Shown here: positions 1 through 64,000 of the stretch, one piece after another
How positions within the stretch are numbered: the first letter of the stretch is position 1
How the letters are laid out: the number at the start of each line of letters is the position of its first letter
Source: Cognatishimia sp. MH4019
Lineage (GTDB): Bacteria; Pseudomonadota; Alphaproteobacteria; Rhodobacterales; Rhodobacteraceae
DNA: 64,000 bases
NCBI RefSeq assembly: GCF_020177595.1
Contig: NZ_JAHTBL010000006.1
Coordinates: 1 to 64,000, forward strand
Direction of reading: 5' to 3'
The notes under the pieces: generated by a model
What the model was told of the DNA's origin: nothing
The model's database searches: none
Seen by the model: only the letters and a program-made list of their open reading frames with translations
Made by a program: the position numbers and the translations under genes

Positions 1-131
1 TGGCAAAGCTCAAGCCGATGGACCCAGCCTTTGAGTAAGAGCGCGGTCCTACTTCGGACATCCCAGTAAATTAACGCGATGACGCAAACCAAAGCGTCAG
101 AAAAGAAGAGTTTTTCAACAAAATCGGGCGC

Positions 132-1001
132 GTGTTTCGTGCGCTGGATGCCGATGCGGTCATGGTGATCGAGGCCCCCGACACGAACCGAAACCGCGAT
201 GGCGCGCGCGCCTTGGAAGGCTTTGCCGCGCAGTTTGATCTGCGCGCGCGGGTTGCTCTGATGGGCTTTGCCAATGACACGCAGCAGGAAATTACGCTGC
301 TTTATGACCCGGATGTTCTGAGCGCGCGGCATGATCCGCAGGACAGCGATGCAGCACCCGGTTTTGACACGGATTTTGCGATTGATTTGGATATCGACGC
401 GGCGGCGGAGGTTGTGTCCTTCTCGAAGCCGCCGTTGGAGGTCGCGGTTGAAGCGGCGTCTGGTTTTGCCTTTCGAATGATCGGAGTGCATGCAAAATCC
501 AAAGCACCCCATGGCGCGCGGACGCCGGACGAGGTGATGCGCATCTCGATTGCGAACCGGCGCAAGCAACTGGCGCAGTGCATCTGGCTGCGCGCGCGGG
601 TCACACAACATCTGGAGGCGGGCGATCCGCTGATTGTTCTAGGTGATTTCAACGATGGTCCCGGGCTGGACGAGTATGAAAAGCTCTTTGGACGCTCCAG
701 CGTCGAGATTGTGCTGGGCGAAGGCGATACTGCCCTGTTCGACCCCCATGCGCGCGCTGCCCTCACGCAGCGTATTGGGGCAGTGCCAACGTCATCGCGC
801 TTCTTTCTTGCGCATGAAAACAGATACTTACAGGCTTTGTTGGATTACATCATGGTCTCGGCTGATATTCGCAAGACCAACCCGCGCTGGCGTATCTGGC
901 ACCCGTTCGAGGATGCGGGCTGCTTTCATATGCCTGAACTGCGCGAAGCACTTTTGACCGCGTCAGATCATTTTCCGGTCACGGTTGATTTGCAGGTTTG
1001 A
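132..1001 (+). CDS. Endonuclease/exonuclease/phosphatase (EEP) family protein, N-terminus missing
   Basis: This is a metal-dependent phosphohydrolase of the EEP fold by its motifs: VMVIEAPD near the start (metal-binding Glu), LGDFNDGPG near residue 175 (Asp/Asn pair) and the terminal SDHFPV (catalytic His). Family members normally begin with an NVEWF-like strand some 40-50 residues before VIEAPD, and this is absent. The listed start is GTG at 132. The frame stays open to 75 and reads like coding sequence (EEFFNKIGRVFRALDADAV), but it is closed by a stop at 72-74, and no frame in 1-74 encodes the missing strand. The gene may be 5'-truncated, frameshifted or a remnant. Substrate unknown. Confidence 0.6.
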   Translation: MFRALDADAVMVIEAPDTNRNRDGARALEGFAAQFDLRARVALMGFANDTQQEITLLYDPDVLSARHDPQDSDAAPGFDTDFAIDLDIDAAAEVVSFSKPPLEVAVEAASGFAFRMIGVHAKSKAPHGARTPDEVMRISIANRRKQLAQCIWLRARVTQHLEAGDPLIVLGDFNDGPGLDEYEKLFGRSSVEIVLGEGDTALFDPHARAALTQRIGAVPTSSRFFLAHENRYLQALLDYIMVSADIRKTNPRWRIWHPFEDAGCFHMPELREALLTASDHFPVTVDLQV

Positions 1002-1037
1002 CTTAAAATCGGCGCGGTTTTCGCCTATATTCATCAT

Positions 1038-1385
1038 ATGAAACAGATCGCTGCTGCCCTTGCCCTCTCGCTGACCTTGACCCCTGCTGTCGCCCAAGAC
1101 AGCGAGGTGGAGGAGGGTTTTAGCCTGATGGAACGTGGCGCGAAGCTGCTGTTTGAAGGGCTGATGCAAGAGATGCAGCCGCGTCTGGACGAGTTGGAGA
1201 GCATGACCCGCGAGCTTGAGCCGAAGTTTCGCGATCTGATGTCCAAGATGGGGCCTGCGCTGGCGGATCTGGCCGAAATGGTCGATGATTTCAGCAATTA
1301 TGAAGCGCCCGAGATGCTGGATAATGGCGACATTATTATTCGCCGCAAGCCCGAGCCGTTGCAGGACGGTGAGATCGAGATTTAG
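1038..1385 (+). CDS. Small exported acidic protein of unknown function
   Basis: This 115-residue protein has a clear Sec signal peptide (residues 1-19, ending AVAQ). The mature part is Glu/Met-rich and probably helical, with Met-Glu repeats over residues 24-95, no cysteines and no catalytic motif. From memory, roseobacter homologues are often labelled AAA+ ATPase, but there is no Walker motif, so that name is not supported. It lies 36 nt after the EEP gene and overlaps the convergent ppx gene by 4 nt at the stops. A periplasmic location is inferred; the function is unknown. Confidence 0.7.
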   Translation: MKQIAAALALSLTLTPAVAQDSEVEEGFSLMERGAKLLFEGLMQEMQPRLDELESMTRELEPKFRDLMSKMGPALADLAEMVDDFSNYEAPEMLDNGDIIIRRKPEPLQDGEIEI

Positions 1386-2944
1386 CGCGCGACGCGAACC
1401 TTCGTTTCGGCTTCCAGCGAGCTTGCGAGTGAATTGAAGCGCGCCTCGGCAACCTCGCCATAAAGTGCGACGGCGTCTTTGGTTAGCACCAGTTCCAGCA
1501 GTTTTTTCTTGGGGAACCAGCGCAATTCACCCATCTGCCCTCCCGGTTGCAGCCAAAGCATCGCGCCAAAGCGCATCGCTTTGCCAAGGATTTCGGCTTC
1601 GTTCTGCTCTTTTTCCGTAAGTAACTCGCAAAGGTCTTCAAAGCGCGTCCCTTCGCGCTTGTTACGATAGCGGTGCAGCAGGGACAGCCCCAGAAACACA
1701 CGTTCGGAGTGTTTGAGGCCACCCAGATTGGCGCGGGTAGCGTTATCGAATGTCACTTCGGCGCGGTAGTCGGGATGGGCGCGCCAGCTGACATCGTGGA
1801 GCAGACAGGCGGCTTTGATAATGCGTTTGCGCTGCGGGTTAGCGGCGCGGAAAAGCGGGCTGATGAAGTTATGCAGCGTCTTGCCGAAACCGGGCAGCCG
1901 GGCGTCCTTGGCCTCGGCAAAACGGCAGGCCTCGATCAGGGGATCGCGGTCGCGCAAGCGTTGGGGCATTTGCTCGTACAGCATTCCTTCGCGGATGCCG
2001 TAGCTTGAGATCGCGATGTCGCGGGGCTTGAATTGGCGCACAAGCTCTTTCAGCACAAGCGAGGCGAGCGGGATCAGCGACATACGCGCCGACGAAATCC
2101 CGACGCGCGAGCGCAGCTCATCAAGATCCTGATCGGCGATCCATTTGACGGTTTCGCGGACGGATGTGGCAGTCATGCGGTATTCGTGCAGCACGTAAAG
2201 CGGATAGCCGCGCCGTTCCATATCGAGCCGGGCGATCGCGCGCCACGACCCACCGACGAGAAAAAGCCGCTGATTGGTCCAGTCGATCTCGTCCTTGAGG
2301 CCGGACATGACCTCTTTGATATGGGCCTTCGCGCCTTTCTTGCCGCCTTTGACGTCTTTCAGCTTAAGCGGACCAAGGGGGGAGGTGACGCGCTTGCCGA
2401 CGCGACCTTCCCAAAGGGTCGCAAGCTCCATTGACGAGCCGCCGATATCGCAGACCAGACCGTAGCTGCCGGGCCAGCCCAGTAGGACACCTTGGGCGGA
2501 TAGGCGGGCCTCTTCCTCGCCGTCGATGACCCAGAGGCGCAAGCCGGTTTCAGCCTCGACCTCGTCGCGGAACTCAGGGCCGTCGCTGGCTTCGCGGACG
2601 GCGGCGGTGGCCACAGCGGTCAATGGCGTAATGCCCATGCCTTCGGCCAAGCGTTGAAAGCGCTTGATGGCGGACAGCGCACGAACGCGGCCTTCGGGGT
2701 TCAGATGGCCCGTGTCAGACAGCCCCGCCCCTAGCGCGCACATGATCTTTTCGTTGTAAAAATACGCAGGCGACCGGGCCGCGCCGTCAAACACGACCAG
2801 ACGAACCGAGTTTGAGCCGACATCAACCACGCCGACACGGCTTAGCGCGCGGGCAGACGGGTCCTCAAAAAGCGGGCGACCGAATGGTCCCCAATCCTCG
2901 GATTGAGCGATATCTACGGATGGCTCGGCGCGTGCGTCGTCCAT
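1382..2944 (-). CDS. ppx: Exopolyphosphatase, Ppx/GppA family
   Basis: This enzyme hydrolyses terminal phosphate from polyphosphate and may also act on pppGpp. The ASKHA fold is shown by the phosphate-1 motif DVGSNSVRL (residues 41-49), the catalytic-Glu region GEEEARL (142-148) and the phosphate-2 motif DIGGSS (166-171). The C-terminal half contains an HD-like helical domain with LLHDVSWRAHPDYR. The length of 520 aa fits the family. It follows ppk1 on the same strand after a 48-nt gap, so a polyphosphate-making and a polyphosphate-degrading enzyme are probably co-transcribed. ATG start at 2944. Confidence 0.93.
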   Translation of the reverse strand: MDDARAEPSVDIAQSEDWGPFGRPLFEDPSARALSRVGVVDVGSNSVRLVVFDGAARSPAYFYNEKIMCALGAGLSDTGHLNPEGRVRALSAIKRFQRLAEGMGITPLTAVATAAVREASDGPEFRDEVEAETGLRLWVIDGEEEARLSAQGVLLGWPGSYGLVCDIGGSSMELATLWEGRVGKRVTSPLGPLKLKDVKGGKKGAKAHIKEVMSGLKDEIDWTNQRLFLVGGSWRAIARLDMERRGYPLYVLHEYRMTATSVRETVKWIADQDLDELRSRVGISSARMSLIPLASLVLKELVRQFKPRDIAISSYGIREGMLYEQMPQRLRDRDPLIEACRFAEAKDARLPGFGKTLHNFISPLFRAANPQRKRIIKAACLLHDVSWRAHPDYRAEVTFDNATRANLGGLKHSERVFLGLSLLHRYRNKREGTRFEDLCELLTEKEQNEAEILGKAMRFGAMLWLQPGGQMGELRWFPKKKLLELVLTKDAVALYGEVAEARFNSLASSLEAETKVRVAR

Positions 2945-2992
2945 GAAGTCCCCCGGGCGTCTGTCCTTTGATGCGACAGCGCAGGCGTTCCG

Positions 2993-5203
2993 TCAATCCT
3001 CGGTGTGGGTGAGCTTTGGCACATCGCTGGCCCCGGCAGAGCCGCGACCCGACAGCGACGGGTTCTCCATGAAGAAGCGGTGGCAGTTGAAGGCGAACGT
3101 GCCATCGGGGATTTTGGCGCGGGTGAAACTGCCATCCGGCCCCATGACCCAGCTTTGGGCAACATCAGCCAGATTGGCGGCCATGACCTGACTGACGATC
3201 TGTGCTTTGACAGTCGAATTTTCGATCTCGATCAGGGTTTCGACGCGGCGATTGAGGTTTCGGCCCATCCAATCGGCGGACGAGATATAGACGCGGGCTT
3301 TCTTGTGGGGCAGCCCGTATCCATTGCCGAAACAGACGATGCGGGAGTGTTCCAGAAAGCGCCCGACAATTGATTTCACACGGATATTCTCGCTCAGGCC
3401 CTTGATGCCGGGGCGCAAACCACAGATGCCGCGGATCACAAGGTTGATCTTCACACCTGCCTGCGAGGCCGCATAAAGCGCGTCGATCACATCGCTGTCG
3501 ATCAGCGAATTCATCTTGGCCCAAATCTCGGCGGGTTTGCCGTTCTTGGCGTAATCGGCTTCGGCGGCGATGCGATCCAGCAGGGTCGATTTCAGTGTGA
3601 GCGGCGAGATGGAGAGATTTTCCAACTCGTCCGGTTGGGCGTATCCCGACAGGAAATTGAAGACCTTGGTGGCGTCGCGCCCCAGCGCCGGATCGCAGGT
3701 GAACAGCGACACATCAGTGTAGATGCGTGCGGTGATCGGGTGGTAATTTCCGGTGCCGTAATGGGTATAGGTGACCAGTTTGTCGCCCTCGCGGCGTACA
3801 ACCGTGCTGATCTTGGCGTGGGTTTTATAGTTGATGAAACCGTAAACCACATGCGCGCCCGCGCGTTCCAGACGGCGCGATTGGCGGATGTTGGCGGCCT
3901 CGTCAAAGCGGGCCTTCAACTCGACCAGCGCGGTGACGGATTTGCCGTCCTCCGCCGCTTCGCAGAGCGCCTCGACAATCGGAGAATTCTTCGACGTGCG
4001 ATAGAGCGTCTGTTTGATCGCAACAACATTCGGGTCGCGGGCGGCTTGGCGGATGAAGCGCACGACCATGTCGAATGTCTCGTATGGGTGATGCAGAAGC
4101 ATGTCCTTCTGGCGGATCGCGGCGAGCATATCGCCTTCGTGATCGCTGACCCTTTCCGGCACGCGAGGTGTAAACTGCGGCCATAGCAGATCGGGGCGAT
4201 CATCCAGGACCAGTTCAGACAGGTCAGAAATGCCGATCATGCCGTCCACTTCAACGACCTCTTCGTCGGACACATCAAGTTCGTCCATCAAGAGCGCCTT
4301 AAGCGCGTCGGGGGCGCCCGCCGAAAGCTTCATGCGGACCACTTCACCGCGACGGCGGCGTTTCAGAGCGGTTTCAAATTCGCGCACAAGGTCTTCTGCT
4401 TCGTCCTCAACCTCAAGATCACTGTCGCGCAGCACGCGGAAGGTGCAGTGCCCTTTGAGTTTGTAACCGGGAAAGAGGCTGTCGAAATGCGAAAGCAGCA
4501 GGTCTTCGAGCAACACAAAACGCGCGATGTCGCCGGGCAGCTTCACGAAGCGGTCGATCTGATGTGGGATCGGCAAAAGCGCTTGCAAAGGCGTCTTGTC
4601 GGTCTTGCGCTCCAGCGAGAGAGCAAGCGAATAGCCTTCATTCGGCAGGAAGGGGAACGGGTGCGCAGGGTCAATCGCGAGGGGCGACAGAACCGGGAAG
4701 ACTTGCGTCAAAAAATGCTCTGTCAGAAAGGACTTGTCTTCCTTGTCCAACGCGTCGGGGGCCATGAGGGTAATGCCTTCGGCTTCCATCTGCGAGCGGA
4801 TCTTCTGAAAAATGCTTTGCTGACGCTCCATCAAATTGCGGGCGTCTGCGTTGATCAGCTTGAGCTGCTCGGCTGGCGTGAGACCATCGGCAGCGGGGGT
4901 TGTGTTGCCCGCATTGGCCAGTTCGCGCAGGCCTGCAACGCGGACCGTGAAGAATTCGTCCAGATTGGTGGCCGAGATAGACAAGAAGCGCAGACGTTCC
5001 AGCAAAGGAACGCGCGGGTTTTCGGCTTCTTCCAGCACGCGCCAATTGAAGCCAACCCAGCTAAGCTCTCGATTGAAAAACCGCGATGGTGTCGTCATGT
5101 CCCCCTCGACCGCGACGGGCTCGGGGAAGGGCGCTTTCAGAAAATCAGCAGGGCTCATAACGGGGTTCATGGGGGCGCTTTGTATCAGGGAAGTGACAAT
5201 CAT
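2993..5203 (-). CDS. ppk: Polyphosphate kinase 1
   Basis: PPK1 transfers the gamma-phosphate of ATP onto polyphosphate through a phosphohistidine. The N-terminal signature [19 protein letters not shown], the autophosphorylation region [10 protein letters not shown], the second conserved histidine in [10 protein letters not shown] and the [17 protein letters not shown] motif are all present. 736 aa is normal. Start 5203 overlaps the hdaA stop as ATGA, which suggests coupled translation; internal Met12 and Met16 are alternative starts that keep the whole conserved region. It sits between hdaA and ppx in one minus-strand unit. Confidence 0.94.
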
Positions 5204-5883
5204 GCACCTGAGGTGGCGATTTTGTCCAGTATATCAATGGCCAAGCCGCGATTGATCTCGCGCCCCGATTGCAACGCTTCGGCGTCCATGGCCGCCACGA
5301 TGGTGCCAGCTTGGGCAAAAGAGCGGTCCATATTGGCGGCCAGATACTTCACCACGGTCAAGGCGGGCTTGAGCTGGCGATCATCAAAGAGCTTGAGCAG
5401 CACCGCGCTGAGTAACGCATCATCCGGCAAGGCGATGGCAACGGTGTTCGTCGCCTGCATCCGGCTGGCCAGATCGGGCAACGTCAAGGCCCATTGGCTG
5501 GGTGCGGTGCTTGCGGTCAACAGCAACGGCTGACCCCGTTCAGCCATACGGTTGTGCAGGTGAAATAGGGTGGTTTGCGCGGCAGTGTCTGAAGCGATCT
5601 GGTCGGCATCCTCGACCGCGATGGGGTGGGTGGCCAGCGCGTCGATATCCTGCGCCGTGAGGGCATCGGCGGCAATCAATTGCGCGCCCACATCACTGGC
5701 CCAGACATGGGCGAGATGGGTTTTGCCTGCACCTGTCGGGCCGGTCAGCACCAGTTTGCCGTTGGGCCAAAGGGCAGGCGTCTCCAACGTTGCGACGGCG
5801 GTCGCATTGGCGGGCGAGACAAAGAAATCCTCGCGCCCCAAAGCCGTTTTGCTGGGCAGATCAAAGGTGAGTTGTTTGGCCAT
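5200..5883 (-). CDS. hdaA: DnaA-related ATPase, HdaA (Hda-type regulator)
   Basis: This 227-residue AAA+ protein resembles the central domain of DnaA without the DNA-binding domain, as in Hda/HdaA, which promotes hydrolysis of DnaA-ATP together with the DNA clamp. The start [10 protein letters not shown] carries a QLxF-type clamp-binding motif (QLTFDLP, residues 4-10). Walker A is GPTGAGKT (48-55) and the Walker-B-like segment is PIAVEDAD. The frame is open to 5961, but 5883 is chosen because the clamp motif is N-terminal and the start lies 1 nt after the perM stop. Its stop overlaps the ppk1 start by 4 nt. Confidence 0.9.
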
Positions 5884-5884
5884 A

Positions 5885-6964
5885 TCAGTCGTCAGTGTTG
5901 GGTTCTTGCTGGCCCGAAAGACCATTATAGAGCCGTCCGTCTTTATACCGGCTGATCGCAAACCGCGCTATGACGCCGATCATGGCGGCGACGGGGACAG
6001 CGACAAGCATTCCGACAAAGCCGAAAAGTGAGCCGAAGACCGACAGCGCAAAGATCAGCCAGACCGGGTGTAGCCCGACGCTGCTGCCCACAAGGTTTGG
6101 CGTCAGGATATTGCCTTCGACCATCTGGCCCGAGAAGAAAACGGCAGCTACAGCGGCCAACATATACCATTCGCCCCAGAACTGGAAAATCCCCAGACCC
6201 AGCGCGAGCCCTCCGCCGACGACAGCCCCCACATAGGGAATGAAGGAAATCAGCCCGGCGATAAAGCCCACGACAAGGCCGAAGTTAAGCCCGATGATCA
6301 TCAGGGCCACAGCGTAATACGTGCCAAGGATCAAGCAGACCGTGCCTTGGCCGCGAATGAAGGAGGCGAGGGTCTTGTCGATCTCTTTTGCCAGATGACG
6401 CACGGTCGGGGCGTGATCGCGGGGCAAAAGATCGTCGATCTTGGCGGTCATGTTGTCCCAGTCAAGCAGCAGATAGAACGTCACGACAGGCACGATCACC
6501 ACCAGAACGAGAATGTTCACCAGCCCTGCCGCCGAGGTCACGACGGTGTTGAGAAGCTCGGCCCCGCGGGATTCGATCGCCTCCCCGATTTTGAGGAGTT
6601 GCTGACGGATCGTGCTGTCCTCGACCATGATCGAGGGGAAGCGTTCGGCCAGAAAGGTCTGCAGATTGTTGAAAATTTCGGGCGCAGAGCGGATCAGCGC
6701 GCTGGTTTGCTGGATCAGGGTCGGGACGACAAGAAGGATCAGGACAGTGAAGATAACCAGCGCCACAAGGGTGATGACGATCGTGCTGGCAATCCGGCTG
6801 AGGCCCATTTTCTGCAAACGGTCTGCGATGGGATCAAGACAATAGGCCAGCGCGCCGCCTAGCACGAAGGGCAAGATCACATCCCCAAGAAACCACAGGA
6901 TAATGAATAGCACCGCTGTGACGATGCTCCAGTATTTTGCTTGTTGTTCGACGGGTAAGCCCAT
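5885..6964 (-). CDS. AI-2E family transporter (PerM-like permease)
   Basis: This is a 359-residue polytopic membrane protein of the AI-2 exporter/PerM family: paired N-terminal helices (residues 12-40), a third helix near 62-85, a large middle region (about 90-150) and a C-terminal helix group with GLISFIPYVGAVVGGGLALG and the family segment LHPVWLIFALSVFGSLFGFVGM. The family includes E. coli TqsA (AI-2 export) and Na+(Li+)/H+ antiporters, so the substrate cannot be read from sequence. It is first in the minus-strand run to hdaA, ppk1 and ppx, with 1 nt before hdaA. Confidence 0.88.
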   Translation of the reverse strand: MGLPVEQQAKYWSIVTAVLFIILWFLGDVILPFVLGGALAYCLDPIADRLQKMGLSRIASTIVITLVALVIFTVLILLVVPTLIQQTSALIRSAPEIFNNLQTFLAERFPSIMVEDSTIRQQLLKIGEAIESRGAELLNTVVTSAAGLVNILVLVVIVPVVTFYLLLDWDNMTAKIDDLLPRDHAPTVRHLAKEIDKTLASFIRGQGTVCLILGTYYAVALMIIGLNFGLVVGFIAGLISFIPYVGAVVGGGLALGLGIFQFWGEWYMLAAVAAVFFSGQMVEGNILTPNLVGSSVGLHPVWLIFALSVFGSLFGFVGMLVAVPVAAMIGVIARFAISRYKDGRLYNGLSGQQEPNTDD

Positions 6965-7061
6965 GAGCGCCTCAACGATATCGGTCGTGATCTACATTGC
7001 GCGTTGCGGTCAGGCTTGCAAGGGGGCTCCGCCGACCCCCGGGGCCGACGGAGCGGTCCTG

Positions 7062-7571
7062 TTAGTGGCAGTCCGGACGCGTGCCTGGCAGCAGCACTTT
7101 GTCGATCACGTGGATCACGCCATTGTCTGCCTGGATGTCGGCGATGATGACATTGGCCATCTCCCCGGTGCCATCAGCGACTGTCACACCGTTTGCACCT
7201 TTTGTAATGCAGGTGCGCTCGGACGCGAGGATCGGCTTGAAGAAATTGGAGCCTGCGGGGATGTCGGCTGCACTCAGGTTGCGGTCATCGACATGATAGA
7301 GCAGCACATTGGTCAGCTGGTCCTTGTTTTCGGGCTGCAGCAATGTCTCGACCGTGCCATCTGGCAAGGCGGCGAAAGCATCATTGATGGGCGCGAAGAC
7401 GGTAAACGGGCCGGGGCCGGAGAGCGTCTCGGCGAGACCCGCGGCTTGAACGGCGGCGACGAGGGTTGTGAAACGCTCGTCTCCCGCGGCGATATCAACA
7501 ACAGTGTTGGCGCTGGCTGTGGTCGCGGCGAAAGTGGCAGCGGCAACCGTCATCTTGAAGATGTTTTTCAT
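7062..7571 (-). CDS. Exported fasciclin-domain protein
   Basis: This 169-residue protein has one FAS1 (fasciclin/beta-Ig-H3) domain after a signal peptide (MKNIFKMTVAAATFAATTASA). Both family motifs are visible: H1, GPFTVFAPINDAFAAL, and H2 near the end, NGVIHVIDKVLLP. FAS1 proteins usually act in adhesion or matrix interaction. A frame extends upstream to 7616, but 7571 is preferred because it starts the signal peptide and is preceded by AAGGATAAG-like spacing on the coding strand. It has two cysteines (in RTCITKG and at the PDCH tail), possibly a disulfide. It stands alone, divergent from proS. Confidence 0.9.
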   Translation of the reverse strand: MKNIFKMTVAAATFAATTASANTVVDIAAGDERFTTLVAAVQAAGLAETLSGPGPFTVFAPINDAFAALPDGTVETLLQPENKDQLTNVLLYHVDDRNLSAADIPAGSNFFKPILASERTCITKGANGVTVADGTGEMANVIIADIQADNGVIHVIDKVLLPGTRPDCH

Positions 7572-7666
7572 CGTTCTTATCCTTTGTTTTGCAAACCATG
7601 CTCTTTGCATGTGCAAGGGGTTACGGCAGGCGCGTCAAAGCGGTTCACCGTTCTGACGCGTCTGTT

Positions 7667-7678
7667 ATCACGCGTGAT
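7667..7678. promoter_or_regulatory. 12-bp perfect palindrome between fasciclin gene and proS
   Basis: The sequence ATCACGCGTGAT is a perfect dyad in the divergent intergenic region, 96 nt from the fasciclin start and 67 nt from the proS start. It could be an operator, but there is no second copy in the region to support a specific regulator. Confidence 0.3.
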
Positions 7679-7744
7679 CACTTGTCTGTGCCGATATGCG
7701 CCGCTACACCGCTTGGGACCGTTCTTTGACTGTGGATGACCCCG

Positions 7745-9082
7745 ATGCGCCTGAGCCGCTATTTCCTGCCCGTTTTGAAAGAAAACCCTGCCGAAGCGCA
7801 GATCGTCAGCCACCGGCTGATGCTGCGGGCTGGGATGATCAAGCAAGCCAGCGCGGGAATCTATTCATGGCTGCCGATGGGCTTCAAAGTTCTGAAAAAC
7901 ATCGAAAACATCGTGCACGAGGAACAAATCCGTGCCGGTCACATCCCGATGCTGATGCCGACGCTGCAATCAGCTGATCTGTGGCGCGAAAGCGGACGCT
8001 ATGAGGATTACGGCGAAGAAATGCTACGCATGTCGGATCGGCACGGGCGCGATATGCTTTACGGGCCCACCAATGAAGAGCTGATCACGGATATCTTCCG
8101 CAGCCATGTGGGCAGCTACAAGGACCTGCCGCTGACGCTTTATCACATCCAGTGGAAGTTCCGCGACGAGATCCGCCCGCGTTTTGGCGTGATGCGCGGC
8201 CGCGAATTCTATATGAAAGACGGCTACAATTTCGACATCGACTATGACAGCGCGATGCACGCCTATAATCGCCACATGGTCAGCTACCTGCGCAGTTACG
8301 AGCGGATGGGCCTGCAGGCCATCCCGATGCGCGCGGATAGTGGCCCGATTGGGGGCGATGACACGCATGAGTTCCTTGTGCTCGCGGACACCGGCGAGAG
8401 CGAGGTGTTCTACGACAGCGCCATCACCGATCTGACCTTTGGGGATCGTGCCGTCGACTATGACGATTGGGACGCATGCAAAGCCATCGTGGACGAGTGG
8501 ACGACGCCCTATGCGCGCACGGACGAGACCCATGACGAGGCGCTTTTTAACGAAGTGCCCGAGGCCCGCCGTAAATCCTCGCGCGGGATCGAAGTGGGTC
8601 AGATTTTCTATTTCGGCACCAAGTATTCCGACGCGATGGGCGCCAATGTCGTGAATGACAAAGGCGAGCGTGTGCCGGTCCATATGGGCAGCCACGGCAT
8701 CGGTGTGTCGCGCCTGCTGGGCGCGATCATCGAGGCCAGCCATGACGACAAGGGCATCATCTGGCCGGAAGGGGTGACGCCGTTCCATTGCGGGATCGTG
8801 AACCTCAAGCAAGGCGATGACGAAGCAGATGCCGCGTGTGAGGCGCTCTACGCATCGCTGACTGCGTTGGGGCTTGAGCCGCTTTATGACGACCGCAACG
8901 AACGCGCTGGCGGCAAGTTTGCGACAATGGACCTGATCGGTTTGCCGTGGCGCATCACGGTTGGCCCGCGCGGGCTGAAGAACGGTGTGGTGGAGTTAAC
9001 CTGCCGTCGCACTGGCGAAAGCGAAGAGCTGCCCCCCGAGCAGGCCATTGAAAAGGTTGCGAAAATCTACGCCACGCTCTGA
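7745..9082 (+). CDS. proS: Prolyl-tRNA synthetase, short (type 3) form
   Basis: ProS charges tRNA-Pro. The class II catalytic core is complete: motif 1 region with [21 protein letters not shown], motif 2 with [21 protein letters not shown], and motif 3 with [13 protein letters not shown]. The anticodon-binding domain follows ([21 protein letters not shown]). At 445 aa it lacks the INS editing domain of E. coli ProS, as expected for the alphaproteobacterial form. ATG at 7745 ([13 protein letters not shown]) is preferred over the in-frame ATG at 7736, because MRLSRYF is the family start. Confidence 0.95.
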
Positions 9083-9090
9083 GTGGGGCG

Positions 9091-9134
9091 AAAACTTTTC
9101 TGAAAAGTTTTGAAAGAGTTTTCTGAAAACTCTT
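9091..9134 (+). terminator. Two tandem near-identical hairpins after proS
   Basis: Two perfect 9-bp stems, each with a CTG loop, stand almost head to tail: AAAACTTTT/AAAAGTTTT (9091-9111) and AAGAGTTTT/AAAACTCTT (9114-9134). They start 9 nt after the proS stop. The stems are A/T-rich with no separate T-tract, so termination is plausible but not certain. The two units look like diverged duplicates. Confidence 0.5.
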
Positions 9135-9255
9135 CTGCACGCAGGCTGAAAACGACGCTTTGTCGTATTTGAGCGCGCGCATGTCCTGTTTCGTGGCATG
9201 TTGTGTGGTGGGAGGACCGCCATGCACATCTTTTGGCGTTTTATACTGACCATCC

Positions 9256-9335
9256 GCACCATCGGTGCCCAACGTGGCCGCGCCGCGCGCGGAGCCCCTT
9301 TGATCTGAGCCTTACCCTCTCTTTCAGATCAAAGG
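9256..9335 (+). promoter_or_regulatory. Structured leader of the MttB-like gene with sequestered ribosome-binding site
   Basis: A small hairpin (GCACC/GGTGC, 9256-9268) is followed by a perfect 12-bp stem, CCTTTGATCTGA (9297-9308) with TCAGATCAAAGG (9324-9335), separated by 15 nt. The AAAGGA that serves as Shine-Dalgarno sequence (9331-9336, 8 nt before ATG 9345) is almost wholly in the 3' arm. No T-tract follows, so a translational switch or RNA-stability element is more likely than a terminator. I recognise no riboswitch class. Confidence 0.5.
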
Positions 9336-9344
9336 ACCCAAGTT

Positions 9345-10886
9345 ATGAACCAGCTCAAACCCCGCCGTTCCGGAGGTCGCGCCGCCCGCAAAGCGCTGCG
9401 CGCCGCCCCGCTGACCGAAGATGTGCGCCCAGTGCGCGCAGGCCTTGAAGGGGGCACCTATAACCCGCTGACCAACGCCGATATCGCGCGTATCCACGAC
9501 GCCGCCCTGACGGCGCTGGAAACCATCGGTTTGGCCGATGCGCCGCAAAGTGGCATCGAGGTGATGACCAAAGCCGGAGCGATCCTCGGTGAGGATGGCC
9601 GCCTGCGTTATCCCCGCGCCTTGATCGAAGACATGCTGAGTGTGGCCGCCAAGGACCTGACCCTATGCGCCCGCGATCCGCAGCATGATCTGGACCTCAG
9701 CGGCACCAAAGTGCATTTTGGCACTGCAGGCGCAGCGGTGCATATCGCCGATCCGGTCACCGGCGACTACCGCGATAGCACCTTGCAGGACCTCTACAAG
9801 GCCGCCTGCCTTGTCGACCGTTTGGACAACATCCACTTTCTGCAACGCCCTATCGTCGCACGTGATATCGCGAACAACCGCGAGATGGATCTGAACACGA
9901 TCTACGCTTGCGTCAGCGGCACCACCAAGCATATCGGCACCTCAATCTCCGAGCCGGATTTCTGTGCCGATGTGCTGGAACTTTTGCACATGATCGCCGG
10001 GTCCGAGGATGCGTGGCGCGCGCGTCCCTTCGTGCTGAACTCCAACTGCTTTGTCGTCCCACCGATGAAATTCGCGACCGAATCCTGCGAAACGATGGAG
10101 GCGATGATCCGGGGCGGCATGCCGGTTTTGTTGCTCTCAGCCGGGCAGGCGGGCGCTACCGCACCTGCACCAATTGCAGGAGCCATCGTGCAGGCGGTCG
10201 CCGAATGTCTGGCTGGTGTTGTCTATGTGAACGCCATCGCGCCCGGTCATCCGGCGGTTTTCGGCACATGGCCCTTTGTGAGCGATTTGCGGACGGGGGC
10301 GATGTCGGGCGGTTCCGGCGAGCAGGCGCTGCTGACCGCTGGGTGTGCTCAGATGGGGCGGTTTTACGGGCTACCTTGTGGCGCGGCGGCAGGCATCGCG
10401 GACGCCAAGTTGCCCGACATGCAGGCGGGTTGGGAGCAGGCGATGTCGAACGTCATGGCCGGTCTGTCGGGCTTGAACATGGTTTATGAGGCTGCGGGTA
10501 TGCATGCGTCCCTTCTGGGATTTTGTCAGCAATCTCTAGTGCTTGGGGATGATCTGCTGGGGCAGGCCCTGCGCTGTATTCGCGGCATCGAGGTGAATGA
10601 GGACACGCTCAGCCTTGAGACGATGGCGGCGACATGTGTCGGCGGGCCGGGCCATTATCTAGGCAGTGATCAGACCCTGCGACTGATGCAGACCGAGTAT
10701 ATTTACCCTGAGACAGCGGACCGGTCCTCTCCCAAGGAATGGGAAGAGCGCGGCAAGCCCGACCTTCTGGAAAACGCGACTGCGCGCATGCAGGCCATAT
10801 TGGCGGAAGGCAGCCGATGCCGCCTCGCTGCTGACGTGGATCAGGCGATCCGGGCGCGGTTCAACATCCATTTGCCCGCCGGGTAA
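9345..10886 (+). CDS. MttB/MtgB superfamily methyltransferase, non-pyrrolysine type
   Basis: This is a 513-residue member of the trimethylamine methyltransferase (MttB, COG5598) family. Such proteins demethylate quaternary or tertiary amines, such as glycine betaine in MtgB, and pass the methyl group to a corrinoid protein. Family-like segments include YNPLTNADIARIHDAALTAL, SGTTKHIGTSISEP and the C-terminal GHYLGSDQTLRLMQTEYIYP. The frame is read through with no in-frame stop, so it is not the pyrrolysine form. No corrinoid protein or activator gene lies nearby, so the methyl acceptor and substrate are unknown. The leader is strongly structured. Confidence 0.85.
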   Translation: MNQLKPRRSGGRAARKALRAAPLTEDVRPVRAGLEGGTYNPLTNADIARIHDAALTALETIGLADAPQSGIEVMTKAGAILGEDGRLRYPRALIEDMLSVAAKDLTLCARDPQHDLDLSGTKVHFGTAGAAVHIADPVTGDYRDSTLQDLYKAACLVDRLDNIHFLQRPIVARDIANNREMDLNTIYACVSGTTKHIGTSISEPDFCADVLELLHMIAGSEDAWRARPFVLNSNCFVVPPMKFATESCETMEAMIRGGMPVLLLSAGQAGATAPAPIAGAIVQAVAECLAGVVYVNAIAPGHPAVFGTWPFVSDLRTGAMSGGSGEQALLTAGCAQMGRFYGLPCGAAAGIADAKLPDMQAGWEQAMSNVMAGLSGLNMVYEAAGMHASLLGFCQQSLVLGDDLLGQALRCIRGIEVNEDTLSLETMAATCVGGPGHYLGSDQTLRLMQTEYIYPETADRSSPKEWEERGKPDLLENATARMQAILAEGSRCRLAADVDQAIRARFNIHLPAG

Positions 10887-10955
10887 CGCGGCAGTTGCTT
10901 GACCATCCCGCGCAAAGGCCGCACGGTCCGCCGTGAGCAGTTTGCAAGGATTTCA

Positions 10956-12239
10956 ATGGCCAAAACAGCCCCCTTTGCCCCGTTTGAATGGATGATTGCA
11001 TGGCGCTACCTGCGAGCCAAAAAGGCCGAAGGTGGCGTCAGCACGATGACGTGGATCAGCCTGATCGGCATCACGCTGGCCGTTTTCGCGCTGATCGCAA
11101 CGCTGGCCGTGCGGTCGGGTTTTCGGGCCGAGTTCGTTGATACGATCCTTGGCGCGAATGCGCATGTGACGGTTTATAACTCGACCGTCGTCAACGAGTT
11201 CGGCGTGCAGTCCCGCACGATTGACGATTATGAGGCCATGGCCGAGCGCATTCGCGCCATCCCCGGCGTGACGCGTGTGGCCCCTCTGGTTAAGGGCCAA
11301 GTGATGGCCAATGCCGGCCAGAACAACACCGGCGTGCAGGTCTTTGGCATCTCGGAGCCGGATCTGAACACGATCCCGCGCGTGGCCAATCCAGAGGTCT
11401 CTCAGGGTGATATCGGGCGGTTCTCCGAAGGGGTTGCCATCGGCTCTGGCATCGCGCGCGAGCTTGGGTTGCGGCTGGGCGACCGGATCAAGCTGATCTC
11501 GCCCAACGGAGTGAAAACCGCGTTTGGCACCAGCCCGCGGGTGAATGCCTATGAGGTCGTCTATATCTTTACTGCCGGGCGGTATGACATTGATCGCACA
11601 CGCGTCTACATGCCGTTTGAAGAGGCGCAGCTTTACTTCAACCGCGACGGCGTGGCCGACGAGTTGGAGGTCATGGTCGAGGAGCCAGAGGCGATCGACG
11701 ATCTGACCTTACCGCTTTTGCAAGCCGGTGGAGAGCGCGCGCTTTTGTGGACCTGGCGCGATGCGTCGGGCAGCTTTCTGCGCGCGCTGGATATCGAGGA
11801 CAACGTAATGTTCATCATCCTGTCGATCCTCGTTCTGATCGCGGCAATGAATATCATTTCGGGCCTGATTATGCTGGTAAAGAACAAGGGGCGCGACATT
11901 GGGATTTTGCGGACGATGGGGTTGACCGAAGGGTCACTGCTGCGCGTTTTCTTCATTTGCGGTGCGTTCACCGGGCTGATTGGCACGGCGCTGGGTGTGA
12001 TCCTTGGCTGTCTTTTCGCGATCTATATCGACCCGATTTTCAGCGTGGTGAACATGATTTCGGGCGGCGGCGTCTGGGACCCGTCGATCCGCGGGATTTA
12101 TGCGCTGCCAGCCAAGCTGGAGCTGGCGGACGTGCTGTCTGCCGTGGGTCTGTCGCTGGGGCTTTCCTTTATCGTGACGATCTTCCCCGCGCGCCGTGCC
12201 GCGCGCCTGAACCCGGTGGAGGCGTTGCGTTATGAGTGA
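10956..12239 (+). CDS. lolC: Lipoprotein-releasing ABC transporter permease (LolC/LolE type)
   Basis: This inner-membrane permease works with LolD to release outer-membrane lipoproteins to the LolA chaperone. It has the LolC/E layout over 427 aa: N-terminal [14 protein letters not shown], first membrane helix (residues 27-50), a long periplasmic region, then three helices after residue 280 and the terminal [18 protein letters not shown] signature. The start at 10956 has AAGGA 5 nt upstream; the frame is open to 10899, but that extension is unlike the family. It overlaps lolD by 8 nt. A single permease gene probably serves as both LolC and LolE, as in other alphaproteobacteria. Confidence 0.92.
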
Positions 12240-12912
12240 TGTTACTCTCCGCCTGCGCGGGATCGAGAAGGCCTATAACAAGGGTAAGTCAAACGAAGTC
12301 GCCGTGCTGCGCGGTCTTGATCTGGAGGTCCGCAAGGGCGAGGTCGTGGCATTGGTCGCCCCGTCCGGAGCGGGCAAGTCTACATTGCTACATATCGCAG
12401 GTCTGCTGGATACGGCAGATGCTGGCACGGTCGAGATCGCGGGAACCGATCTGACGAAACTCCCCGACCGTCGCCGCACCGCCGCGCGGCGCGAGAATAT
12501 TGGCTTTGTTTACCAGTTTCACCATTTGCTGCCGGAGTTCACAGCGGCGGAAAATATCGTCTTGCCGCAATTGGCCAATGGAGTTTCCAAGGCCAGTGCA
12601 AACGCCCGCGCCACTGATTTGTTAAGCCGCGTCGGGGTCGAGCATCGCGCGGGCAATCGCCCCGCAGCCCTGTCGGGTGGCGAGCAACAGCGCGTTGCCT
12701 TCTGCCGCGCTTTGGCCAATGAACCCCAGCTTTTGCTGGCCGATGAGCCGACGGGCAACCTTGATCCCGCCACCTCAGACCGCGTTTTTGAAGCCCTGAT
12801 GGAGCTTGTTCGCACCACCGGCCTGTCGGCCTTGATCGCAACCCACAATCTTGATCTGGCTGCACGGATGGACCGTGTCCTGCGCCTTGATCAAGGCCAT
12901 CTGAGTGAATGA
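12232..12912 (+). CDS. lolD: Lipoprotein-releasing ABC transporter ATPase LolD
   Basis: LolD is the cytoplasmic ATPase of the lipoprotein-release complex. Over 226 aa it has Walker A (APSGAGKST, near residue 43), the Q-loop region with [12 protein letters not shown], typical of LolD, the signature [15 protein letters not shown], Walker [13 protein letters not shown] and the switch histidine in IATHNLDL. It overlaps the permease gene upstream and the Ldh-family dehydrogenase gene downstream by 8 nt each, so the three are probably translated from one mRNA. Confidence 0.95.
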
Positions 12913-13888
12913 TATGCCCAAAGTTGCCGTGACCGAAATTTACGAGACCAGCCGCAAGGCGTTAACCAACCACGGCGCAGCAACTTGGATTGCCGAAGAG
13001 GTCGCCAAGGCCGTCGCCCGCGCCGAAGCCCTCGGCAATATTATTTGCGGACTTTACTACCTTGAAAGCTACTGCACTCAGTTGAAATCCGGTCGCGTGA
13101 AAGGCGATGTGGAGCCGGATGTGCAAGCGATCCGCCCCGGCTTCATCAAGTCCGACGCGCGCTACGGCTTTGCGCAACCGGCTTTCACCCGTGCGCTGCC
13201 AATGGCTTTGGAGGCGGCGAAAACAAACGGCACTGCGACACTCGCGGTGGCCCACGCGCATACTTGCACCTCTTTGGGCTACTTCACCGAACAGATTGCG
13301 GAGGCGGGGTTCATCGCGATTGGCTTTACCAACGCCTCGCCCATTGTGGCCCCTCCCGGCGGCAAGGACCGGGTGATCGGCACCAACCCGATCTCGATGG
13401 CCGTTCCGGGTGAGGGCGCGCCTGCGATGCAGTTCGATTTCTCAACCTCAGCCGTCGCCTTAGGCAAGATCACCATGGCCAAAGCGGCAGGCGAAGCGAT
13501 CCCGCTTGGCTGGGCTGTGGATGCCGACGGTCAGCCCACAACCGACCCAGAGGCGGCACTGAAAGGCTCTCTGGTCAGCACGGGCGGCTACAAAGGCTGG
13601 GGCTTTGGCTTGATGGGCGAGGTGATGGCAGCGGCCCTCACCGGATCGGTTAACTCGCTGGATGTCGGCGGTCTGAAGCTGCCCGATGGGCCACCCCACG
13701 GGCTGGGCCAGACCTATGTGATCCTCGATCCTTCCGTCTCACCCGATTTCGGCGCCCGCATGGCGCGGGTCATCGACGCGGTTGAAGCACAAGAGGGCGC
13801 GCGCATCCCAGGTGCGCATCGCACTGCCATGACCCATGTCGACGTGCCCGACGCGCTTTGGGACCTGACGCTCAGGCTTTCTGCGTAA
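12905..13888 (+). CDS. Ldh-family (malate/L-lactate/sulfolactate-type) NAD(P)H dehydrogenase
   Basis: This is a 327-residue member of the Ldh_2 family, which is distinct from classical lactate dehydrogenase and includes AllD, YiaK, ComC and piperideine-2-carboxylate reductase. Recognisable segments are [11 protein letters not shown] (DVRYGHGN-like), [22 protein letters not shown] and the ending [16 protein letters not shown]. These enzymes reduce 2-oxo acids or cyclic imino acids with NAD(P)H; the substrate cannot be read here. It overlaps lolD by 8 nt and has no obvious functional link with lipoprotein release. Its end overlaps the convergent DMT gene by 17 nt. Confidence 0.85.
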
Positions 13889-14306
13889 GAAAGACCCCGA
13901 CCGCCATCAGCGCAATGCCCGCTGCACGCATCGGGCCAAGCGCGCTGACCTGCGCGCCAAACAGTCCGAAATGGTCGATGGCCGCGGCAGAGATCAGCTG
14001 CCCCAGCAATACAAAAAACACCGCATTGCCGACACCAAATCGCGGTGCGATTGCGGTGATCGTCAGCACGTAAAACGCGATCAACGCGCCTGCGAACAGC
14101 AAGTATTTCGGCGCGGTCGCAACCTTTCCCAATGCGCCGGGGCCTTGTGTCAGCGCCACCACCGCCGCGCAGATAAAGGCCACTGCAAAAAGCACAACCG
14201 ACGCGCTGGCGGCTGATCCGATCCGGGTTCCGAGTGCTGCGTTCAGAGCTGCCAAAATGGGGATGCCGATCCCGGCAGTCAGCATCGTCAGAGCATAAAA
14301 TGGCAT
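13872..14306 (-). CDS. DMT-superfamily small membrane protein (YdcZ/DUF606 type)
   Basis: This 144-residue protein has five predicted membrane segments and the layout of YdcZ/DUF606 half-transporters of the drug/metabolite superfamily (MPFYALTMLTAGIGIPILAA at the start, FYVLTITAIAPRFGVGNAVF in the middle). The frame extends to 14369, but Met at 14306 begins the first hydrophobic segment. The ligand is unknown. The 3' end overlaps the Ldh-family gene; the 5' end faces the cytochrome c gene divergently. Confidence 0.8.
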   Translation of the reverse strand: MPFYALTMLTAGIGIPILAALNAALGTRIGSAASASVVLFAVAFICAAVVALTQGPGALGKVATAPKYLLFAGALIAFYVLTITAIAPRFGVGNAVFFVLLGQLISAAAIDHFGLFGAQVSALGPMRAAGIALMAVGVFLTQKA

Positions 14307-14445
14307 GGCCTCTCCCTTTCTCGCGCATCCTGTGTCAGTGGGGGACGAGGCGCAAGCACCCCTGCGCATCTTGTCTGATCCGGATCAAGGCGCGGCCCTT
14401 TGCCCCTGCTACACTGACCTTATGCCCAACCACGGAGGACCCGAT

Positions 14446-14847
14446 ATGCGATCCCTGACCCTAGCCCTGACCTTGCTTCTCGCTGCACCTGCCTCGGCGC
14501 AGGATGCCGACGCCGGACGCCTGCTTTACATGGATATCTGTGCGGCTTGCCATGGCCTTGAGGCCACCGGCAACGGCCCCATGGTCGAGGCGCTGACCAT
14601 CGCGCCGCCTGATCTGACGCAACTTTCCGCAAATAATGACGGCGTCTTCCCCATTGTCCGCGTGGTCTTTCAGGTCGACGGGCGTGACCCGATGATCGCC
14701 CATGGTGGGCCAATGCCGATCTTCGGCCCTTATCTGGATGGCGGTGCCAGCGTCGCCATGAGCGCGCCAGACGGCACCCCGATCCTGACCAGCCCCGCGA
14801 TTGCCGATCTGGTCGCCTATCTCGAGACGATCCAGAGCGAGGGCTGA
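14446..14847 (+). CDS. Exported c-type cytochrome
   Basis: This 133-residue monohaem cytochrome c has a signal peptide (residues 1-19, LLAAPASAQ) and haem motif CAACH (residues 32-36). A Met in GGPMPIFGPYL is a possible axial ligand. The start at 14446 is supported by GGAGGA 5 nt upstream and by the signal peptide; the frame extends back to 14305 without coding signs. A periplasmic electron carrier is inferred; the partner is unknown, because no oxidase or dehydrogenase gene adjoins. It is followed by the DUF3047 gene after 72 nt. Confidence 0.9.
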   Translation: MRSLTLALTLLLAAPASAQDADAGRLLYMDICAACHGLEATGNGPMVEALTIAPPDLTQLSANNDGVFPIVRVVFQVDGRDPMIAHGGPMPIFGPYLDGGASVAMSAPDGTPILTSPAIADLVAYLETIQSEG

Positions 14848-14919
14848 CATAACTCTCGCGGGAACGTGCGTTGCGTGTGAGGGCGCGGGCGCGGTTTAAC
14901 CGGGGTAAAGGAGACCCCA

Positions 14920-15564
14920 ATGTTCTATCGTTCCGTCCTCGCCCTTGCCTTGTCCCTCGCCACCATGCCCGCTTTGGCAGGCCCTGTGTCTTTCTCGGGC
15001 TGGCAAGAGCAAAAGTTTTTCCGTACCGCGGACAATGACTATGCGTTCCGCGGCGGGTCTTTGGGGATCGCGTCGGATCAGGCGGTATCCGTCGCCTATT
15101 CCGCGCTGGGCCAGGACATGTGGGACAAACGCGCGGCCTCCTGGAACTGGAGCGTGTCGCAATCAGTGCCCCCTACCGACCTGCGCGTGAAGGGCGGCGA
15201 TGACCGCAACATCTCGCTTTATTTCGTCTTCATGGACCGTGCGAGCGCCGAGCGCGCTGGACCAAACCCGCGTCTACGCTCGCTTCTGGGCAACAAGAAC
15301 GCGCGGATGCTGGTTTATGTCTGGGGTGGAGATCACAGCCGGGGGCAAGTGCTGGCCTCCCCCTATCTCGACACGCGCGGCGTGACGCTGATTAGACGCG
15401 GGGCAGGGACGGGGTCTTTCTCGGAAAGCGTCGATCTGGCGGCGGATTATGCCAAGGTGTTCGGCGGCGCGCCGGATGCGCTGGTGGGGGTCGCTGTGTC
15501 GGCGGATAGCGATGATACGGAGACGGCTATTCGGGCCGAGGTGAGCGGATTGGTTTTGCGTTAA
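14920..15564 (+). CDS. Exported DUF3047-type protein
   Basis: This is a 214-residue protein with a signal peptide (MFYRSVLALALSLATMPALA). The mature part shows the DUF3047 pattern: GWQEQKF, conserved Trp/Ser-rich ASWNWSVSQSVPPTDLRVKGGDD, then ISLYFVF and a VYVWGG segment. The family has no known activity; a beta-sandwich ligand-binding fold is possible. It has a good ribosome-binding site (AAAGGAGA). The family call is from memory of its sequence pattern. Confidence 0.75.
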   Translation: MFYRSVLALALSLATMPALAGPVSFSGWQEQKFFRTADNDYAFRGGSLGIASDQAVSVAYSALGQDMWDKRAASWNWSVSQSVPPTDLRVKGGDDRNISLYFVFMDRASAERAGPNPRLRSLLGNKNARMLVYVWGGDHSRGQVLASPYLDTRGVTLIRRGAGTGSFSESVDLAADYAKVFGGAPDALVGVAVSADSDDTETAIRAEVSGLVLR

Positions 15565-15610
15565 CTGCACACCCTTTGAGGCGTCTTCGCCGCCCATTCA
15601 TTGAAAATCA

Positions 15611-15647
15611 GCTCCGTTAACCTTAATTAATAATTGGTTAACGGAGC
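15611..15647 (+). promoter_or_regulatory. Perfect 12-bp hairpin overlapping the ribosome-binding site of the excalibur gene
   Basis: GCTCCGTTAACC (15611-15622) pairs perfectly with GGTTAACGGAGC (15636-15647) across a 13-nt A/T loop and is followed by ATTTTT. It could terminate transcription from the DUF3047 gene. The GGAG in the 3' arm (15643-15646) is also the only Shine-Dalgarno sequence for the ATG at 15654, so the element could instead control translation. Confidence 0.55.
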
Positions 15648-15653
15648 ATTTTT

Positions 15654-15890
15654 ATGAAGTCTTTTATGATCGCTGGCCTGAGTGCCACAGTCGCCATTCT
15701 CAGCATCACCCCGGCTTTTGCCCAGCAATGCCATAACAGCTATCGCGGCGCATGTGTGCCGATTGCATCGGATGTGGATTGCGCAGGTGGGAGCGGCAAC
15801 GGCCCGGCCTATGTGCGCGGCCCTGTGCAGGTCGTAGGGCCGGATGTGTATGGGCTGGATCGGGACAACGACGGGATCGGGTGCGAGTAA
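15654..15890 (+). CDS. Small exported excalibur-like calcium-binding protein
   Basis: This 78-residue protein has a signal peptide (residues 1-23, ending AFAQ) and a C-terminal acidic loop, YGLDRDNDGIGCE, that matches the excalibur (extracellular calcium-binding) motif DxDxDG. Four cysteines (QCHN, ACVP, DCAG, GCE) suggest two disulfides. The middle GGSGNGPAYVRGPVQVVG is a conserved linker in similar small exported proteins. Excalibur domains are linked to surface proteins; no partner gene is adjacent. Expression may depend on the hairpin upstream. Confidence 0.82.
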   Translation: MKSFMIAGLSATVAILSITPAFAQQCHNSYRGACVPIASDVDCAGGSGNGPAYVRGPVQVVGPDVYGLDRDNDGIGCE

Positions 15891-16154
15891 AGTCGCGCAC
15901 CGCGTTGGAACAAACGCCGCGCCCGAACCGAGGGGTGGGCGAGAAGCGCCCGAGTGGTGCTATGGGTATGCCTTGGGCGTGACGGGGGAGGTTCGGACAG
16001 CATGTCAATAGGAAGCCTAAGAGACAGCAAAAACCCTGACGCGTTGATACTGTTTTTTGGGAAAGACGCAAATACCAGCACTCGCTAGCAGACAGGCGCA
16101 AGTTAGACTATGCAACCCTAGTTTGCTTTCGACGGATGGAGAAGCGTTAGTCTA

Positions 16155-16994
16155 ATGTCTGGTTCAGGTAACGAATTCCTCTTAGGGGACGTCATGCGTG
16201 GCGAAAGGGCCTCTTTGAGAAAAAGTCTGCTAGATGTTCATAGGGAGTTGAAGATTAAGGCGGCCTACATCTCGGCTATCGAAAACGCTGATGCATCCGC
16301 ATTTGAGACTCCTGGCTTTATCGATGGTTACGTGCGGTCTTATGCGCGGTATCTTGGGCTGGACCCCGAATGGGCGCTAGATAAATTCTGTCTCGAAAGT
16401 GGGTTCGGGTCTCAACAGAAATTGTTTCCTTTCACTCAGACTGAAACTAAGCCCAAGATTTCTCAATTACCCAAGAACCAAGCGCTACTTCGGGTTGTGA
16501 AGAGTTTCGTGTTTGTGATTTTCTATCCGGTGCTAGTTGTCTTTGATGTTTTCAACTGGATCGTAAGTCGGGCAACACGAGCCGAACCCGGAAGCAAACT
16601 CTCTTTTCAAAGCGTTTCCTCATCAACTACCGACTGGTGGGCCCTGTTTTCAGTTTGCGCAGCGATACTGGCAGGCGTCCTCTTCTTTTTTTCTTCCGCG
16701 CTGCCAACAGTATCTGACTTACCAACGAGACTACTTCTAACGAGTCTTTTCGCAATCTCGATTGGGTTCATGACCGCTTGGTTCAATCCGAAGTTCTTTT
16801 TCGCTCGGATTACCTTGCTCTTGCTCGGTCCGATGTTTATCGCATCTGTTTTTGGCGCCGAAGTACAGGTAAAAGCAAACGGTGAGCTGTTCGGAGGTTA
16901 TCTTTCGTTAGGAAAAGATTGGGATCCTGTCGAAACGGTTGTTCTGGGTATTCTCTGTGCTTTGGCAATGCTGTTACATAGGCGAGACCAATAA
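16155..16994 (+). CDS. RodZ-like HTH_25 membrane protein with atypical C-terminus
   Basis: Residues 8-80 match the cytoplasmic HTH of RodZ, the MreB-binding cell-shape protein (LGDVMRGERASLRKSLLDVH, then KAAYISAIENADASAFETPG and YVRSYARYLGLDPEWALDKF). True RodZ continues with one membrane helix and a periplasmic DUF4115 domain. Here there are instead several hydrophobic segments (about 120-140, 158-180, 190-208, 215-232, 255-275) and no DUF4115. Base composition is AT-richer (sampled lines about 42-58 % GC against about 60 % nearby), which suggests transfer or relaxed selection. It ends 4 nt from the convergent parE stop. Confidence 0.75.
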   Translation: MSGSGNEFLLGDVMRGERASLRKSLLDVHRELKIKAAYISAIENADASAFETPGFIDGYVRSYARYLGLDPEWALDKFCLESGFGSQQKLFPFTQTETKPKISQLPKNQALLRVVKSFVFVIFYPVLVVFDVFNWIVSRATRAEPGSKLSFQSVSSSTTDWWALFSVCAAILAGVLFFFSSALPTVSDLPTRLLLTSLFAISIGFMTAWFNPKFFFARITLLLLGPMFIASVFGAEVQVKANGELFGGYLSLGKDWDPVETVVLGILCALAMLLHRRDQ

Positions 16995-16998
16995 AACG

Positions 16999-18960
16999 CT
17001 AAACATCCAACTCCTCAACGAACTGCGCGTTCGCCTGGATATACTGGAACCGCATTTCCGGCTTTTTCCCCATCAACCGCTCGACCAGATCACCCGTTTC
17101 CCCCGGTTCGTCCTCGTCAATCGTGACGCGGATCAGCTTGCGGGACGCGGGGTCCATCGTGGTCTCCTTGAGGTCCTTCGCGTCCATCTCGCCCAGACCT
17201 TTGAAGCGGCTGACGTCAATTTTTCCCTTTCCGCCCAGACCCTTCTCAAGCCAGTCGTCCCGCTCGACCTCGTCCAGACAGTAGACCCGCTTGGCCCCTT
17301 GGGTCAGGCGGAACAGCGGCGGGCAGGCCAGATACAGATGTCCCGCGTCGATCATCGGGCGCATTTGGGTGAAGAAGAACGTCATTAACAGTGACGCGAT
17401 ATGCGCGCCGTCGACATCGGCGTCGGTCATGATGATGATCTTGTCGTAGCGCAGATCGTCGACGTTGAAGCGGGTGCCGAGGCCGACACCCAGCGCTTGG
17501 GTCAAATCGCTGATTTCGGCGTTCGAGCCGAGCTTTGACGACGCGGCCCCCAGCACATTCAGGATCTTGCCGCGCAAGGGCAGAAGCGCTTGGGTTTTGC
17601 GGTCGCGTGCCATCTTGGCGGAGCCACCAGCGCTGTCGCCCTCGACGATGAACAACTCGGTCCCGTCGCGGTTCGTGGCGGAGCAATCGACCAGCTTGCC
17701 GGGCAAGCGCAGCTTCTTGGTGGCGGATTTGCGTGCGGTCTCTTTTTCCTGACGACGGCGCAGGCGTTCTTCGGCCCGCAGCACCAGAAAATCGAGGATC
17801 GCGCCTGCGGATTTTGTATCCGCTGCCAGCCAGTTGTCAAAGTGATCGCGCACCGCGTTCTCGACCAGTTTCTGCGCCTCAACCGTGGCCAGACGGTCCT
17901 TGGTTTGGCCGACAAACTCCGGCTCGCGGATAAAGCATGAGACCAGCGCGCAACCGCCCGTAATCAAATCATCACGCGTAATCTGTCCTGCTTTGCGGTT
18001 ATTTATCAATTCACCATAGGCCCGGATACCCTTGAGGATCGCGGCCCAGAACCCGGCCTCATGGGTGCCACCCTCAGGCGTGGGCACGGTGTTACAGTAG
18101 CTTTGGATGAACCCGTCGCGCGACGGCGTCCAGTTGATCGCCCATTCGACCTTGCCGGGCGTGTTGAACTTTTCCTGAAAATCAACCGTGCCCGCGAAGG
18201 GCTGTTCGGCATAGGTCGAGGCGCTGCCCAGCGTTTCGGACAGGTAATCCGACAGGCCGCCGGGGAAGTGGAACACGGCCTCTGTCGGGGTCTCGCCATC
18301 GTCGATCTCGGATTTCCAGCGGATTTCCACGCCCGAGAACAGGTAAGCCTTCGAGCGGATGGATTTGAACAGCCGCGCGGGCTTAAAGCGGTGCTTGCCG
18401 AAAATCTGTTCATCGGCGTGGAAGGTCACCGTGGTGCCGCGCCGGTTGGGGGCCGCGCCGACCTTTTCGACGCCGCCTAAGGGCACGCCGCGCGAAAAGC
18501 GTTGCTCGTAGACTTCCTTGTTGCGCGCGACCTGCACGACCATGCTGTCGCTCAAAGCGTTGACGACCGAGGCACCCACGCCATGCAAGCCGCCCGATGT
18601 CTGATACGCCTTGCCGCTGAATTTACCGCCCGCGTGAAGCGTGCAGAGAATCACCTCCAACGCGGATTTGTCGGGAAACTTGGGATGCGGATCAATCGGA
18701 ATGCCGCGCCCGTTGTCACGCACGGTCAGGGCATAATCCGCGTGCAGCTCCACCTCGATCCGGTTGGCGAACCCGGCGACAGCCTCGTCCATGGAGTTAT
18801 CCAGAACCTCGGCCACCATGTGATGAAGCGCGCGCTCATCCGTGCCGCCGATATACATGCCTGGGCGTTTGCGCACAGGCTCCAGCCCCTCCAGCACTTC
18901 GATGGAGGAGGCATCGTAATCGGTAGGCTCCGGGGTGCCGGAAAGAAGGTCGTCGGCCAT
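16999..18960 (-). CDS. parE: DNA topoisomerase IV subunit B
   Basis: ParE supplies the ATPase and TOPRIM parts of topoisomerase IV, which decatenates chromosomes with ParC. The GHKL ATPase domain has EVLDNSMDEAV, DNGRGIP and GGLHGVGASVVNALS; the TOPRIM domain has LFIVEGDSAGGSAK and IIMTDADVDGAHI; the end reads FKGLGEMDAKDLKETTMDP. At 653 aa it matches ParE rather than the longer GyrB. The frame is open to 19122, but ATG 18960 (MADDLLSG) is the family start. The parC gene is not in the window. Confidence 0.95.
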   Translation of the reverse strand: MADDLLSGTPEPTDYDASSIEVLEGLEPVRKRPGMYIGGTDERALHHMVAEVLDNSMDEAVAGFANRIEVELHADYALTVRDNGRGIPIDPHPKFPDKSALEVILCTLHAGGKFSGKAYQTSGGLHGVGASVVNALSDSMVVQVARNKEVYEQRFSRGVPLGGVEKVGAAPNRRGTTVTFHADEQIFGKHRFKPARLFKSIRSKAYLFSGVEIRWKSEIDDGETPTEAVFHFPGGLSDYLSETLGSASTYAEQPFAGTVDFQEKFNTPGKVEWAINWTPSRDGFIQSYCNTVPTPEGGTHEAGFWAAILKGIRAYGELINNRKAGQITRDDLITGGCALVSCFIREPEFVGQTKDRLATVEAQKLVENAVRDHFDNWLAADTKSAGAILDFLVLRAEERLRRRQEKETARKSATKKLRLPGKLVDCSATNRDGTELFIVEGDSAGGSAKMARDRKTQALLPLRGKILNVLGAASSKLGSNAEISDLTQALGVGLGTRFNVDDLRYDKIIIMTDADVDGAHIASLLMTFFFTQMRPMIDAGHLYLACPPLFRLTQGAKRVYCLDEVERDDWLEKGLGGKGKIDVSRFKGLGEMDAKDLKETTMDPASRKLIRVTIDEDEPGETGDLVERLMGKKPEMRFQYIQANAQFVEELDV

Positions 18961-19173
18961 GGCAGCTGCTCTTATTCTTAAGGGTTTTCCCCAATAAAGC
19001 AGGTTTGACGGGGCGGGGGAAGATGGATCGGCACGGGATGGGTCCAATCCTGCCCCGCGCGCGCCATATTTTGACGCCATATCAATGCTCGGAAAAGAGC
19101 GATACTGAATAGCAAAAGGCATGTTATGGCTGTGTATGGGCCATGCTGGACCGCGCGTGACGAGTGAAACGAG

Positions 19174-20001
19174 ATGACTGTGAACCAGACAATTTTCGAT
19201 CTTGACCCTGATAGTCTGACCGGTCCGTTAGGCGCGCATCATCATGCACGCTTCACGGGGCAAGGCGCTGAACTTCTTGTACATTTTGCGACGACTCCGA
19301 AGGGGATGGATGCCGATCAGCATCATTCGCCGCTTGAGGCGCAGGCGCGCCAGCGCGGTTGGTCTTTGCTGACGATTGTGGCACAGGCAGGTCATGATTT
19401 CCGCGCCGATGCAGTGATTGGTTTCTTTGATCGCTGCGTGGATGGCGCGATTTTCGATCAGTTCGAGCAAACGCTTTTCTATGGTGACGAAGATGGCGGC
19501 TATGCCGCGCTGTGTTATGCGCTTTCCGCACCCGGCGCGCGGATTGTTAGTGTGACACCCAAAGCCGCGGCTCAGCCACCACAGGCCCGGTATTTGCCAG
19601 AGTCCAAGAACCTTGCCGTGGCATCCCGCCTTATCTGGCTGCATGACCCGACAAGTGCCGATGCCATGAAACCGGACGAGGCGGCACAGGTGCTTACCAC
19701 ACGCTTTCTTGCGCCGGAGGCCGAGGCGCGCTTGCTGCGTTACGGTGTGTTCTGGACCCTGCTAGAGGGGGCTATGGGCGGCGGTGTCGCGCCCAGCGCG
19801 ATTTACAAAGGCCTGCGCGCCCGGCGGGATGATCAACGCTATATCAGGCGGTTGCTGGCGCTCTGCAAGCCAGCCGACCGTCAGGCGCGTGCGGCTGTCA
19901 TCGCAGGCTCGTATGCGGCGCGTAGCGGGCATCCTCGTTACCGCGAAACTTATCGCAAATTGATCGAAGCGCATGATCTTAAAGGATTTATGCCGATCTG
20001 A
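19174..20001 (+). CDS. Conserved protein of unknown function (roseobacter type)
   Basis: This 275-residue protein shows no family motif that I can name. The middle segment VIGFFDRCVDGAIFDQFEQTLFYGDEDGGYAALCYALSAPGARIVSV alternates strands and helices like an alpha/beta fold, with a glycine-rich turn, though it lacks a GxSxG elbow. The C-terminus is Arg-rich and helical. From memory, related roseobacter proteins are sometimes labelled PAPS reductase, but no such motif is visible. It lies between parE (divergent) and ppk2, 83 nt upstream of the latter's start. Confidence 0.7.
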   Translation: MTVNQTIFDLDPDSLTGPLGAHHHARFTGQGAELLVHFATTPKGMDADQHHSPLEAQARQRGWSLLTIVAQAGHDFRADAVIGFFDRCVDGAIFDQFEQTLFYGDEDGGYAALCYALSAPGARIVSVTPKAAAQPPQARYLPESKNLAVASRLIWLHDPTSADAMKPDEAAQVLTTRFLAPEAEARLLRYGVFWTLLEGAMGGGVAPSAIYKGLRARRDDQRYIRRLLALCKPADRQARAAVIAGSYAARSGHPRYRETYRKLIEAHDLKGFMPI

Positions 20002-20084
20002 GGCATTCTGCCTCACTTGATTCAGCGCAAAGTAGACCGTTGCGCGATGCGCTAAGGCTCTGTCGACACGACAAGGAGACAGAG

Positions 20085-21002
20085 ATGGCCACCCCAAACC
20101 CCGCCAATAAATCCGCACTCAAAGCGGTTGCCCCCACACCCGAGGCGGATGCCTTTGAGACAGGGCAATACCCCTATGAGACAAAGCTCTCGCGCCGCTC
20201 TTACGAGACGCAGAAAGCGAAGTTGCAGGCCGAATTGCTGAAGGTTCAGCTGTGGGCGCAGGAGACGGGGCAGAAGTTTGTGCTTTTGTTCGAGGGGCGC
20301 GATGCAGCGGGCAAGGGCGGCACGATCAAACGCTTTACCGAGCATTTGAATCCCCGTGCCGCCCGCGTTGTCGCGTTGAACAAACCCACCGATGAAGAGC
20401 GCGGCCAGTGGTACTTCCAGCGCTATGTGAATCATCTGCCCACAAAGGGGGAAATGGTCCTTTATGACCGCAGTTGGTATAACCGCGCAGGTGTAGAGCG
20501 CGTGATGGGGTTCTGCGAGCCCGGTGAATATCTGGAATTCATGCGTCAGACGCCCGAATGGGAGCGGATGCTCGTGAACTCTGGTATTCGGATGTACAAA
20601 TACTGGTTCTCAGTAACCCGAGAAGAGCAAAAGCGCCGCTTTGACAGCCGCGCCGAAGACCCGCTCAAGCAGTGGAAGCTGAGCCCGATTGATAAGGCCA
20701 GCCTGGGCAAGTGGGATGACTACACTGAGGCCAAAGAGGCGATGTTCTTTTACACCGACACGGCTGATGCGCCTTGGACAGTGATCAAGTCCAACGACAA
20801 AAAGCGCGCGCGCCTGAACTGCATGCTGCATTTCCTCGACAGCCTCGAATATCCGGGCAAGGATTTGAAGGTCGCGAAAGCGCCTGATCCGTTGATCGTC
20901 GGCCGGGCCGGTCAGGTGATCCACAAGGCGGACCATATTCTGGGAACCTCTTTGCATCCTGCACAGCGAAAGGCTGCCAAACCGGCACCCGCCGCTGAAT
21001 GA
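20085..21002 (+). CDS. ppk2: Polyphosphate kinase 2 family protein
   Basis: PPK2 enzymes phosphorylate nucleotides from polyphosphate (ADP or GDP to triphosphate in class I). The P-loop kinase core is clear over 305 aa: Walker A GRDAAGKGGT (residues 71-80), Walker B LYDRSWYNRAGVE, the lid region with RFDSRAEDPLKQWKLSPID and the tail LNCMLHFLDSLEY. One PPK2 domain points to class I. The start at 20085 follows AAGGAGACAGAG; the frame extends to 20040 without support. With ppk1 and ppx at 1.4-5.2 kb, this gives a second polyphosphate enzyme in the window. Confidence 0.92.
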   Translation: MATPNPANKSALKAVAPTPEADAFETGQYPYETKLSRRSYETQKAKLQAELLKVQLWAQETGQKFVLLFEGRDAAGKGGTIKRFTEHLNPRAARVVALNKPTDEERGQWYFQRYVNHLPTKGEMVLYDRSWYNRAGVERVMGFCEPGEYLEFMRQTPEWERMLVNSGIRMYKYWFSVTREEQKRRFDSRAEDPLKQWKLSPIDKASLGKWDDYTEAKEAMFFYTDTADAPWTVIKSNDKKRARLNCMLHFLDSLEYPGKDLKVAKAPDPLIVGRAGQVIHKADHILGTSLHPAQRKAAKPAPAAE

Positions 21003-21041
21003 TGTCTTGAGCCTGCGCGCCCGACCCCCTATTTCAGGGCA

Positions 21042-21683
21042 ATGTGGACGCGCGCGCTCTCTTTTGTTTTGTGCTGTGCTGCCCCGGTTGCCGGGGCGCA
21101 TCCGCATGTGTTTATCGACACCGGACTGAAGCTGGTTTTTGACGAAGAAGGCCAGCTCAGCGCGGTTGATGTCACATGGGCCTATGACCCGCTTTATACC
21201 CTTCTTTTGCTGGAAGACATGAGGCTGGACCCTGATCTGGACGGCGTGCTGGAGCCTGCTGAGTTGGAGCAGCTTCAGGGCTTTGACATGAAATGGATCG
21301 AGGGCTTTGAAGGCGATCTTTATCTTGAGGCTGACGGCCCTGTCGCCTTGGCTCCGCCTCAGCCGATCGAGACGCGGATGGAGGGTGAAAAGATCGTCTC
21401 GGTGCATCGACGTCCGCTTGAAACGCCGATGGATGTGCGCAATCCGGTCAAAGTGCGCCCTTTCGATCCGGGCTATTTCACCGCCTATGCCGTGACCCTT
21501 GATGTCGGCATCGAAGGGGGGGACGGCTGTGATGCGACATTGGAAATGGCCGATATCGCAGCCGCTTCGGACATTCTGGAGGAACTCCTTTTTACCGTTC
21601 CACAAGCGCAGCTTGAGACCGACTTCCCCGCAGTGGGCGAGCACTTTGCCGATACGGTGACCCTTACATGCGTCTCTGGATAG
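21042..21683 (+). CDS. Exported DUF1007 protein, probable partner of the NicO transporter
   Basis: This 213-residue protein has a signal peptide ([18 protein letters not shown]) directly followed by the AHPHVFIDT motif typical of DUF1007, where the two histidines may bind metal. The sequence [18 protein letters not shown] and the acidic [14 protein letters not shown] (EF-hand-like) are also family features. DUF1007 genes are commonly next to NicO/RcnA permeases. Here the stop overlaps the NicO start by 16 nt. A role in periplasmic handling of nickel, cobalt or zinc is inferred from this link. Confidence 0.85.
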
Positions 21684-22627
21684 CGCTTGGCTTGCTTGTG
21701 GCGGCGGCGCTTGGTTTTTGGCTGAGCGGCGTGGACGACCGGATTGCGATCTGGGCGGCCAATGGTCAGCGCGACGTGCAAGCGGCGATGGCTTCATACT
21801 TACGCGGCTTGCGCACTGGCGATGCCGGCGCGTTCTGGGGGCTGATGGGTCTTTGTTTTGCCTATGGGTTTTTCCATGCTGCAGGGCCGGGCCATGGTAA
21901 GTTGGCGATTGGCGGCTACGGCACCGCGCGGCGCGTGACGGCGCTGCGCCTGTCTGGTTTAGCCTTGGCGTCCAGCCTTGCGCAGGCAGGCACGGCGGTG
22001 CTGCTGGTTTATGGCGTGGCAACCGCATTAGGGTGGGGTCGCGAACGGGTCGAGGCGGTGAGCGAAGACATCATGGCACCGATCAGTTACGGGGCGATTG
22101 CATTGATCGGGCTTTGGTTGTTATGGCGCGGTACGCGCGCTTTGCTGCGCAGTGACACGCACAGCCGTGATCCACACCATAAGCACGATCATGAACACGG
22201 GCATGATCATAAACACCGGCATAGCCATACCCACGGCCACGGCACTCATGACGATGGTACCTGCCACAGTTGCGGGCACAAACATGCCCCTACGGTAGAA
22301 GAGGCCGAACGCGTGCGCTCCTTGCGCGATGCGCTTTTGGTGGTTGGCGCGGTCGCGATCCGGCCTTGCACCGGCGCGCTTTTCTTATTGATCCTGACCT
22401 GGCGGCTGGGTGTCGAGGCCGCAGGTATAGCAGGGGCGTTCGCAATGGGGCTTGGCACAGCGACAATCACCATAATGGTGGCGCTTCTGGCGGTTTCTGC
22501 CCGCGAAGGCGCGCTGACGCAATTGAGCGGCTCGGACAAGCTGGCTCGTGTTGCCCCGGTGTTGGAAATTCTAGGCGGCGGGTTGATCGTGCTGGTGGCG
22601 AGCCAATTCCTGCTGCGCGCTCTTTAG
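21668..22627 (+). CDS. NicO/RcnA-family nickel-cobalt transporter with His-rich loop
   Basis: This 319-residue inner-membrane protein has the NicO signature [17 protein letters not shown] (about residues 68-84) in the second helix and a second conserved segment, [16 protein letters not shown]. Between them lies a cytoplasmic or periplasmic loop (residues 165-206) with about 17 histidines alternating with Asp/Gly, plus CHSCGHKH. Members such as RcnA export Ni/Co. The coupling to DUF1007 suggests a two-part metal efflux or delivery system. The metal is not determinable from the sequence. Confidence 0.88.
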
Positions 22628-22650
22628 AGTTTCGCAAGGTGTTGCCAGTT

Positions 22651-22670
22651 GCTTTGGTTTGATCCAAAGC
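22651..22670 (+). repeat. Hairpin before the MATE gene
   Basis: A perfect 7-bp stem, GCTTTGG/CCAAAGC, with a 6-nt loop ends 7 nt before the MATE start codon. No T-tract follows. It may affect translation initiation or be chance. Confidence 0.35.
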
Positions 22671-22677
22671 AGAAAGC

Positions 22678-24024
22678 ATGACACGTTTTCAACATCTCAA
22701 ATCGCTTCTCGTGCTGGGGCTGCCATTGATCGGTAGCCATATCGCCCAAATGGCGATCACGACAACCGATACATTGATGTTGGGCTGGTATGGCGTGACA
22801 GAGCTGGCGGCCGTCACGCTCGCCTCGTCGATCTTTTTCACGCTTTTCATCGTTGGCAGTGGCTTTGCCTGGGCAGTCATGCCTCTGGTCGCCGCGGCCT
22901 CTGAGAAAGGCGACGAGGTGCAGGTCCGCCGCGTCACCCGCATGGGGCTGTGGCTGTCGATGATCTACGGGAGCATCATGATCCCCGCGATGATCTATTC
23001 CGAGCCGATCTTCCGTGCGCTTGGGCAAGAGCCAGACGTCGCCGCATTGGCCCAAACCTATTTGCGTATCGCCGGATGGGGCATTCTGCCCGCGCTTTTC
23101 GTCATGGTTCTCAAAGCGTTCTTATCCGCTTTGGAACGCACGCAAATCATTTTGTGGGTCACTATTGCGGCTGCAATTCTGAACGGGTTGATCAACTATG
23201 CCCTGATCTTTGGCAACTGGGGCGCGCCTGAACTGGGCGTGCAAGGGGCGGCAATTGCCTCGGTGATCGTGCAGGTGGCGTCTGGTGTTTTGCTTGCCCT
23301 TTATGTGTCGCGCGTCTTGCCGAAATTTGCGCTGTTCCAACGGATCTGGCGTCGTGACCCAGAGGCATTGGGCACCGTTTTCCGTCTGGGCTGGCCCATC
23401 GGTGTCACCAGCTTTGCGGAGACCGGATTGTTCACCGCGTCCGCGATCATGGTGGGAACCATCGGTGCCGTCGAATTGGCGGCTCATGGTATTGCGCTGC
23501 AACTGGCGTCGATCACGTTTATGGTGCACCTGGGGTTATCTCAAGCGGCCACTGTGCGGGCTGGTCGGGCGCTGGGGCGCAAGGATATCGGTGGATTGCG
23601 GCAAGGTGGCGGCGTCGCTGTTGGCGCGTCTGTTGTCTTCGCTGCGGTCACGATTGCTGCGTTTTTGCTGGTGCCGGAATTTCTGCTGAACCTCTTTGTC
23701 GATCCAGACGACCCGCAGCGCCCTGCCATCCTTGCTATTGGTGTCGGCCTTTTGTCGATGGCGGCGTTGTTTCAATTTGTCGATGGCGCGCAGGTTATGG
23801 CGCTGGGGCTGCTGCGCGGTGTGCAGGACACTCGCGTGCCGATGATCCATGCGACCCTCAGCTATTGGGGTTTGGGCTTGCCTGCAGGCTATGTACTGGG
23901 CTTCCCGCTTGGGTTTGGAGCTGTGGGTGTCTGGATGGGTTTGGTCGTCGGCTTGGCCATGGCTGCAATTTTGCTGCTGGGCCGGTTTTACGGACCAACT
24001 TTGCGGCGGTTGTCAGCTGTATGA
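22678..24024 (+). CDS. MATE-family multidrug/metabolite exporter
   Basis: This 448-residue protein has twelve predicted membrane helices in two halves, as in NorM-type MATE exporters. Typical family segments are PLIGSHIAQMAITTTDTLML at the N-terminus, VALLALYV-like hydrophobic linkers and, in the second half, FVDGAQVMALGLLRGVQDTR before the PMIHATLSYWGLGLPAGYVLG helix. It exports cationic drugs or metabolites using H+ or Na+. The start has a weak ribosome-binding site (AGAAAG). It is single, after the NicO gene (50-nt gap) and before a repeat-rich convergent spacer. Confidence 0.9.
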   Translation: MTRFQHLKSLLVLGLPLIGSHIAQMAITTTDTLMLGWYGVTELAAVTLASSIFFTLFIVGSGFAWAVMPLVAAASEKGDEVQVRRVTRMGLWLSMIYGSIMIPAMIYSEPIFRALGQEPDVAALAQTYLRIAGWGILPALFVMVLKAFLSALERTQIILWVTIAAAILNGLINYALIFGNWGAPELGVQGAAIASVIVQVASGVLLALYVSRVLPKFALFQRIWRRDPEALGTVFRLGWPIGVTSFAETGLFTASAIMVGTIGAVELAAHGIALQLASITFMVHLGLSQAATVRAGRALGRKDIGGLRQGGGVAVGASVVFAAVTIAAFLLVPEFLLNLFVDPDDPQRPAILAIGVGLLSMAALFQFVDGAQVMALGLLRGVQDTRVPMIHATLSYWGLGLPAGYVLGFPLGFGAVGVWMGLVVGLAMAAILLLGRFYGPTLRRLSAV

Positions 24025-24030
24025 GGATTT

Positions 24031-24102
24031 GCGCCGCGGCTTTGCCGCGTCGCTTCGCGGGGGCTCTGCCCCCGCACCCCCGGGATATTTGGAAAAAGCG
24101 AA
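24031..24102 (+). repeat. Intergenic GC-rich module, copy 1 (bidirectional terminator candidate)
   Basis: This spacer has palindromes CCGCGGC..., then GGGGGC-TCT-GCCCCC, then CACCCCCGGGATATTTGG and AAAAAGCGAAG. The 34-bp core 24057-24090 is identical to 49930-49963. Both copies lie between convergent genes, which fits a bidirectional terminator. From memory this kind of element is common in Rhodobacteraceae. Confidence 0.7.
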
Positions 24103-24217
24103 GCGGCTTCCGGCAAGGACTCTGAAAAAGCGAAGCGGCTTCCGGCGAGGACTCTGAAAAAGCGAAGCGGCTTCGGTTAAAGACTCTCAAAAGCGAAGCG
24201 GTTTCCAATAAGGACTC
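24092..24217. repeat. Four tandem 32-nt repeats between MATE gene and a convergent gene
   Basis: The units are 24092-24123, 24124-24155, 24156-24187 (32 nt each) and a diverged 30-nt unit 24188-24217, followed by a partial unit (to about 24230). Each unit carries GAAGCGGCTTC (imperfect in the last), a palindrome that could form a short hairpin. The array begins at the A-rich tail of the GC-rich module. Confidence 0.85.
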
Positions 24218-24241
24218 AAAGAAAGCGAAGGTGGGCGGGGC

Positions 24242-24649
24242 CTAGCCTTTGTCTTTCATCAGACGGTCTGCCTTTTTGCGCACAAGCGTTGAGCGCAGAT
24301 CGTGCATGGCCAGCAAAAGCGCATCGGTGACATTCTCAAGCTCGTCATCAGTGGCTTTGGACTGCACCCATTGGGTCGTCAGGTTCAGATAATCGACCGC
24401 CCGGTGAATGTCGTCGATATCGCGCTCCGCAAGGATCGCCCGACGCTCGGTCATCCAATCGTCAATGACATCGCGGTCAGTGTCCGACAGTGTCCGATCC
24501 CCGTGGGGTTTGACCTCGCCATTGCGGATGTTGATCACCGCGATCTGGTCCATGTCGATCCGCCGCTGGCGATTTTCGGTGTCCACGCGGAAAACAGCAG
24601 CGCCGTTTTCCCGTACACGGAAATAATAGTCTGGCAGATCTCCGGCCAT
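24242..24649 (-). CDS. Conserved protein of unknown function
   Basis: This 135-residue, acidic, probably soluble protein has no signal peptide or membrane segment. It begins with a YYFRVRENGAAVFRVD strand pair, continues with a DMDQIAVINIRNGEV segment and ends with three helices (TDRDVIDDWMTERRAILAER and beyond). From memory such proteins occur in roseobacters next to aminotransferase genes, without a function. It lies 13 nt downstream of the aminotransferase gene on the same strand and is probably co-transcribed. Confidence 0.65.
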   Translation of the reverse strand: MAGDLPDYYFRVRENGAAVFRVDTENRQRRIDMDQIAVINIRNGEVKPHGDRTLSDTDRDVIDDWMTERRAILAERDIDDIHRAVDYLNLTTQWVQSKATDDELENVTDALLLAMHDLRSTLVRKKADRLMKDKG

Positions 24650-24662
24650 GCTCCGTCCCTCG

Positions 24663-25898
<1,236 letters not shown>

Positions 25899-25941
25899 TC
25901 ATAGGATGCAGAGGACACCCAATCAACCCGGAAGGATCGAC

Positions 25942-26343
25942 ATGACTGATGCAGTAGACGTGATGGATGGCTGGTATGACGAAGAGACGGCCACATTCGG
26001 CGACCGCATGGCTGCCGCGCGCGAACGTGCGGGGTTGAGCCAGGTGCAACTGGCCAAGCAATTGGGCGTTAAGCATGTCACCGTGCGCAATTGGGAAGAC
26101 GATCTGTCCGAGCCGCGCGCCAACAAGTTGCAGATGATGGCGGGGCTGGTGGGCGTATCGCTCAGCTGGTTGTTGACCGGGGATGGCGAAGGCCCCGATG
26201 GCCCACCTGACGAGGAAACGCTCTCGTCCGACGTTACCGATGTTCTGGTTGAAATCCGGGTGCTGAAAGGCGAGTTGTCCCATGCGGTCCAGAAACTGGG
26301 CTATCTTGAGAAGAAACTGCGCCAAAAGCTGAAGGAAAGCTGA
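25942..26343 (+). CDS. XRE-family transcriptional regulator
   Basis: This 133-residue protein has an N-terminal HTH_3 domain (residues 19-73; RERAGLSQVQLAKQLGVKHV with recognition helix KHVTVRNWEDDLSEPRANKL) and a C-terminal helical region with LVEIRVLKGELSHAVQKLGY, a likely coiled coil for dimerisation. The ligand is unknown. ATG 25942 has GGAAGGA 5 nt upstream. The gene is divergent from the aminotransferase and overlaps sdhE by 1 nt (TGATG), so the two are co-translated. Confidence 0.88.
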   Translation: MTDAVDVMDGWYDEETATFGDRMAAARERAGLSQVQLAKQLGVKHVTVRNWEDDLSEPRANKLQMMAGLVGVSLSWLLTGDGEGPDGPPDEETLSSDVTDVLVEIRVLKGELSHAVQKLGYLEKKLRQKLKES

Positions 26344-26603
26344 TGTCAGAGACGCCGGAGAACCGGATCAAGCGGCTGAAAATGCGCTCCATGCGGCGCG
26401 GCATCAAGGAGATGGACCTGATCCTGAGCGCCTATGCAGGCGACCGGCTGGACGGCATGTCAGAGGCGCAGATCGTGAAATACGATGCGCTTTTGTCAGA
26501 AAATGATCAGGATTTATATCAGTGGGTGACCGGGCAATGTGCCCCACCAGCTGAGTTTTCCTCTTTGATTTCAGATATTTCGGATCACGCAGGCACGAAG
26601 TAG
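26343..26603 (+). CDS. sdhE: FAD assembly factor SdhE
   Basis: SdhE promotes covalent flavinylation of the succinate dehydrogenase flavoprotein. This 86-residue protein matches the DUF339/Sdh5 family: RMKMRSMRRGIKEMDLIL-like region with the RGxxE motif (RRGIKEMD, residues 18-25) and YDALLSENDQDLYQWVTGQ. It is translationally coupled to the upstream XRE gene (1-nt overlap). No sdh genes lie in the window. Confidence 0.93.
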   Translation: MSETPENRIKRLKMRSMRRGIKEMDLILSAYAGDRLDGMSEAQIVKYDALLSENDQDLYQWVTGQCAPPAEFSSLISDISDHAGTK

Positions 26604-26694
26604 CTCTTTTTGCGCGAATTTTTCGGGCTTTAACCGAATATTGGGTATTTCCGCCGTAACTGGTCTCAAAGCAGATCAATAAGGCGGATGTCTC

Positions 26695-27192
26695 ATGAGT
26701 TTTCAGAACACGGTTTCTACAGGCAAGAACAGCAGTTTCATATCGGGCTACCTTGACAGTTTGGCACTGGTCGAACGGCTTCACCGGCTGTTGCTGGACG
26801 TTGTTAAGGACGAGTTTGAGCGGGTCGGCGTGTTGGAGATTAACGCAGTGCAGGCGCTGCTGATCTTCAACATCTCCGACAATGAAGTGACCGCCGGGGA
26901 GCTGAAAACCCGCGGCTATTACCAAGGCTCGAATGTCAGCTACAACCTGAAAAAGCTGGTCGAGATGGGCTATATGCACCACCAGCGCTGCGAGATTGAT
27001 CGCAGGTCTGTGCGCGTGCGCCTGACCGAAAAAGGACGCAATATCAGGGACATCGTGGCCGAGCTTTTTGCGCGGCATGCTGATGGTCTGATGGATAAAG
27101 GCGTCATCGGCATGGATGGCATTGAGGAAATCAACACCTCTCTGCGCCGGGTGGAGCGGTATTGGACCGACCAGATCCGCTACATTTACTAG
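26695..27192 (+). CDS. MarR-family regulator, LdtR-like
   Basis: This 165-residue winged-helix regulator resembles LdtR, which in rhizobia and Liberibacter controls an L,D-transpeptidase and stress tolerance. The HTH is in EVTAGELKTRGYYQGSNVSYNLKKLVEMGY, and the wing includes HQRCEIDRRSVRVRLTEKG. The first 25 residues form the dimer helix. No transpeptidase gene adjoins, so its targets are elsewhere. The ATG 26695 is followed closely by a second frame feature, and its 3' end overlaps the convergent DUF1194 gene by 4 nt. Confidence 0.82.
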   Translation: MSFQNTVSTGKNSSFISGYLDSLALVERLHRLLLDVVKDEFERVGVLEINAVQALLIFNISDNEVTAGELKTRGYYQGSNVSYNLKKLVEMGYMHHQRCEIDRRSVRVRLTEKGRNIRDIVAELFARHADGLMDKGVIGMDGIEEINTSLRRVERYWTDQIRYIY

Positions 27193-27917
27193 GGCATCAA
27201 CCGCCCGATCACGAGACCCTCCAACTCGCGGATCAGTTTGCGCGTCATCGCCCGTTCAAAATCCCGGAACCCTAGCGCGGTTTCCACAAAAGCGCCGGGG
27301 CCGCGCAGCACAGTTGTGCGGTAATAGCTTGAAAGATCGGCGACCTCGATCAGGCGAATATCACCGATGGGCGGGTTATCCGCGCCGATGACAAGGCCGT
27401 TGATCGTGTAGCGATTATCAACAAACACGTCCTGCGGCGCGATCCCGGTGTTGTTCTTGCCATCGCCCGAGATATCCAGCGTCAGTTTCCAACACTCCTC
27501 CTGCTGCTCAAGCATGCTGATCCCGAGGGTCATCGCGGTGCCAAGGGCCGTCGCGGTAGAGTTTGCCGTGGCAGCGGCGTTAAAGGCCCGCTGTGTGCCG
27601 CGTAACTGTGCAGCGATTGCGGTGATGTCAGCACGGGTACGCACCTCTTGCCAAGGCAGGATCACGCGCTGGCGTTCGGTCGTGCTCCAGTCAAAGGCGG
27701 CCAAGCGCACTGGTGCTTCGGGCATCGCCAAAAGCCGCTCTGCCACGCCGGGGGAGGCGATGGCATCGGCCAATCCATTGAGTTGCAAGCTATATTCCTG
27801 CGCATCGACCGAGCCTGACACATCCAGCCCCAGGACAAGCGCTTGCCGGCAGGCGGCCTCGGCCGCCGATGGCAAAGCCACCGAAAGCCCCAGCGCGCAT
27901 GCCAGCCGCGCGGCCAC
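27189..27917 (-). CDS. Exported DUF1194 protein with VWA-like MIDAS motif
   Basis: This protein of 242 aa (GTG start at 27917) carries a signal peptide (LACALGLSVALPSAAEA) and the von Willebrand factor A-like MIDAS motif LGLDVSGSVDAQEY (DxSxS), and ends with FRDFERAMTRKLIRELEG. DUF1194 proteins may bind metal and other proteins outside the cytoplasm. The frame is open to 28022, but the longer form would lie inside gloA; GTG at 27917 is 1 nt after the gloA stop and starts the signal peptide, so coupled translation is likely. Confidence 0.75.
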   Translation of the reverse strand: MAARLACALGLSVALPSAAEAACRQALVLGLDVSGSVDAQEYSLQLNGLADAIASPGVAERLLAMPEAPVRLAAFDWSTTERQRVILPWQEVRTRADITAIAAQLRGTQRAFNAAATANSTATALGTAMTLGISMLEQQEECWKLTLDISGDGKNNTGIAPQDVFVDNRYTINGLVIGADNPPIGDIRLIEVADLSSYYRTTVLRGPGAFVETALGFRDFERAMTRKLIRELEGLVIGRLMP

Positions 27918-27918
27918 C

Positions 27919-28347
27919 TTACCAGTGGCCGGTATTTTCCATACTCGCCCAGGGCTCGGCTTTTTCAAGCGCGTCGCCTTCCTGCAAAAGCTCGATGGAA
28001 ATATTGTCAGGGGAGCGGACAAAGGCCATATGCCCGTCGCGTGGCGGGCGGTTGATGGTCACGCCGTTATCCATCAGATGCTGGCACATCTCGTAGATAT
28101 TGCCGACCCGGTAGGCCAGATGGCCAAAGTTGCGGCTGTCATCGGGCAGCGCATCGTCGCCGTCCCAGTTATAGGTCAGCTCAATCGGGCACTCCTCCTG
28201 ACCCGGAGGGGCCATGAAGACCAGCGTAAAGCGACCGCCTTCGTTCTCATGGCGACGGGTCTCTTTCAAACCCAGAAGCCCGTAGAACGCGATGGACTCG
28301 TCAAGATCCTTCACGCGAACCATAGTGTGCAGATACTTCAGTGACAT
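27919..28347 (-). CDS. gloA: Lactoylglutathione lyase (glyoxalase I)
   Basis: GloA turns the methylglyoxal-glutathione hemithioacetal into S-lactoylglutathione. The 142-residue protein has the metal-ligand set of the family: His in YLHTMVRVKD, Glu in EECPIELTYNWD, His in NFGHLAYRVGN and Glu in DNISIELLQ. The start at 28347 (MSLKYLHTMV) is the family start; the frame extends to 28443 without support. A DUF1194 gene follows with 1 nt spacing. Confidence 0.93.
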   Translation of the reverse strand: MSLKYLHTMVRVKDLDESIAFYGLLGLKETRRHENEGGRFTLVFMAPPGQEECPIELTYNWDGDDALPDDSRNFGHLAYRVGNIYEMCQHLMDNGVTINRPPRDGHMAFVRSPDNISIELLQEGDALEKAEPWASMENTGHW

Positions 28348-28507
28348 GGACGTCTCCCTTTTCGTTGGTTCAAATATAGCGCAATGCGGCCGCGTGGCGA
28401 GCTGCCCTGACGCGTAGGCGCAGCACAACAAATGGCGGTTCACGCGCGCACATCCGCAAGATATAGTGATTCGACGACTCGGCGCTTTTCCAAAGGATCC
28501 GACCCAG

Positions 28508-29341
28508 ATGCAGCAGTATCACGACGCCCTTCAAACCGTCCTCGACCAGGGAGAGGTCTCAACCGACCGCACCGGGACCGGCACGCTCAGCTATTTCGGC
28601 CTGCAAGCACGCTACCCGTTGGCCGATGGCTTTCCGCTGGTGACCACGAAGAAATTGCACCTCAAATCCATCGTGCACGAGCTGTTATGGTTCCTCGCAG
28701 GCGACACAAATGTCGGATATCTCAAGGAAAACGGGGTTTCGATCTGGGATGAATGGGCAGATGAAAACGGCGATCTGGGGCCTGTCTACGGCTCTCAATG
28801 GCGGCGATTTCCGGCGCTTACACCCACCGGCGATCAGAAAGACGGCGCGCCGACCTTCTTTGCCCACCATGTGGATCAGATCGAAAAACTGGTGGAGGCA
28901 ATCCGGAAAACCCGCGACAGTCGCAGACTGATCGTCTCTGCCTGGAACCCTGGCGAGGTCGATAATATGGCGCTGCCGCCCTGTCACACGCTTTGGCAGG
29001 TGCGCATCATCGGCGGTAAACTGCATCTGCAACTTTACCAACGCTCTGCGGATATGTTCCTGGGCGTGCCGTTCAACATCGCGTCCTACGCGCTGCTTTT
29101 GGCGATGCTGGCCCACGTCACGGGCTATGAGCCGGGCGATTTCGTCCACTCCATTGGCGATGCCCATATCTATTCCAACCATATGGATCAGGTGAAAACC
29201 CAGCTTGCCCGCAGCCCCAAAGCGCTGCCGAAACTGGTTATCAAACGCGATGTAACGTCGATTTTTGACTTTACCTTCGATGACTTCGCGTTTGAGGGAT
29301 ACGATCCTGATCCCGCCATCAAAGCACCGGTGGCCGTCTGA
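28508..29341 (+). CDS. thyA: Thymidylate synthase
   Basis: ThyA makes dTMP from dUMP and methylenetetrahydrofolate. The 277-residue protein has the folate-site and loop motifs: [40 protein letters not shown], the catalytic cysteine in LPPCHTLWQ, and the [19 protein letters not shown] region, with [14 protein letters not shown] near the end. ATG 28508 (MQQYHDAL) starts the family; the frame runs back to 28466. It overlaps folA by 1 nt (TGATG), the classic thyA-folA pair that recycles dihydrofolate. Confidence 0.96.
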
Positions 29342-29817
29342 TGCTCAGCCTGATCGTGGCCCGCGCACGTCATGGGGCGATTGGAAAGGACAATGAGATC
29401 CCGTGGCATCTGCCAGAAGACCTTAAGCTATTTCAGCGCGAGACGCTGGGCGGGGCGATCATCATGGGGCGCAAAACCTGGGATAGTTTGCCTTACAAGC
29501 CCTTGAAAAGCCGATTGAATATTATTGTTTCGCGCGATGCGTCACTGACTGATCACGTTGCAACATCCCCGCAGGAAGCGGTCTCAATAGCCTATGCACA
29601 AGGCTACCGCCGCGTTTACGGGATTGGGGGCCAGCGCATATACACAGAAATGTTGCCCATCGCTGACCGCTTGCTCATCACAGAAGTCGATCTTGAGATC
29701 GCCGACGCAGACGCCTTCTTTCCTGAATTCAAGGAAAGCGATTGGCGCGAGCTTGGCCGCAGCGAGATCACAGGCGACGGCCCTGCGGCGGTCATGCGCG
29801 AATTGATCCGCGCCTAA
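29341..29817 (+). CDS. folA: Dihydrofolate reductase
   Basis: FolA reduces dihydrofolate to tetrahydrofolate with NADPH. The 158-residue enzyme has the family motifs: GAIGKDNEIPWHLPEDLKLF near the start (with Trp and the catalytic acid Asp or Glu in LPED), GAIIMGRKTWDSLP, and GGQRIYTEMLPIADRLLITEVD. Coupled to thyA by a 1-nt overlap. Its end overlaps the convergent small gene by 4 nt. Confidence 0.95.
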   Translation: MLSLIVARARHGAIGKDNEIPWHLPEDLKLFQRETLGGAIIMGRKTWDSLPYKPLKSRLNIIVSRDASLTDHVATSPQEAVSIAYAQGYRRVYGIGGQRIYTEMLPIADRLLITEVDLEIADADAFFPEFKESDWRELGRSEITGDGPAAVMRELIRA

Positions 29818-30101
29818 CCCTCAAAACCTACGCGGATAGCACGCTCGGCTTTTTGGCGCAGATCAGCCACGATGTCAGGATTGTCGGCCTCCCATGATTT
29901 GAACCCCAGATAGCCGTGCTGCATCTGCTCAAATCGGGCGAGGCTGCCGCGCGGTGCCAGATCGAAGCTTGGAACGAAATAGGTCTTCACCGTCTCATAG
30001 GTCTGGGTGCATCGCAGGACCTCTTCGCCAGACATGGGGCGCAGTGCTGCGGTGCTGTCGCAAATGTAGTAAAGCGCCAAAACGGCGAGAAAATCGGACA
30101 T
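29814..30101 (-). CDS. Small protein of unknown function preceded by a PhaR-like operator
   Basis: This 95-residue protein starts with MSDFLAVLALYYICDSTAALRP, a short hydrophobic segment that could be a signal peptide or membrane anchor, and has two cysteines (ICDS, RCTQ). It contains CTQTYETVKTYFVPSFDLAPRG. I do not recognise the family. The frame extends to 30182, but ATG 30101 is preferred (AGGAGA 6 nt upstream). A perfect TTGCTGCG-A-CGCAGCAA palindrome lies 119 nt upstream, which contains the CTGC-N3-GCAG sequence used by PhaR. That links it to PHA metabolism only by inference. Confidence 0.7.
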   Translation of the reverse strand: MSDFLAVLALYYICDSTAALRPMSGEEVLRCTQTYETVKTYFVPSFDLAPRGSLARFEQMQHGYLGFKSWEADNPDIVADLRQKAERAIRVGFEG

Positions 30102-30219
30102 AACGCGTCTCCTGTATAGGCGGAGACGGGTAGGCCTCCGCAGGTTGCGGTGTCCTCCCCAGCGCGACGTTGCGCGCATCATGAGTGTTGCATGAACTGG
30201 TTAACAAATCGCCGATAAA

Positions 30220-30236
30220 TTGCTGCGACGCAGCAA
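30220..30236. promoter_or_regulatory. 17-bp perfect palindrome, candidate PhaR operator
   Basis: TTGCTGCG-A-CGCAGCAA is a perfect dyad and includes CTGC-GAC-GCAG (30223-30233), the CTGC-N3-GCAG form reported for PhaR of Paracoccus and Rhodobacter (from memory). It closely resembles the site in the phasin promoter at 53300-53316 (TGCTGC-N3-GCAGCA in both). The nearest start it could control is the minus-strand gene at 30101. Confidence 0.5.
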
Positions 30237-30287
30237 ATGTCGCGATGCAAGCTTAGATACGCGGCTGAATGCTGTGAAATCAGGCAT

Positions 30288-30320
30288 AAAAAAAGCCGCC
30301 CCTCGAAAGGCGCGGCTTTT
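30288..30320 (-). terminator. Rho-independent terminator of cspA
   Basis: The stem AAAAGCCGC/GCGGCTTTT (30291-30299 with 30312-30320), extended by CCT/AGG around a CGAA-type tetraloop, is followed on the minus strand by seven T. It ends 24 nt from the cspA stop and is a textbook intrinsic terminator. Confidence 0.9.
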
Positions 30321-30343
30321 AGGTTTGGGGGGTTGGGGAACGC

Positions 30344-30550
30344 TTACAGCGCTTTCAACTCGCCTGCCGACTGACGGCCGTCACGGCCTTCGATCATCTC
30401 GTATTCGATCTTCATATTGTCGGCGAGGCCTGTCATGCCTGCGCGTTCCACGGCGGAAATATGGACGAAAACGTCCTTACCGCCGTCATCGGGTTCGATA
30501 AATCCGAACCCTTTTGTGGTGTTGAACCATTTCACGGTGCCAGTGGCCAT
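30344..30550 (-). CDS. cspA: Cold-shock domain protein
   Basis: This 68-residue CSD protein binds single-stranded nucleic acids and probably acts as an RNA chaperone. RNP1 is KGFGFIEP (residues 14-21) and RNP2 is DVFVHISAVERAG. The ribosome-binding site (AAGGAGAAGAC) precedes the ATG at 30550. A strong intrinsic terminator follows. It could be cold-induced or growth-phase regulated; several paralogues are usual, so cold induction cannot be assumed. Confidence 0.95.
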   Translation of the reverse strand: MATGTVKWFNTTKGFGFIEPDDGGKDVFVHISAVERAGMTGLADNMKIEYEMIEGRDGRQSAGELKAL

Positions 30551-30707
30551 CCGTCTTCTCCTTCAATTTGCCGCTGCAGAGCGGATCGTGGCCTTGGTCA
30601 GACTTGTGATCTCACGGGACGAGGCCGCCCCCCGCAAGTTCATGAATGTAATTTTAGACCGATTACCAAAAAAACAAGGGTGCGCCCCGTGGGTTAACAT
30701 GGTTTTC

Positions 30708-30736
30708 ATGGCTCAACCTCTTGGAGAAGGAGCCAT
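30708..30736 (+). promoter_or_regulatory. Hairpin holding the ribosome-binding site of the Spx/ArsC-like gene
   Basis: ATGGCTC (30708-30714) pairs perfectly with GAGCCAT (30730-30736) over a 15-nt loop. The Shine-Dalgarno sequence AAGGAG (30727-30732) overlaps the 3' arm, 5 nt before ATG 30738. The 7-bp stem is short, so this may be chance. Confidence 0.4.
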
Positions 30737-30737
30737 T

Positions 30738-31061
30738 ATGCAGTTCTACGGGCTAAAAACCTGCGATACCTGTCGCAAAGCACAAAAATTACTCACCGAG
30801 GCGGGGCATTCGGTCACAGTGACCGATGTGCGTGCCGATGGCGTCTCCCGCGCTGATCTAGAGCGGTTTCACGCGGCTTTCGGCGATGCGCTGGTGAATA
30901 CACGCTCGACCACGTGGCGCGGGTTGAGCGATGAAGACCGCGCGCGTGACCCGATCGCGCTGTTGCTGGACCACCCGACATTGATGAAGCGCCCGGTGAT
31001 TGAGGCCGATACGCTCTACCTAGGGTGGGGCAAGGACGTGCAGGCTAAGTTGATCGGCTAA
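30738..31061 (+). CDS. Arsenate reductase-like/Spx-family protein
   Basis: This 107-residue thioredoxin-fold protein belongs to the ArsC/Spx/YffB group. It starts MQFYGLKTCDTCRKAQKLL with the CxxC pair CDTC (residues 9-12), then has NTRSTTWRGLSDEDR and HPTLMKRPVIEAD, the RP-V motif of the family. It resembles the YffB (Spx-like) branch, which is not a true arsenate reductase. The ATG at 30738 is supported by AAGGAG; the frame extends upstream without support. It converges with the DoxX gene (17-nt overlap). Confidence 0.85.
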   Translation: MQFYGLKTCDTCRKAQKLLTEAGHSVTVTDVRADGVSRADLERFHAAFGDALVNTRSTTWRGLSDEDRARDPIALLLDHPTLMKRPVIEADTLYLGWGKDVQAKLIG

Positions 31062-31590
31062 GCAGTCGGTCAAGCGACAGCGGACCAGCGCCACGAAAGA
31101 CCAGCACGAGCAGCGGGAAGACCCACATTGCGCGCTGATCCGCGATCAGGCTGGAGGCCCCTTTGTCGAACCACGCACCGATATCGGCGGCGGCCAGATT
31201 GTGGCCTGTGATATCGACCAGCGTTTGCACCGCGATAAACACGATCATCCCAAGGCTCGACAGGCGCGTGAGCAGGCCCAGCACGATCAGAACGGGCAGG
31301 ATGAACTCTGCCCAGGTGCCTGCGACCACGACCAGCCAGTGAAACGCGTTCAATTGCGAGGTGTCATAACCCACCGCCTCGACCGCTTTCGGGAAGATTT
31401 GGATATAAGCGCCGCTGGAGGGTCTGAGAAAACCCAGTACGCCTTCGCCCAGTTTTGTTGTCGCTGAAGACCAATAATAGCTGAACAGCACCGCAGCGAA
31501 AAGGACGCGGGCAAGGGTTGGCGTGACCCAATCTGCGCTGCGATCCAGCGCTGCTGCTGTGCGATTGTGTAAGGAAATCAAGCTATTCAT
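31045..31590 (-). CDS. DoxX-family membrane protein of the bufferin operon
   Basis: This 181-residue protein has four predicted membrane helices (about 28-45, 82-102, 108-128, 153-170) in the DoxX layout (LARVLFAAVLFSYYWSSATTK at the start; VAGTWAEFILPVLIVLGLLTRLSSLG in the middle). DoxX genes often close bufferin and HvfABC-type operons, where the protein may pass electrons or help maturation in the membrane. It overlaps bufC by 4 nt (ATGA). Its biochemical role is not proven. Confidence 0.85.
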   Translation of the reverse strand: MNSLISLHNRTAAALDRSADWVTPTLARVLFAAVLFSYYWSSATTKLGEGVLGFLRPSSGAYIQIFPKAVEAVGYDTSQLNAFHWLVVVAGTWAEFILPVLIVLGLLTRLSSLGMIVFIAVQTLVDITGHNLAAADIGAWFDKGASSLIADQRAMWVFPLLVLVFRGAGPLSLDRLLSRST

Positions 31591-32342
31591 GTCGGTGGTC
31601 CAATCGTGAGTGACGTCAGAGCGCTAGCGCCTAAGAGACATCCCAGTGTCGCGCTGAGATCGAAATCGGGATGCGTTTGGGTGACGCTCTCGAACGCGGT
31701 GCCGAGGGTCTCGCCTTGGCCAAGTGCTGAGATGAATGTCGCAGCACCCATGGGCAAAAGCGTTTGCACCGGATCAAATTCGGGCCGCGCGATCATGACG
31801 TCTTGCGCCTGCATTTGTGGCTTTGGGCCACCTGCCATGTTGAACTGCCAAAGCGCGTGGATCGGCCACTCCGATGTCACGATCCGCAGCGCTGGGGCCA
31901 GCGTGAAGCGCGCCTGCATCAGGTCCTCAGGCGCCAAGGCTCCCAGCGTTTCGGATGCAATCGGGGTGCTGTCAGCGCTATGATAGGCCTCCCGTATTGC
32001 AATCTCGAGCCGGGCGACATCCGCAAGGTAAGGCAGATGGGCGACAGGCTCGAAGCTGCGCAGAAACTCTGGCATGGCCGCGCCGTAATACATCATCAGC
32101 GCCGAACTGGGCGGATGTGCGCGCAAATAAACTCCCGCCATGGCGCGGAAAAACTCGTCGCCGAGCAGTTTATGGATGACCGGAAACGCTGTTTCCAAGG
32201 CGTCCGTCAGGCTGACGGCGACGTTATTGCGATAGACATCGAAACGCTTGGGGGCAGGGCGGCCCTGAGGGTCGACCAAGCCGTCCGGCACGGCGCTTTT
32301 GGGATCAAGCAACGCCTGTGTGAAATCAGTTTGATCGGTCAT
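31587..32342 (-). CDS. bufC: DUF2063 protein, BufC-type maturation partner
   Basis: This 251-residue protein has the DUF2063 N-terminal domain ([16 protein letters not shown], then [25 protein letters not shown] and [20 protein letters not shown]) followed by an alpha/beta region. DUF2063 proteins pair with DUF692 enzymes (MbnC with MbnB in methanobactin synthesis; BufC with BufB) and recruit or present the precursor peptide. The start at 32342 overlaps the bufB stop as ATGA and fits the family start MTDQTDFTQ. It overlaps the doxX gene by 4 nt. Confidence 0.88.
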
Positions 32343-33196
32343 TGTGCCAACTGCGCGAGTGCGGCCTCGGCCCGGGCGGCTTCGGCGGCCAGAACCGGCC
32401 ATTCGGGCACGTCATTGTCCCATTCGATCAGCGTGGGCTTTGCCCCGCCGCGGGCAATCGTGTGGTCATAAAGCGCCCAGACTGGATCAACGACGGGCTT
32501 GCCATGGCTGTCGATCAGCAAGGTCGCGCCATGGTCGTCTTCATCCTCGTCATGCCCGCCAAGGTGAATTTCTCCAACCTTATCAAGGGGAAAGGCGTCG
32601 ATATAGCTGAGCGGATCGGTTTGTTGATTGGTGGCGGAGACAAAGACATTGTTCACGTCAAAAAGCAGCCCGCAGCCGGTGCGCGTCGCGATCTCCGACA
32701 GGAAATCGACCTCAAGCATATCGCTTTCGGAAAACGCCAAATAGGTCGAAGGGTTCTCCAGCAGCATTCGCCGGCCGACGGCCTCTTGCACCTCGTCGAT
32801 ATGGTCACAAACCCGCGCCAAAGTCGCCGCCGTGTAAGGCAGGGGCAGCAGGTCATTCAGGAAGTGGCTGTCATGAGTGGACCACGCCAGATGCTCCGAA
32901 AAGCTGGCTGGTTTCAGCCAGCCGATCAGGTGCTTGAGGCGCGCGAGGTGTTCAGGGTCAAGACGGCCTTCGCCGCCGATGGACAGGCCTACGCCATGCA
33001 CCGAAATGGCAAAACGTTCGGCCAAGGCGCGCATTTGCGCCAGAGGGCGGCCACCGGCGCCCATGTAATTCTCTGCATGGATTTCCAACCAGGCCACGGG
33101 GCCAGGGTCTGCCATGATCTCTGCGAAATGCTGGGGTTTATAGCCCACGCCGGGTTTGTTTGGCAGGCGGTCGAAAGGGGGGGACGCATCAAGCAT
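32339..33196 (-). CDS. bufB: DUF692 multinuclear iron enzyme, BufB-type maturase
   Basis: DUF692 enzymes (MbnB family) are TIM-barrel proteins with iron centres that oxidise cysteine in ribosomal peptides. All the expected metal-ligand segments are visible: [65 protein letters not shown] and [11 protein letters not shown]. The start at 33196 ([12 protein letters not shown]) has AAAGAG 7 nt upstream; a TTG at 33217 is a weaker alternative. The gene is separated from bufA by 72 nt with a hairpin and overlaps bufC by 4 nt. Confidence 0.9.
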
Positions 33197-33223
33197 GAGG
33201 GGTCTCTTTGTCGTCAAAGCGAT

Positions 33224-33252
33224 GAGCCCTCGCCACTGGGAGGCGAAGGCTC
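33224..33252 (-). terminator. Hairpin between bufA and bufB, candidate attenuator
   Basis: GAGCCCTCGCC (33224-33234) and GGCGAAGGCTC (33242-33252) form an 11-bp stem with one mismatch and a 7-nt loop. On the minus strand it follows the bufA stop and is trailed by ATCGCTTT, not a full T-tract. It may reduce readthrough or protect the bufA mRNA end so that more precursor than enzyme is made. Confidence 0.6.
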
Positions 33253-33268
33253 AAAGGTGCGCTATGGC

Positions 33269-33574
33269 TTATGCCGGCAGGTCGCGGTCCAGCTCTTCGA
33301 GAGACCCCGAACGCTCGGTGCCATCGGCCATTGCGGGAAGCTCGATGTCAGCGCAGGTTCCGGCCTCAACGAGGGTCCAGGCATTGCCCTGATAATCGAC
33401 AGTCGAGGTGCCAGCGCAGGACGTGCCGGGGCCTGCTGCGCAGTCATTTTCGCCAGCCAACGAAACACCGAAGCACTTTTCTTGGGCTTGCGCGTGAACG
33501 GGCGTGGTCATCTGAACGGAAAGGGCAGCGGCAACGGCGCCAGCAACGGCGAGAGTTTTTGCGGTGGTCGACAT
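33269..33574 (-). CDS. bufA: BufA1-type bufferin precursor (DUF2282), exported metallophore
   Basis: This 101-residue precursor has a signal peptide (residues 1-28, ending PVHA) and the pattern of DUF2282/BufA1: EKCFGV, ENDCAAG, SCAGTS and AGTCADIEL, with Cys at 34, 45, 53 and 74. In characterised bufferins such cysteines are converted by BufB/BufC to thiooxazole-type rings or form a disulfide, and the peptide binds copper in the periplasm (from memory of Caulobacter work). The start at 33574 ([10 protein letters not shown]) is chosen because it begins the signal peptide; the frame extends to 33601. The tail after Cys74 is acidic and Cys-free. Confidence 0.88.
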
Positions 33575-33668
33575 GAGGTAGAATTCCTTCGTGTTGGTCA
33601 TGAATGTCGCGATGTGCGATAGCCAGACCTTAGAAGGCCGATCATGTCACGCACCACTCACATGCCTG

Positions 33669-33698
33669 TGTAACACGGCCCCGTCAGGAACTGTAACA
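33669..33698. promoter_or_regulatory. Two TGTAACA repeats upstream of bufA
   Basis: TGTAACA occurs at 33669-33675 and 33692-33698, a 23-nt period, about 95-125 nt upstream of the bufA start. A direct repeat at this spacing could be an operator or sigma-factor element. No regulator gene adjoins, and the function is unknown. Confidence 0.3.
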
Positions 33699-33794
33699 AA
33701 TGGTATGCGGTTGTATTCTAACTTTAAGCGACTGAAAACGCTTGTAAATACGACGTTCAAAAAGTGGGCGGCACGTGGTGCACGCGCCTCTTTA

Positions 33795-34283
33795 TCACCC
33801 GGCAAGGCGCATTTTTGCCATTTGTGTTTCATAACCGACCGACTCGTCGCTGGCAGTCGCCGTCATTGACGGACACCAGACACTGCCCACCAGCATGAAT
33901 CCGTCTTGCTCCAACATCAGTTGAGTAAAGCGCAGATCATGCAGGACCGGCAGCCGATCTGTTCCGCAGAGCAGCGCTTTGGCGGCAATAACGCGCGTCT
34001 CCGCCTGTCCGGGCCCATCGCAGAGCACGATCTCTTGGGTCGGGGCCATAATCAGATCGCGGCAGGGGGCGTTTTCAGTCAATGTCCCTGCGCGCAGTCG
34101 CACCGGTTGCACACCCGGCGCCCGCGCCACTTCGCGGGCAGAGAGTTGTGTGTGCCCCACCCAAACGACGCGGGCCAGCTTGCCCGCGAGTGTCAAGATG
34201 CGGTCGCCCGGCACCAAGCGTTCAATGGTGCGTAGGCCGAAACCTGTTTCCACTTCCGTGCCGTGCAAAAACCCGTAGCTCAT
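33795..34283 (-). CDS. Short Hint-domain protein lacking the catalytic cysteine
   Basis: This 162-residue protein consists of a Hint_2-type (hedgehog/intein) domain. GTEVETGFGLRTIERLVPGDRI aligns with the usual GTLIATPTGLRRIEDIAVGD of the other Hint protein in this window, but the Cys before it (CFxxGT) is replaced: here GFLHGT. Without Cys, autoprocessing is unlikely. No signal peptide. Its ribosome-binding site sits in a small perfect hairpin. Roseobacter Hint proteins are often exported or linked to calcium-binding repeats; this short form has neither. Confidence 0.75.
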   Translation of the reverse strand: MSYGFLHGTEVETGFGLRTIERLVPGDRILTLAGKLARVVWVGHTQLSAREVARAPGVQPVRLRAGTLTENAPCRDLIMAPTQEIVLCDGPGQAETRVIAAKALLCGTDRLPVLHDLRFTQLMLEQDGFMLVGSVWCPSMTATASDESVGYETQMAKMRLAG

Positions 34284-34286
34284 AGG

Positions 34287-34309
34287 AACCTCATAGCGTT
34301 GCTGAGGTT
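34287..34309 (-). promoter_or_regulatory. Hairpin holding the ribosome-binding site of the Hint gene
   Basis: On the minus strand, AACCTCA pairs perfectly with TGAGGTT over a 9-nt loop. The GAGG in the 3' arm is the ribosome-binding site, and the hairpin ends 3 nt before the ATG at 34283. It is one of four such arrangements in the window. Confidence 0.45.
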
Positions 34310-34430
34310 AAAATGGCGTTTAGAGGAGCGTGCCGAACGGGGAAAAACGGCTCAACCGCCTCAAAACGCAGGGCTCTGAGGGGCTAAGCCATTCATCTTC
34401 AAAACTTTTTGCAGGGCTTGGTTGGCTTTC

Positions 34431-36377
34431 TTACGCCACGTCGGGCGCTTTCGCCTCCGCTCCCAGATCACGCAAAACATCCTGCAGCGCTTGGACCGAG
34501 GTCTGCTTTTCGCCCAAACGACGCAAGGACACCGTGCCTTCGTCCACTTCGCGCTGCCCGCAAGCCAGAATCACGGGGACCTTGCCAAGCGAGTGTTCGC
34601 GGACTTTGTAGTTGATCTTTTCGTTGCGGATATCGGCCTCAGCCCGCACGCCCGCCTTGCGCAAAGCGGCCACGACCTCGTGCACATACGCGTCCGCATC
34701 CGACACGATGGAGGCGACAACCACCTGACGCGGCGCCAGCCAGAAGGGCAGGCGGCCGGCTGAGTTCTCGATCAGGATACCGATAAAGCGTTCAAATGAC
34801 CCCAGCGTCGCGCGGTGTAGCATCACAGGCCGGTGCTTGGCGCCGTCTTCACCAATATAATTCGCATCCAGCCGTTCAGGCAGCACGAAATCCACCTGAT
34901 GGGTGCCGCATTGCCAATCCCGCCCGATGGCATCGGTCAGAACAAACTCCAATTTCGGTCCATAGAACGCGCCTTCTCCGGGGTTGAGTTCCGGCTCGAT
35001 CCCTGCCGCACGGGTCGCGTTCAACAAAGCCTCTTCCGCCTTGTCCCACACTTCGTCCGATCCTGCGCGCATCTCTGGTCGGTCCGAGAATTTCACCTTG
35101 AAGCTATCGAAGCCCAAGTCGTGATAAACCTTCGACAAGAACTCGATAAACTCCGCGGTCTCGGATTCAATCTGGTCTTCGCGGCAGAAGATATGCCCAT
35201 CATCCTGCGTGAACCCGCGCACCCGCATGATACCGTGCAGTGCGCCTGATGGCTCATACCGGTTGCACGACCCGAACTCGGCCATCCGCAACGGCAGATC
35301 ACGATAGGATTTCAAGCCCTGGTTGAAGATTTGCACGTGGCACGGGCAGTTCATCGGCTTCAGTGCGTTCACCGATTTCTCGCGCGCGTGTTCCTCGTCC
35401 ACCTCGACGATGAACATATGCTCTTGATACTTTTCCCAGTGCCCTGAGGCTTCCCACAATTTGCGGTCCACGACCTGAGGCGTGTTCACCTCGACATACC
35501 CGCCATCCTGCTGACGGCGGCGGACGTAATCCTGCAGTTCAGTATAGATGCGCCAGCCATTCGGATGCCAGAAAATCTGCCCCGGCGCTTCTTCCTGCAT
35601 ATGAAACAGGTCCATCTCGCGGCCCAGCTTGCGGTGATCGCGCTTGGCGGCTTCCTCCAGCATGTGCAAATGCTTGCGCAGCTCTTCCTTATTGGTGAAG
35701 GCCACCCCGTAAATCCGCTGGAGCATCGCGCGGTCACTGTCGCCGCGCCAATAGGCACCCGCGACGCTCATCAGCTTGAACGCATCCGCAGGCACCTGTC
35801 CGGTATGCTGTAAATGCGGGCCACGGCACAGGTCCTGCCAGTCACCGTGCCAATACATCCGCAAAGGTTCATCACCGGGAATGCTGTCGATCAACTCAAC
35901 CTTATAGGGCTCGCCTGACGCCTCATAATGCGCAACCGCGCGCGCGCGGTCCCACACTTCCGTGCGGACTGGGTCGCGCTTGTTGATGATCTCTTTCATC
36001 TTCCTTTCGATGAGGCCCAGATCTTCGGGCGTAAACGGCTCGGCGCGATCAAAATCGTAATACCAGCCGTCCTTGATGACCGGTCCGATGGTCACCTTCA
36101 CATCCGGCCAAATCTCTTGCACCGCGCGCGCCATGATATGCGCAAGATCGTGGCGCACCAGTTCCTCGGCAGGCTCGCGGTCTTTCATCGTGTTGATCGC
36201 AATCGAGGCGTCTGCTTCAATCGGCCACTGCAAATCCCAATGCGCGCCATCAACGGTCGCCGAAATCGCTTTCTTGGCGAGCGAGTTGGAGATACCAGCC
36301 GCGATCTCAGCAGGGGTCACCCCGGCGTCAAAATCACGCGCATTGCCATCAGGAAAAGTCAGAGAGATTTGGGCCAT
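34431..36377 (-). CDS. thrS: Threonyl-tRNA synthetase
   Basis: ThrS charges tRNA-Thr. It has the N-terminal TGS-like region, the editing domain with [11 protein letters not shown] and [10 protein letters not shown], and the class II core with NCPCHVQIF (zinc-site Cys) and [14 protein letters not shown], then [18 protein letters not shown] (motif 3) and the anticodon-binding domain ending before [12 protein letters not shown]. 648 aa is normal. The start at 36377 has AGGAG at a suitable distance; a GTG at 36386 is too close to that site. A full editing domain is retained. Confidence 0.96.
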
Positions 36378-36515
36378 CAAAGGCACTCCTCGTCAGTTTG
36401 GCGCCCACGGAACGCCCGGTTGCGGGTTATGTATGCGGTCCAAATGCCGAAAGGGGCCTGCGCTGTCAACGCCGCCCCTTTCACTTTGGTAAAAATATCC
36501 GCGCCGCAGGCAAAC

Positions 36516-36917
36516 TCACGCCAGCAATACAGCGCCTCCGATCAGCAGAATGCAGATCCATCCGGCCGTGAAAATGACCGGGCGGACCGGAAACCGTGCA
36601 AGCCCGCTGATCATGCCCACCGCATGGGCCACCCGCAGCCAGAAGAGCGCGGTGGCTGCGATCACCGTCAAACCCGTCGAGACCCCTTGCAAATGGGCCA
36701 CCAGAACAACTGCCGCAAAAGGCAAGAACTGTTCAATCATGTTCAGATGCGCGCGGTTGGCGCGGTGCACCCAGGCAGGCATCTGGCGCAGATCGGGCGG
36801 GCGTTTAAAGTCCGCCACCTCCCGCGCCTCGGTCGCATTCACGCCGATGATGAACGGCAGCCAAAGCGACGCTGCCAGCAAGGCGCTGAGCGTCAGATAG
36901 GTCAGCTCGATGCTCAT
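36516..36917 (-). CDS. MAPEG-family membrane protein
   Basis: This 133-residue protein has four predicted helices (about 3-24, 60-80, 84-104, 112-130) and the MAPEG pattern: a loop with R-A-x-x-N-x-x-E between helices 1 and 2 (HRANRAHLNMIEQFLPF). MAPEG proteins conjugate glutathione or reduce peroxides in the membrane, although bacterial members are often uncharacterised. ATG 36917 overlaps the upstream ArsR-SRPBCC gene stop (ATGA), so the two are co-translated and regulated together. Confidence 0.85.
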   Translation of the reverse strand: MSIELTYLTLSALLAASLWLPFIIGVNATEAREVADFKRPPDLRQMPAWVHRANRAHLNMIEQFLPFAAVVLVAHLQGVSTGLTVIAATALFWLRVAHAVGMISGLARFPVRPVIFTAGWICILLIGGAVLLA

Positions 36918-37687
36918 GCGACCTGCTCCTCCGGGCGAAAGTGGACATCCTCGCCCGTCTCCAGCCACGTCTTCAGCCCCGACAGCGTGCGCGCCCAGCC
37001 CTCGGCCACACCTTCGTGACCGGCAGGGATCGCATAATGCTCGACCCGCAGCTTGCAGGCGTCCTGCATCGCCTCGACCAGAAACACGCACCGAGAATGC
37101 GTTTTGACCTCGTCCCAGTTCGGCTCGAAGGTCACGTCAATCCGCCGTTTAGGCTCAATCGCGTTTACAGTATAGGCCACGATATCGGACCCATCGGGCG
37201 CACAAAAGGCCAGCCGGTCTCCGGCAGCTTGCATATCGCCTGCGCCATGCGAGGCGACGAAGTGATAATGTGCGACGGCATCGGCCTTGGTCAGCGCATT
37301 CCACAATGCATCGTGGCGGCACCGAATAAAGGTCTCCATCACGAAATCGGGTGGTGTGTTGGTGTCGGACATGGGGGCGGTTCCTTCCAAAGTGTCTTTC
37401 AGATCCAGCAAGGCCCGCGCCGCAGGCTTGGCGCGGTAAGGCTCGATCCAGTGGTCAAGGGCGGCCTGCAAACGGGCGGCGTTTAGGTAGTGATGCTTGA
37501 ACCGCCCCCGCTTCGTCGTGGTGATCAGATGCGCCTCTTCCAGAACGCCCAGATGCTTCATCACGCCGAAACGTGACATCTGCAGATGTGCTTCAAGTTG
37601 GGAAAGCGTCTGCCCGTCAGTCTCGCGCAAAGCGTCGAGAAGAGTGCGGCGGGCCGGATCGGCGAGGGCTTTGAACAGGTCATCCAT
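36914..37687 (-). CDS. ArsR-type HTH fused to SRPBCC (AHSA1-like) domain
   Basis: This 257-residue protein joins an N-terminal ArsR-type winged helix (MDDLFKALADPARRTLLDAL, recognition helix region QLEAHLQMSRFGVMKHLGVLEEA) to a C-terminal SRPBCC ligand-binding domain of the AHSA1 type (from about residue 110; VMETFIRCRHDALWNALTKAD, then GWARTLSGLKTWLETG). No metal-binding CxC motif of classical ArsR is seen, so it probably senses a hydrophobic molecule in its SRPBCC cavity. It is coupled to the MAPEG gene and divergent from the alpha/beta hydrolase gene. Confidence 0.85.
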   Translation of the reverse strand: MDDLFKALADPARRTLLDALRETDGQTLSQLEAHLQMSRFGVMKHLGVLEEAHLITTTKRGRFKHHYLNAARLQAALDHWIEPYRAKPAARALLDLKDTLEGTAPMSDTNTPPDFVMETFIRCRHDALWNALTKADAVAHYHFVASHGAGDMQAAGDRLAFCAPDGSDIVAYTVNAIEPKRRIDVTFEPNWDEVKTHSRCVFLVEAMQDACKLRVEHYAIPAGHEGVAEGWARTLSGLKTWLETGEDVHFRPEEQVA

Positions 37688-37711
37688 GCAACGACCATAG
37701 GTTACTTATTA

Positions 37712-37721
37712 GTCACGTGAC
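37712..37721. promoter_or_regulatory. Palindromic operator candidate between the ArsR-SRPBCC and hydrolase genes
   Basis: The perfect dyad GTCACGTGAC lies in the 97-nt divergent spacer, 25 nt from the ArsR-SRPBCC start and 64 nt from the hydrolase start. It is a likely binding site for the neighbouring ArsR-type protein, which could regulate both directions. Based on position and symmetry only. Confidence 0.45.
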
Positions 37722-37784
37722 AATAGGGTAACTTGTAAAATACCTCAAACCACTGTTTTCCTTGCCCCAAATCCGGAGGACACC

Positions 37785-38540
37785 ATGCCGAACCCATCCT
37801 ATCTGACCACCGAATCGGGTCGCCGTATCGCCTATCACCGCAGCGCGGGGCAGGGTCCGGGTGTTGTCTTTCTGGGTGGGTTCAAGTCCGACATGGAAGG
37901 CTCCAAAGCCACCCATCTGGAAGACTGGTGCCGCGCCCAAAATCGCGCCTATCTGCGGTTTGACTACTCCGGCCACGGCGAAAGTGATGGGGCCTTCACC
38001 GACGGTTGTATCGGCGATTGGGCCGCTGACGCACAAGCGGCGATCAGGCAGCTCACCGACGGCCCTCAAGTCCTTGTCGGCTCCTCCATGGGCGGCTGGA
38101 TTTCTCTGCTGACCGCCCGCGCGATGCCGGAAAAGGTTGCGGGACTTGTCACCATCGCCGCTGCCCCCGATTTCACCGAAGACGGCTTTTGGGCCAATTT
38201 CACCGTCGACCAGCGCGCCGCGCTCGAAACCGATGGCCAGATTGCGCTGCCCTCGGATTATGGTGAACCCTATATCATCACCAAACACCTGATCGAGGAA
38301 GGCCGCGACAACCTCGTACTGCGCAGCCCTCTGAAGTTGCCATTCCCCACGCGCTGCCTGCAAGGCACCGCCGACACCTCCGTCACAACAGAAACCGCGC
38401 TCAAACTGCTCGATCACGCCCAATGTGATGACATCCGCCTGACCCTCGTCAAATACAAGGATCACAGCTTTTCCGATCCTGAATGCCTGTCGATCATCGA
38501 GGCTGCCATTACAGACGTGACGCAGCGTATCGCTATGTAG
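37785..38540 (+). CDS. Alpha/beta hydrolase
   Basis: This 251-residue hydrolase has the nucleophile elbow GSSMGGW (GxSxG; about residues 104-110), an oxyanion region VFLGGFKSDMEGSK near the start and the histidine in YKDHSFSDPE. The SDMEG start resembles the ABHD10-like palmitoyl-thioesterase group, but the substrate is not certain. It may be controlled with the divergent ArsR-SRPBCC and MAPEG genes. GGAGGACACC precedes the start. Confidence 0.88.
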   Translation: MPNPSYLTTESGRRIAYHRSAGQGPGVVFLGGFKSDMEGSKATHLEDWCRAQNRAYLRFDYSGHGESDGAFTDGCIGDWAADAQAAIRQLTDGPQVLVGSSMGGWISLLTARAMPEKVAGLVTIAAAPDFTEDGFWANFTVDQRAALETDGQIALPSDYGEPYIITKHLIEEGRDNLVLRSPLKLPFPTRCLQGTADTSVTTETALKLLDHAQCDDIRLTLVKYKDHSFSDPECLSIIEAAITDVTQRIAM

Positions 38541-38586
38541 TCGCGGCCTTCCCCGCATAGCGTCGCCGCCAAACAGGGGAGGGCGT

Positions 38587-39945
38587 ATGCCACTATCACT
38601 TACGCAAAAAGCGGGCTGGGGCTTGGCCGACATGGGCATTGTCGTCTTTGTCGTGGTCAAGCAACTGCTGGTGCTGGCCTTCCTGACGAACTACCTCGGC
38701 GTGCCTATCGGCCTTGCGGGGGCCGTCACCACCGCCGTGCTGCTCTTCGATATCATCACCGACCCGCTGATCGGCTACCTGTCGGACCGCACCCGTTCCC
38801 GTTTTGGCCGCCGCGCCCCATGGATGGCGATCGGGGCGCTTATCCTCGCCGCCGGAACAATCGGCCTTTTCGCGGTGCCGCTGGGCCTCAGCACACTCGG
38901 CAACCTTACATGGGTCACAGGGTTTTTCGTTCTCGCCACCATTGGCTTCACCATGGTCGCCATCCCCTACGGAGCCATGGCGGGCGAGATCACCCAAGAC
39001 CCGCGCGAACGCTCGGCCATGACCGGCTTCCGAATGGGCTTTGCCTCCCTCGGCATCCTGATCGGAGGCGCGCTGATCCCGATCCTTGCAGGCGACGCCC
39101 GCGAAGGTTTCGTGCGGGCAGCGCTGGCCGTGTCCCCCCTGATCGTGGGCGCGATCTGGCTGTCGATCTTCGCCACCCGCAACGCCCCGCGCATCGAGGA
39201 ACCCTCCACCGCCGCCTTCCTGCCGATGCTCAAACTGGTCCTCGCCAACCGCCCCTTCACGATCCTCGCTGTGCTCTACGGCGTGATGACCCTCGCCGTG
39301 GCTCTTTTGACTGCAGGGCTGCCTTTCGCCGCGCTATACCTGATCGCTGATACCGAGAACACGCCGCTCTCCGGCGCGGCCCAAGCCCTCGGCACCCTAT
39401 CCCTGATGTTCGCCGCTTTCGTCATCGGCTCCATCCTGAGCCAAGCCGTTTGGGTGATCTTGTCGGCCCGTTTGGGCAAGCTGAATGCCCTGATCCTTGG
39501 CCTCGCGCTCTATATCGCGCTGCTTTTCGGGATGTATGCGGTGCTGCCGTCGGTCAACGTCACCGCAATGTTCGGCATGTTCGTTCTGGCTGGCATGACC
39601 AATGGCGCCTACCAGCAAATCCCCTGGGCGATCTATCCTGACCTGATGGACGTGACCCGAACTGAAACCGGCGAAGCCATCGAAGGCGCGTTCTCGGCCC
39701 TTTGGCTCTTTGGCCAGAAAGTCGCCAACGCACTCGCCCCGCTGCTGCTGGGTCTGATCCTTGGTGCTTTCGGCTGGGTCGAAACGACCCAAGGCAGCGT
39801 GCCCCAAACCGACACCGCGCTAAACGTACTGCGCATCTGTATGTCACTGCTCCCCGCCGCGATCCTTGCCTTTGCCATCGCCGGCCTTTGGACGATTTAC
39901 CGGCCTTTGGTGAAAAAATTGCATGCGTATGCAAAAACTGGTTGA
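38587..39945 (+). CDS. GPH-type MFS transporter
   Basis: This 452-residue protein has twelve predicted helices with the MFS_2 (glycoside-pentoside-hexuronide:cation) signature: GLADMGIVVFVVVKQLLV in helix 1, then DIITDPLIGYLSDRTRSRFG, which resembles the sugar-cation symporter DxxxDPxxGxxxD motif. It probably imports a polar solute with Na+ or H+. The ATG follows GGGGAGGGCG. It lies 46 nt after the hydrolase gene and 58 nt before the HisD-like gene; it may supply substrate to the genes downstream, which is an inference. Confidence 0.85.
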   Translation: MPLSLTQKAGWGLADMGIVVFVVVKQLLVLAFLTNYLGVPIGLAGAVTTAVLLFDIITDPLIGYLSDRTRSRFGRRAPWMAIGALILAAGTIGLFAVPLGLSTLGNLTWVTGFFVLATIGFTMVAIPYGAMAGEITQDPRERSAMTGFRMGFASLGILIGGALIPILAGDAREGFVRAALAVSPLIVGAIWLSIFATRNAPRIEEPSTAAFLPMLKLVLANRPFTILAVLYGVMTLAVALLTAGLPFAALYLIADTENTPLSGAAQALGTLSLMFAAFVIGSILSQAVWVILSARLGKLNALILGLALYIALLFGMYAVLPSVNVTAMFGMFVLAGMTNGAYQQIPWAIYPDLMDVTRTETGEAIEGAFSALWLFGQKVANALAPLLLGLILGAFGWVETTQGSVPQTDTALNVLRICMSLLPAAILAFAIAGLWTIYRPLVKKLHAYAKTG

Positions 39946-40003
39946 GCCAAGCTGCGGTTCCGCTATCTTACCCCGAAACGTCACCTCATAGGGGAGAGAG
40001 ACC

Positions 40004-41329
40004 ATGGCCGAATACCTCAAGCGCGGCAAACCCGCAGACGAGCGCGCGGATGACGACGCAAAAGTCCGTGCAACCGTCGAAGGCATCCTGAAAGACATCG
40101 AAACTCGCGGCGACGCCGCCGTGCGTGACCTGTCGACGAAGTTCGACGGCTACACGCCCGACGCTTTCCGTCTGTCTGACAGCGAAATCGAGGCGGCCAT
40201 GCAAAAGGTCACCACCCGCGAGATGGACGATATCCGCTTTGCGCAAGACCAGATCCGTGCGTTTGCGCAAGTCCAGCGCGACTCGATGAAGGACGTCGAA
40301 GTCGAAACGATGCCCGGCGTAATCCTGGGCCATCGCAACATCCCCGTGAATTCGGTCGGCTGCTATGTGCCGGGTGGCAAATTTCCCATGGTGGCTTCGG
40401 CTCATATGTCCGTGCTGACGGCGAAAGTGGCCGGTGTGCCGCGCGTCGTCGCCTCCGCCCCGCCCGTGAACGGCGAGCCGCACCCTGCCATCGTTGCTGC
40501 GATGAAAGAAGGCGGCGCGGATGAAATTCTGGTGCTGGGCGGCGTCCAAGCCGTGGGCGCAATGGCGCTGGGCACGGAATCGATCAATCCGGTCGATATG
40601 CTCGTCGGCCCCGGCAACGCCTTCGTCGCTGAAGCCAAGCGCCAGCTTTTCGGGCGCGTCGGCATTGACCTGTTTGCCGGCCCCACGGAAACCTGCGTGA
40701 TCGCCGACGATACCGTGGACGGCGAAATGGTTGCCACCGACCTGCTGGGTCAAGCCGAGCATGGCTATAACTCCCCCGCAGTCCTCATCACCAATTCCCG
40801 CAAACTGGCCGATGACACGATGGCCGAGATTGACCGCATCCTCGGCATCCTGCCTACAGCCGAGACCGCCCGCGTCAGCTGGGAAGAATACGGTGAGATC
40901 ATTCTGTGCGACGACTATGACGATATGCTGGCCGTGTCCGAAGACGTTGCCTCCGAGCATGTGCAGGTGATGACCGACCGCGATGATTGGTTCTTGCAGA
41001 ACATGACCAATTACGGCGCGCTTTTCCTTGGCCCGCGCACGAATGTGGCCAATGGTGACAAAGTCATCGGCACCAATCACACCCTGCCCACCAAGAAAGC
41101 CGGTCGCTATACCGGGGGACTTTGGGTCGGGAAGTTCATCAAGACCCACAGCTATCAGAAAGTGACCACGGATGAGGCCGCGACCTTGGTGGGCGAATAC
41201 GGTTCGCGTCTATGCATGCTGGAAGGCTTTGTCGGCCATGCTGAACAATGCAATGTCCGCGTCCGCCGCTACGGTGGGCTGAATGTGCCTTACGGCGAAG
41301 CCGCGCCCTATCGCGACGCGGCAGAGTAA
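40004..41329 (+). CDS. HisD-like dehydrogenase, sulfopropanediol dehydrogenase (HpsN) type
   Basis: This 441-residue NAD-dependent enzyme is of the histidinol dehydrogenase fold. HisD-type motifs are [57 protein letters not shown] and [10 protein letters not shown]. There is no hisG, hisC or other histidine gene nearby, and the C-terminal [16 protein letters not shown] is unlike HisD, so HpsN, which oxidises 2,3-dihydroxypropane-1-sulfonate, or a related alcohol dehydrogenase is more likely. No hpsO or hpsP partner is recognised here. The start follows GGGGAGAGAGACC. Confidence 0.8.
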
Positions 41330-41353
41330 GGTGCCTTTGGCAGGCCTCACATG

Positions 41354-41386
41354 CCTCCGGCGGAGGTATTTAGGGACAAAAGAAAG
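41354..41386 (+). repeat. Palindrome-TATTT-purine module, smaller variant
   Basis: CCTCC-GGC-GGAGG (41354-41366) is followed by TATTTAGGGACAAAAGAAAG. It has the same design as the modules at 24057 and 49930 (palindrome, TATTT, purine tract), but here lies between two plus-strand genes, just upstream of the next start. Confidence 0.5.
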
Positions 41387-41395
41387 CAGGGCGCG

Positions 41396-42331
41396 ATGAA
41401 CGGGCAAGATGTGGTTAACGGCCTCTTGGCGGGCATTCGGGATGCCGGTGCCTTTATCGATGATGCGCAGGTTCATCTGGCGCATCCGTTTGAGACGCTA
41501 ACGGTTGAGGGTTATTTTGGTGGCCCACTGACCCAACTCGCCGAAGCCTTCCCCGATCTGGAACGCCGCGACACGATCCGCATGGAAGGTGTCGACGGCC
41601 ATAACCAGCTTTGGGTGGGGGTGTGTGGCTATTATTGTGGCACCTTCGCGGCCCCTTTCCTCGACATCCCGCCTACACGGCGGATGGCGGTCATGCGCTA
41701 TCATGAATTCTACCGGATCCAAGACGGCAAGGTTGCCGAGATGCAGGCGCTTTGGGACATTCCAGAGCTGATGATACAAGCCGGTGCGTGGCCGATGGGG
41801 CCGTCGCTGGGCCGCGAATGGCATGTGCCGGGACCCGCCTTGCAGGATGGTCTGCGCATTGAGGGCGACGGGGCACGCGCTTTGCAGATCGTCGGAGATA
41901 TGTTGGGTCGCCTGCATCATAGTGCGGAAGGCGAAGAGGCGATGCGCTTGCCGGATTACTGGCACGAGAACGCCTCGTGGTATGGACCGTCCGGGATTGG
42001 CACCTGCCGCGGCATCAAGGGGTTTCGGGCGCATCACCAGATCCCGTTTTTGAACGCCATGCCCAATCGGCGTGGCTTGATCGAGCAGGGGCATTTCCTT
42101 GCGCAAGGCAATTACGTCGGTTTTACCGCCTGGCCAGGGATGGAGATGACGCTCTCGGGCGATGGGTGGCTGGGTATCGCGCCGTCTGGTCAGGTCATCA
42201 CCATGCGCAGCCTCGATTTTTGGCGCATTGAGGACGGCAAGATCGCCGAGAACTGGGTACTGGTCGATTTGCTCCACGCCTGGCACCAGTTGGGCGTTGA
42301 TGTGCTCGCCCGGATGCGGCAGCTCGCGTGA
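41396..42331 (+). CDS. Two-domain NTF2-like (SnoaL-type) protein 1
   Basis: This 311-residue protein looks like two NTF2-like halves. The second half (from about residue 160) has RLPDYWHENASWYGPSGIG, GIKGFRAHHQIPFLNAMPN and LDFWRIEDGKIAENWVLVDL, the FWRIxDGKIxExW signature of SnoaL-like cyclases and hydratases; the first half has MRYHEFYRIQDGKVAEMQALWD, the same motif. Such folds work as isomerases, hydratases, cyclases or ligand carriers. It lies after the HisD-like gene and may act in the same pathway. ATG 41396. Confidence 0.8.
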   Translation: MNGQDVVNGLLAGIRDAGAFIDDAQVHLAHPFETLTVEGYFGGPLTQLAEAFPDLERRDTIRMEGVDGHNQLWVGVCGYYCGTFAAPFLDIPPTRRMAVMRYHEFYRIQDGKVAEMQALWDIPELMIQAGAWPMGPSLGREWHVPGPALQDGLRIEGDGARALQIVGDMLGRLHHSAEGEEAMRLPDYWHENASWYGPSGIGTCRGIKGFRAHHQIPFLNAMPNRRGLIEQGHFLAQGNYVGFTAWPGMEMTLSGDGWLGIAPSGQVITMRSLDFWRIEDGKIAENWVLVDLLHAWHQLGVDVLARMRQLA

Positions 42332-42960
42332 AGCGTCCCCGATCCATGCGCGGGCTTGAGGATTTGGGCCGCGTCCGCCTGTCCAAGCACTTCTATATGC
42401 GCGATTTTCTCTATTCCGAGATCGGCAATAGTCACCAGATTCAGAACATCCCCGATGACCCCGATCTTGCGATCTCAGCAGGTCGCAAGCTTTGCGAAAC
42501 GCTTCTGGACCCATTGCAGGATACCTTTGGACGCATCGCGATCCGCTCTGGCTTTCGCTCTTGCGAGCTGAACGCTTATGGCAACGCAAACAACCTCAAT
42601 TGCGCGCGCAACGATGCCAATTATGGCCACCATATCTGGGACCGGCTGGACAATGGCGTGATGGGCGCGGGCACCTCGCTTGTCATCCCTTGGTTTGCCG
42701 ACCGCTATGATCAGGGCCGTGATTGGCGCGATCTGGCGTGGTGGATTCACGACCATCTGCCTTATTCCGACATGTGGTTCTTCCCGAAGCTGGCGGCGTT
42801 CAACCTGAGCTGGCGCGAGGCGCCGAACCGCACGATCTCCAGCTATATCGCGCGAAAAGGCAAGCTGCTGGCTGCCGGAGCCGACCCTGACGAACCCCTC
42901 GCCAAACGCCAAAAACGCTACGCTGATTTTCCGCCCTTTCGCGGCATTGAATACCCATGA
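42328..42960 (+). CDS. Peptidase M15-like protein
   Basis: This 210-residue protein starts with GTG at 42328, overlapping the NTF2-like stop as GTGA; an in-frame ATG at 42346 is an alternative. The segment LSKHFYMRDFLYSE, then LCETLLDPLQDTFGRIAIRSGFRS and LNAYGNA resembles the M15 D-Ala-D-Ala peptidase fold, where LxxxFxLxEF and LLxPLRxxxGPIxIxSGYRS are common. The expected HxxGxAxD zinc motif is replaced by NYGHHIWDRLDNG, so activity is uncertain. No signal peptide. It seems foreign to the metabolic genes around it. Confidence 0.6.
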   Translation: MKRPRSMRGLEDLGRVRLSKHFYMRDFLYSEIGNSHQIQNIPDDPDLAISAGRKLCETLLDPLQDTFGRIAIRSGFRSCELNAYGNANNLNCARNDANYGHHIWDRLDNGVMGAGTSLVIPWFADRYDQGRDWRDLAWWIHDHLPYSDMWFFPKLAAFNLSWREAPNRTISSYIARKGKLLAAGADPDEPLAKRQKRYADFPPFRGIEYP

Positions 42961-43003
42961 GCACCCCGCTAACCTGCGTGCAATCGCTTGCAAGGATTGA
43001 TCC

Positions 43004-43762
43004 ATGAGCCTGCCCAAAACCCCGTCTTTCCGCCTTGAGGGCCGCACCGCTCTGGTTCCCGGAGGCTCGCGCGGCATCGGCCTTGGATGCGCCATGGCGC
43101 TGGCCGAGGCTGGTGCCCATGTAATTGTCGCCGCGCGCGGCGCCGAGACGGTGACCGAGGCTGCAGATGCGATCAATGCCGCTGGCTATAAGGCGACCGG
43201 TCACACGCTTGACGTCGGTGACCGCGCCGCCGTTGAGGCGACATTTGCCCAGTTCGGCCCTATCGACATCCTGTGCAACTCCGCCGGTATGGCGCGCCAT
43301 GGACCCGCCTTGGAAAGTCGCGAAGACGACTTTGACGCGGTGGTGAACATCAACCTCAAAGCCGCCTTCCATCTCGCGCAGACGGCGGCGAAACAGATGG
43401 TCGGGCGCGGCGGCGCGATCCTGCAAATCTCCAGCCAGATGGGCCATGTGGGCGGCATCGACCGGTCCGTCTATTGCGCCACGAAACACGCGGTGGAAGG
43501 CATGACGAAAGCCATGGCCATCGAATGGGGGCCAGAGAATATCCGCGTCAACACGATCTGCCCGACCTTCATCCGCACGCCCCTGACCGAAGCGACGTTT
43601 AACGATCCCGTCCGCCGCGCCTGGATCGACGAAAAGATCAAACTGCCGCGCGTGGGAGAGGTTGAAGACATCATGGGCGCGGTTGTCTTCCTCGCCTCTG
43701 ATGCAGGCGCGATGATCACGGGAACATCGCTGCTGATCGACGGCGGCTGGACAGCTGGTTAA
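43004..43762 (+). CDS. Short-chain dehydrogenase/reductase
   Basis: This 252-residue classical SDR has the cofactor motif GGSRGIGLG (residues 18-26), NSAG (Asn-Ser-Ala-Gly instead of NNAG), the catalytic Ser-Tyr-Lys (SSQMGHVGGIDRSVYCATKHA) and the end GTSLLIDGGWTAG. It oxidises a secondary alcohol or reduces a ketone; specificity is unknown. It lies 43 nt after the M15-like gene and is immediately followed by the LacI-type regulator, whose ATG directly follows its stop. It may convert a product of the HisD-like enzyme or the regulator's effector. Confidence 0.9.
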   Translation: MSLPKTPSFRLEGRTALVPGGSRGIGLGCAMALAEAGAHVIVAARGAETVTEAADAINAAGYKATGHTLDVGDRAAVEATFAQFGPIDILCNSAGMARHGPALESREDDFDAVVNINLKAAFHLAQTAAKQMVGRGGAILQISSQMGHVGGIDRSVYCATKHAVEGMTKAMAIEWGPENIRVNTICPTFIRTPLTEATFNDPVRRAWIDEKIKLPRVGEVEDIMGAVVFLASDAGAMITGTSLLIDGGWTAG

Positions 43763-44773
43763 ATGCCTAAACCCAAGATCACCTCGCTTGATGTCGCGGC
43801 CAAGGCAGGCGTCAGCCAGTCTGCGGTCAGCCGTGTCTTTTCAGGCGCGTCGGCGAGTAAATCAACCGTCAAGAAAGTGCGCGAAGCAGCCGATCAGCTG
43901 GGCTACCGGCCTAATGTCCTGGCCCGGTCGCTGATTACCGGACAGTCGAAAATCATCGGCCTCGTCGTGGCCTATCTCGACAATCAGTTCTATCCTGACG
44001 CGTTAGAGCGCCTGTCGAACGCGCTGCAAGAGAAGGGCTACCATATCCTGATCTTCATGGCGTCTGGTCAAAGCACAGATGTGGAACGCGTCGTCGGAGA
44101 ACTCCTTGATTATCAAGTAGATGGCATCATCACGGCCTCTGTGGGCATGTCGGATGAGCTGACCAAACGCTGCGAAGCTGCAGGCATCCCCGTGGTTCTG
44201 TTCAACCGTGGCCAAGACGATCCCCGCCTCAGCCAAGTGACCTCTGATAACCGGGCCGGCGCGCGCAAGATAGCCGATTTCCTGATCGCTGCAGGACACG
44301 AGCGGATCGCCCATATCAGTGGCTGGTCTGGCTCCTCCACTGGGCGGGAGCGGCAGGCCGGGTTTATCGACGCGCTCGCCGCTCATGAGATGGAGCCTGT
44401 CGCCATTGCGGACGGTAAATTCAAACGCGATGTGGCGGCCGAGGCCGCGCTCGACATGGTAATGACCGCAAAGCCCGACGCCATATTCGTCGGCAACGAT
44501 CACATGGCTTTCGCCGTGATCGACGCACTGCGCCACACTGCCGGACTGACCGTTCCAAACGATATCTCGATCATTGGCTATGATGATGTGCCCATGGCCG
44601 CATGGCCTTCCTATGATCTGACGACGATGCGTCAGCCGTCTGGGCAGATGGTTGAAGCGACGGTCGATACGCTTCTCGCTCAAATCGCCGACCGCAGTGT
44701 CGCGCCGCAGAAAACCGCGATTGACGGGCCTCTGATTGTCCGAGGTTCTTCTCGCAAACCAAAGGATATGTAA
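43763..44773 (+). CDS. LacI-family transcriptional regulator
   Basis: This 336-residue regulator has the N-terminal HTH (LDVAAKAGVSQSAVSRVFSG; hinge ADQLGYRPNVLARSLITGQS) and a periplasmic-binding-protein-like effector domain (IIGLVVAYLDNQFYPDALER; VPNDISIIGYDDVPMAAW; LTTMRQP). It probably responds to a small molecule linked to the catabolic genes around it. It directly follows the SDR gene and overlaps the second NTF2-like gene by 1 nt (TAATG), so all three are co-translated. Its operator is not identified. Confidence 0.92.
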   Translation: MPKPKITSLDVAAKAGVSQSAVSRVFSGASASKSTVKKVREAADQLGYRPNVLARSLITGQSKIIGLVVAYLDNQFYPDALERLSNALQEKGYHILIFMASGQSTDVERVVGELLDYQVDGIITASVGMSDELTKRCEAAGIPVVLFNRGQDDPRLSQVTSDNRAGARKIADFLIAAGHERIAHISGWSGSSTGRERQAGFIDALAAHEMEPVAIADGKFKRDVAAEAALDMVMTAKPDAIFVGNDHMAFAVIDALRHTAGLTVPNDISIIGYDDVPMAAWPSYDLTTMRQPSGQMVEATVDTLLAQIADRSVAPQKTAIDGPLIVRGSSRKPKDM

Positions 44774-45732
44774 TGCACGGATTTAATAATCGTTTCAAAG
44801 ACTTCCCTGACTATATCCTTGGGATTACGCAAGAAATCTGGGAAGATCGCGGTCTTGGCGCGCGGATGAAAGACTATTACCACCCTGAGGTGATCGTTCG
44901 CATGCCGGGCGGCATCTCCCATGGTGAGCCCGCCTCAACCGCGGCCACAATGGCCACACTGGTCGAATTTCCCGACCGTCAGCTGATGGGTGAGGACGTC
45001 ATTTGGTCTGGCGATCCCGAAGCCGGGATGCTGTCGTCACACCGTATCATCAACACCGCGACCCATAGTGGGGACGGCGCCTTCGGTGCTGCGACAGGTC
45101 GCCAGATCACCTATCGCGCCATCGCCGATTGCTATGCGAAAGACAATATGATCAGCGACGAATGGCTGATCCGCGACAATGGCGGGATTGTGCGGCAACT
45201 GGGGTTTGATCCGAAAGACTGGGCGCGCGCTAAGCTCGAAAGCATGAGCGATTTCAATCCGATGCGCCCCGAAATTGACGTCGAAGGCCCCTATATGGGC
45301 AAAGGCAACGACAACGAATGGGGCGAAACATATGCGGCCCTTCTCACCCGTACCATGGGGGCAGAATTTTCCGCGATTCAATCCGAGTATGACCGTGCAT
45401 GCTCGGTGCATTATCCGGGTAATGTGAACGCTCATGGGCGCGCTGCGGCTGACAAGTTCTGGCTCGGCCTGCGTTCTGCCTTTCCATCGGCAACCTTTAC
45501 GGTCCACCACCAGATCGGCCGCGAAGACCCGATGATGCCACCTCGCGCCGCAATCCGCTGGTCGCTTGACGGTACCCATGATGGCTGGGGCTGCTTTGGT
45601 GCGCCAACCGGCGCGAAAGTGCATATCATGGGTATTTGCCACGCCGAGTTTGGACCATGGGGCCTGCGCCGCGAATACGCGCTGCTCGATGAAACAGCGG
45701 TTTGGATGCAAATTCTGCATCACAGAGGTTAA
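44773..45732 (+). CDS. Two-domain NTF2-like (SnoaL-type) protein 2
   Basis: This 319-residue protein also has two NTF2-like halves. The first has YYHPEVIVRMPGGISHGEPA and RAIADCYAKDNMISDEWLIRDNGGIVRQLGFD, the second RACSVHYPGNVNAHGRAAAD and FWLGLRSAFPSATFTVHHQI. It is only distantly similar to the protein at 41396, though of similar length. It overlaps lacI by 1 nt. The role is probably an isomerase/hydratase-like step or substrate binding in the same pathway; that is inferred. Confidence 0.78.
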   Translation: MHGFNNRFKDFPDYILGITQEIWEDRGLGARMKDYYHPEVIVRMPGGISHGEPASTAATMATLVEFPDRQLMGEDVIWSGDPEAGMLSSHRIINTATHSGDGAFGAATGRQITYRAIADCYAKDNMISDEWLIRDNGGIVRQLGFDPKDWARAKLESMSDFNPMRPEIDVEGPYMGKGNDNEWGETYAALLTRTMGAEFSAIQSEYDRACSVHYPGNVNAHGRAAADKFWLGLRSAFPSATFTVHHQIGREDPMMPPRAAIRWSLDGTHDGWGCFGAPTGAKVHIMGICHAEFGPWGLRREYALLDETAVWMQILHHRG

Positions 45733-45870
45733 TCATAGACGCTGCCAGATATAGCGTAACGTGCAGCGATCTAATCAAAATCCATGTTTGACCCGGCACA
45801 TCTTGGGTTAAACCTTGACCGCTTCCACCACATTCAGGCAATTTCTTGCCGACTGGATAGGGGGGATTCC

Positions 45871-46938
45871 ATGCGTTTTTCACTGGCTGCCGCCACATAT
45901 GTTGCAACCGCTTTGGTGGCAGGCACCGCCGCCGCTCAGGCTTGCGGTGGAAGCTATACCGTGACCAGTGGCGACACGCTTTCTCAGATCGCCAATGAGC
46001 TCTACGACGACTCGCGCAAGTGGTCTGTCATCTACAACACCAACCGCGCGCTGATCGGCGACAGCCCGAACCGCGTTCAGGTGGGTCAAAACCTCAACAT
46101 CCCTTGCGTTGGTGGATTGCCGGTTCTGGGCGGCGCACTCACCGCAACCGCCGCCCCGGCAACCACCTCGCCGGTCGGTCAGCGTCCCGCGCTAAGTGCA
46201 TCCAGCTTGCGCTTGCTGACTGCAGGCGACTTCGCGCCTTTCACCGATGAAGAGCTTGAGAATGGCGGGTTGATCACCGAAATCGTGGACGCCTCCATGC
46301 AGAATGCAGGCGTCGGAGAATACTCGATCAGTTGGGTTAACGACTGGTCGTCGCACCTTGACCCGCTGCTTAGCAATGCGATGCTGGATGCAGGCTTTCC
46401 TTGGTACAAGCCCGATTGCGATGGCGATCCGGCCAATTATCGCTGCGAAAACTTCCACTTCTCGGACCCGATGTTCGAGATGTTGATCCTGCTTTTCACC
46501 ACGAACGCCAACCCGATCACCTTCAACTCTGACGCCGATATTGTCGGCAAAACGCTCTGCCGTCCGGCGGGGTATTTCACCCATGATCTCGACAAGAATG
46601 GGCGCAATTGGGTGAAAGAGGCCAAAATCACGCTCAAGCAGCCCGACAGCGTTGCCGATTGTTTCGAGATGCTGACCGATGGCGATGTGGACGCTGTGGC
46701 GCTGAACGAATTTACCGGGCGCACCGCGATCAAGGATCTTGAACTCGGCGGCCGCGTTGCCCCCGTGCAGAGCCGCCCGCTGTCGATTGAAGGGCTGCAT
46801 GTGCTGGTCTCCAAGAACCATCCGAACGCGGAAAACGTGATGGCGGCGATCAATCAGGGCCTCGATGCGATCAAGGAAAACGGGACCTATCAGCAGGTCA
46901 TCAACCGCCATATGTCCCGCATTTGGTCCGAGCTATGA
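45871..46938 (+). CDS. LysM plus solute-binding (SBP_bac_3) exported protein 1
   Basis: This 355-residue protein has a signal peptide (residues 1-22, ending TAAA), then a LysM peptidoglycan-binding domain (28-79; YTVTSGDTLSQIANELYDDS) and, after a Thr/Ala/Pro linker, a family 3 solute-binding domain (from about 110; LRLLTAGDFAPFTDE). Conserved Cys in KPDCDGD, NYRCENF, LCRPAGYFTHDLD and ADCFEML suggest disulfides. No ABC permease is adjacent. It probably binds a ligand while attached to the cell wall. GGGGGATT precedes the ATG. Its stop overlaps the next gene (ATGA). Confidence 0.85.
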   Translation: MRFSLAAATYVATALVAGTAAAQACGGSYTVTSGDTLSQIANELYDDSRKWSVIYNTNRALIGDSPNRVQVGQNLNIPCVGGLPVLGGALTATAAPATTSPVGQRPALSASSLRLLTAGDFAPFTDEELENGGLITEIVDASMQNAGVGEYSISWVNDWSSHLDPLLSNAMLDAGFPWYKPDCDGDPANYRCENFHFSDPMFEMLILLFTTNANPITFNSDADIVGKTLCRPAGYFTHDLDKNGRNWVKEAKITLKQPDSVADCFEMLTDGDVDAVALNEFTGRTAIKDLELGGRVAPVQSRPLSIEGLHVLVSKNHPNAENVMAAINQGLDAIKENGTYQQVINRHMSRIWSEL

Positions 46939-47954
46939 GGGCAGCCGCCACCGCCTTCGCTCTCCTGCTTCCGGGCGCTGTTTTCGCTCAAGGCCAATGC
47001 GATGTTCCGCACAGGATTGCCGAAGGGGAGACGCTTTTTTCCATTGCAGATCAATACTATGGCGACTTGAACAAATGGTCGGTGATCTATTACGGCAACC
47101 AGAACACGCTCCCCGCAGGCTTGCTTGATCTGCCCGCCGGCGTGACCGTGACGATCCCCTGCCTACCCGGTCAAAGCCCCGCCGATCCCACACCGCTCCA
47201 GACGACAAACGCGGAAATGATGATCCTCACCGGCTCCAACTACGCGCCCTTTGCGGACCGCAGCTGGATGGGCCAGGGCATGGTGACCGAGCTGGTCAAC
47301 GCCGCGATGGAGGCGACGCCAGAGCCTTTGACCTATTCCATATCGTGGGAGGATGACTGGTCCCAGCATCTGTTCCCGATGCTGGATTCCGGTGCGCAAT
47401 TCGACATGGGCTTTCCGTGGCTGCGACCCAATTGCGATGAAAATCCGGACAATGAGCGGTGCGCGAATTTCCATTTCTCCGATCCGCTGGTCGAAATCCT
47501 CGTGTTGCTTTTCACTCGCACTGATGCGCCCGTGCAGTTCGAAGATGACGCCGACCTGCATGGCCGTACCATCTGCCGCCCCGCGGGGTATTTCACCCAT
47601 GATCTCGACCGCGCCGACCGCCGTTGGATCAGCGACGGCCTTGTCACCCTTGTGCAAGCCGAAAGTCCTGAGGCGTGTTTTGCCGCGCTCATGGACGGCT
47701 CCGTCGATGCGGTCACGGTAAACGAGTTTCTGGGCTGGACCAAAATCCACGAGCTTGGCCTGCAAGGGCAGGTCCAGCCCGAACAGCGCCCCGTCTCCGT
47801 CGAGGGCCTCCATGTCGTGATCTCCAAGAAGCACTGGCGCGGCACCACACATCTCTACCGCTTCAACGCAGGCCTTGCCGCCCTGCGCCAAACCGAGCGC
47901 TATAACGAGATCGTCACCCGCCACCTTGGCACCTTTTGGGAGCAGCTCAACTAG
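46935..47954 (+). CDS. LysM plus solute-binding (SBP_bac_3) exported protein 2
   Basis: This 339-residue paralogue has the same layout: signal peptide (residues 1-18, AVFAQ), LysM (RIAEGETLFSIADQYYGDLN), then a solute-binding domain (MMILTGSNYAPFADRSW). It shares with protein 1 the segments CANFHFSDP (CENFHFSDP there) and CRPAGYFTHDLD, showing tandem duplication with divergence. The start at 46935 overlaps the first gene by 4 nt. The frame extends back to 46923, but the later Met begins the signal peptide. Ligand unknown; it may form a heterodimer or act on a related ligand. Confidence 0.85.
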   Translation: MRAAATAFALLLPGAVFAQGQCDVPHRIAEGETLFSIADQYYGDLNKWSVIYYGNQNTLPAGLLDLPAGVTVTIPCLPGQSPADPTPLQTTNAEMMILTGSNYAPFADRSWMGQGMVTELVNAAMEATPEPLTYSISWEDDWSQHLFPMLDSGAQFDMGFPWLRPNCDENPDNERCANFHFSDPLVEILVLLFTRTDAPVQFEDDADLHGRTICRPAGYFTHDLDRADRRWISDGLVTLVQAESPEACFAALMDGSVDAVTVNEFLGWTKIHELGLQGQVQPEQRPVSVEGLHVVISKKHWRGTTHLYRFNAGLAALRQTERYNEIVTRHLGTFWEQLN

Positions 47955-48050
47955 GCTGAAAATCGCGCGCATGCAGCGGATTTCGAGTGCAGCGCCCGGC
48001 GGCTTTGGCTAACGTCCCAACAATGCAATTCCGGGGGAGGACCGCACGCC

Positions 48051-49184
48051 ATGACCAGTATCAAGACCACCCATGTGGGCAGCCTGCCGCGCACACAGAA
48101 GGTCGTCGATTTCATCTTCGCCCGCGAGCACGGCAAGGACTATGATCAGGCCGCATTCGACGCGACGATGGCCGAGGCTGCCGGTGAAACCGTGCGCCAG
48201 CAGGTCGCCGCGGGTATTGATGTGGTCAGCGATGGCGAGACCTCAAAGATCAGCTATGCGACCTATGTGAAAGACCGCTACACTGGCTTTGACGGCGACA
48301 GCCCGCGCAATGCGCCGGCTGATCTCAAGCAGTTTCCGGGCTTCCTGAAACGCCTTGCCGATGATGGCGGCACTCCGCAATACGCGCGGCCGATGTGCGT
48401 CGGTGAAGTGAAGTCGAAAGGGCAGGGCGAGCTGGAAAAAGACCTTGCCAATCTCAAGGCCGGGATGGCGGCCCATGGCGCCTCGGAAGGGTTTATGAAC
48501 GCAGCCTCTCCCGGCGTTATCTCTTTGTTTTTGCAAAACGATTACTATCCCACTCGCGACGCCTATCTGGCCGCTCTGGCAGATGCGATGCGCGAGGAAT
48601 ACCGCACCATCGTGGATGCAGGCATCATGCTGCAGCTCGACTGCCCCGACCTCGCCCTCTCGCGCCATATGCTGTTCAATGACCTGAGCGACGCCGAATT
48701 TCTCAAGATCGCCGCCTCCCATGTGGAGGCCCTGAACGCAGCGCTTGAGGGCATTGACCCGTCCCGCGTGCGCTTGCACATCTGCTGGGGCAATTACGAG
48801 GGGCCGCATGTCTGCGATATCGACATGGGCAAGGTTTTCGCCACTCTGATGAGCGTCGCGCCACAGCAGATTTTGTTCGAAACCTCCAACCCCCGACACG
48901 CCCATGAATGGACGGTGTTCCGCGACCGTGCGTCGGAAATCCCCGATGACAAGATCCTTGTGCCGGGCGTTGTGGACAGCACCACGAACTTTGTCGAACA
49001 TCCCGAACTGGTCGCTGAACGTGTCGCGAAATTTGCAGGCATCGTCGGGGCAGACCGCGTGATCGCGGGCTCGGATTGCGGCTTCGGCACTTTCGCGGGG
49101 TTTGGTGCGGTTGATCCTGCTATCGCCTATGCCAAGCTGGGTGCGCTCAGCGAAGGCACAAAACTCGCCTCTGACCGGGTCTGA
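48051..49184 (+). CDS. Cobalamin-independent methionine-synthase-like (MetE C-domain) protein
   Basis: This 377-residue TIM-barrel protein matches the MetE C-terminal family. Visible features are VVSDGETSKISYATYVKDRY, MLQLDCPDLALS, the zinc-type HICWGNYEGP and SDCGFGTFAG near the end (in MetE these supply His, Cys, Glu and Cys). It lacks the MetE N-terminal domain and therefore may use another methyl donor or have another alkyl-thiol reaction. GGGGGAGGA precedes the ATG. It is followed by the hydrolase gene after 3 nt. No methionine pathway genes adjoin. Confidence 0.85.
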   Translation: MTSIKTTHVGSLPRTQKVVDFIFAREHGKDYDQAAFDATMAEAAGETVRQQVAAGIDVVSDGETSKISYATYVKDRYTGFDGDSPRNAPADLKQFPGFLKRLADDGGTPQYARPMCVGEVKSKGQGELEKDLANLKAGMAAHGASEGFMNAASPGVISLFLQNDYYPTRDAYLAALADAMREEYRTIVDAGIMLQLDCPDLALSRHMLFNDLSDAEFLKIAASHVEALNAALEGIDPSRVRLHICWGNYEGPHVCDIDMGKVFATLMSVAPQQILFETSNPRHAHEWTVFRDRASEIPDDKILVPGVVDSTTNFVEHPELVAERVAKFAGIVGADRVIAGSDCGFGTFAGFGAVDPAIAYAKLGALSEGTKLASDRV

Positions 49185-49187
49185 TCC

Positions 49188-49898
49188 ATGAACGAGCCGC
49201 TCGTCCTTCTTCCGGGCATGATGTGCGACGCGCGCCTTTTTACCCCGCAGATCGAGGCATTCTCGGCAGACCGCGCTGTGATGGTGGCCCCGGTCACAAA
49301 AGGCGAACGGATTGGGGAGATTGCCTCGGACGTGCTGCAAGCCGCGCCCGCCAAGTTCGCGTTGGCGGGCCTTTCCATGGGCGGCATCGTCGCGATGGAA
49401 GTGCTACGCCGCGCGCCCGACCGTGTCACACGCGTCGCATTTCTGGACACCAACCCGCTGTCGGAAACCCCGCAGGTGGCCGCTGCGCGCGAGCCGCAGA
49501 TCATCGGTGTTCGCTCAGGCCGCTTGCAAGAAGTGATGCGGGACGAAATGAAGCCCAATTACCTTGCGCCCGGCCCGCGCCGGGTGGAGGTGCTCAATAC
49601 AGTGATGGCGATGGCAATGACCCTTGGACCCGAGGTTTTCGTGCGCCAGTCCCGCGCGCTGCAACGCCGCCGCGATCAGCAACGCACCCTGCGCGGCATC
49701 AAAGTGCCGACGCTTGTGATGTGCGGGGCCCATGACGCACTATGCCCGGTGAAACGCCATGAGTTCATGGCCGAACTGATCCCCTATGCGCAGCTTTATA
49801 TCGTGGCGGAGGCGGGCCATTTGCCGACATTGGAGCAGCCCGAAGAGAGCAACCATGTCCTGGCCCATTGGCTGAAACAGCCGCTGGTTCTGCAGTAG
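49188..49898 (+). CDS. Alpha/beta hydrolase
   Basis: This 236-residue protein has a GLSMGG nucleophile elbow (Ser near residue 64), PGMMCDARLF near the start (oxyanion area) and a C-terminal His in EAGHLPTLEQPEESN. The catalytic Asp is in GAHDALCPVKRH. It is 3 nt downstream of the MetE-like gene, so is co-transcribed. Substrate unknown. It ends 4 nt before a GC-rich intergenic module that may end the transcript. Confidence 0.88.
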   Translation: MNEPLVLLPGMMCDARLFTPQIEAFSADRAVMVAPVTKGERIGEIASDVLQAAPAKFALAGLSMGGIVAMEVLRRAPDRVTRVAFLDTNPLSETPQVAAAREPQIIGVRSGRLQEVMRDEMKPNYLAPGPRRVEVLNTVMAMAMTLGPEVFVRQSRALQRRRDQQRTLRGIKVPTLVMCGAHDALCPVKRHEFMAELIPYAQLYIVAEAGHLPTLEQPEESNHVLAHWLKQPLVLQ

Positions 49899-49901
49899 AT
49901 A

Positions 49902-49976
49902 TTGCGCTGCGGCTTCGCCGCATGGCCCCGCGGGGGCTCTGCCCCCGCACCCCCGGGATATTTCCAAAAAGCGAAG
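49902..49976 (+). repeat. Intergenic GC-rich module, copy 2 (bidirectional terminator candidate)
   Basis: The order is CTGCGGCTTCGCCGCAT, then the 34-bp core 49930-49963, identical to 24057-24090, with GGGGGC-TCT-GCCCCC and CCCCGGGATATTT, then CCAAAAAGCGAAG. It separates the convergent hydrolase gene and phaZ. The copy-to-copy identity in the core, against diverged flanks, suggests that the hairpin is what is conserved. Confidence 0.7.
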
Positions 49977-50006
49977 TGAGAGCGTGTCTGAGGATAGATG
50001 CGAAGG

Positions 50007-50049
50007 CATATTGGCCTCCGCTTCAAGACCATATTGGCCTCCGCTTCAA
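50007..50049. repeat. 20-bp direct repeat next to the GC-rich module
   Basis: CATATTGGCCTCCGCTTCAA is repeated exactly at 50007-50026 and 50030-50049 (23-nt period). It lies between the GC-rich module and the phaZ stop. Together with the tandem array at 24.1 kb it shows that both module copies carry short duplications in their 3' flank. Confidence 0.85.
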
Positions 50050-50061
50050 CACGGTGTGGAT

Positions 50062-51342
50062 TTAGGCGGCTGCGTTTTTGTTTGCAGGCTTTTTGGCCTT
50101 TTTCTTCGGCGCGCGCTGGTTGGCGTCGATGAAATCCAACACCAAGGGCCGGATATTGTGACGCCAGCTTTTGCCCGCGAAGATACCGTAGTGGCCAGCG
50201 CCTTCCTCTACATGAGAGGCTTTCTTGCTGTCAGGCAGACCCGTAAGCAGGTCAAGCGCCGCAATACACTGACCGGGCGCCGAGATATCGTCCAAAGCGC
50301 CTTCAACGGTTTTCACGGCGACATCTGTGATCTTCGAGATATCGACCTGATGACCATCCACGATGAACTTGTTTTGGGCAATCTCACGTTCTTTGAAGAT
50401 GCGGTGCACTGTCGACAGATAGAACTCTGCCGTCATATCCATCACGGCGAGATATTCGTCGTAAAAGCGGTTATGCTTGTCATGATCACTTGCCTCGCCA
50501 TGGGCAACCTTCTGAATTTGCTCAGAAAACGCATTCGCGTGACGCTCCCCATTCATCGAGATGAACGAGGCCAGCTGTAGCAGGCCCGGATAGACTTTGC
50601 GGCCAACGCCGGGGTATTTGAAGCCCACGCGTTGGATCATCATTTTTTCCAACTGACCCATGGTGACACGACGGCCAAAGTCGGTGACGTCGGTCGCGGC
50701 GGCATCTGGATCGACGGGACCCCCAATCAGCGTGAGCGTGGCAGGCTGCGCCTTGGGGTCCAGCTCGGCCAGATAGGCGGTTGCGGCCAACGCCAGCGGC
50801 ACCGGTTGGCAGACGGCGATGACATGGGTGTCGGGGCCCATCTCGCGGATGAAATCCATCAGATAGAGCGTATAATCCTCGATATCGAACTTGCCTTCGC
50901 TGACAGGGATGTCGCGGGCATTGTGCCAATCGGTGATATAGACCTCGCAATCGACCAGAAGGCTTTTCACGGTCGAGCGCAGGAGCGTCGCATAATGGCC
51001 GGACATCGGGGCAACCAGAAGCACTTTGCGCGGCTTTTGCTTGCGCCCCGAGACGGCGAAATGGATCAGATCGCCGAACGGGCGCTCGACCACGGTTTCG
51101 ATATTGACCAGATGATCCTTACCGTCTTCGCAGGTGAATGTGCGGATGCCCCAGTCAGGCTTGGCCACCATGCGCGAGAATGTGCGTTCCGTCACCTCGC
51201 CCCACGCCGCCATCATGTTCATCAGGGGGCTGGGGAACATCGCGACCGCAGGATAGGAGGCCATGGCCAGAGCAGACGCGCCCATCCATTGATTTGTGTT
51301 CCGCACCGTTTCCATGAGATCATAGGTCATCATGTAGCGCAT
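50062..51342 (-). CDS. phaZ: Intracellular polyhydroxyalkanoate depolymerase
   Basis: PhaZ mobilises stored PHA granules. This 426-residue protein has the intracellular depolymerase pattern: N-terminal MRYMMTYDLMETVRNTNQWM, PMSGHYATLLR, then VYITDWHNARDIPVSEGKF and DYTLYLMDFI; VIAVCQPVPLALAA carries the lipase-box-like Cys (CQP). The acidic EEGAGHYGIFAGKSWR and a Lys/Ala-rich tail (KKKAKKPANKN) follow. The start at 51342 is preferred (MRYMMTYDLMET); the frame extends to 51423. It is divergent from phaC, 101 nt apart. Confidence 0.93.
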   Translation of the reverse strand: MRYMMTYDLMETVRNTNQWMGASALAMASYPAVAMFPSPLMNMMAAWGEVTERTFSRMVAKPDWGIRTFTCEDGKDHLVNIETVVERPFGDLIHFAVSGRKQKPRKVLLVAPMSGHYATLLRSTVKSLLVDCEVYITDWHNARDIPVSEGKFDIEDYTLYLMDFIREMGPDTHVIAVCQPVPLALAATAYLAELDPKAQPATLTLIGGPVDPDAAATDVTDFGRRVTMGQLEKMMIQRVGFKYPGVGRKVYPGLLQLASFISMNGERHANAFSEQIQKVAHGEASDHDKHNRFYDEYLAVMDMTAEFYLSTVHRIFKEREIAQNKFIVDGHQVDISKITDVAVKTVEGALDDISAPGQCIAALDLLTGLPDSKKASHVEEGAGHYGIFAGKSWRHNIRPLVLDFIDANQRAPKKKAKKPANKNAAA

Positions 51343-51411
51343 AGTCGTCACTTTCTCGGGGTGGCCCCGGTTCAATTCGTCGCTTTGCCCCCCCGAACAG
51401 ACGACGTTATT

Positions 51412-51423
51412 CTGCAGATGCAA
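51412..51423. promoter_or_regulatory. Possible PhaR site between phaZ and phaC
   Basis: CTGC-AGAT-GCAA matches CTGC-N4-GCAG at 7 of 8 fixed positions. It lies 21 nt upstream of the phaC start in the divergent spacer, near where a phaC promoter or leader would be. It may give weak PhaR control. Confidence 0.35.
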
Positions 51424-51443
51424 ACTAGGGGGAGAGGCTCGTC

Positions 51444-53249
51444 ATGACAACTAAAGAATCCGGAACGGATCATCCTGACGCACCAAATCTAGAGAAACTC
51501 ACCGAGAATCTGGAGCATGTAGAGACCCTCTCGAAGCGTCTGGTGGAGGCTTTGTCCCACAAGCGCCAGCTTCCCGCGTCGCTGCAAGGCCCCAATCAAG
51601 AGTTGTTTGCCAAGGCCGCGACGGCCTATGTGCAGGAGATGATGCAAAACCCTGCAAAGATCGTCGAGCATCAGATCGACTACTGGAAACAGACGGTCAC
51701 ACATTATGTCGAAGCGCAACAAACGCTCGCGAAAGGCAAGCTGGAGGCCCCCGAGGATCACACGCCCCGCGACCGACGTTTCAAGAATCCCCTCTGGGAG
51801 ACGCATCCTTATTTCAACTTCCTCAAGCAGCAATACATGATGAATGCTGCGGCCGTGGATCAGGCTGTGGCCGATATCGATGGTCTGGACCCGGATGAGC
51901 GCAAGCGGGTCGAATATTTCTCCCGCCAGATCGTGGATTTGTTCGCGCCTACGAATTTCCTCGCCAGCAACCCCGACGCTTTGGAGCGCGCCGTTCAGAC
52001 CGATGGCCAGTCGCTGGTGGACGGTCTTGAGAACCTCGTGGCCGATATCGAGGCAAACCACGGCGAAGTGCAGGTCAATCTTGCCGATAAGTCGGCCTTC
52101 ACAGTGGGGGAAAACATCGCCACCACGCCCGGCGAAGTGATCTTCCGCAACCGTCTTTTCGAGCTGATCCAATACACCCCGACCACCGATCAGGTGCACC
52201 AGACCCCGCTTATTCTGTTTCCGCCCTGGATCAACAAATTCTACATCCTTGATCTGAAAGAGCAGAATTCCCTCATCAAATGGATCGTCGATCAGGGCTT
52301 CACACTTTTCGTGGTGAGCTGGGTCAATCCCGATGCCAGCTACCGCGACACGGCCCTCGATGACTATATCGAGGAAGGCTACCTGACCGCGATCCGCGAA
52401 GTGCAGGAAATCTGCGGCGTCAAGAAAGTGAATGTCGTGGGCTACTGCATCGCTGGCACGACGCTCAGCCTCACCATGGCGCTTTTGAGAAAGCGCGGCG
52501 AGGACCCGATCAAGTCTGCGACGCTCTTTACGACGCTCACTGACTTCTCTGATCAGGGCGAGGTGGGCGTCTTTCTGGATGATGACTTTGTGGACGGCAT
52601 CGAGCAACAGGTCGGCAAGGATGGATATCTGTCTTCTTTCTTCATGTCGCGCACCTTCTCGTATCTGCGCAGCAACGACCTGATCTATCAGCCCGCCATC
52701 AAAAGCTACATGATGGGAGAGGCCCCACCTGCCTTCGATCTGCTCTACTGGAATGGTGACGGCACGAACTTGCCTGCGAAGATGGCCGTGCAATATCTGC
52801 GTGGGCTCTGCCAGGATGACAGATTTGCTCAGGGCGGTTTTGAGATCTGCGGAGAGACGGTGACCCTCGGCGACGTCAAAACCCCGATCTGCGCCATTGC
52901 GTGCGAGACCGATCACATCGCCCCGTGGGACAACTCCTATCGCGGCGTCCAGCAGATGGGCAGCGCCGACAAGACCTTCATCATGTCCCAATCCGGTCAT
53001 ATCGCCGGGATTGTAAACCCGCCCAGCAAGAACAAGTATGGCCACTATATAAACGACGACCTCAGCCTCGATGCACCTGCTTGGCAAGAGGGCGCGACCT
53101 TCCACGAAGGAAGCTGGTGGCCGCGCTGGGGCAAGTGGCTTGCAGGGCGCTCTGGCAAGAAGGTGAAGGCCCGACAGCCGGGCGATTCGACCCACCCAGC
53201 CCTGTCTCCGGCCCCCGGAACTTACGTTACGGCAACGCCAAGCGACTGA
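51444..53249 (+). CDS. phaC: Class I poly(R)-hydroxyalkanoate synthase
   Basis: PhaC polymerises (R)-3-hydroxyacyl-CoA into PHA. The 601-residue enzyme has the catalytic Cys335 in the lipase-like box GYCIAG, Asp in CETDHIAPWDN and His in SQSGHIAGIVNPP. The segment FPPWINKFYILDLKEQNSLIKW and RTWWPRW-like WWPRWGKWLAGRSG (terminal region) are also typical. The length fits class I. ATG 51444 follows GGGGGAGAGG. The phasin gene is 130 nt downstream. The N-terminus carries an unusual acidic region (residues 1-35). Confidence 0.95.
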   Translation: MTTKESGTDHPDAPNLEKLTENLEHVETLSKRLVEALSHKRQLPASLQGPNQELFAKAATAYVQEMMQNPAKIVEHQIDYWKQTVTHYVEAQQTLAKGKLEAPEDHTPRDRRFKNPLWETHPYFNFLKQQYMMNAAAVDQAVADIDGLDPDERKRVEYFSRQIVDLFAPTNFLASNPDALERAVQTDGQSLVDGLENLVADIEANHGEVQVNLADKSAFTVGENIATTPGEVIFRNRLFELIQYTPTTDQVHQTPLILFPPWINKFYILDLKEQNSLIKWIVDQGFTLFVVSWVNPDASYRDTALDDYIEEGYLTAIREVQEICGVKKVNVVGYCIAGTTLSLTMALLRKRGEDPIKSATLFTTLTDFSDQGEVGVFLDDDFVDGIEQQVGKDGYLSSFFMSRTFSYLRSNDLIYQPAIKSYMMGEAPPAFDLLYWNGDGTNLPAKMAVQYLRGLCQDDRFAQGGFEICGETVTLGDVKTPICAIACETDHIAPWDNSYRGVQQMGSADKTFIMSQSGHIAGIVNPPSKNKYGHYINDDLSLDAPAWQEGATFHEGSWWPRWGKWLAGRSGKKVKARQPGDSTHPALSPAPGTYVTATPSD

Positions 53250-53274
53250 TTTTTCGCCTTTTTCCAGAAATATG

Positions 53275-53323
53275 CTGCAGTGCAGAAAAAAGACTTGAAA
53301 TGCTGCACCGCAGCATGCATATT
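53275..53323 (+). promoter_or_regulatory. Phasin promoter with two PhaR boxes
   Basis: CTGC-AGT-GCAG (53275-53285) and CTGC-ACC-GCAG (53303-53313) are perfect copies of CTGC-N3-GCAG, 28 nt apart. The second sits in the 17-nt spacer between TTGAAA (-35, 53295-53300) and CATATT (-10, 53318-53323), where a repressor would block RNA polymerase. PhaR, encoded just downstream, is the likely repressor. Confidence 0.75.
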
Positions 53324-53379
53324 CTTTGCAAGCGCAACGAACGCGGGATTGGCCCGCAAGTGCTAAAGGAGCGAAGAAA

Positions 53380-53823
53380 ATGGCTAAGACACAAGATTTC
53401 ACCGCTGTCATGAAAGACATGATGGGCGCATTCCCCGTTGACACAGCGGCTATGCAGGACGCGTTCAAAACGTCCGCAACTCTGAACGAAAAAATGTCCA
53501 AAGTGGCTCTGGAAGCTGCTGCGAAGTCCAACGACCTGTCCGCCAAGTGGACCAAGGACACGCTGGCCAAAGTCACCGAGCTGACCAAAGTCAAAGAAGA
53601 CCCGGCTGACTACACCAAAGCCATGACCGATTTCGCATCGGCCTCTGCTGAAACCGCAGCCGAGCACATGGCCGCTTTCGCCGAGATCGCGAAAAAAGTT
53701 CAGATGGAAACTGTCGAGTTGATGATGGCTGCTGGCAAAGACGTTGCTGAAGAAGCAACGGCTGCTGTCAAGAAAGCAACCAACGACGTCACGACCGCTG
53801 CGAAAAAAGCCGCAGCCAAGTAA
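53380..53823 (+). CDS. Phasin family protein
   Basis: Phasins coat PHA granules. This 147-residue, Ala/Lys/Glu-rich, helical protein contains the phasin_2-like pattern ADYTKAMTDFASASAETAAEHMAAF and ends in a Lys/Ala tail (ATNDVTTAAKKAAAK). The start at 53380 has AAAGGAGCGAAG upstream. Upstream lie a candidate promoter and two PhaR boxes; downstream an intrinsic terminator separates it from phaR. Very abundant expression is expected when PHA is present. Sometimes named phaP; the exact subfamily is not assigned here. Confidence 0.9.
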   Translation: MAKTQDFTAVMKDMMGAFPVDTAAMQDAFKTSATLNEKMSKVALEAAAKSNDLSAKWTKDTLAKVTELTKVKEDPADYTKAMTDFASASAETAAEHMAAFAEIAKKVQMETVELMMAAGKDVAEEATAAVKKATNDVTTAAKKAAAK

Positions 53824-53873
53824 GTCGACTTTCTATACGCGCCGCATTTCCTCCCTAATCGGCGTGAATAGCT

Positions 53874-53906
53874 GGGCGGGCTCTTCGGAGCTCGCCCTTT
53901 CTTTTT
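53874..53906 (+). terminator. Rho-independent terminator of the phasin gene
   Basis: GGGCGGGCTC (53874-53883) pairs with GAGCTCGCCC (53888-53897), with one mismatch, around a TTCG tetraloop, followed by TTTCTTTTT. It is 50 nt after the phasin stop. Confidence 0.9.
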
Positions 53907-53908
53907 AT

Positions 53909-53940
53909 GTGCAACCGCAGTAGGCTTTTCTGCATTGCCG
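53909..53940 (+). promoter_or_regulatory. Two degenerate PhaR boxes upstream of phaR
   Basis: GTGC-AACC-GCAG (53909-53920) and CTGC-ATT-GCCG (53930-53940) each match CTGC-N3/4-GCAG at 7 of 8 positions and lie 20-51 nt before the phaR start. They would allow moderate autorepression by PhaR. Confidence 0.4.
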
Positions 53941-53959
53941 CAAGACGGGGAGACTTCGG

Positions 53960-54511
53960 GTGGCCAAAAACGACAAACCGCTACTAATCAAGCGCTACGC
54001 CAGTCGGCGTTTATACAATACCGAAACCAGCGATTACGTGACGCTCGAAGATATCGCGAGCTTCATTCGCGAAGGCCGCGAAGTTCAGATCGTCGATCTG
54101 AAGTCCGGCGATGACCTGACCCGACAATATCTTCTGCAAATCATCGCGGAACATGAAAGCCGCGGCGAAAGTGTGCTGCCAGTGACCGTGCTGAACGATC
54201 TGGTACGCAGCTACACCACGCAAGCCACCAGCGTCGTGCCGCAGTTCCTCGCCATGTCCTTCGAGATGTTGCGCGACGGGCAGTCAAAAGCGGTCGAGAA
54301 CATGTCCGCCATGAACCCGATGTCGAAAATGCCCGGCTTTGAGGCCATGCAGGCCCAGCAACGTGCCTTCATGAAAGCCATGACCGGCGGCATGGCCGGA
54401 CAATGGAGCGGCCCATCCGTCGACGCGCCCGACGCGGAAGAGACAGAGAACCTGGAAGAGATCAAAAAGCAGCTGGCCGAACTGCAGGCGAAGCTGTCGA
54501 AACTCAGTTGA
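53960..54511 (+). CDS. phaR: PHA synthesis repressor PhaR
   Basis: PhaR represses phasin and related genes until PHA binds it. This 183-residue protein has the N-terminal PHB/PHA accumulation regulator domain (LLIKRYASRRLYNTETSDYV, then REVQIVDLKSGDDLTRQYL) and the acidic C-terminal region (VDAPDAEETENLEEIKKQ). The start is GTG at 53960 with GGGGAGAC upstream. It lies downstream of the phasin gene and a terminator, with its own possible operator sites. Its predicted regulon includes the phasin promoter and perhaps the gene at 29814. Confidence 0.95.
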   Translation: MAKNDKPLLIKRYASRRLYNTETSDYVTLEDIASFIREGREVQIVDLKSGDDLTRQYLLQIIAEHESRGESVLPVTVLNDLVRSYTTQATSVVPQFLAMSFEMLRDGQSKAVENMSAMNPMSKMPGFEAMQAQQRAFMKAMTGGMAGQWSGPSVDAPDAEETENLEEIKKQLAELQAKLSKLS

Positions 54512-54520
54512 TGAATGCGG

Positions 54521-55531
54521 TCAGGCGGCCAACAAAGCTGCCTGCCGTCCACGCACATCTGGCAGAACCGATGGCCCATAGGCGCCAGGGTTGTCCGCCA
54601 ACTCCGGAAAGATTGCAAAAAGCTCATCCCGTGCGGCCTGTTCCAGCGTCGACAGGCCAGCCGCGCCGGGGTGGAAGCTTTCTGTTGCCACGCCTTCGGC
54701 AAAGATAATCTCGTGGGTGTCAAACAACAGGTGGTGATAGCAGACCGTCCCGCCTTCCTCGCGTAGGATCGTCTCGCCATTTACCAGATCTTTCGCGGGC
54801 ACCAGCACGGCATCGGCACCAAACCACAATTGCGACCGCCAGTCGCTGATCTGCATCCGGTGCTGCGGTGAAACCCGCAGGGCCCGCGGGTTCCCGATCG
54901 CCTGCGCCAGAAACAGGATTGGCGCCAGACGACCGATTGCGGGCAGCTCCCGATGTGCACGCCAGCGCACGGGTTGCGGGCCATTGGTATCGGTGAGAAC
55001 CAAATCGCCCACGGCAATATCCTCGATCCGCCGCAACCCGGTCGGGGTCGCAATCAATGTGCCCGACGCAAAGCAAATCGGCGTTGCATAGCTGGAGGCT
55101 GCAAAGTTTGGCCCCTCAAATGTGCGCGTCACCGTCAACGGCACGCCGACCGGTGGGAACCCTCCCGGTCCGCCGATAAAAGCCAGCCCTTCGACTGTTG
55201 CATAAGACGGCGAGCTGTTGTTGACGTTGAAGCCGACCACCGTCCAGGTATTCGTCCCGTCGCTCAGCTCCAGCCCGTATTCCGCCTCCACGACAGACCC
55301 GTCTGCATAGGTCGTCCCGTCAATCGCCTGTGCGCCGTTCAGCACCTGGCTGCTGTCGCTGTCTTGAAAGTCGCTGTCATTGTCCGTGATGCTGATGGCC
55401 CGCCACGCCCCGGAATTGAGCGTGATCGTCGCCCCGTCCAGATGCGATCCATCGCCTTGATTGACACCATCCAGTACCCCGCCAACGATGGTCAGGTCAC
55501 TTTCGTCCAGAATGTAGATGTCATAATCCAT
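54521..55531 (-). CDS. Hint_2-domain protein with intact catalytic cysteine
   Basis: This 336-residue protein has an N-terminal beta-rich region (MDYDIYILDESDLTIVGGVL, then GDGSHLDGATITLNSGAW) and from about residue 160 a Hint domain (ICFASGTLIATPTGLRRIED; Cys before FASGT, and the LRVSPQHRMQI block near 215). Start 55531 is chosen because YDIYILDES resembles the usual start; a TTG at 55558 is an alternative. Such roseobacter proteins are often exported by type I systems; no transporter adjoins. An 11-bp repeat array lies upstream. Confidence 0.75.
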   Translation of the reverse strand: MDYDIYILDESDLTIVGGVLDGVNQGDGSHLDGATITLNSGAWRAISITDNDSDFQDSDSSQVLNGAQAIDGTTYADGSVVEAEYGLELSDGTNTWTVVGFNVNNSSPSYATVEGLAFIGGPGGFPPVGVPLTVTRTFEGPNFAASSYATPICFASGTLIATPTGLRRIEDIAVGDLVLTDTNGPQPVRWRAHRELPAIGRLAPILFLAQAIGNPRALRVSPQHRMQISDWRSQLWFGADAVLVPAKDLVNGETILREEGGTVCYHHLLFDTHEIIFAEGVATESFHPGAAGLSTLEQAARDELFAIFPELADNPGAYGPSVLPDVRGRQAALLAA

Positions 55532-55635
55532 CAGGAACCAGCTTTGATCAGTACTCAATCTGGATGCTAGGAGGGAAGTAAGACGATTCTAAGTGGGAAT
55601 TTCGGCGATTTTGCAGCTCTGACGAAACGTCAAAC

Positions 55636-55691
55636 GTATGGCTCAATGCCATACCCGAGCCATACGCAAACCATACCCGAACCAGACAGGC
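55636..55691. repeat. 11-bp tandem CCATAC repeat array with inverted half
   Basis: Four consecutive 11-nt units (55648-55658, 55659-55669, 55670-55680, 55681-55691) carry CCATAC, CCATAC, CCATAC and a degenerate CCAGAC, preceded by the inverted half GTATGGC (55636-55642). The period is close to one helical turn, so a protein could bind side by side. It lies about 105-160 nt upstream of the Hint-gene start and just after the aminotransferase stop. Confidence 0.8.
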
Positions 55692-55693
55692 TG

Positions 55694-57061
55694 TCAGGCG
55701 ACCTCGGAAAACACCTGTTTGAGCGCCTTTTGCAGCTTCTCGAACATCTCATCCATCTGCGCATCGGTCATGATGAAAGGCGGACAAAGCACGATGGATT
55801 GCCCCAGCGGACGACAGATCAGCCCGTGATCCGTGCATGTATTCGCGATCCGCTCGCTGACCGATAAGTCACTGGAAAAAGGCGTTTTTGTCGCCTTGTC
55901 AGCCACCGCTTCCAGCGCGCCCATAAAGCCCTTGCTACGTGCCTCACCGATATTGGCGTCCGTCGCGATCTCTGCCAATCCAGCCTCGAATTTGGGTGTC
56001 AGACGGACGACATTTTCCATCAAACCGTCGTTCAAGATCACATCAATTGCTTTCAGTGCAATCGCTGCCCCCACCGGATGCCCCGACGCGGTAAATCCAT
56101 GTGGGAATTCTTCAATCTTTTCCGAGGCTTCCTGCAATCGCGCCGTCAAATCCGGCCCCAAAATCACGGCCCCCATCGGAAAGTATCCCGCTGTCAGATT
56201 TTTCGAGCTGATAATCGCATCCGGCACAAAGTCATACGTCACGCAGCCCCACTTCGTTCCGGTGCGTCCGAACCCGCAAATCACCTCGTCCGAGATCAGC
56301 GGAATCCCGTGCTTTTTCAGCACTTTATGGATTGCCTGAAAGTAGCCCTCAGGTGGTGGAATGACCCCGCCTGCGCCGATTACAGGCTCTGCAAAGAACC
56401 CGGCAATCGTGTCTGCACCTTCGGCGTTAATGGTTTCTTCAAGCTCTTGTGCCAATCTGCGCGTGAATGCGGCTTCCGTTTCGCCCTCAAGCCCCTCGCG
56501 CCAGTAATGCGGGCAGGTCAGATGGATAAACCCTTCAAAAGGAAGGCCAAAAACCGAATTATAGGGTTTGCCCGTCATCGAGGCCGACACAGCAGTCACC
56601 CCGTGATAGCCATTCTTCCGCGTCAGGATCTTGCGCTTTTGCGGATGGCCTTCGCTTTGATTTAGAAACCAGAGCATTTTGACCATCGTGTCATTCGCCT
56701 CTGATCCGGAGTTGGTGTAGAACACCTTTCCGTCCTCAAACGGCGACACCTCCACCAATTTTTCAGACAGCATCACTGTCTGATCTGACATCCGCCCAAA
56801 GAACGCGTGATAGCCGGGGAATCGGTCATATTGTGCCTTCGCGGCCTCAGCCAACCCGGGGTGATCGAACCCCGCAACCATGTTCCAAAGCCCTGAATTT
56901 GCGTCCAAATATCGCCGTCCATGGACGTCTACGACATAAGGTCCTTCGCCATGGGTCAGGACGACCGCCCCGCGATCCTGCACCGTCGGCAGGTCAGTAA
57001 ATCCGTAAAAGGAATGCGCATCCGCGCGGGCTTCCCAGCTGTTGGGCGCATGGTCTTTCAT
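55694..57061 (-). CDS. Class III omega-aminotransferase (amine/pyruvate type)
   Basis: This 455-residue PLP enzyme of the class III family transfers the amino group of an omega-amino compound such as putrescine or taurine to pyruvate. It has VFYTNSGSEANDTMVKM, ISDEVICGFGRTGTKWG (PLP-binding Asp) and catalytic Lys in ISSKNLTAGYFPMGAV. It resembles the putrescine or taurine-pyruvate aminotransferases of roseobacters. It is the last gene of the minus-strand run after the DegT-type gene. Substrate range not readable from sequence. Confidence 0.9.
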   Translation of the reverse strand: MKDHAPNSWEARADAHSFYGFTDLPTVQDRGAVVLTHGEGPYVVDVHGRRYLDANSGLWNMVAGFDHPGLAEAAKAQYDRFPGYHAFFGRMSDQTVMLSEKLVEVSPFEDGKVFYTNSGSEANDTMVKMLWFLNQSEGHPQKRKILTRKNGYHGVTAVSASMTGKPYNSVFGLPFEGFIHLTCPHYWREGLEGETEAAFTRRLAQELEETINAEGADTIAGFFAEPVIGAGGVIPPPEGYFQAIHKVLKKHGIPLISDEVICGFGRTGTKWGCVTYDFVPDAIISSKNLTAGYFPMGAVILGPDLTARLQEASEKIEEFPHGFTASGHPVGAAIALKAIDVILNDGLMENVVRLTPKFEAGLAEIATDANIGEARSKGFMGALEAVADKATKTPFSSDLSVSERIANTCTDHGLICRPLGQSIVLCPPFIMTDAQMDEMFEKLQKALKQVFSEVA

Positions 57062-57120
57062 GGGGCACCTATGAGTCGATTGCCCTCACGCTAGACCCGC
57101 GCCCTTGCGGGATCAATCGC

Positions 57121-58314
57121 TCAAGTGCCGTAGGCGCGCGCAGGTTCCGCAACGGCGTCGGAGGCCCCGACCAAGGCAGCGATCACCGCGTCCAGTTCGT
57201 CTTTGGTCAGCCGTGCTGGTAGACGCACATCGCAGGCCCGCATCAACATCGCGCGAGTGCGGGGCAGATCGGGTTGATCGCCCAGAAACTGCCAGTTCCA
57301 GAAAGCCCGCGCATTGTCCGTCGACAGGCCAAAGATTTGCACCTTCACGCCGCGCTCGGCAGCGCTCGCGGCAAAGGCTTTTGCTTGCGCGTCATCCATG
57401 CCGATCAGGTTGAACTGAATGCTGTCCGGCGCGCGGGCCTCGGCCTTCAAGGGCGGCGGCACATCCAGATTGTCGCATTGATTCAATGCATTGGCGACGT
57501 AGTCATGATTGGACAACCCATCCCGCACCCGGCGCGGCACCTCGGCCAGTTGAGGCCGAATGATCGCCGCCGACAGGTTCGACAGGCGCTGGTTATAAAG
57601 CGGCAGCTTGTTCTGCCAATGGGCGCAACGCTCCGCCATGTCGCCATGCTTTTTCCACGCATGCTCGTAAGCGCCCGACATGATGATCGCCCGCGCGGCA
57701 AGGTCGGGATCATCGGTGATCAGAATGCCGCCTTCGCCTGCATTCAGCAACTTATAGCTTTGAAACGAGAAACACCCGATCGCGCCGATTGTCCCGATAT
57801 TGCGTCCGTTCCAAGTGGTCCCGAGCGAGTGCGCAGCATCCTCGATCACCGGCACGCCAGCCGCATCGGCCATCGCCATGATCGCGTCCATATCAGAGGT
57901 ATGACCGCGCATATGGCTGATGATGATCGCTTTGATATCGCCCGTTAACTTGGCGGCAAAGTCGTCCAGATCGACGCGGTAATTCTCTCCCACCTCGACC
58001 AGAACCGGTACGCAATCGGCATGAACAACCGCCGATGGGACGGCCGCGAATGTGAACGCAGGGATCAGAACTTTCGCGTCGCGCGGCAGGTCCAACGCTT
58101 TCAGCGACAAGAACAAAGCGGCCGAGCATGATGCCACGGCCAAGGCATATTTCGACCCCATCATCTGGGCGAACTCCTGCTCCAGCAGCGTGACAGGCGC
58201 GTCTTGCTCTGCAGTGTATCGAAACAGATCGCCGCTTTGCAAAAGCCGCTCAATCTCGGCGCGGGCGGCGTCCGGGATCGGTTCAGCACTATAGACGTCG
58301 GGGGCCTTGCTCAT
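57121..58314 (-). CDS. DegT/DnrJ/EryC1/StrS-family aminotransferase
   Basis: This 397-residue PLP enzyme of the sugar aminotransferase family has PAFTFAAVPSAVVHADCVPV, EDAAHSLGTTWNGRNIGTIG and the PLP lysine in CFSFQSYKLLNAGEGGILITD. The family aminates keto sugars, and some members act on other carbonyls. ATG 58314 (MSKAPDVYSAEP) is chosen; a GTG 6 nt upstream is an alternative. It sits between a class III aminotransferase and an amine oxidoreductase, where a sugar enzyme would be unexpected; it may aminate an intermediate here or serve an unrelated function. Confidence 0.88.
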   Translation of the reverse strand: MSKAPDVYSAEPIPDAARAEIERLLQSGDLFRYTAEQDAPVTLLEQEFAQMMGSKYALAVASCSAALFLSLKALDLPRDAKVLIPAFTFAAVPSAVVHADCVPVLVEVGENYRVDLDDFAAKLTGDIKAIIISHMRGHTSDMDAIMAMADAAGVPVIEDAAHSLGTTWNGRNIGTIGAIGCFSFQSYKLLNAGEGGILITDDPDLAARAIIMSGAYEHAWKKHGDMAERCAHWQNKLPLYNQRLSNLSAAIIRPQLAEVPRRVRDGLSNHDYVANALNQCDNLDVPPPLKAEARAPDSIQFNLIGMDDAQAKAFAASAAERGVKVQIFGLSTDNARAFWNWQFLGDQPDLPRTRAMLMRACDVRLPARLTKDELDAVIAALVGASDAVAEPARAYGT

Positions 58315-58397
58315 CTGCACGTCTTTCTTGTCGTTAGCGGCATGTTTTCATGCATTATATGACATGTAGCCGCAATGTGTAACGAAAAAGCGACCGC

Positions 58398-59687
58398 TCA
58401 AACGCCCAGCCGGTCGCGCAGGGCATACCATGTCATTGCCAGTTTCAGCAGCGGCGATTTGAACGCAGGTCCACCCGGAAAGCGCATCATCGGCAGGCCC
58501 GCCAGCACGTCCCACTGGTTCATGCGTCCGGCGATTGCGTCCGCCAAAACCCTCCCAGCGAACGTCGCCATCGCGACCCCGTGACCCGAATAACCCGAAG
58601 CGGACCACAAGTGCGGCTCGGGCCGGGCGAAATAGGGCAGGCGGGTCATGGTGATTGCCAGCGTGCCACCCCATGCATGGCTGATCGGGATGCCTTTGAG
58701 CTGAGGGAAAACCTGCTCCAACGGGCGGCGCACCTTTGCGGCGATATCCTCGGGGAAGCGGTAACCATAGCTTTCCCCACCCCCGAACAGCAGGCGATTG
58801 TCTTCGGTGCGGCGGAAGTAATTTACCACGAATTTACTGTCGGCCACGGCCACGTCGCTGGGCAAAATGGCCTCTGGATCGGGCAGAGGGTCAGTCGCAA
58901 CGACGTAATTGTTGATCGGCATGACGCGGCTTGCAACCTTGCGGTTCAAGCCCCCCAGATAGCCATTGCCAGCCAGCAAAACCTCCTGAGCGATCACCCG
59001 GCCTTTATCTGTTTGAACAATGGGTTGCGGGCCGATTTTGATATGATGAACCGGGCTTTCCTCAAAGATCACAGCACCCGCCGCCTCGGCTTGTGCGGCC
59101 AGCCGCAACGCATAGCGCAGCGGGTGCAGATGCCCGCCCTGAGGCATGAACACCCCACCTTTGTAGCGCGGGGAGCGGACGTAGGCCTCAAGCGCCTTGC
59201 GGTCCAAGGGAACCATCGTCTCTTTACCATAAACCTTCTGCATATGCGCGGCCAGCGCGTGGCTGTCGCGCAGGTCAGAACGAGTCCAATCGGTATGCAA
59301 AAGGCCGGGGCGGAAGTCTTCTCCGGCGAGGTCTCGCGTGAGCCCCACAGCCTCAAGGCTCATGTCCCAAAGCAGCCGCGCGGTGTCAGCACCAAGCCGA
59401 TCCTCCAGCGCCATTTGGTCCACGTTCCAACCAAGCCCGACCTGTCCGCCATTGCGCCCCGAGGCGCCAAACCCCGCGCGATGGGCCTCCAGCACGATCA
59501 CGTCGATCCCGGCTTGCGCCAGATGTAGCGCGGCCGACAGCCCGGTATAGCCCGCACCGACAATGCAGACCTGCGCGCGCGTCTCGCCGCGCACGGGCGT
59601 GCGGGGGGCGGGCAGGTCGGTGCTGGCGGTATACCAACTGCCCTGCGGGTAGACCCCGGCGCGGTCATTGGCATAGAGCAGGTTCAT
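58398..59687 (-). CDS. FAD-dependent amine oxidoreductase (PuuB/DadA type)
   Basis: This 429-residue flavoenzyme has the dinucleotide-binding motif VCIVGAGYTGLSAALHLAQA (GxGxxG near residue 44), then the GRNGGQVGLGW motif and the C-terminal ATFAGRVLADAIAG with GYSGHGVAMA (FAD). PuuB-like enzymes oxidise gamma-glutamyl-amines to aldehydes. The start at 59687 (MNLLYANDRAG) overlaps the glutamine-synthetase-like stop as ATGA; the frame extends to 59717. With the ligases and the hydrolase next door it fits a gamma-glutamylation pathway, although the aldehyde dehydrogenase is missing in this window. Confidence 0.88.
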   Translation of the reverse strand: MNLLYANDRAGVYPQGSWYTASTDLPAPRTPVRGETRAQVCIVGAGYTGLSAALHLAQAGIDVIVLEAHRAGFGASGRNGGQVGLGWNVDQMALEDRLGADTARLLWDMSLEAVGLTRDLAGEDFRPGLLHTDWTRSDLRDSHALAAHMQKVYGKETMVPLDRKALEAYVRSPRYKGGVFMPQGGHLHPLRYALRLAAQAEAAGAVIFEESPVHHIKIGPQPIVQTDKGRVIAQEVLLAGNGYLGGLNRKVASRVMPINNYVVATDPLPDPEAILPSDVAVADSKFVVNYFRRTEDNRLLFGGGESYGYRFPEDIAAKVRRPLEQVFPQLKGIPISHAWGGTLAITMTRLPYFARPEPHLWSASGYSGHGVAMATFAGRVLADAIAGRMNQWDVLAGLPMMRFPGGPAFKSPLLKLAMTWYALRDRLGV

Positions 59688-61036
59688 ACGTTCAGCAGCA
59701 GATGTTCGCGTTCCCAAGGGCTGATTTCTTGCAAGAACTCTTCGTATTCCGCTGCCTTTACAATGGCATAGACTCGCGCGAACTCTGGCCCCAGAATGTC
59801 GTGCAAACCAGTGGCGGCGGTGAAAAGATCAAGTGCAGAGTAAAGCCCGCGCGGGATATCCTCGGCCCCCGCATAAGCATCGCCAGTGCATTCCGGGCTG
59901 GGCGCACGCGCCTCGGTCAAGCCCAGATAACCGCAAGCCAACGAGGCCGCGATACCCAGATACGGGTTGCAATCCATGCCCGCCAGACGGTTTTCAACCC
60001 GGCGTGCTTCAGGCTCGGCGACCGGAATACGGATGCCCGTCGTGCGATTGTCGCGCCCCCATTCAAGGTTAATCGGGGCCGCGTGATCCTTTACATAGCG
60101 CCGGTAGCTGTTCACATACGGCGCCAGCAGGGCGATCACGCTGGGCAGATGGTTCTGCAGCCCGGCAATGAAATGCTGAAAGGCGGGCGTTTCGGAGCCA
60201 TCGGCGTTCGAGAAGATGTTCCGACCGTCCGCATCCACGACAGAATGGTGCACGTGCATCGCACTTCCCGGCTCCCCTTCGATGGGCTTGGCCATGAAGG
60301 TTGCAAAGCAATCATGGCGCAACGCGGCCTCGCGGATCAGGCGTTTGAAATAGAAAATCTCGTCAGCCAGACGCACCGGATCGCCATGGCGCAGGTTGAT
60401 CTCGACCTGGCCCGCGCCGCCTTCCTGCGTGATCCCGTCAATCTCGAAGCCTTGGGCTTCGGCGAAATCGTAGATGTCGTCGATGACGGGGCCATATTCA
60501 TCGACAGCGCTCATCGAATAAGCCTGACGCGCAGCGGCGGGGCGTCCGGACCGGCCCATCATCGCCTCAATCGGGCGGGCCGGGTCGATGTTGCGGGCGA
60601 CGAGGAAGAATTCCATTTCGGGGGCCACAACCGGGGTCCAGCCCTTGTCCGCATAAAGCTGGCAGACGCGTTTCAGCACATTGCGCGGTGCCATCGGAAT
60701 GGGCGCGCCTGTCTGATCGAATGCGTCGTGAATCACCTGCAATGTCCAGTCGCCCGTCCAAGGCGCAGCGGTGGCGGTGCGCATGTCAGGCTTCAGGATC
60801 ATGTCGGGTTCGGTAAAGCCAGCATCACCTGCGGCTTCACCCCAACCTCCTGCGATCGTTTGGAAAAAGATCGAATTGGGCAGGAAAAATTGCGACTGGC
60901 GCGCGAATTTCGAGGCAGGCACAGCCTTGCCACGGGCGATGCCGGGCAGGTCGGGGATGATGCATTCAACCTCGTCCAGCCGGTGGCCTTCCAGATAGCG
61001 TCGCGCGGCGTCGGGCAGATTGTCTTCCCAGCTCAT
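59684..61036 (-). CDS. Glutamine-synthetase-like amine ligase 1
   Basis: This 450-residue enzyme has the GS fold: VVAPEMEFFLVARN, GAGQVEINLRHGDPV, MHVHHSVVDADG, and VENRLAGMDCNPYLGIAASLACGY. In this context a gamma-glutamyl-amine ligase (PuuA-like) that joins glutamate to an amine with ATP is more likely than a glutamine synthetase, because such ligases occur in pairs with FAD oxidoreductases and amidotransferases. It overlaps the oxidoreductase gene by 4 nt and the GATase gene by 4 nt (ATGA). The amine substrate is unknown. Confidence 0.88.
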   Translation of the reverse strand: MSWEDNLPDAARRYLEGHRLDEVECIIPDLPGIARGKAVPASKFARQSQFFLPNSIFFQTIAGGWGEAAGDAGFTEPDMILKPDMRTATAAPWTGDWTLQVIHDAFDQTGAPIPMAPRNVLKRVCQLYADKGWTPVVAPEMEFFLVARNIDPARPIEAMMGRSGRPAAARQAYSMSAVDEYGPVIDDIYDFAEAQGFEIDGITQEGGAGQVEINLRHGDPVRLADEIFYFKRLIREAALRHDCFATFMAKPIEGEPGSAMHVHHSVVDADGRNIFSNADGSETPAFQHFIAGLQNHLPSVIALLAPYVNSYRRYVKDHAAPINLEWGRDNRTTGIRIPVAEPEARRVENRLAGMDCNPYLGIAASLACGYLGLTEARAPSPECTGDAYAGAEDIPRGLYSALDLFTAATGLHDILGPEFARVYAIVKAAEYEEFLQEISPWEREHLLLNV

Positions 61037-61725
61037 GCGGGCACCTCGCGGTTTTTCAAAAACGCCGCGAGCATTGCCGCCACGCGGGCCTCATCATTAG
61101 GTGTTTCGACCGTCTCGGCGGCTTGCGCCATCAGATCGGCGGGGTATTTTTCCTGCCCCCGAAACGCCTCGAGATAGCTGGCCACCACAGGATTGCGGAT
61201 CTCTGGATGAGGCTGCACGGTCATGATCCGGTCGCCATAGACCAGCGCGGCATTCTGGCAGAACGGGCTGGAGGCGATGGTCTTGGCGCCCTTTGGTCGC
61301 GCGACAACCTGATCCTGATGCCACGCATTCAGCGCGGCCTCCCCGAGACCGTCGAAGCGGTAGTCATGCCGCCCAATGGCCCAACCGCCTTCGAATTTCT
61401 CGACCTGGCCGCCCATGGCTTGTGCGATGATCTGATGACCAAAGCAGATGCCGATCATTGGGCGATTTGCAGCATGGATCGCGCGGATCAGGTCCTCCAA
61501 CGGCGCAATGAACGCGTGATCCTCATAGGCACCATGGCGCGAGCCGGTAACAAGCCAGCCATCGGCGGCGTCGGGGCCGGACGGAAAGTCCATATCGACA
61601 ACGTTGTAGGTCTGAAACGTAAAGCCTTGACCTTCAAAGATATGGTGAAACAGCGCGTCGAAATCCCCATGGGCGGCGTGAACCGCGTCGGGGGTGTGCC
61701 CGCATTGCAAAATGCCGATTTTCAT
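61033..61725 (-). CDS. Class I glutamine amidotransferase-like hydrolase
   Basis: This 230-residue class I GATase has the nucleophile elbow GICFGHQ (Cys94) and the His/Glu of QPHPE (His173, Glu175). It resembles PuuD-like gamma-glutamyl hydrolases or GuaA-type GATases; in this operon it probably releases the product from its glutamyl group. It overlaps the adjacent GS-like gene by 4 nt (ATGA) and is 45 nt downstream of the second GS-like gene. It shows no fused synthetase domain. Confidence 0.9.
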   Translation of the reverse strand: MKIGILQCGHTPDAVHAAHGDFDALFHHIFEGQGFTFQTYNVVDMDFPSGPDAADGWLVTGSRHGAYEDHAFIAPLEDLIRAIHAANRPMIGICFGHQIIAQAMGGQVEKFEGGWAIGRHDYRFDGLGEAALNAWHQDQVVARPKGAKTIASSPFCQNAALVYGDRIMTVQPHPEIRNPVVASYLEAFRGQEKYPADLMAQAAETVETPNDEARVAAMLAAFLKNREVPA

Positions 61726-61770
61726 CTGTGGCCTGTTGGTTTGTTGATGGCCCTAGCTAGAGCGCGTCGG

Positions 61771-63060
61771 TCAAACGCGGTCAAGCAGAACCGTCCGAAT
61801 ATCGGGCGGGGACATCTCAGAGAACTTTGCCAGCTCCTGACGTTTCGTGCGCGTGAGCATGTCGATCAGGAGCGGCGGGAAAAGCTGACCAACCAGCGGG
61901 TCGGTCGCGAAAAGATCAATCGCGCTGGCCCAATCCTCGGCCAGTTGCGGCAGCTTTTGCGCATAGGCGTTGCCGGTGACCGGGGCAGGTGCCTTGAGCT
62001 TTTTGACCAACCCGATATGGGCGGCCCCAAGGATCGCGGTGAGCAGCAGATAGGGGTTAATATCGCCGCCTGCCACGCGATGCTCGAACCGGCGGGCGAC
62101 ACTTGGCCCGTTGGGAATGCGCAACGCAACGGTGCGGTTTTCATAGCTCCAGCCGATCCCAGTGGGCGCGTGCGCTCCGGGCGTCAGACGAGCGTAGCTG
62201 TTGGCGTGCGGCGCAAAAAGCAGCGTTGCCCCGCGCATCGCGCGCAGGCATCCGGCCACCGCATGGCGCAGCGCATCGGTCCCATTTGGCCCGCCATCAT
62301 CGAAGATATTGCGTCCCGCCCGCAGCACGGAGACATGCACATGCATCCCGTTGCCCGCCTGATCGGGATCGGGCTTTGCCATAAAGCTGGCCCGCATGCC
62401 CCATTTGCGCGCCAGACCTTTGACCATATGCTTGAACAGCATCGTGTCATCGGCGGCTTTGAGGGCGTCCTGATGGGTCAGCGTGACCTCAAATTGCCCC
62501 GGCGCGGCCTCTGAAATCGCGTCTTTCGCAGGGATGCCCATCGCCTCGCAGGCCTCATAAAGATCGGTGAAGACCTGATCGAACGCGTCCAGCTCCTGCA
62601 GGCTGAGCGTGTTGACTGTCTTGATTGGATTGCCCGTTTGTGGGTTCAGCACCGGGCCGCCATCGGCGTTGAAAAGCGTAAACTCCAGCTCGGTTGCGGC
62701 CATCACCTGCAAGCCATCGGCAGCGTAGCGACCCAGCACAGCCTCCAGCGCGTGGCGCGGGTCGCCCTCAAACGGTGCGCCGTCTTCGGTATGCATCACC
62801 ATCGGCACCAGCATCGAGGGCGTGGCCAGCCACGGCATCGGCACTGCCCCGCGCGAGGAGGGGCGCAGCATGCCGTCCCGGTCGCCAGTCTCGAACACCA
62901 GCGGGCTGTCCTCGATATCGGCACCGAAGATGTCGAGGTTCAGGACCGACAGCGGCATTTTCAGCGTGTCTTTATCCGGGTCAAACGCGCCCGCTGCGCG
63001 CTTGCCGCGCAACTGGCCGTTCAGATCGACGACAGCGAAACGGGTCGTTTGCGGGGCCAT
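61771..63060 (-). CDS. Glutamine-synthetase-like amine ligase 2
   Basis: This 429-residue GS-fold protein has LNGQLRGKRAAG (in GS-I-like ligases), AATELEFTLFNADG, GQFEVTLTHQDA, GNGMHVHVSVLRAG and VAGGDINPYLLLTAILGAA. It is clearly diverged from ligase 1, so the two probably have different amine substrates or form a mixed complex. It shares 1 nt (TGATG) with the upstream ABC permease gene. Transport and gamma-glutamylation are thus likely to be co-expressed. Confidence 0.88.
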   Translation of the reverse strand: MAPQTTRFAVVDLNGQLRGKRAAGAFDPDKDTLKMPLSVLNLDIFGADIEDSPLVFETGDRDGMLRPSSRGAVPMPWLATPSMLVPMVMHTEDGAPFEGDPRHALEAVLGRYAADGLQVMAATELEFTLFNADGGPVLNPQTGNPIKTVNTLSLQELDAFDQVFTDLYEACEAMGIPAKDAISEAAPGQFEVTLTHQDALKAADDTMLFKHMVKGLARKWGMRASFMAKPDPDQAGNGMHVHVSVLRAGRNIFDDGGPNGTDALRHAVAGCLRAMRGATLLFAPHANSYARLTPGAHAPTGIGWSYENRTVALRIPNGPSVARRFEHRVAGGDINPYLLLTAILGAAHIGLVKKLKAPAPVTGNAYAQKLPQLAEDWASAIDLFATDPLVGQLFPPLLIDMLTRTKRQELAKFSEMSPPDIRTVLLDRV

Positions 63061-63896
63061 CAGCGGATGATCTGCGGGCGCAGACGCAGCTTGGGGCGTT
63101 CGCCGGGCAAATGCCGGTTCAGATGGCGATTGGCCAGACCGAAGAGGCCGATGATGAGCAACGTGAGCAGGATGAAATAGCCTGCAAGGATCGGGTAGGG
63201 GATGAATGGGTTAAACGTCTTATCGGCGAAGTAATTGGCATAATAAAGCGCGTCACCGCGTTGCTGCCATGCGGGAAAACCGCTGAAAAAGACCAGCGTT
63301 GTGGCATGAAAGAGAAAGATCGCCTCGTTGGTGTAGGCGGGCCAGGCGAGGCGCAACATGGTGGGGAAAATCACCCGGCGGAAGCGCTTCCAGCCAGTCA
63401 TGCCGTAGGCGTCCGCCGCTTCCACATCGCCCTTGGGGATTGACCGCAGCGCGCCGTAGAAAATCTCGGCCGAGTAGGCGGCGGTGTTCAGGAACAGAAC
63501 GATCAGCGCGCCCATCCAGGCCCGCGTCAGCCAGCGCGTTTCGGCCGTTAGTTCGACAAAGCCGAGGTTGAGGTCGATGCCGACTTTGGGCAGCAGCACA
63601 AAGGTTTCATAGGCCAGAAAGAACTGGATAAAGAGCGGAGAGCCCCGGAAAAGCAGGATGAACCAGTTTGCCGGACGGCGCGCCCATGGGCTGCGCGCGT
63701 TCTTGGCGCAGGCGATGGCCACTGCAAGAAAGAAGCCGAAAATCAGTGCGAGGGCACCGAAATAGACGTTCCACAGCATGCCGGATCCGATCAGGGTGAA
63801 TTGCTCACACAGGGTAAAATCCGAGCGCGGCAAAAGGCGTTCGCCGTAGCCGATGGAGCGTAGTCCGTAGTCTTGGATGGTTTGCCAACAGCTCAT
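63060..63896 (-). CDS. Polar amino-acid/amine ABC transporter permease (HisM type)
   Basis: This 278-residue inner-membrane permease has several hydrophobic helices and the EAA loop that contacts the ATPase (VEAADAYGMTGWKRFRRVIF). It has the HisM-like start LGSGM-style region (TLIGSGMLWNVYFGALALIF) and the RGSPLFIQFFLAYE region. It imports a polar amino acid or amine. It overlaps the second permease gene by 4 nt (ATGA) and the GS-like ligase gene by 1 nt. The binding-protein and ATPase genes must lie beyond the window edge. Confidence 0.9.
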   Translation of the reverse strand: MSCWQTIQDYGLRSIGYGERLLPRSDFTLCEQFTLIGSGMLWNVYFGALALIFGFFLAVAIACAKNARSPWARRPANWFILLFRGSPLFIQFFLAYETFVLLPKVGIDLNLGFVELTAETRWLTRAWMGALIVLFLNTAAYSAEIFYGALRSIPKGDVEAADAYGMTGWKRFRRVIFPTMLRLAWPAYTNEAIFLFHATTLVFFSGFPAWQQRGDALYYANYFADKTFNPFIPYPILAGYFILLTLLIIGLFGLANRHLNRHLPGERPKLRLRPQIIR

Positions 63897-64000
63897 GCTC
63901 CGGCCCTCATCGCTTCGCCGCCCGTGGTGGCCTGGCCGTGCGAGAGGCGGCGCATGAGGCGTTCCAACACGATTTCGGAAACCTTGGTGAAGGCCAGATA
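63893..64000 (-). CDS. ABC transporter permease, C-terminal end only (HisQ type)
   Basis: This is the end of a minus-strand gene cut by the window edge. The visible 35 residues read YLAFTKVSEIVLERLMRRLS and then a Gly/Ala-rich tail to MRAGA. The end resembles the last helix of HisQ-type permeases, but the identity rests mostly on its 4-nt overlap with the adjacent HisM-like gene. Confidence 0.75.
   Translation of the reverse strand, partial: YLAFTKVSEIVLERLMRRLSHGQATTGGEAMRAGA

Follow-up and report, generated by a model that had tools for sequence, protein, structure and literature searches.

What does the four-gene operon headed by a DUF2282 precursor make in Cognatishimia sp. MH4019, and what controls it? 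The operon lies in the window (the whole stretch of DNA analyzed here, 64,000 nucleotides), where an earlier note had claimed a bufferin-type operon of four genes within 31045-33698, with a product that would very likely be undescribed. The locus fits a Buf1 gene cluster by every sequence feature testable here, and we assign a probability of about 0.88 to the proposal as a whole, namely a Buf1-type bufferin (captophorin) operon with the mechanism and the control described below. The operon is one more member of a large known family, and its control region is the interesting part.

Layout and prevalence of the operon

All four genes were found on the minus strand, at 31045-33574 (Table 1). The 4-nt overlaps claimed to join them exist between bufB and bufC (32339-32342) and between bufC and doxX (31587-31590), whereas bufA and bufB are separated by a 72-nt gap. 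Alternative open starts lie at 33601 for bufA and, as a TTG, at 33217 for bufB. Genome-wide, there is one DUF2282 match and one MNIO match, which adjoin each other and are bufA and bufB. Among the operon's neighbors at 28500-36500, Pfam identified a Hint-domain protein (PF13403), and the other open reading frames in this interval, named from their sequences, presumably encode a threonyl-tRNA synthetase, an ArsC-like protein, a cold-shock protein, a dihydrofolate reductase, and a thymidylate synthase; no copper genes were seen among these neighbors.

Table 1. Features of the bufferin locus, in the order of transcription
Feature	Position	Strand	Description
tandem operator	33654..33696	minus	predicted; TTAC-N6-TGAC-N6-GTGT, then CAC-N6-GTGAGTGG
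-10-like box	33627..33633	minus	CTAAGGT; same distance to the operator as in relatives
bufA	33269..33574	minus	101-aa Buf1 (DUF2282) bufferin precursor; ATG at 33574
12-bp hairpin	33223..33253	minus	between bufA and bufB; no T run after it
bufB	32339..33196	minus	285-aa MNIO (DUF692) bufferin maturase
bufC	31587..32342	minus	251-aa DUF2063 + RRE-like partner protein (PME-type 1)
doxX	31045..31590	minus	181-aa DoxX-family membrane protein

A database scan yielded at least 510 confirmed stretches, from which the best 80 loci were kept. In these best 80, matches to both bufA and bufB occur in every locus (with bufB of L105 in two pieces), all four genes occur in 76, and open reading frames presumed to be threonyl-tRNA synthetase-like precede the operon in 64, which indicates that its location is old and stable. 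Further, a BufA match, in each case a close homolog, was present in 46 of the 81 relatives searched, and in a sample of 289 genomes from the class, 100 had DUF2282. One survey, which equates the DUF2282 family with Buf1, counts DUF2282 precursor genes in 4072 genomes (PMC12452194, Table 3). With thousands of family members known and the four-gene arrangement common in the best loci, the operon is ordinary. The novelty that the earlier note placed in the product is not supported in view of that census, of these homologs in relatives, and of the thiooxazoles reported for Caulobacter Buf1; the exact BufA peptide is undescribed only as any strain's protein would be.

Precursor, maturase, and partner proteins

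BufA scored 83.7 bits against Pfam PF10048 (DUF2282; cut-off 22.4). With the ATG at 33574, its cysteines fall at positions 34, 45, 53, and 74, as had been claimed, and they occupy invariant alignment columns; all four core cysteines are present in 110/110 precursors, a set picked by likeness to the window's BufA. To the eye, the N terminus resembles a Sec-type signal, with a hydrophobic stretch and a PVHA ending, and is similar in relatives, a comparison made without L001 and L002, which are copies of the window. The C-terminal tail reads RxGSLxxLxRDLPA, and RD[LIVM]P recurs in 109 of the same 110 likeness-selected precursors. We rejected this tail as an invention of the bufferin family: by eye, RD[LIVM]P is also found outside the family (L135, L146, L158, and L160), and the family members L116, L118, and L119 are devoid of it. 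The precursor is not of the Buf2 type, which has 6 or 12 cysteines, and its score against NCBIfam NF050166 (BufA2) was 16.9 bits, below the cut-off of 60. An AlphaFold2 model of BufA, computed from an alignment of 34 of 68 eligible loci plus the window, had a mean pLDDT of 48.0, which is too low for use.

BufB, the DUF692 enzyme expected after the precursor, is a DUF692/MNIO protein by both Pfam PF05114 (345.3 bits) and the NCBIfam bufferin maturase model NF050167 (375.6 bits; cut-off 310), and its sequence matches among solved chains are 3bww (DUF692/COG3220), 8hci chain D (a DUF692 family protein), and MbnB. Eight iron ligands of VcMbnB are listed in PMC8888699. For seven of these and for His211 in the Fe3 loop, the aligned BufB residues are H102, E147, D180, N183, H211, D229, E258, and H231, each of which is invariant in 143/143 BufB rows (141 distinct, window included). 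The eighth, VcMbnB His55, falls outside the aligned range and probably corresponds to H67, which is likewise invariant in 143/143. Moreover, BufB D260 is invariant and aligns with VcMbnB Asp240; it is likely the counterpart, taken without direct alignment, of FonB-Asp249, which has been proposed as a catalytic base (PMC13097082).

The DUF2063 partner and the DoxX protein that had been claimed each passed a Pfam cut-off: BufC scored 95.3 bits against PF09836 (DUF2063; cut-off 27.2; residues 4-94), and DoxX scored 28.0 bits against PF07681 (cut-off 23.6). An AlphaFold2 model of BufC, built from 35 sequences (34 of 75 eligible loci plus the window), had a mean pLDDT of 94.3. Its best Foldseek matches, which span most of the chain, were (i) TglI (8hci and 8hi7), with a TM-score on the query of 0.61 and an rmsd of 7.5, and (ii) the DUF2063 protein NGO1945 (3dee), with a TM-score on the query of 0.54 and an rmsd of 5.7. 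By its predicted structure, BufC is a PME-type 1 partner with the fold of known partners (DUF2063 plus an RRE-type domain). Among the NCBIfam models, BufB alone passed a cut-off; HvfC matched BufC with 47.7 bits (cut-off 142) and HvfX matched DoxX with 33.1 bits (cut-off 80), below their cut-offs, as did BufA2.

Buf1 identity is supported by the four Pfam cut-offs passed, the maturase cut-off passed by BufB, the metal ligands, the partner fold, and the gene content of relatives. An MNIO enzyme gene directly follows the precursor gene, as in Buf1 clusters, and the cluster contains DoxX, which is frequent, but not universal, in the family. SigF/NrsF genes stand beside the cluster in part of the family, whereas this genome gave no NrsF match; since the pair is optional, membership stands.

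Comparison with known systems

By family names, the operon resembles Caulobacter CC3254-CC3257, in which the same families occur in the same order, DUF2282-DUF692-DUF2063-DoxX (PMC3511200, Table 1). The two differ in control. The matching Caulobacter operons are described as SigF dependent, with the SigF-binding sequence GTAACC-N16-CGAA (PMC3511200, PMC8224329), and sigF and the gene of its negative regulator NrsF (CC3252-CC3253) adjoin the operon by gene number, whereas in the window's genome we found neither such a promoter nor an NrsF match, and a tandem operator is present instead. The captophorins (fontiphorin, oxazolin, and other MNIO-PME1 clusters), for which 5-thiooxazole chemistry is reported, likewise combine an MNIO enzyme, a DUF2063/RRE partner, and a Cys-rich precursor (PMC13097082); the fontiphorin and oxazolin precursors contain EGKCG repeats, whereas BufA belongs to the DUF2282 group. 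Methanobactin MbnABC shares with BufB the alignable iron ligands of MbnB, but its precursors are described as lacking a Sec signal peptide, and methanobactin as acquiring copper rather than protecting from it (PMC12452194).

A hairpin between precursor and enzyme genes

The bufA-bufB gap contains a hairpin and has a folding energy of -28.6 kcal/mol (z -3.73). Across 109 of 110 gaps of 30-200 nt, mostly from relatives and with near copies included, the median z was -2.57, and 76/109 were below -2, as against 13/109 upstream control segments; in 37 of the 110 the BufB match starts after residue 1, so that the gap stretch reaches slightly into bufB. The stems differ in sequence among relatives. 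We rejected an intrinsic terminator, as no terminator-like site was found in the gap. The hairpin probably lets the precursor mRNA accumulate above the enzyme mRNA.

A tandem operator upstream of bufA

Motif discovery in 96 of 109 upstream regions (near copies removed, window region included) returned a 40-column element of 34.7 bits with the core consensus TgACGnnnnCGTGAnnCACGggCcCGTGAgTgG and an extra TNAC 10 bp upstream. Its unit, TNAC-N6-GTGA, occurs twice with a 15-bp period and is present at bufA in most of the Rhodobacteraceae sampled that have this gene, the window's genome included; loci of Phaeobacter and Ruegeria (for example L045 and L054) are among the carriers. A -10-like box of weak conservation follows it at a nearly constant distance: in 73 non-redundant loci, CTAnnTT is favored at ∼50-67% per column in columns 60-67, counted from the first column of the operator. 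The window's operator scores 41.8 bits against the motif and has one mismatch to the core pattern. The motif exceeds 20 bits in 86/109 upstream regions, and when it was learnt on one half and sought in the other, it was found at >15 bits in 37/48 and 36/48 regions, as against 0/960 shuffles each. The end of the operator therefore falls close to the expected place of a -35 box, an arrangement that hints at an activator. A search of titles and the beginnings of abstracts, with most subscription papers outside it, returned no account of a bufA operator.

The operator and NrsF were not found together. Among 34 genomes of the same family with bufA, eight contain NrsF, each on the same contig and with <3 kb between NrsF and bufA; a further two family genomes (G032 and G039) have NrsF and no BufA match. 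The operator was present in 0/8 genomes with NrsF, as against 20/26 NrsF-less genomes (>20 bits), and a SigF-like promoter (GTAAC-N15-18-CGAA) in 6/8 as against 0/26 within 250 nt, with one match at -361 in the NrsF-less G040 hence uncounted; Fisher p values versus NrsF, with kinship ignored, were 1.7e-4 for the operator and 2.1e-5 for the SigF-like promoter.

A broader set began with 159 loci (L001, L002, L024, and those after L162 lay outside it), of which 143 were labelled after removal of eight same-genome repeats, one locus without a readable precursor, and seven with no or a short BufB (L105, L136, L140, L148, L151, L160, and L162). At a 12-bit cut, 89 carried the operator, 19 were SigF-like or NrsF-linked, 35 were neither, and 0 were both, in an NrsF search by three query proteins that is less sensitive than a profile search and missed L114, L121, and L123; L114, one of the 35, has NrsF beside bufA by profile search. 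The operator counts in both the 34 genomes and the 143 loci overlap the motif-training loci, and the hold-out halves serve as the independent test. On a BufB tree, made by a quick method with several long branches flagged, the 19 SigF-type rows are spread over one 12-row group (nine rows), the operator-rich group (three), and other places (seven). The tree offers only 1 to 3 independent informative pairs, and the sign test is not significant. With so few independent switches, the exclusion between operator and NrsF could partly reflect shared ancestry.

One regulator, one target?

How specific the element is for bufA bears on an alternative, in which a global regulator binds it at many targets and bufA merely has the best copy. 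Searched across 81 whole genomes, the core pattern without mismatch gave 13 matches, of which 12 lie at bufA, and no match for the reversed control; the window's own site, with its one mismatch, is not among the 13. Because bufA sites served to define the pattern, it would overlook degenerate sites at other targets, and a lower-scoring site, with an identical distance to a -10 box, does lie ahead of a gene for a putative transporter both in this genome (16.8 bits) and in a congener (15.4 bits). However, three other orthologs of this transporter, found in 49 genomes searched, have no site, and we rejected the gene (L165; no family by Pfam) as a target. Another match precedes a gene for a small Met/Lys-rich lipoprotein (G000:C5), which is present in 1/61 genomes and was likewise rejected as a copper target. 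Matches with two mismatches in this genome numbered 18, as against 6 for the reversed-pattern control (3-fold), but a single repeated element accounts for five of them; 11 of the 18 were viewed in context. A looser half-site pattern gave 9 matches in three genomes, as against 8 for the control, and, judging from the strings matched, no site other than that of bufA recurs. Two more strings are common to this genome and the congener (L168/L214 and L180/L206). We consider a global-regulator site unlikely on balance, and lean slightly toward a regulator dedicated to bufA.

For the identity of such a regulator, no neighboring regulator gene was recognized by eye among the recurrent gene groups in the flanks of the best 80 of at least 510 loci. 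ChvI was rejected, because the motif reported for it (TTGC-N3-GCAA; PMC9731502) is unlike the operator.

Proposed chemistry and function

By analogy with published systems, BufA would carry a Sec-type signal peptide when synthesized; BufB, with BufC holding it, would act in the cytoplasm and oxidize the central Cys45 and Cys53 to thiooxazoles; and the modified peptide would be exported via Sec, a Cys34-Cys74 disulfide would form, and mature BufA would chelate or buffer excess periplasmic copper. DoxX probably aids against linked redox or thiol stress. The thiooxazoles and copper binding are inferred by homology with Buf1, for which PMC12452194 gives thiooxazoles, copper protection, modification of the central cysteines, and a disulfide between the first and the last; its discussion also says that Caulobacter Buf1 bears copper-chelating thiooxazoles.

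The cluster's main role might instead lie in stress from a different metal or thiol-reactive agent (gold, silver, cadmium, or chromate). Chromate and cadmium also induce the Caulobacter operon (PMC3511200), some bufferin clusters go by the name of gold-induced genes in PMC12452194, which also considers other roles, and the apparently different regulator in this lineage may respond to a different inducer. This alternative nevertheless appears improbable: the Caulobacter SigF regulon is copper induced and a sigF mutant is copper sensitive, with growth in copper strongly impaired on sigF inactivation, whereas its sensitivity to chromate and cadmium is approximately that of the wild type (PMC8224329).

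Control of bufferin in Rhodobacterales

That the tandem element is a structured, riboswitch-like RNA rather than a DNA operator is very improbable, since, although it consists of strongly conserved inverted repeats, positions 12/17 show no co-variation (GC 39, GT 21, AC 14, AT 9, CC 2, and GA 1, approximately as under independence), positions 9/20 are mostly G-G, the element lies upstream of the -10-like box, and no Rfam family reaches its cut-off over it.

Taking the element as a DNA operator, transcription of bufA in this lineage would probably proceed via an activator bound directly upstream of the promoter, and not via SigF/NrsF. Most likely, the candidate activator replaced SigF, which we offer as a lead and not as proof. 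We lean slightly toward the view that bufferin control has been rewired in Rhodobacterales, with a new transcription factor in place of SigF/NrsF that binds the tandem operator almost only at bufA. In the sources cited here, bufferin control is so far described via SigF/NrsF in Caulobacter, whereas many Rhodobacteraceae seem to use another regulator. If this is true, a bufferin-specific sensor of copper (or of another stress) awaits discovery in a major marine lineage. The very specific site is a direct bait for that regulator, and its capture would show how a metal-stress peptide can come under new control.

Features within and outside the bufferin operon

The C-terminal tail of BufA, the bufferin precursor, carries a conserved RxGSLxxLxRDLPA motif that lies outside the Pfam match and is retained even in precursors whose preceding linker is deleted. 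Elsewhere in the window, the Rfam family PYLIS_3 scores 46.4 bits, above its cut-off of 38, within an apparently MttB-type gene, named after the Rfam description; because this 513-residue frame is open throughout, with no in-frame stop, the match is probably not a pyrrolysine signal in this genome.

Coordinates of the features
Feature	Location	Strand
BufA tail	window 33272-33313	
PYLIS_3 match	window 10396-10494	+
MttB-type ORF	window 9345-10886	
Operator-like repeat (same genome, G000)	C22:80050; C4:40327; C12:335108; C21:137758; C21:167413	
Tandem bufA pair (L129)	G009:C18:55405-56032	

Operator distribution

A repeated element with five near-identical copies in the same genome happens to resemble the bufA operator. 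At locus L129, where bufA is present as a tandem pair, the upstream operator is recognizable, by eye, in part only. The operator is present at all three other sampled Yoonia loci (L085, L094, and L106), in contrast to L107 of Yoonia vestfoldensis SKA53, where the bufferin cluster is NrsF-linked and BufB clusters with a SigF-type lineage, a placement possibly explained by transfer.
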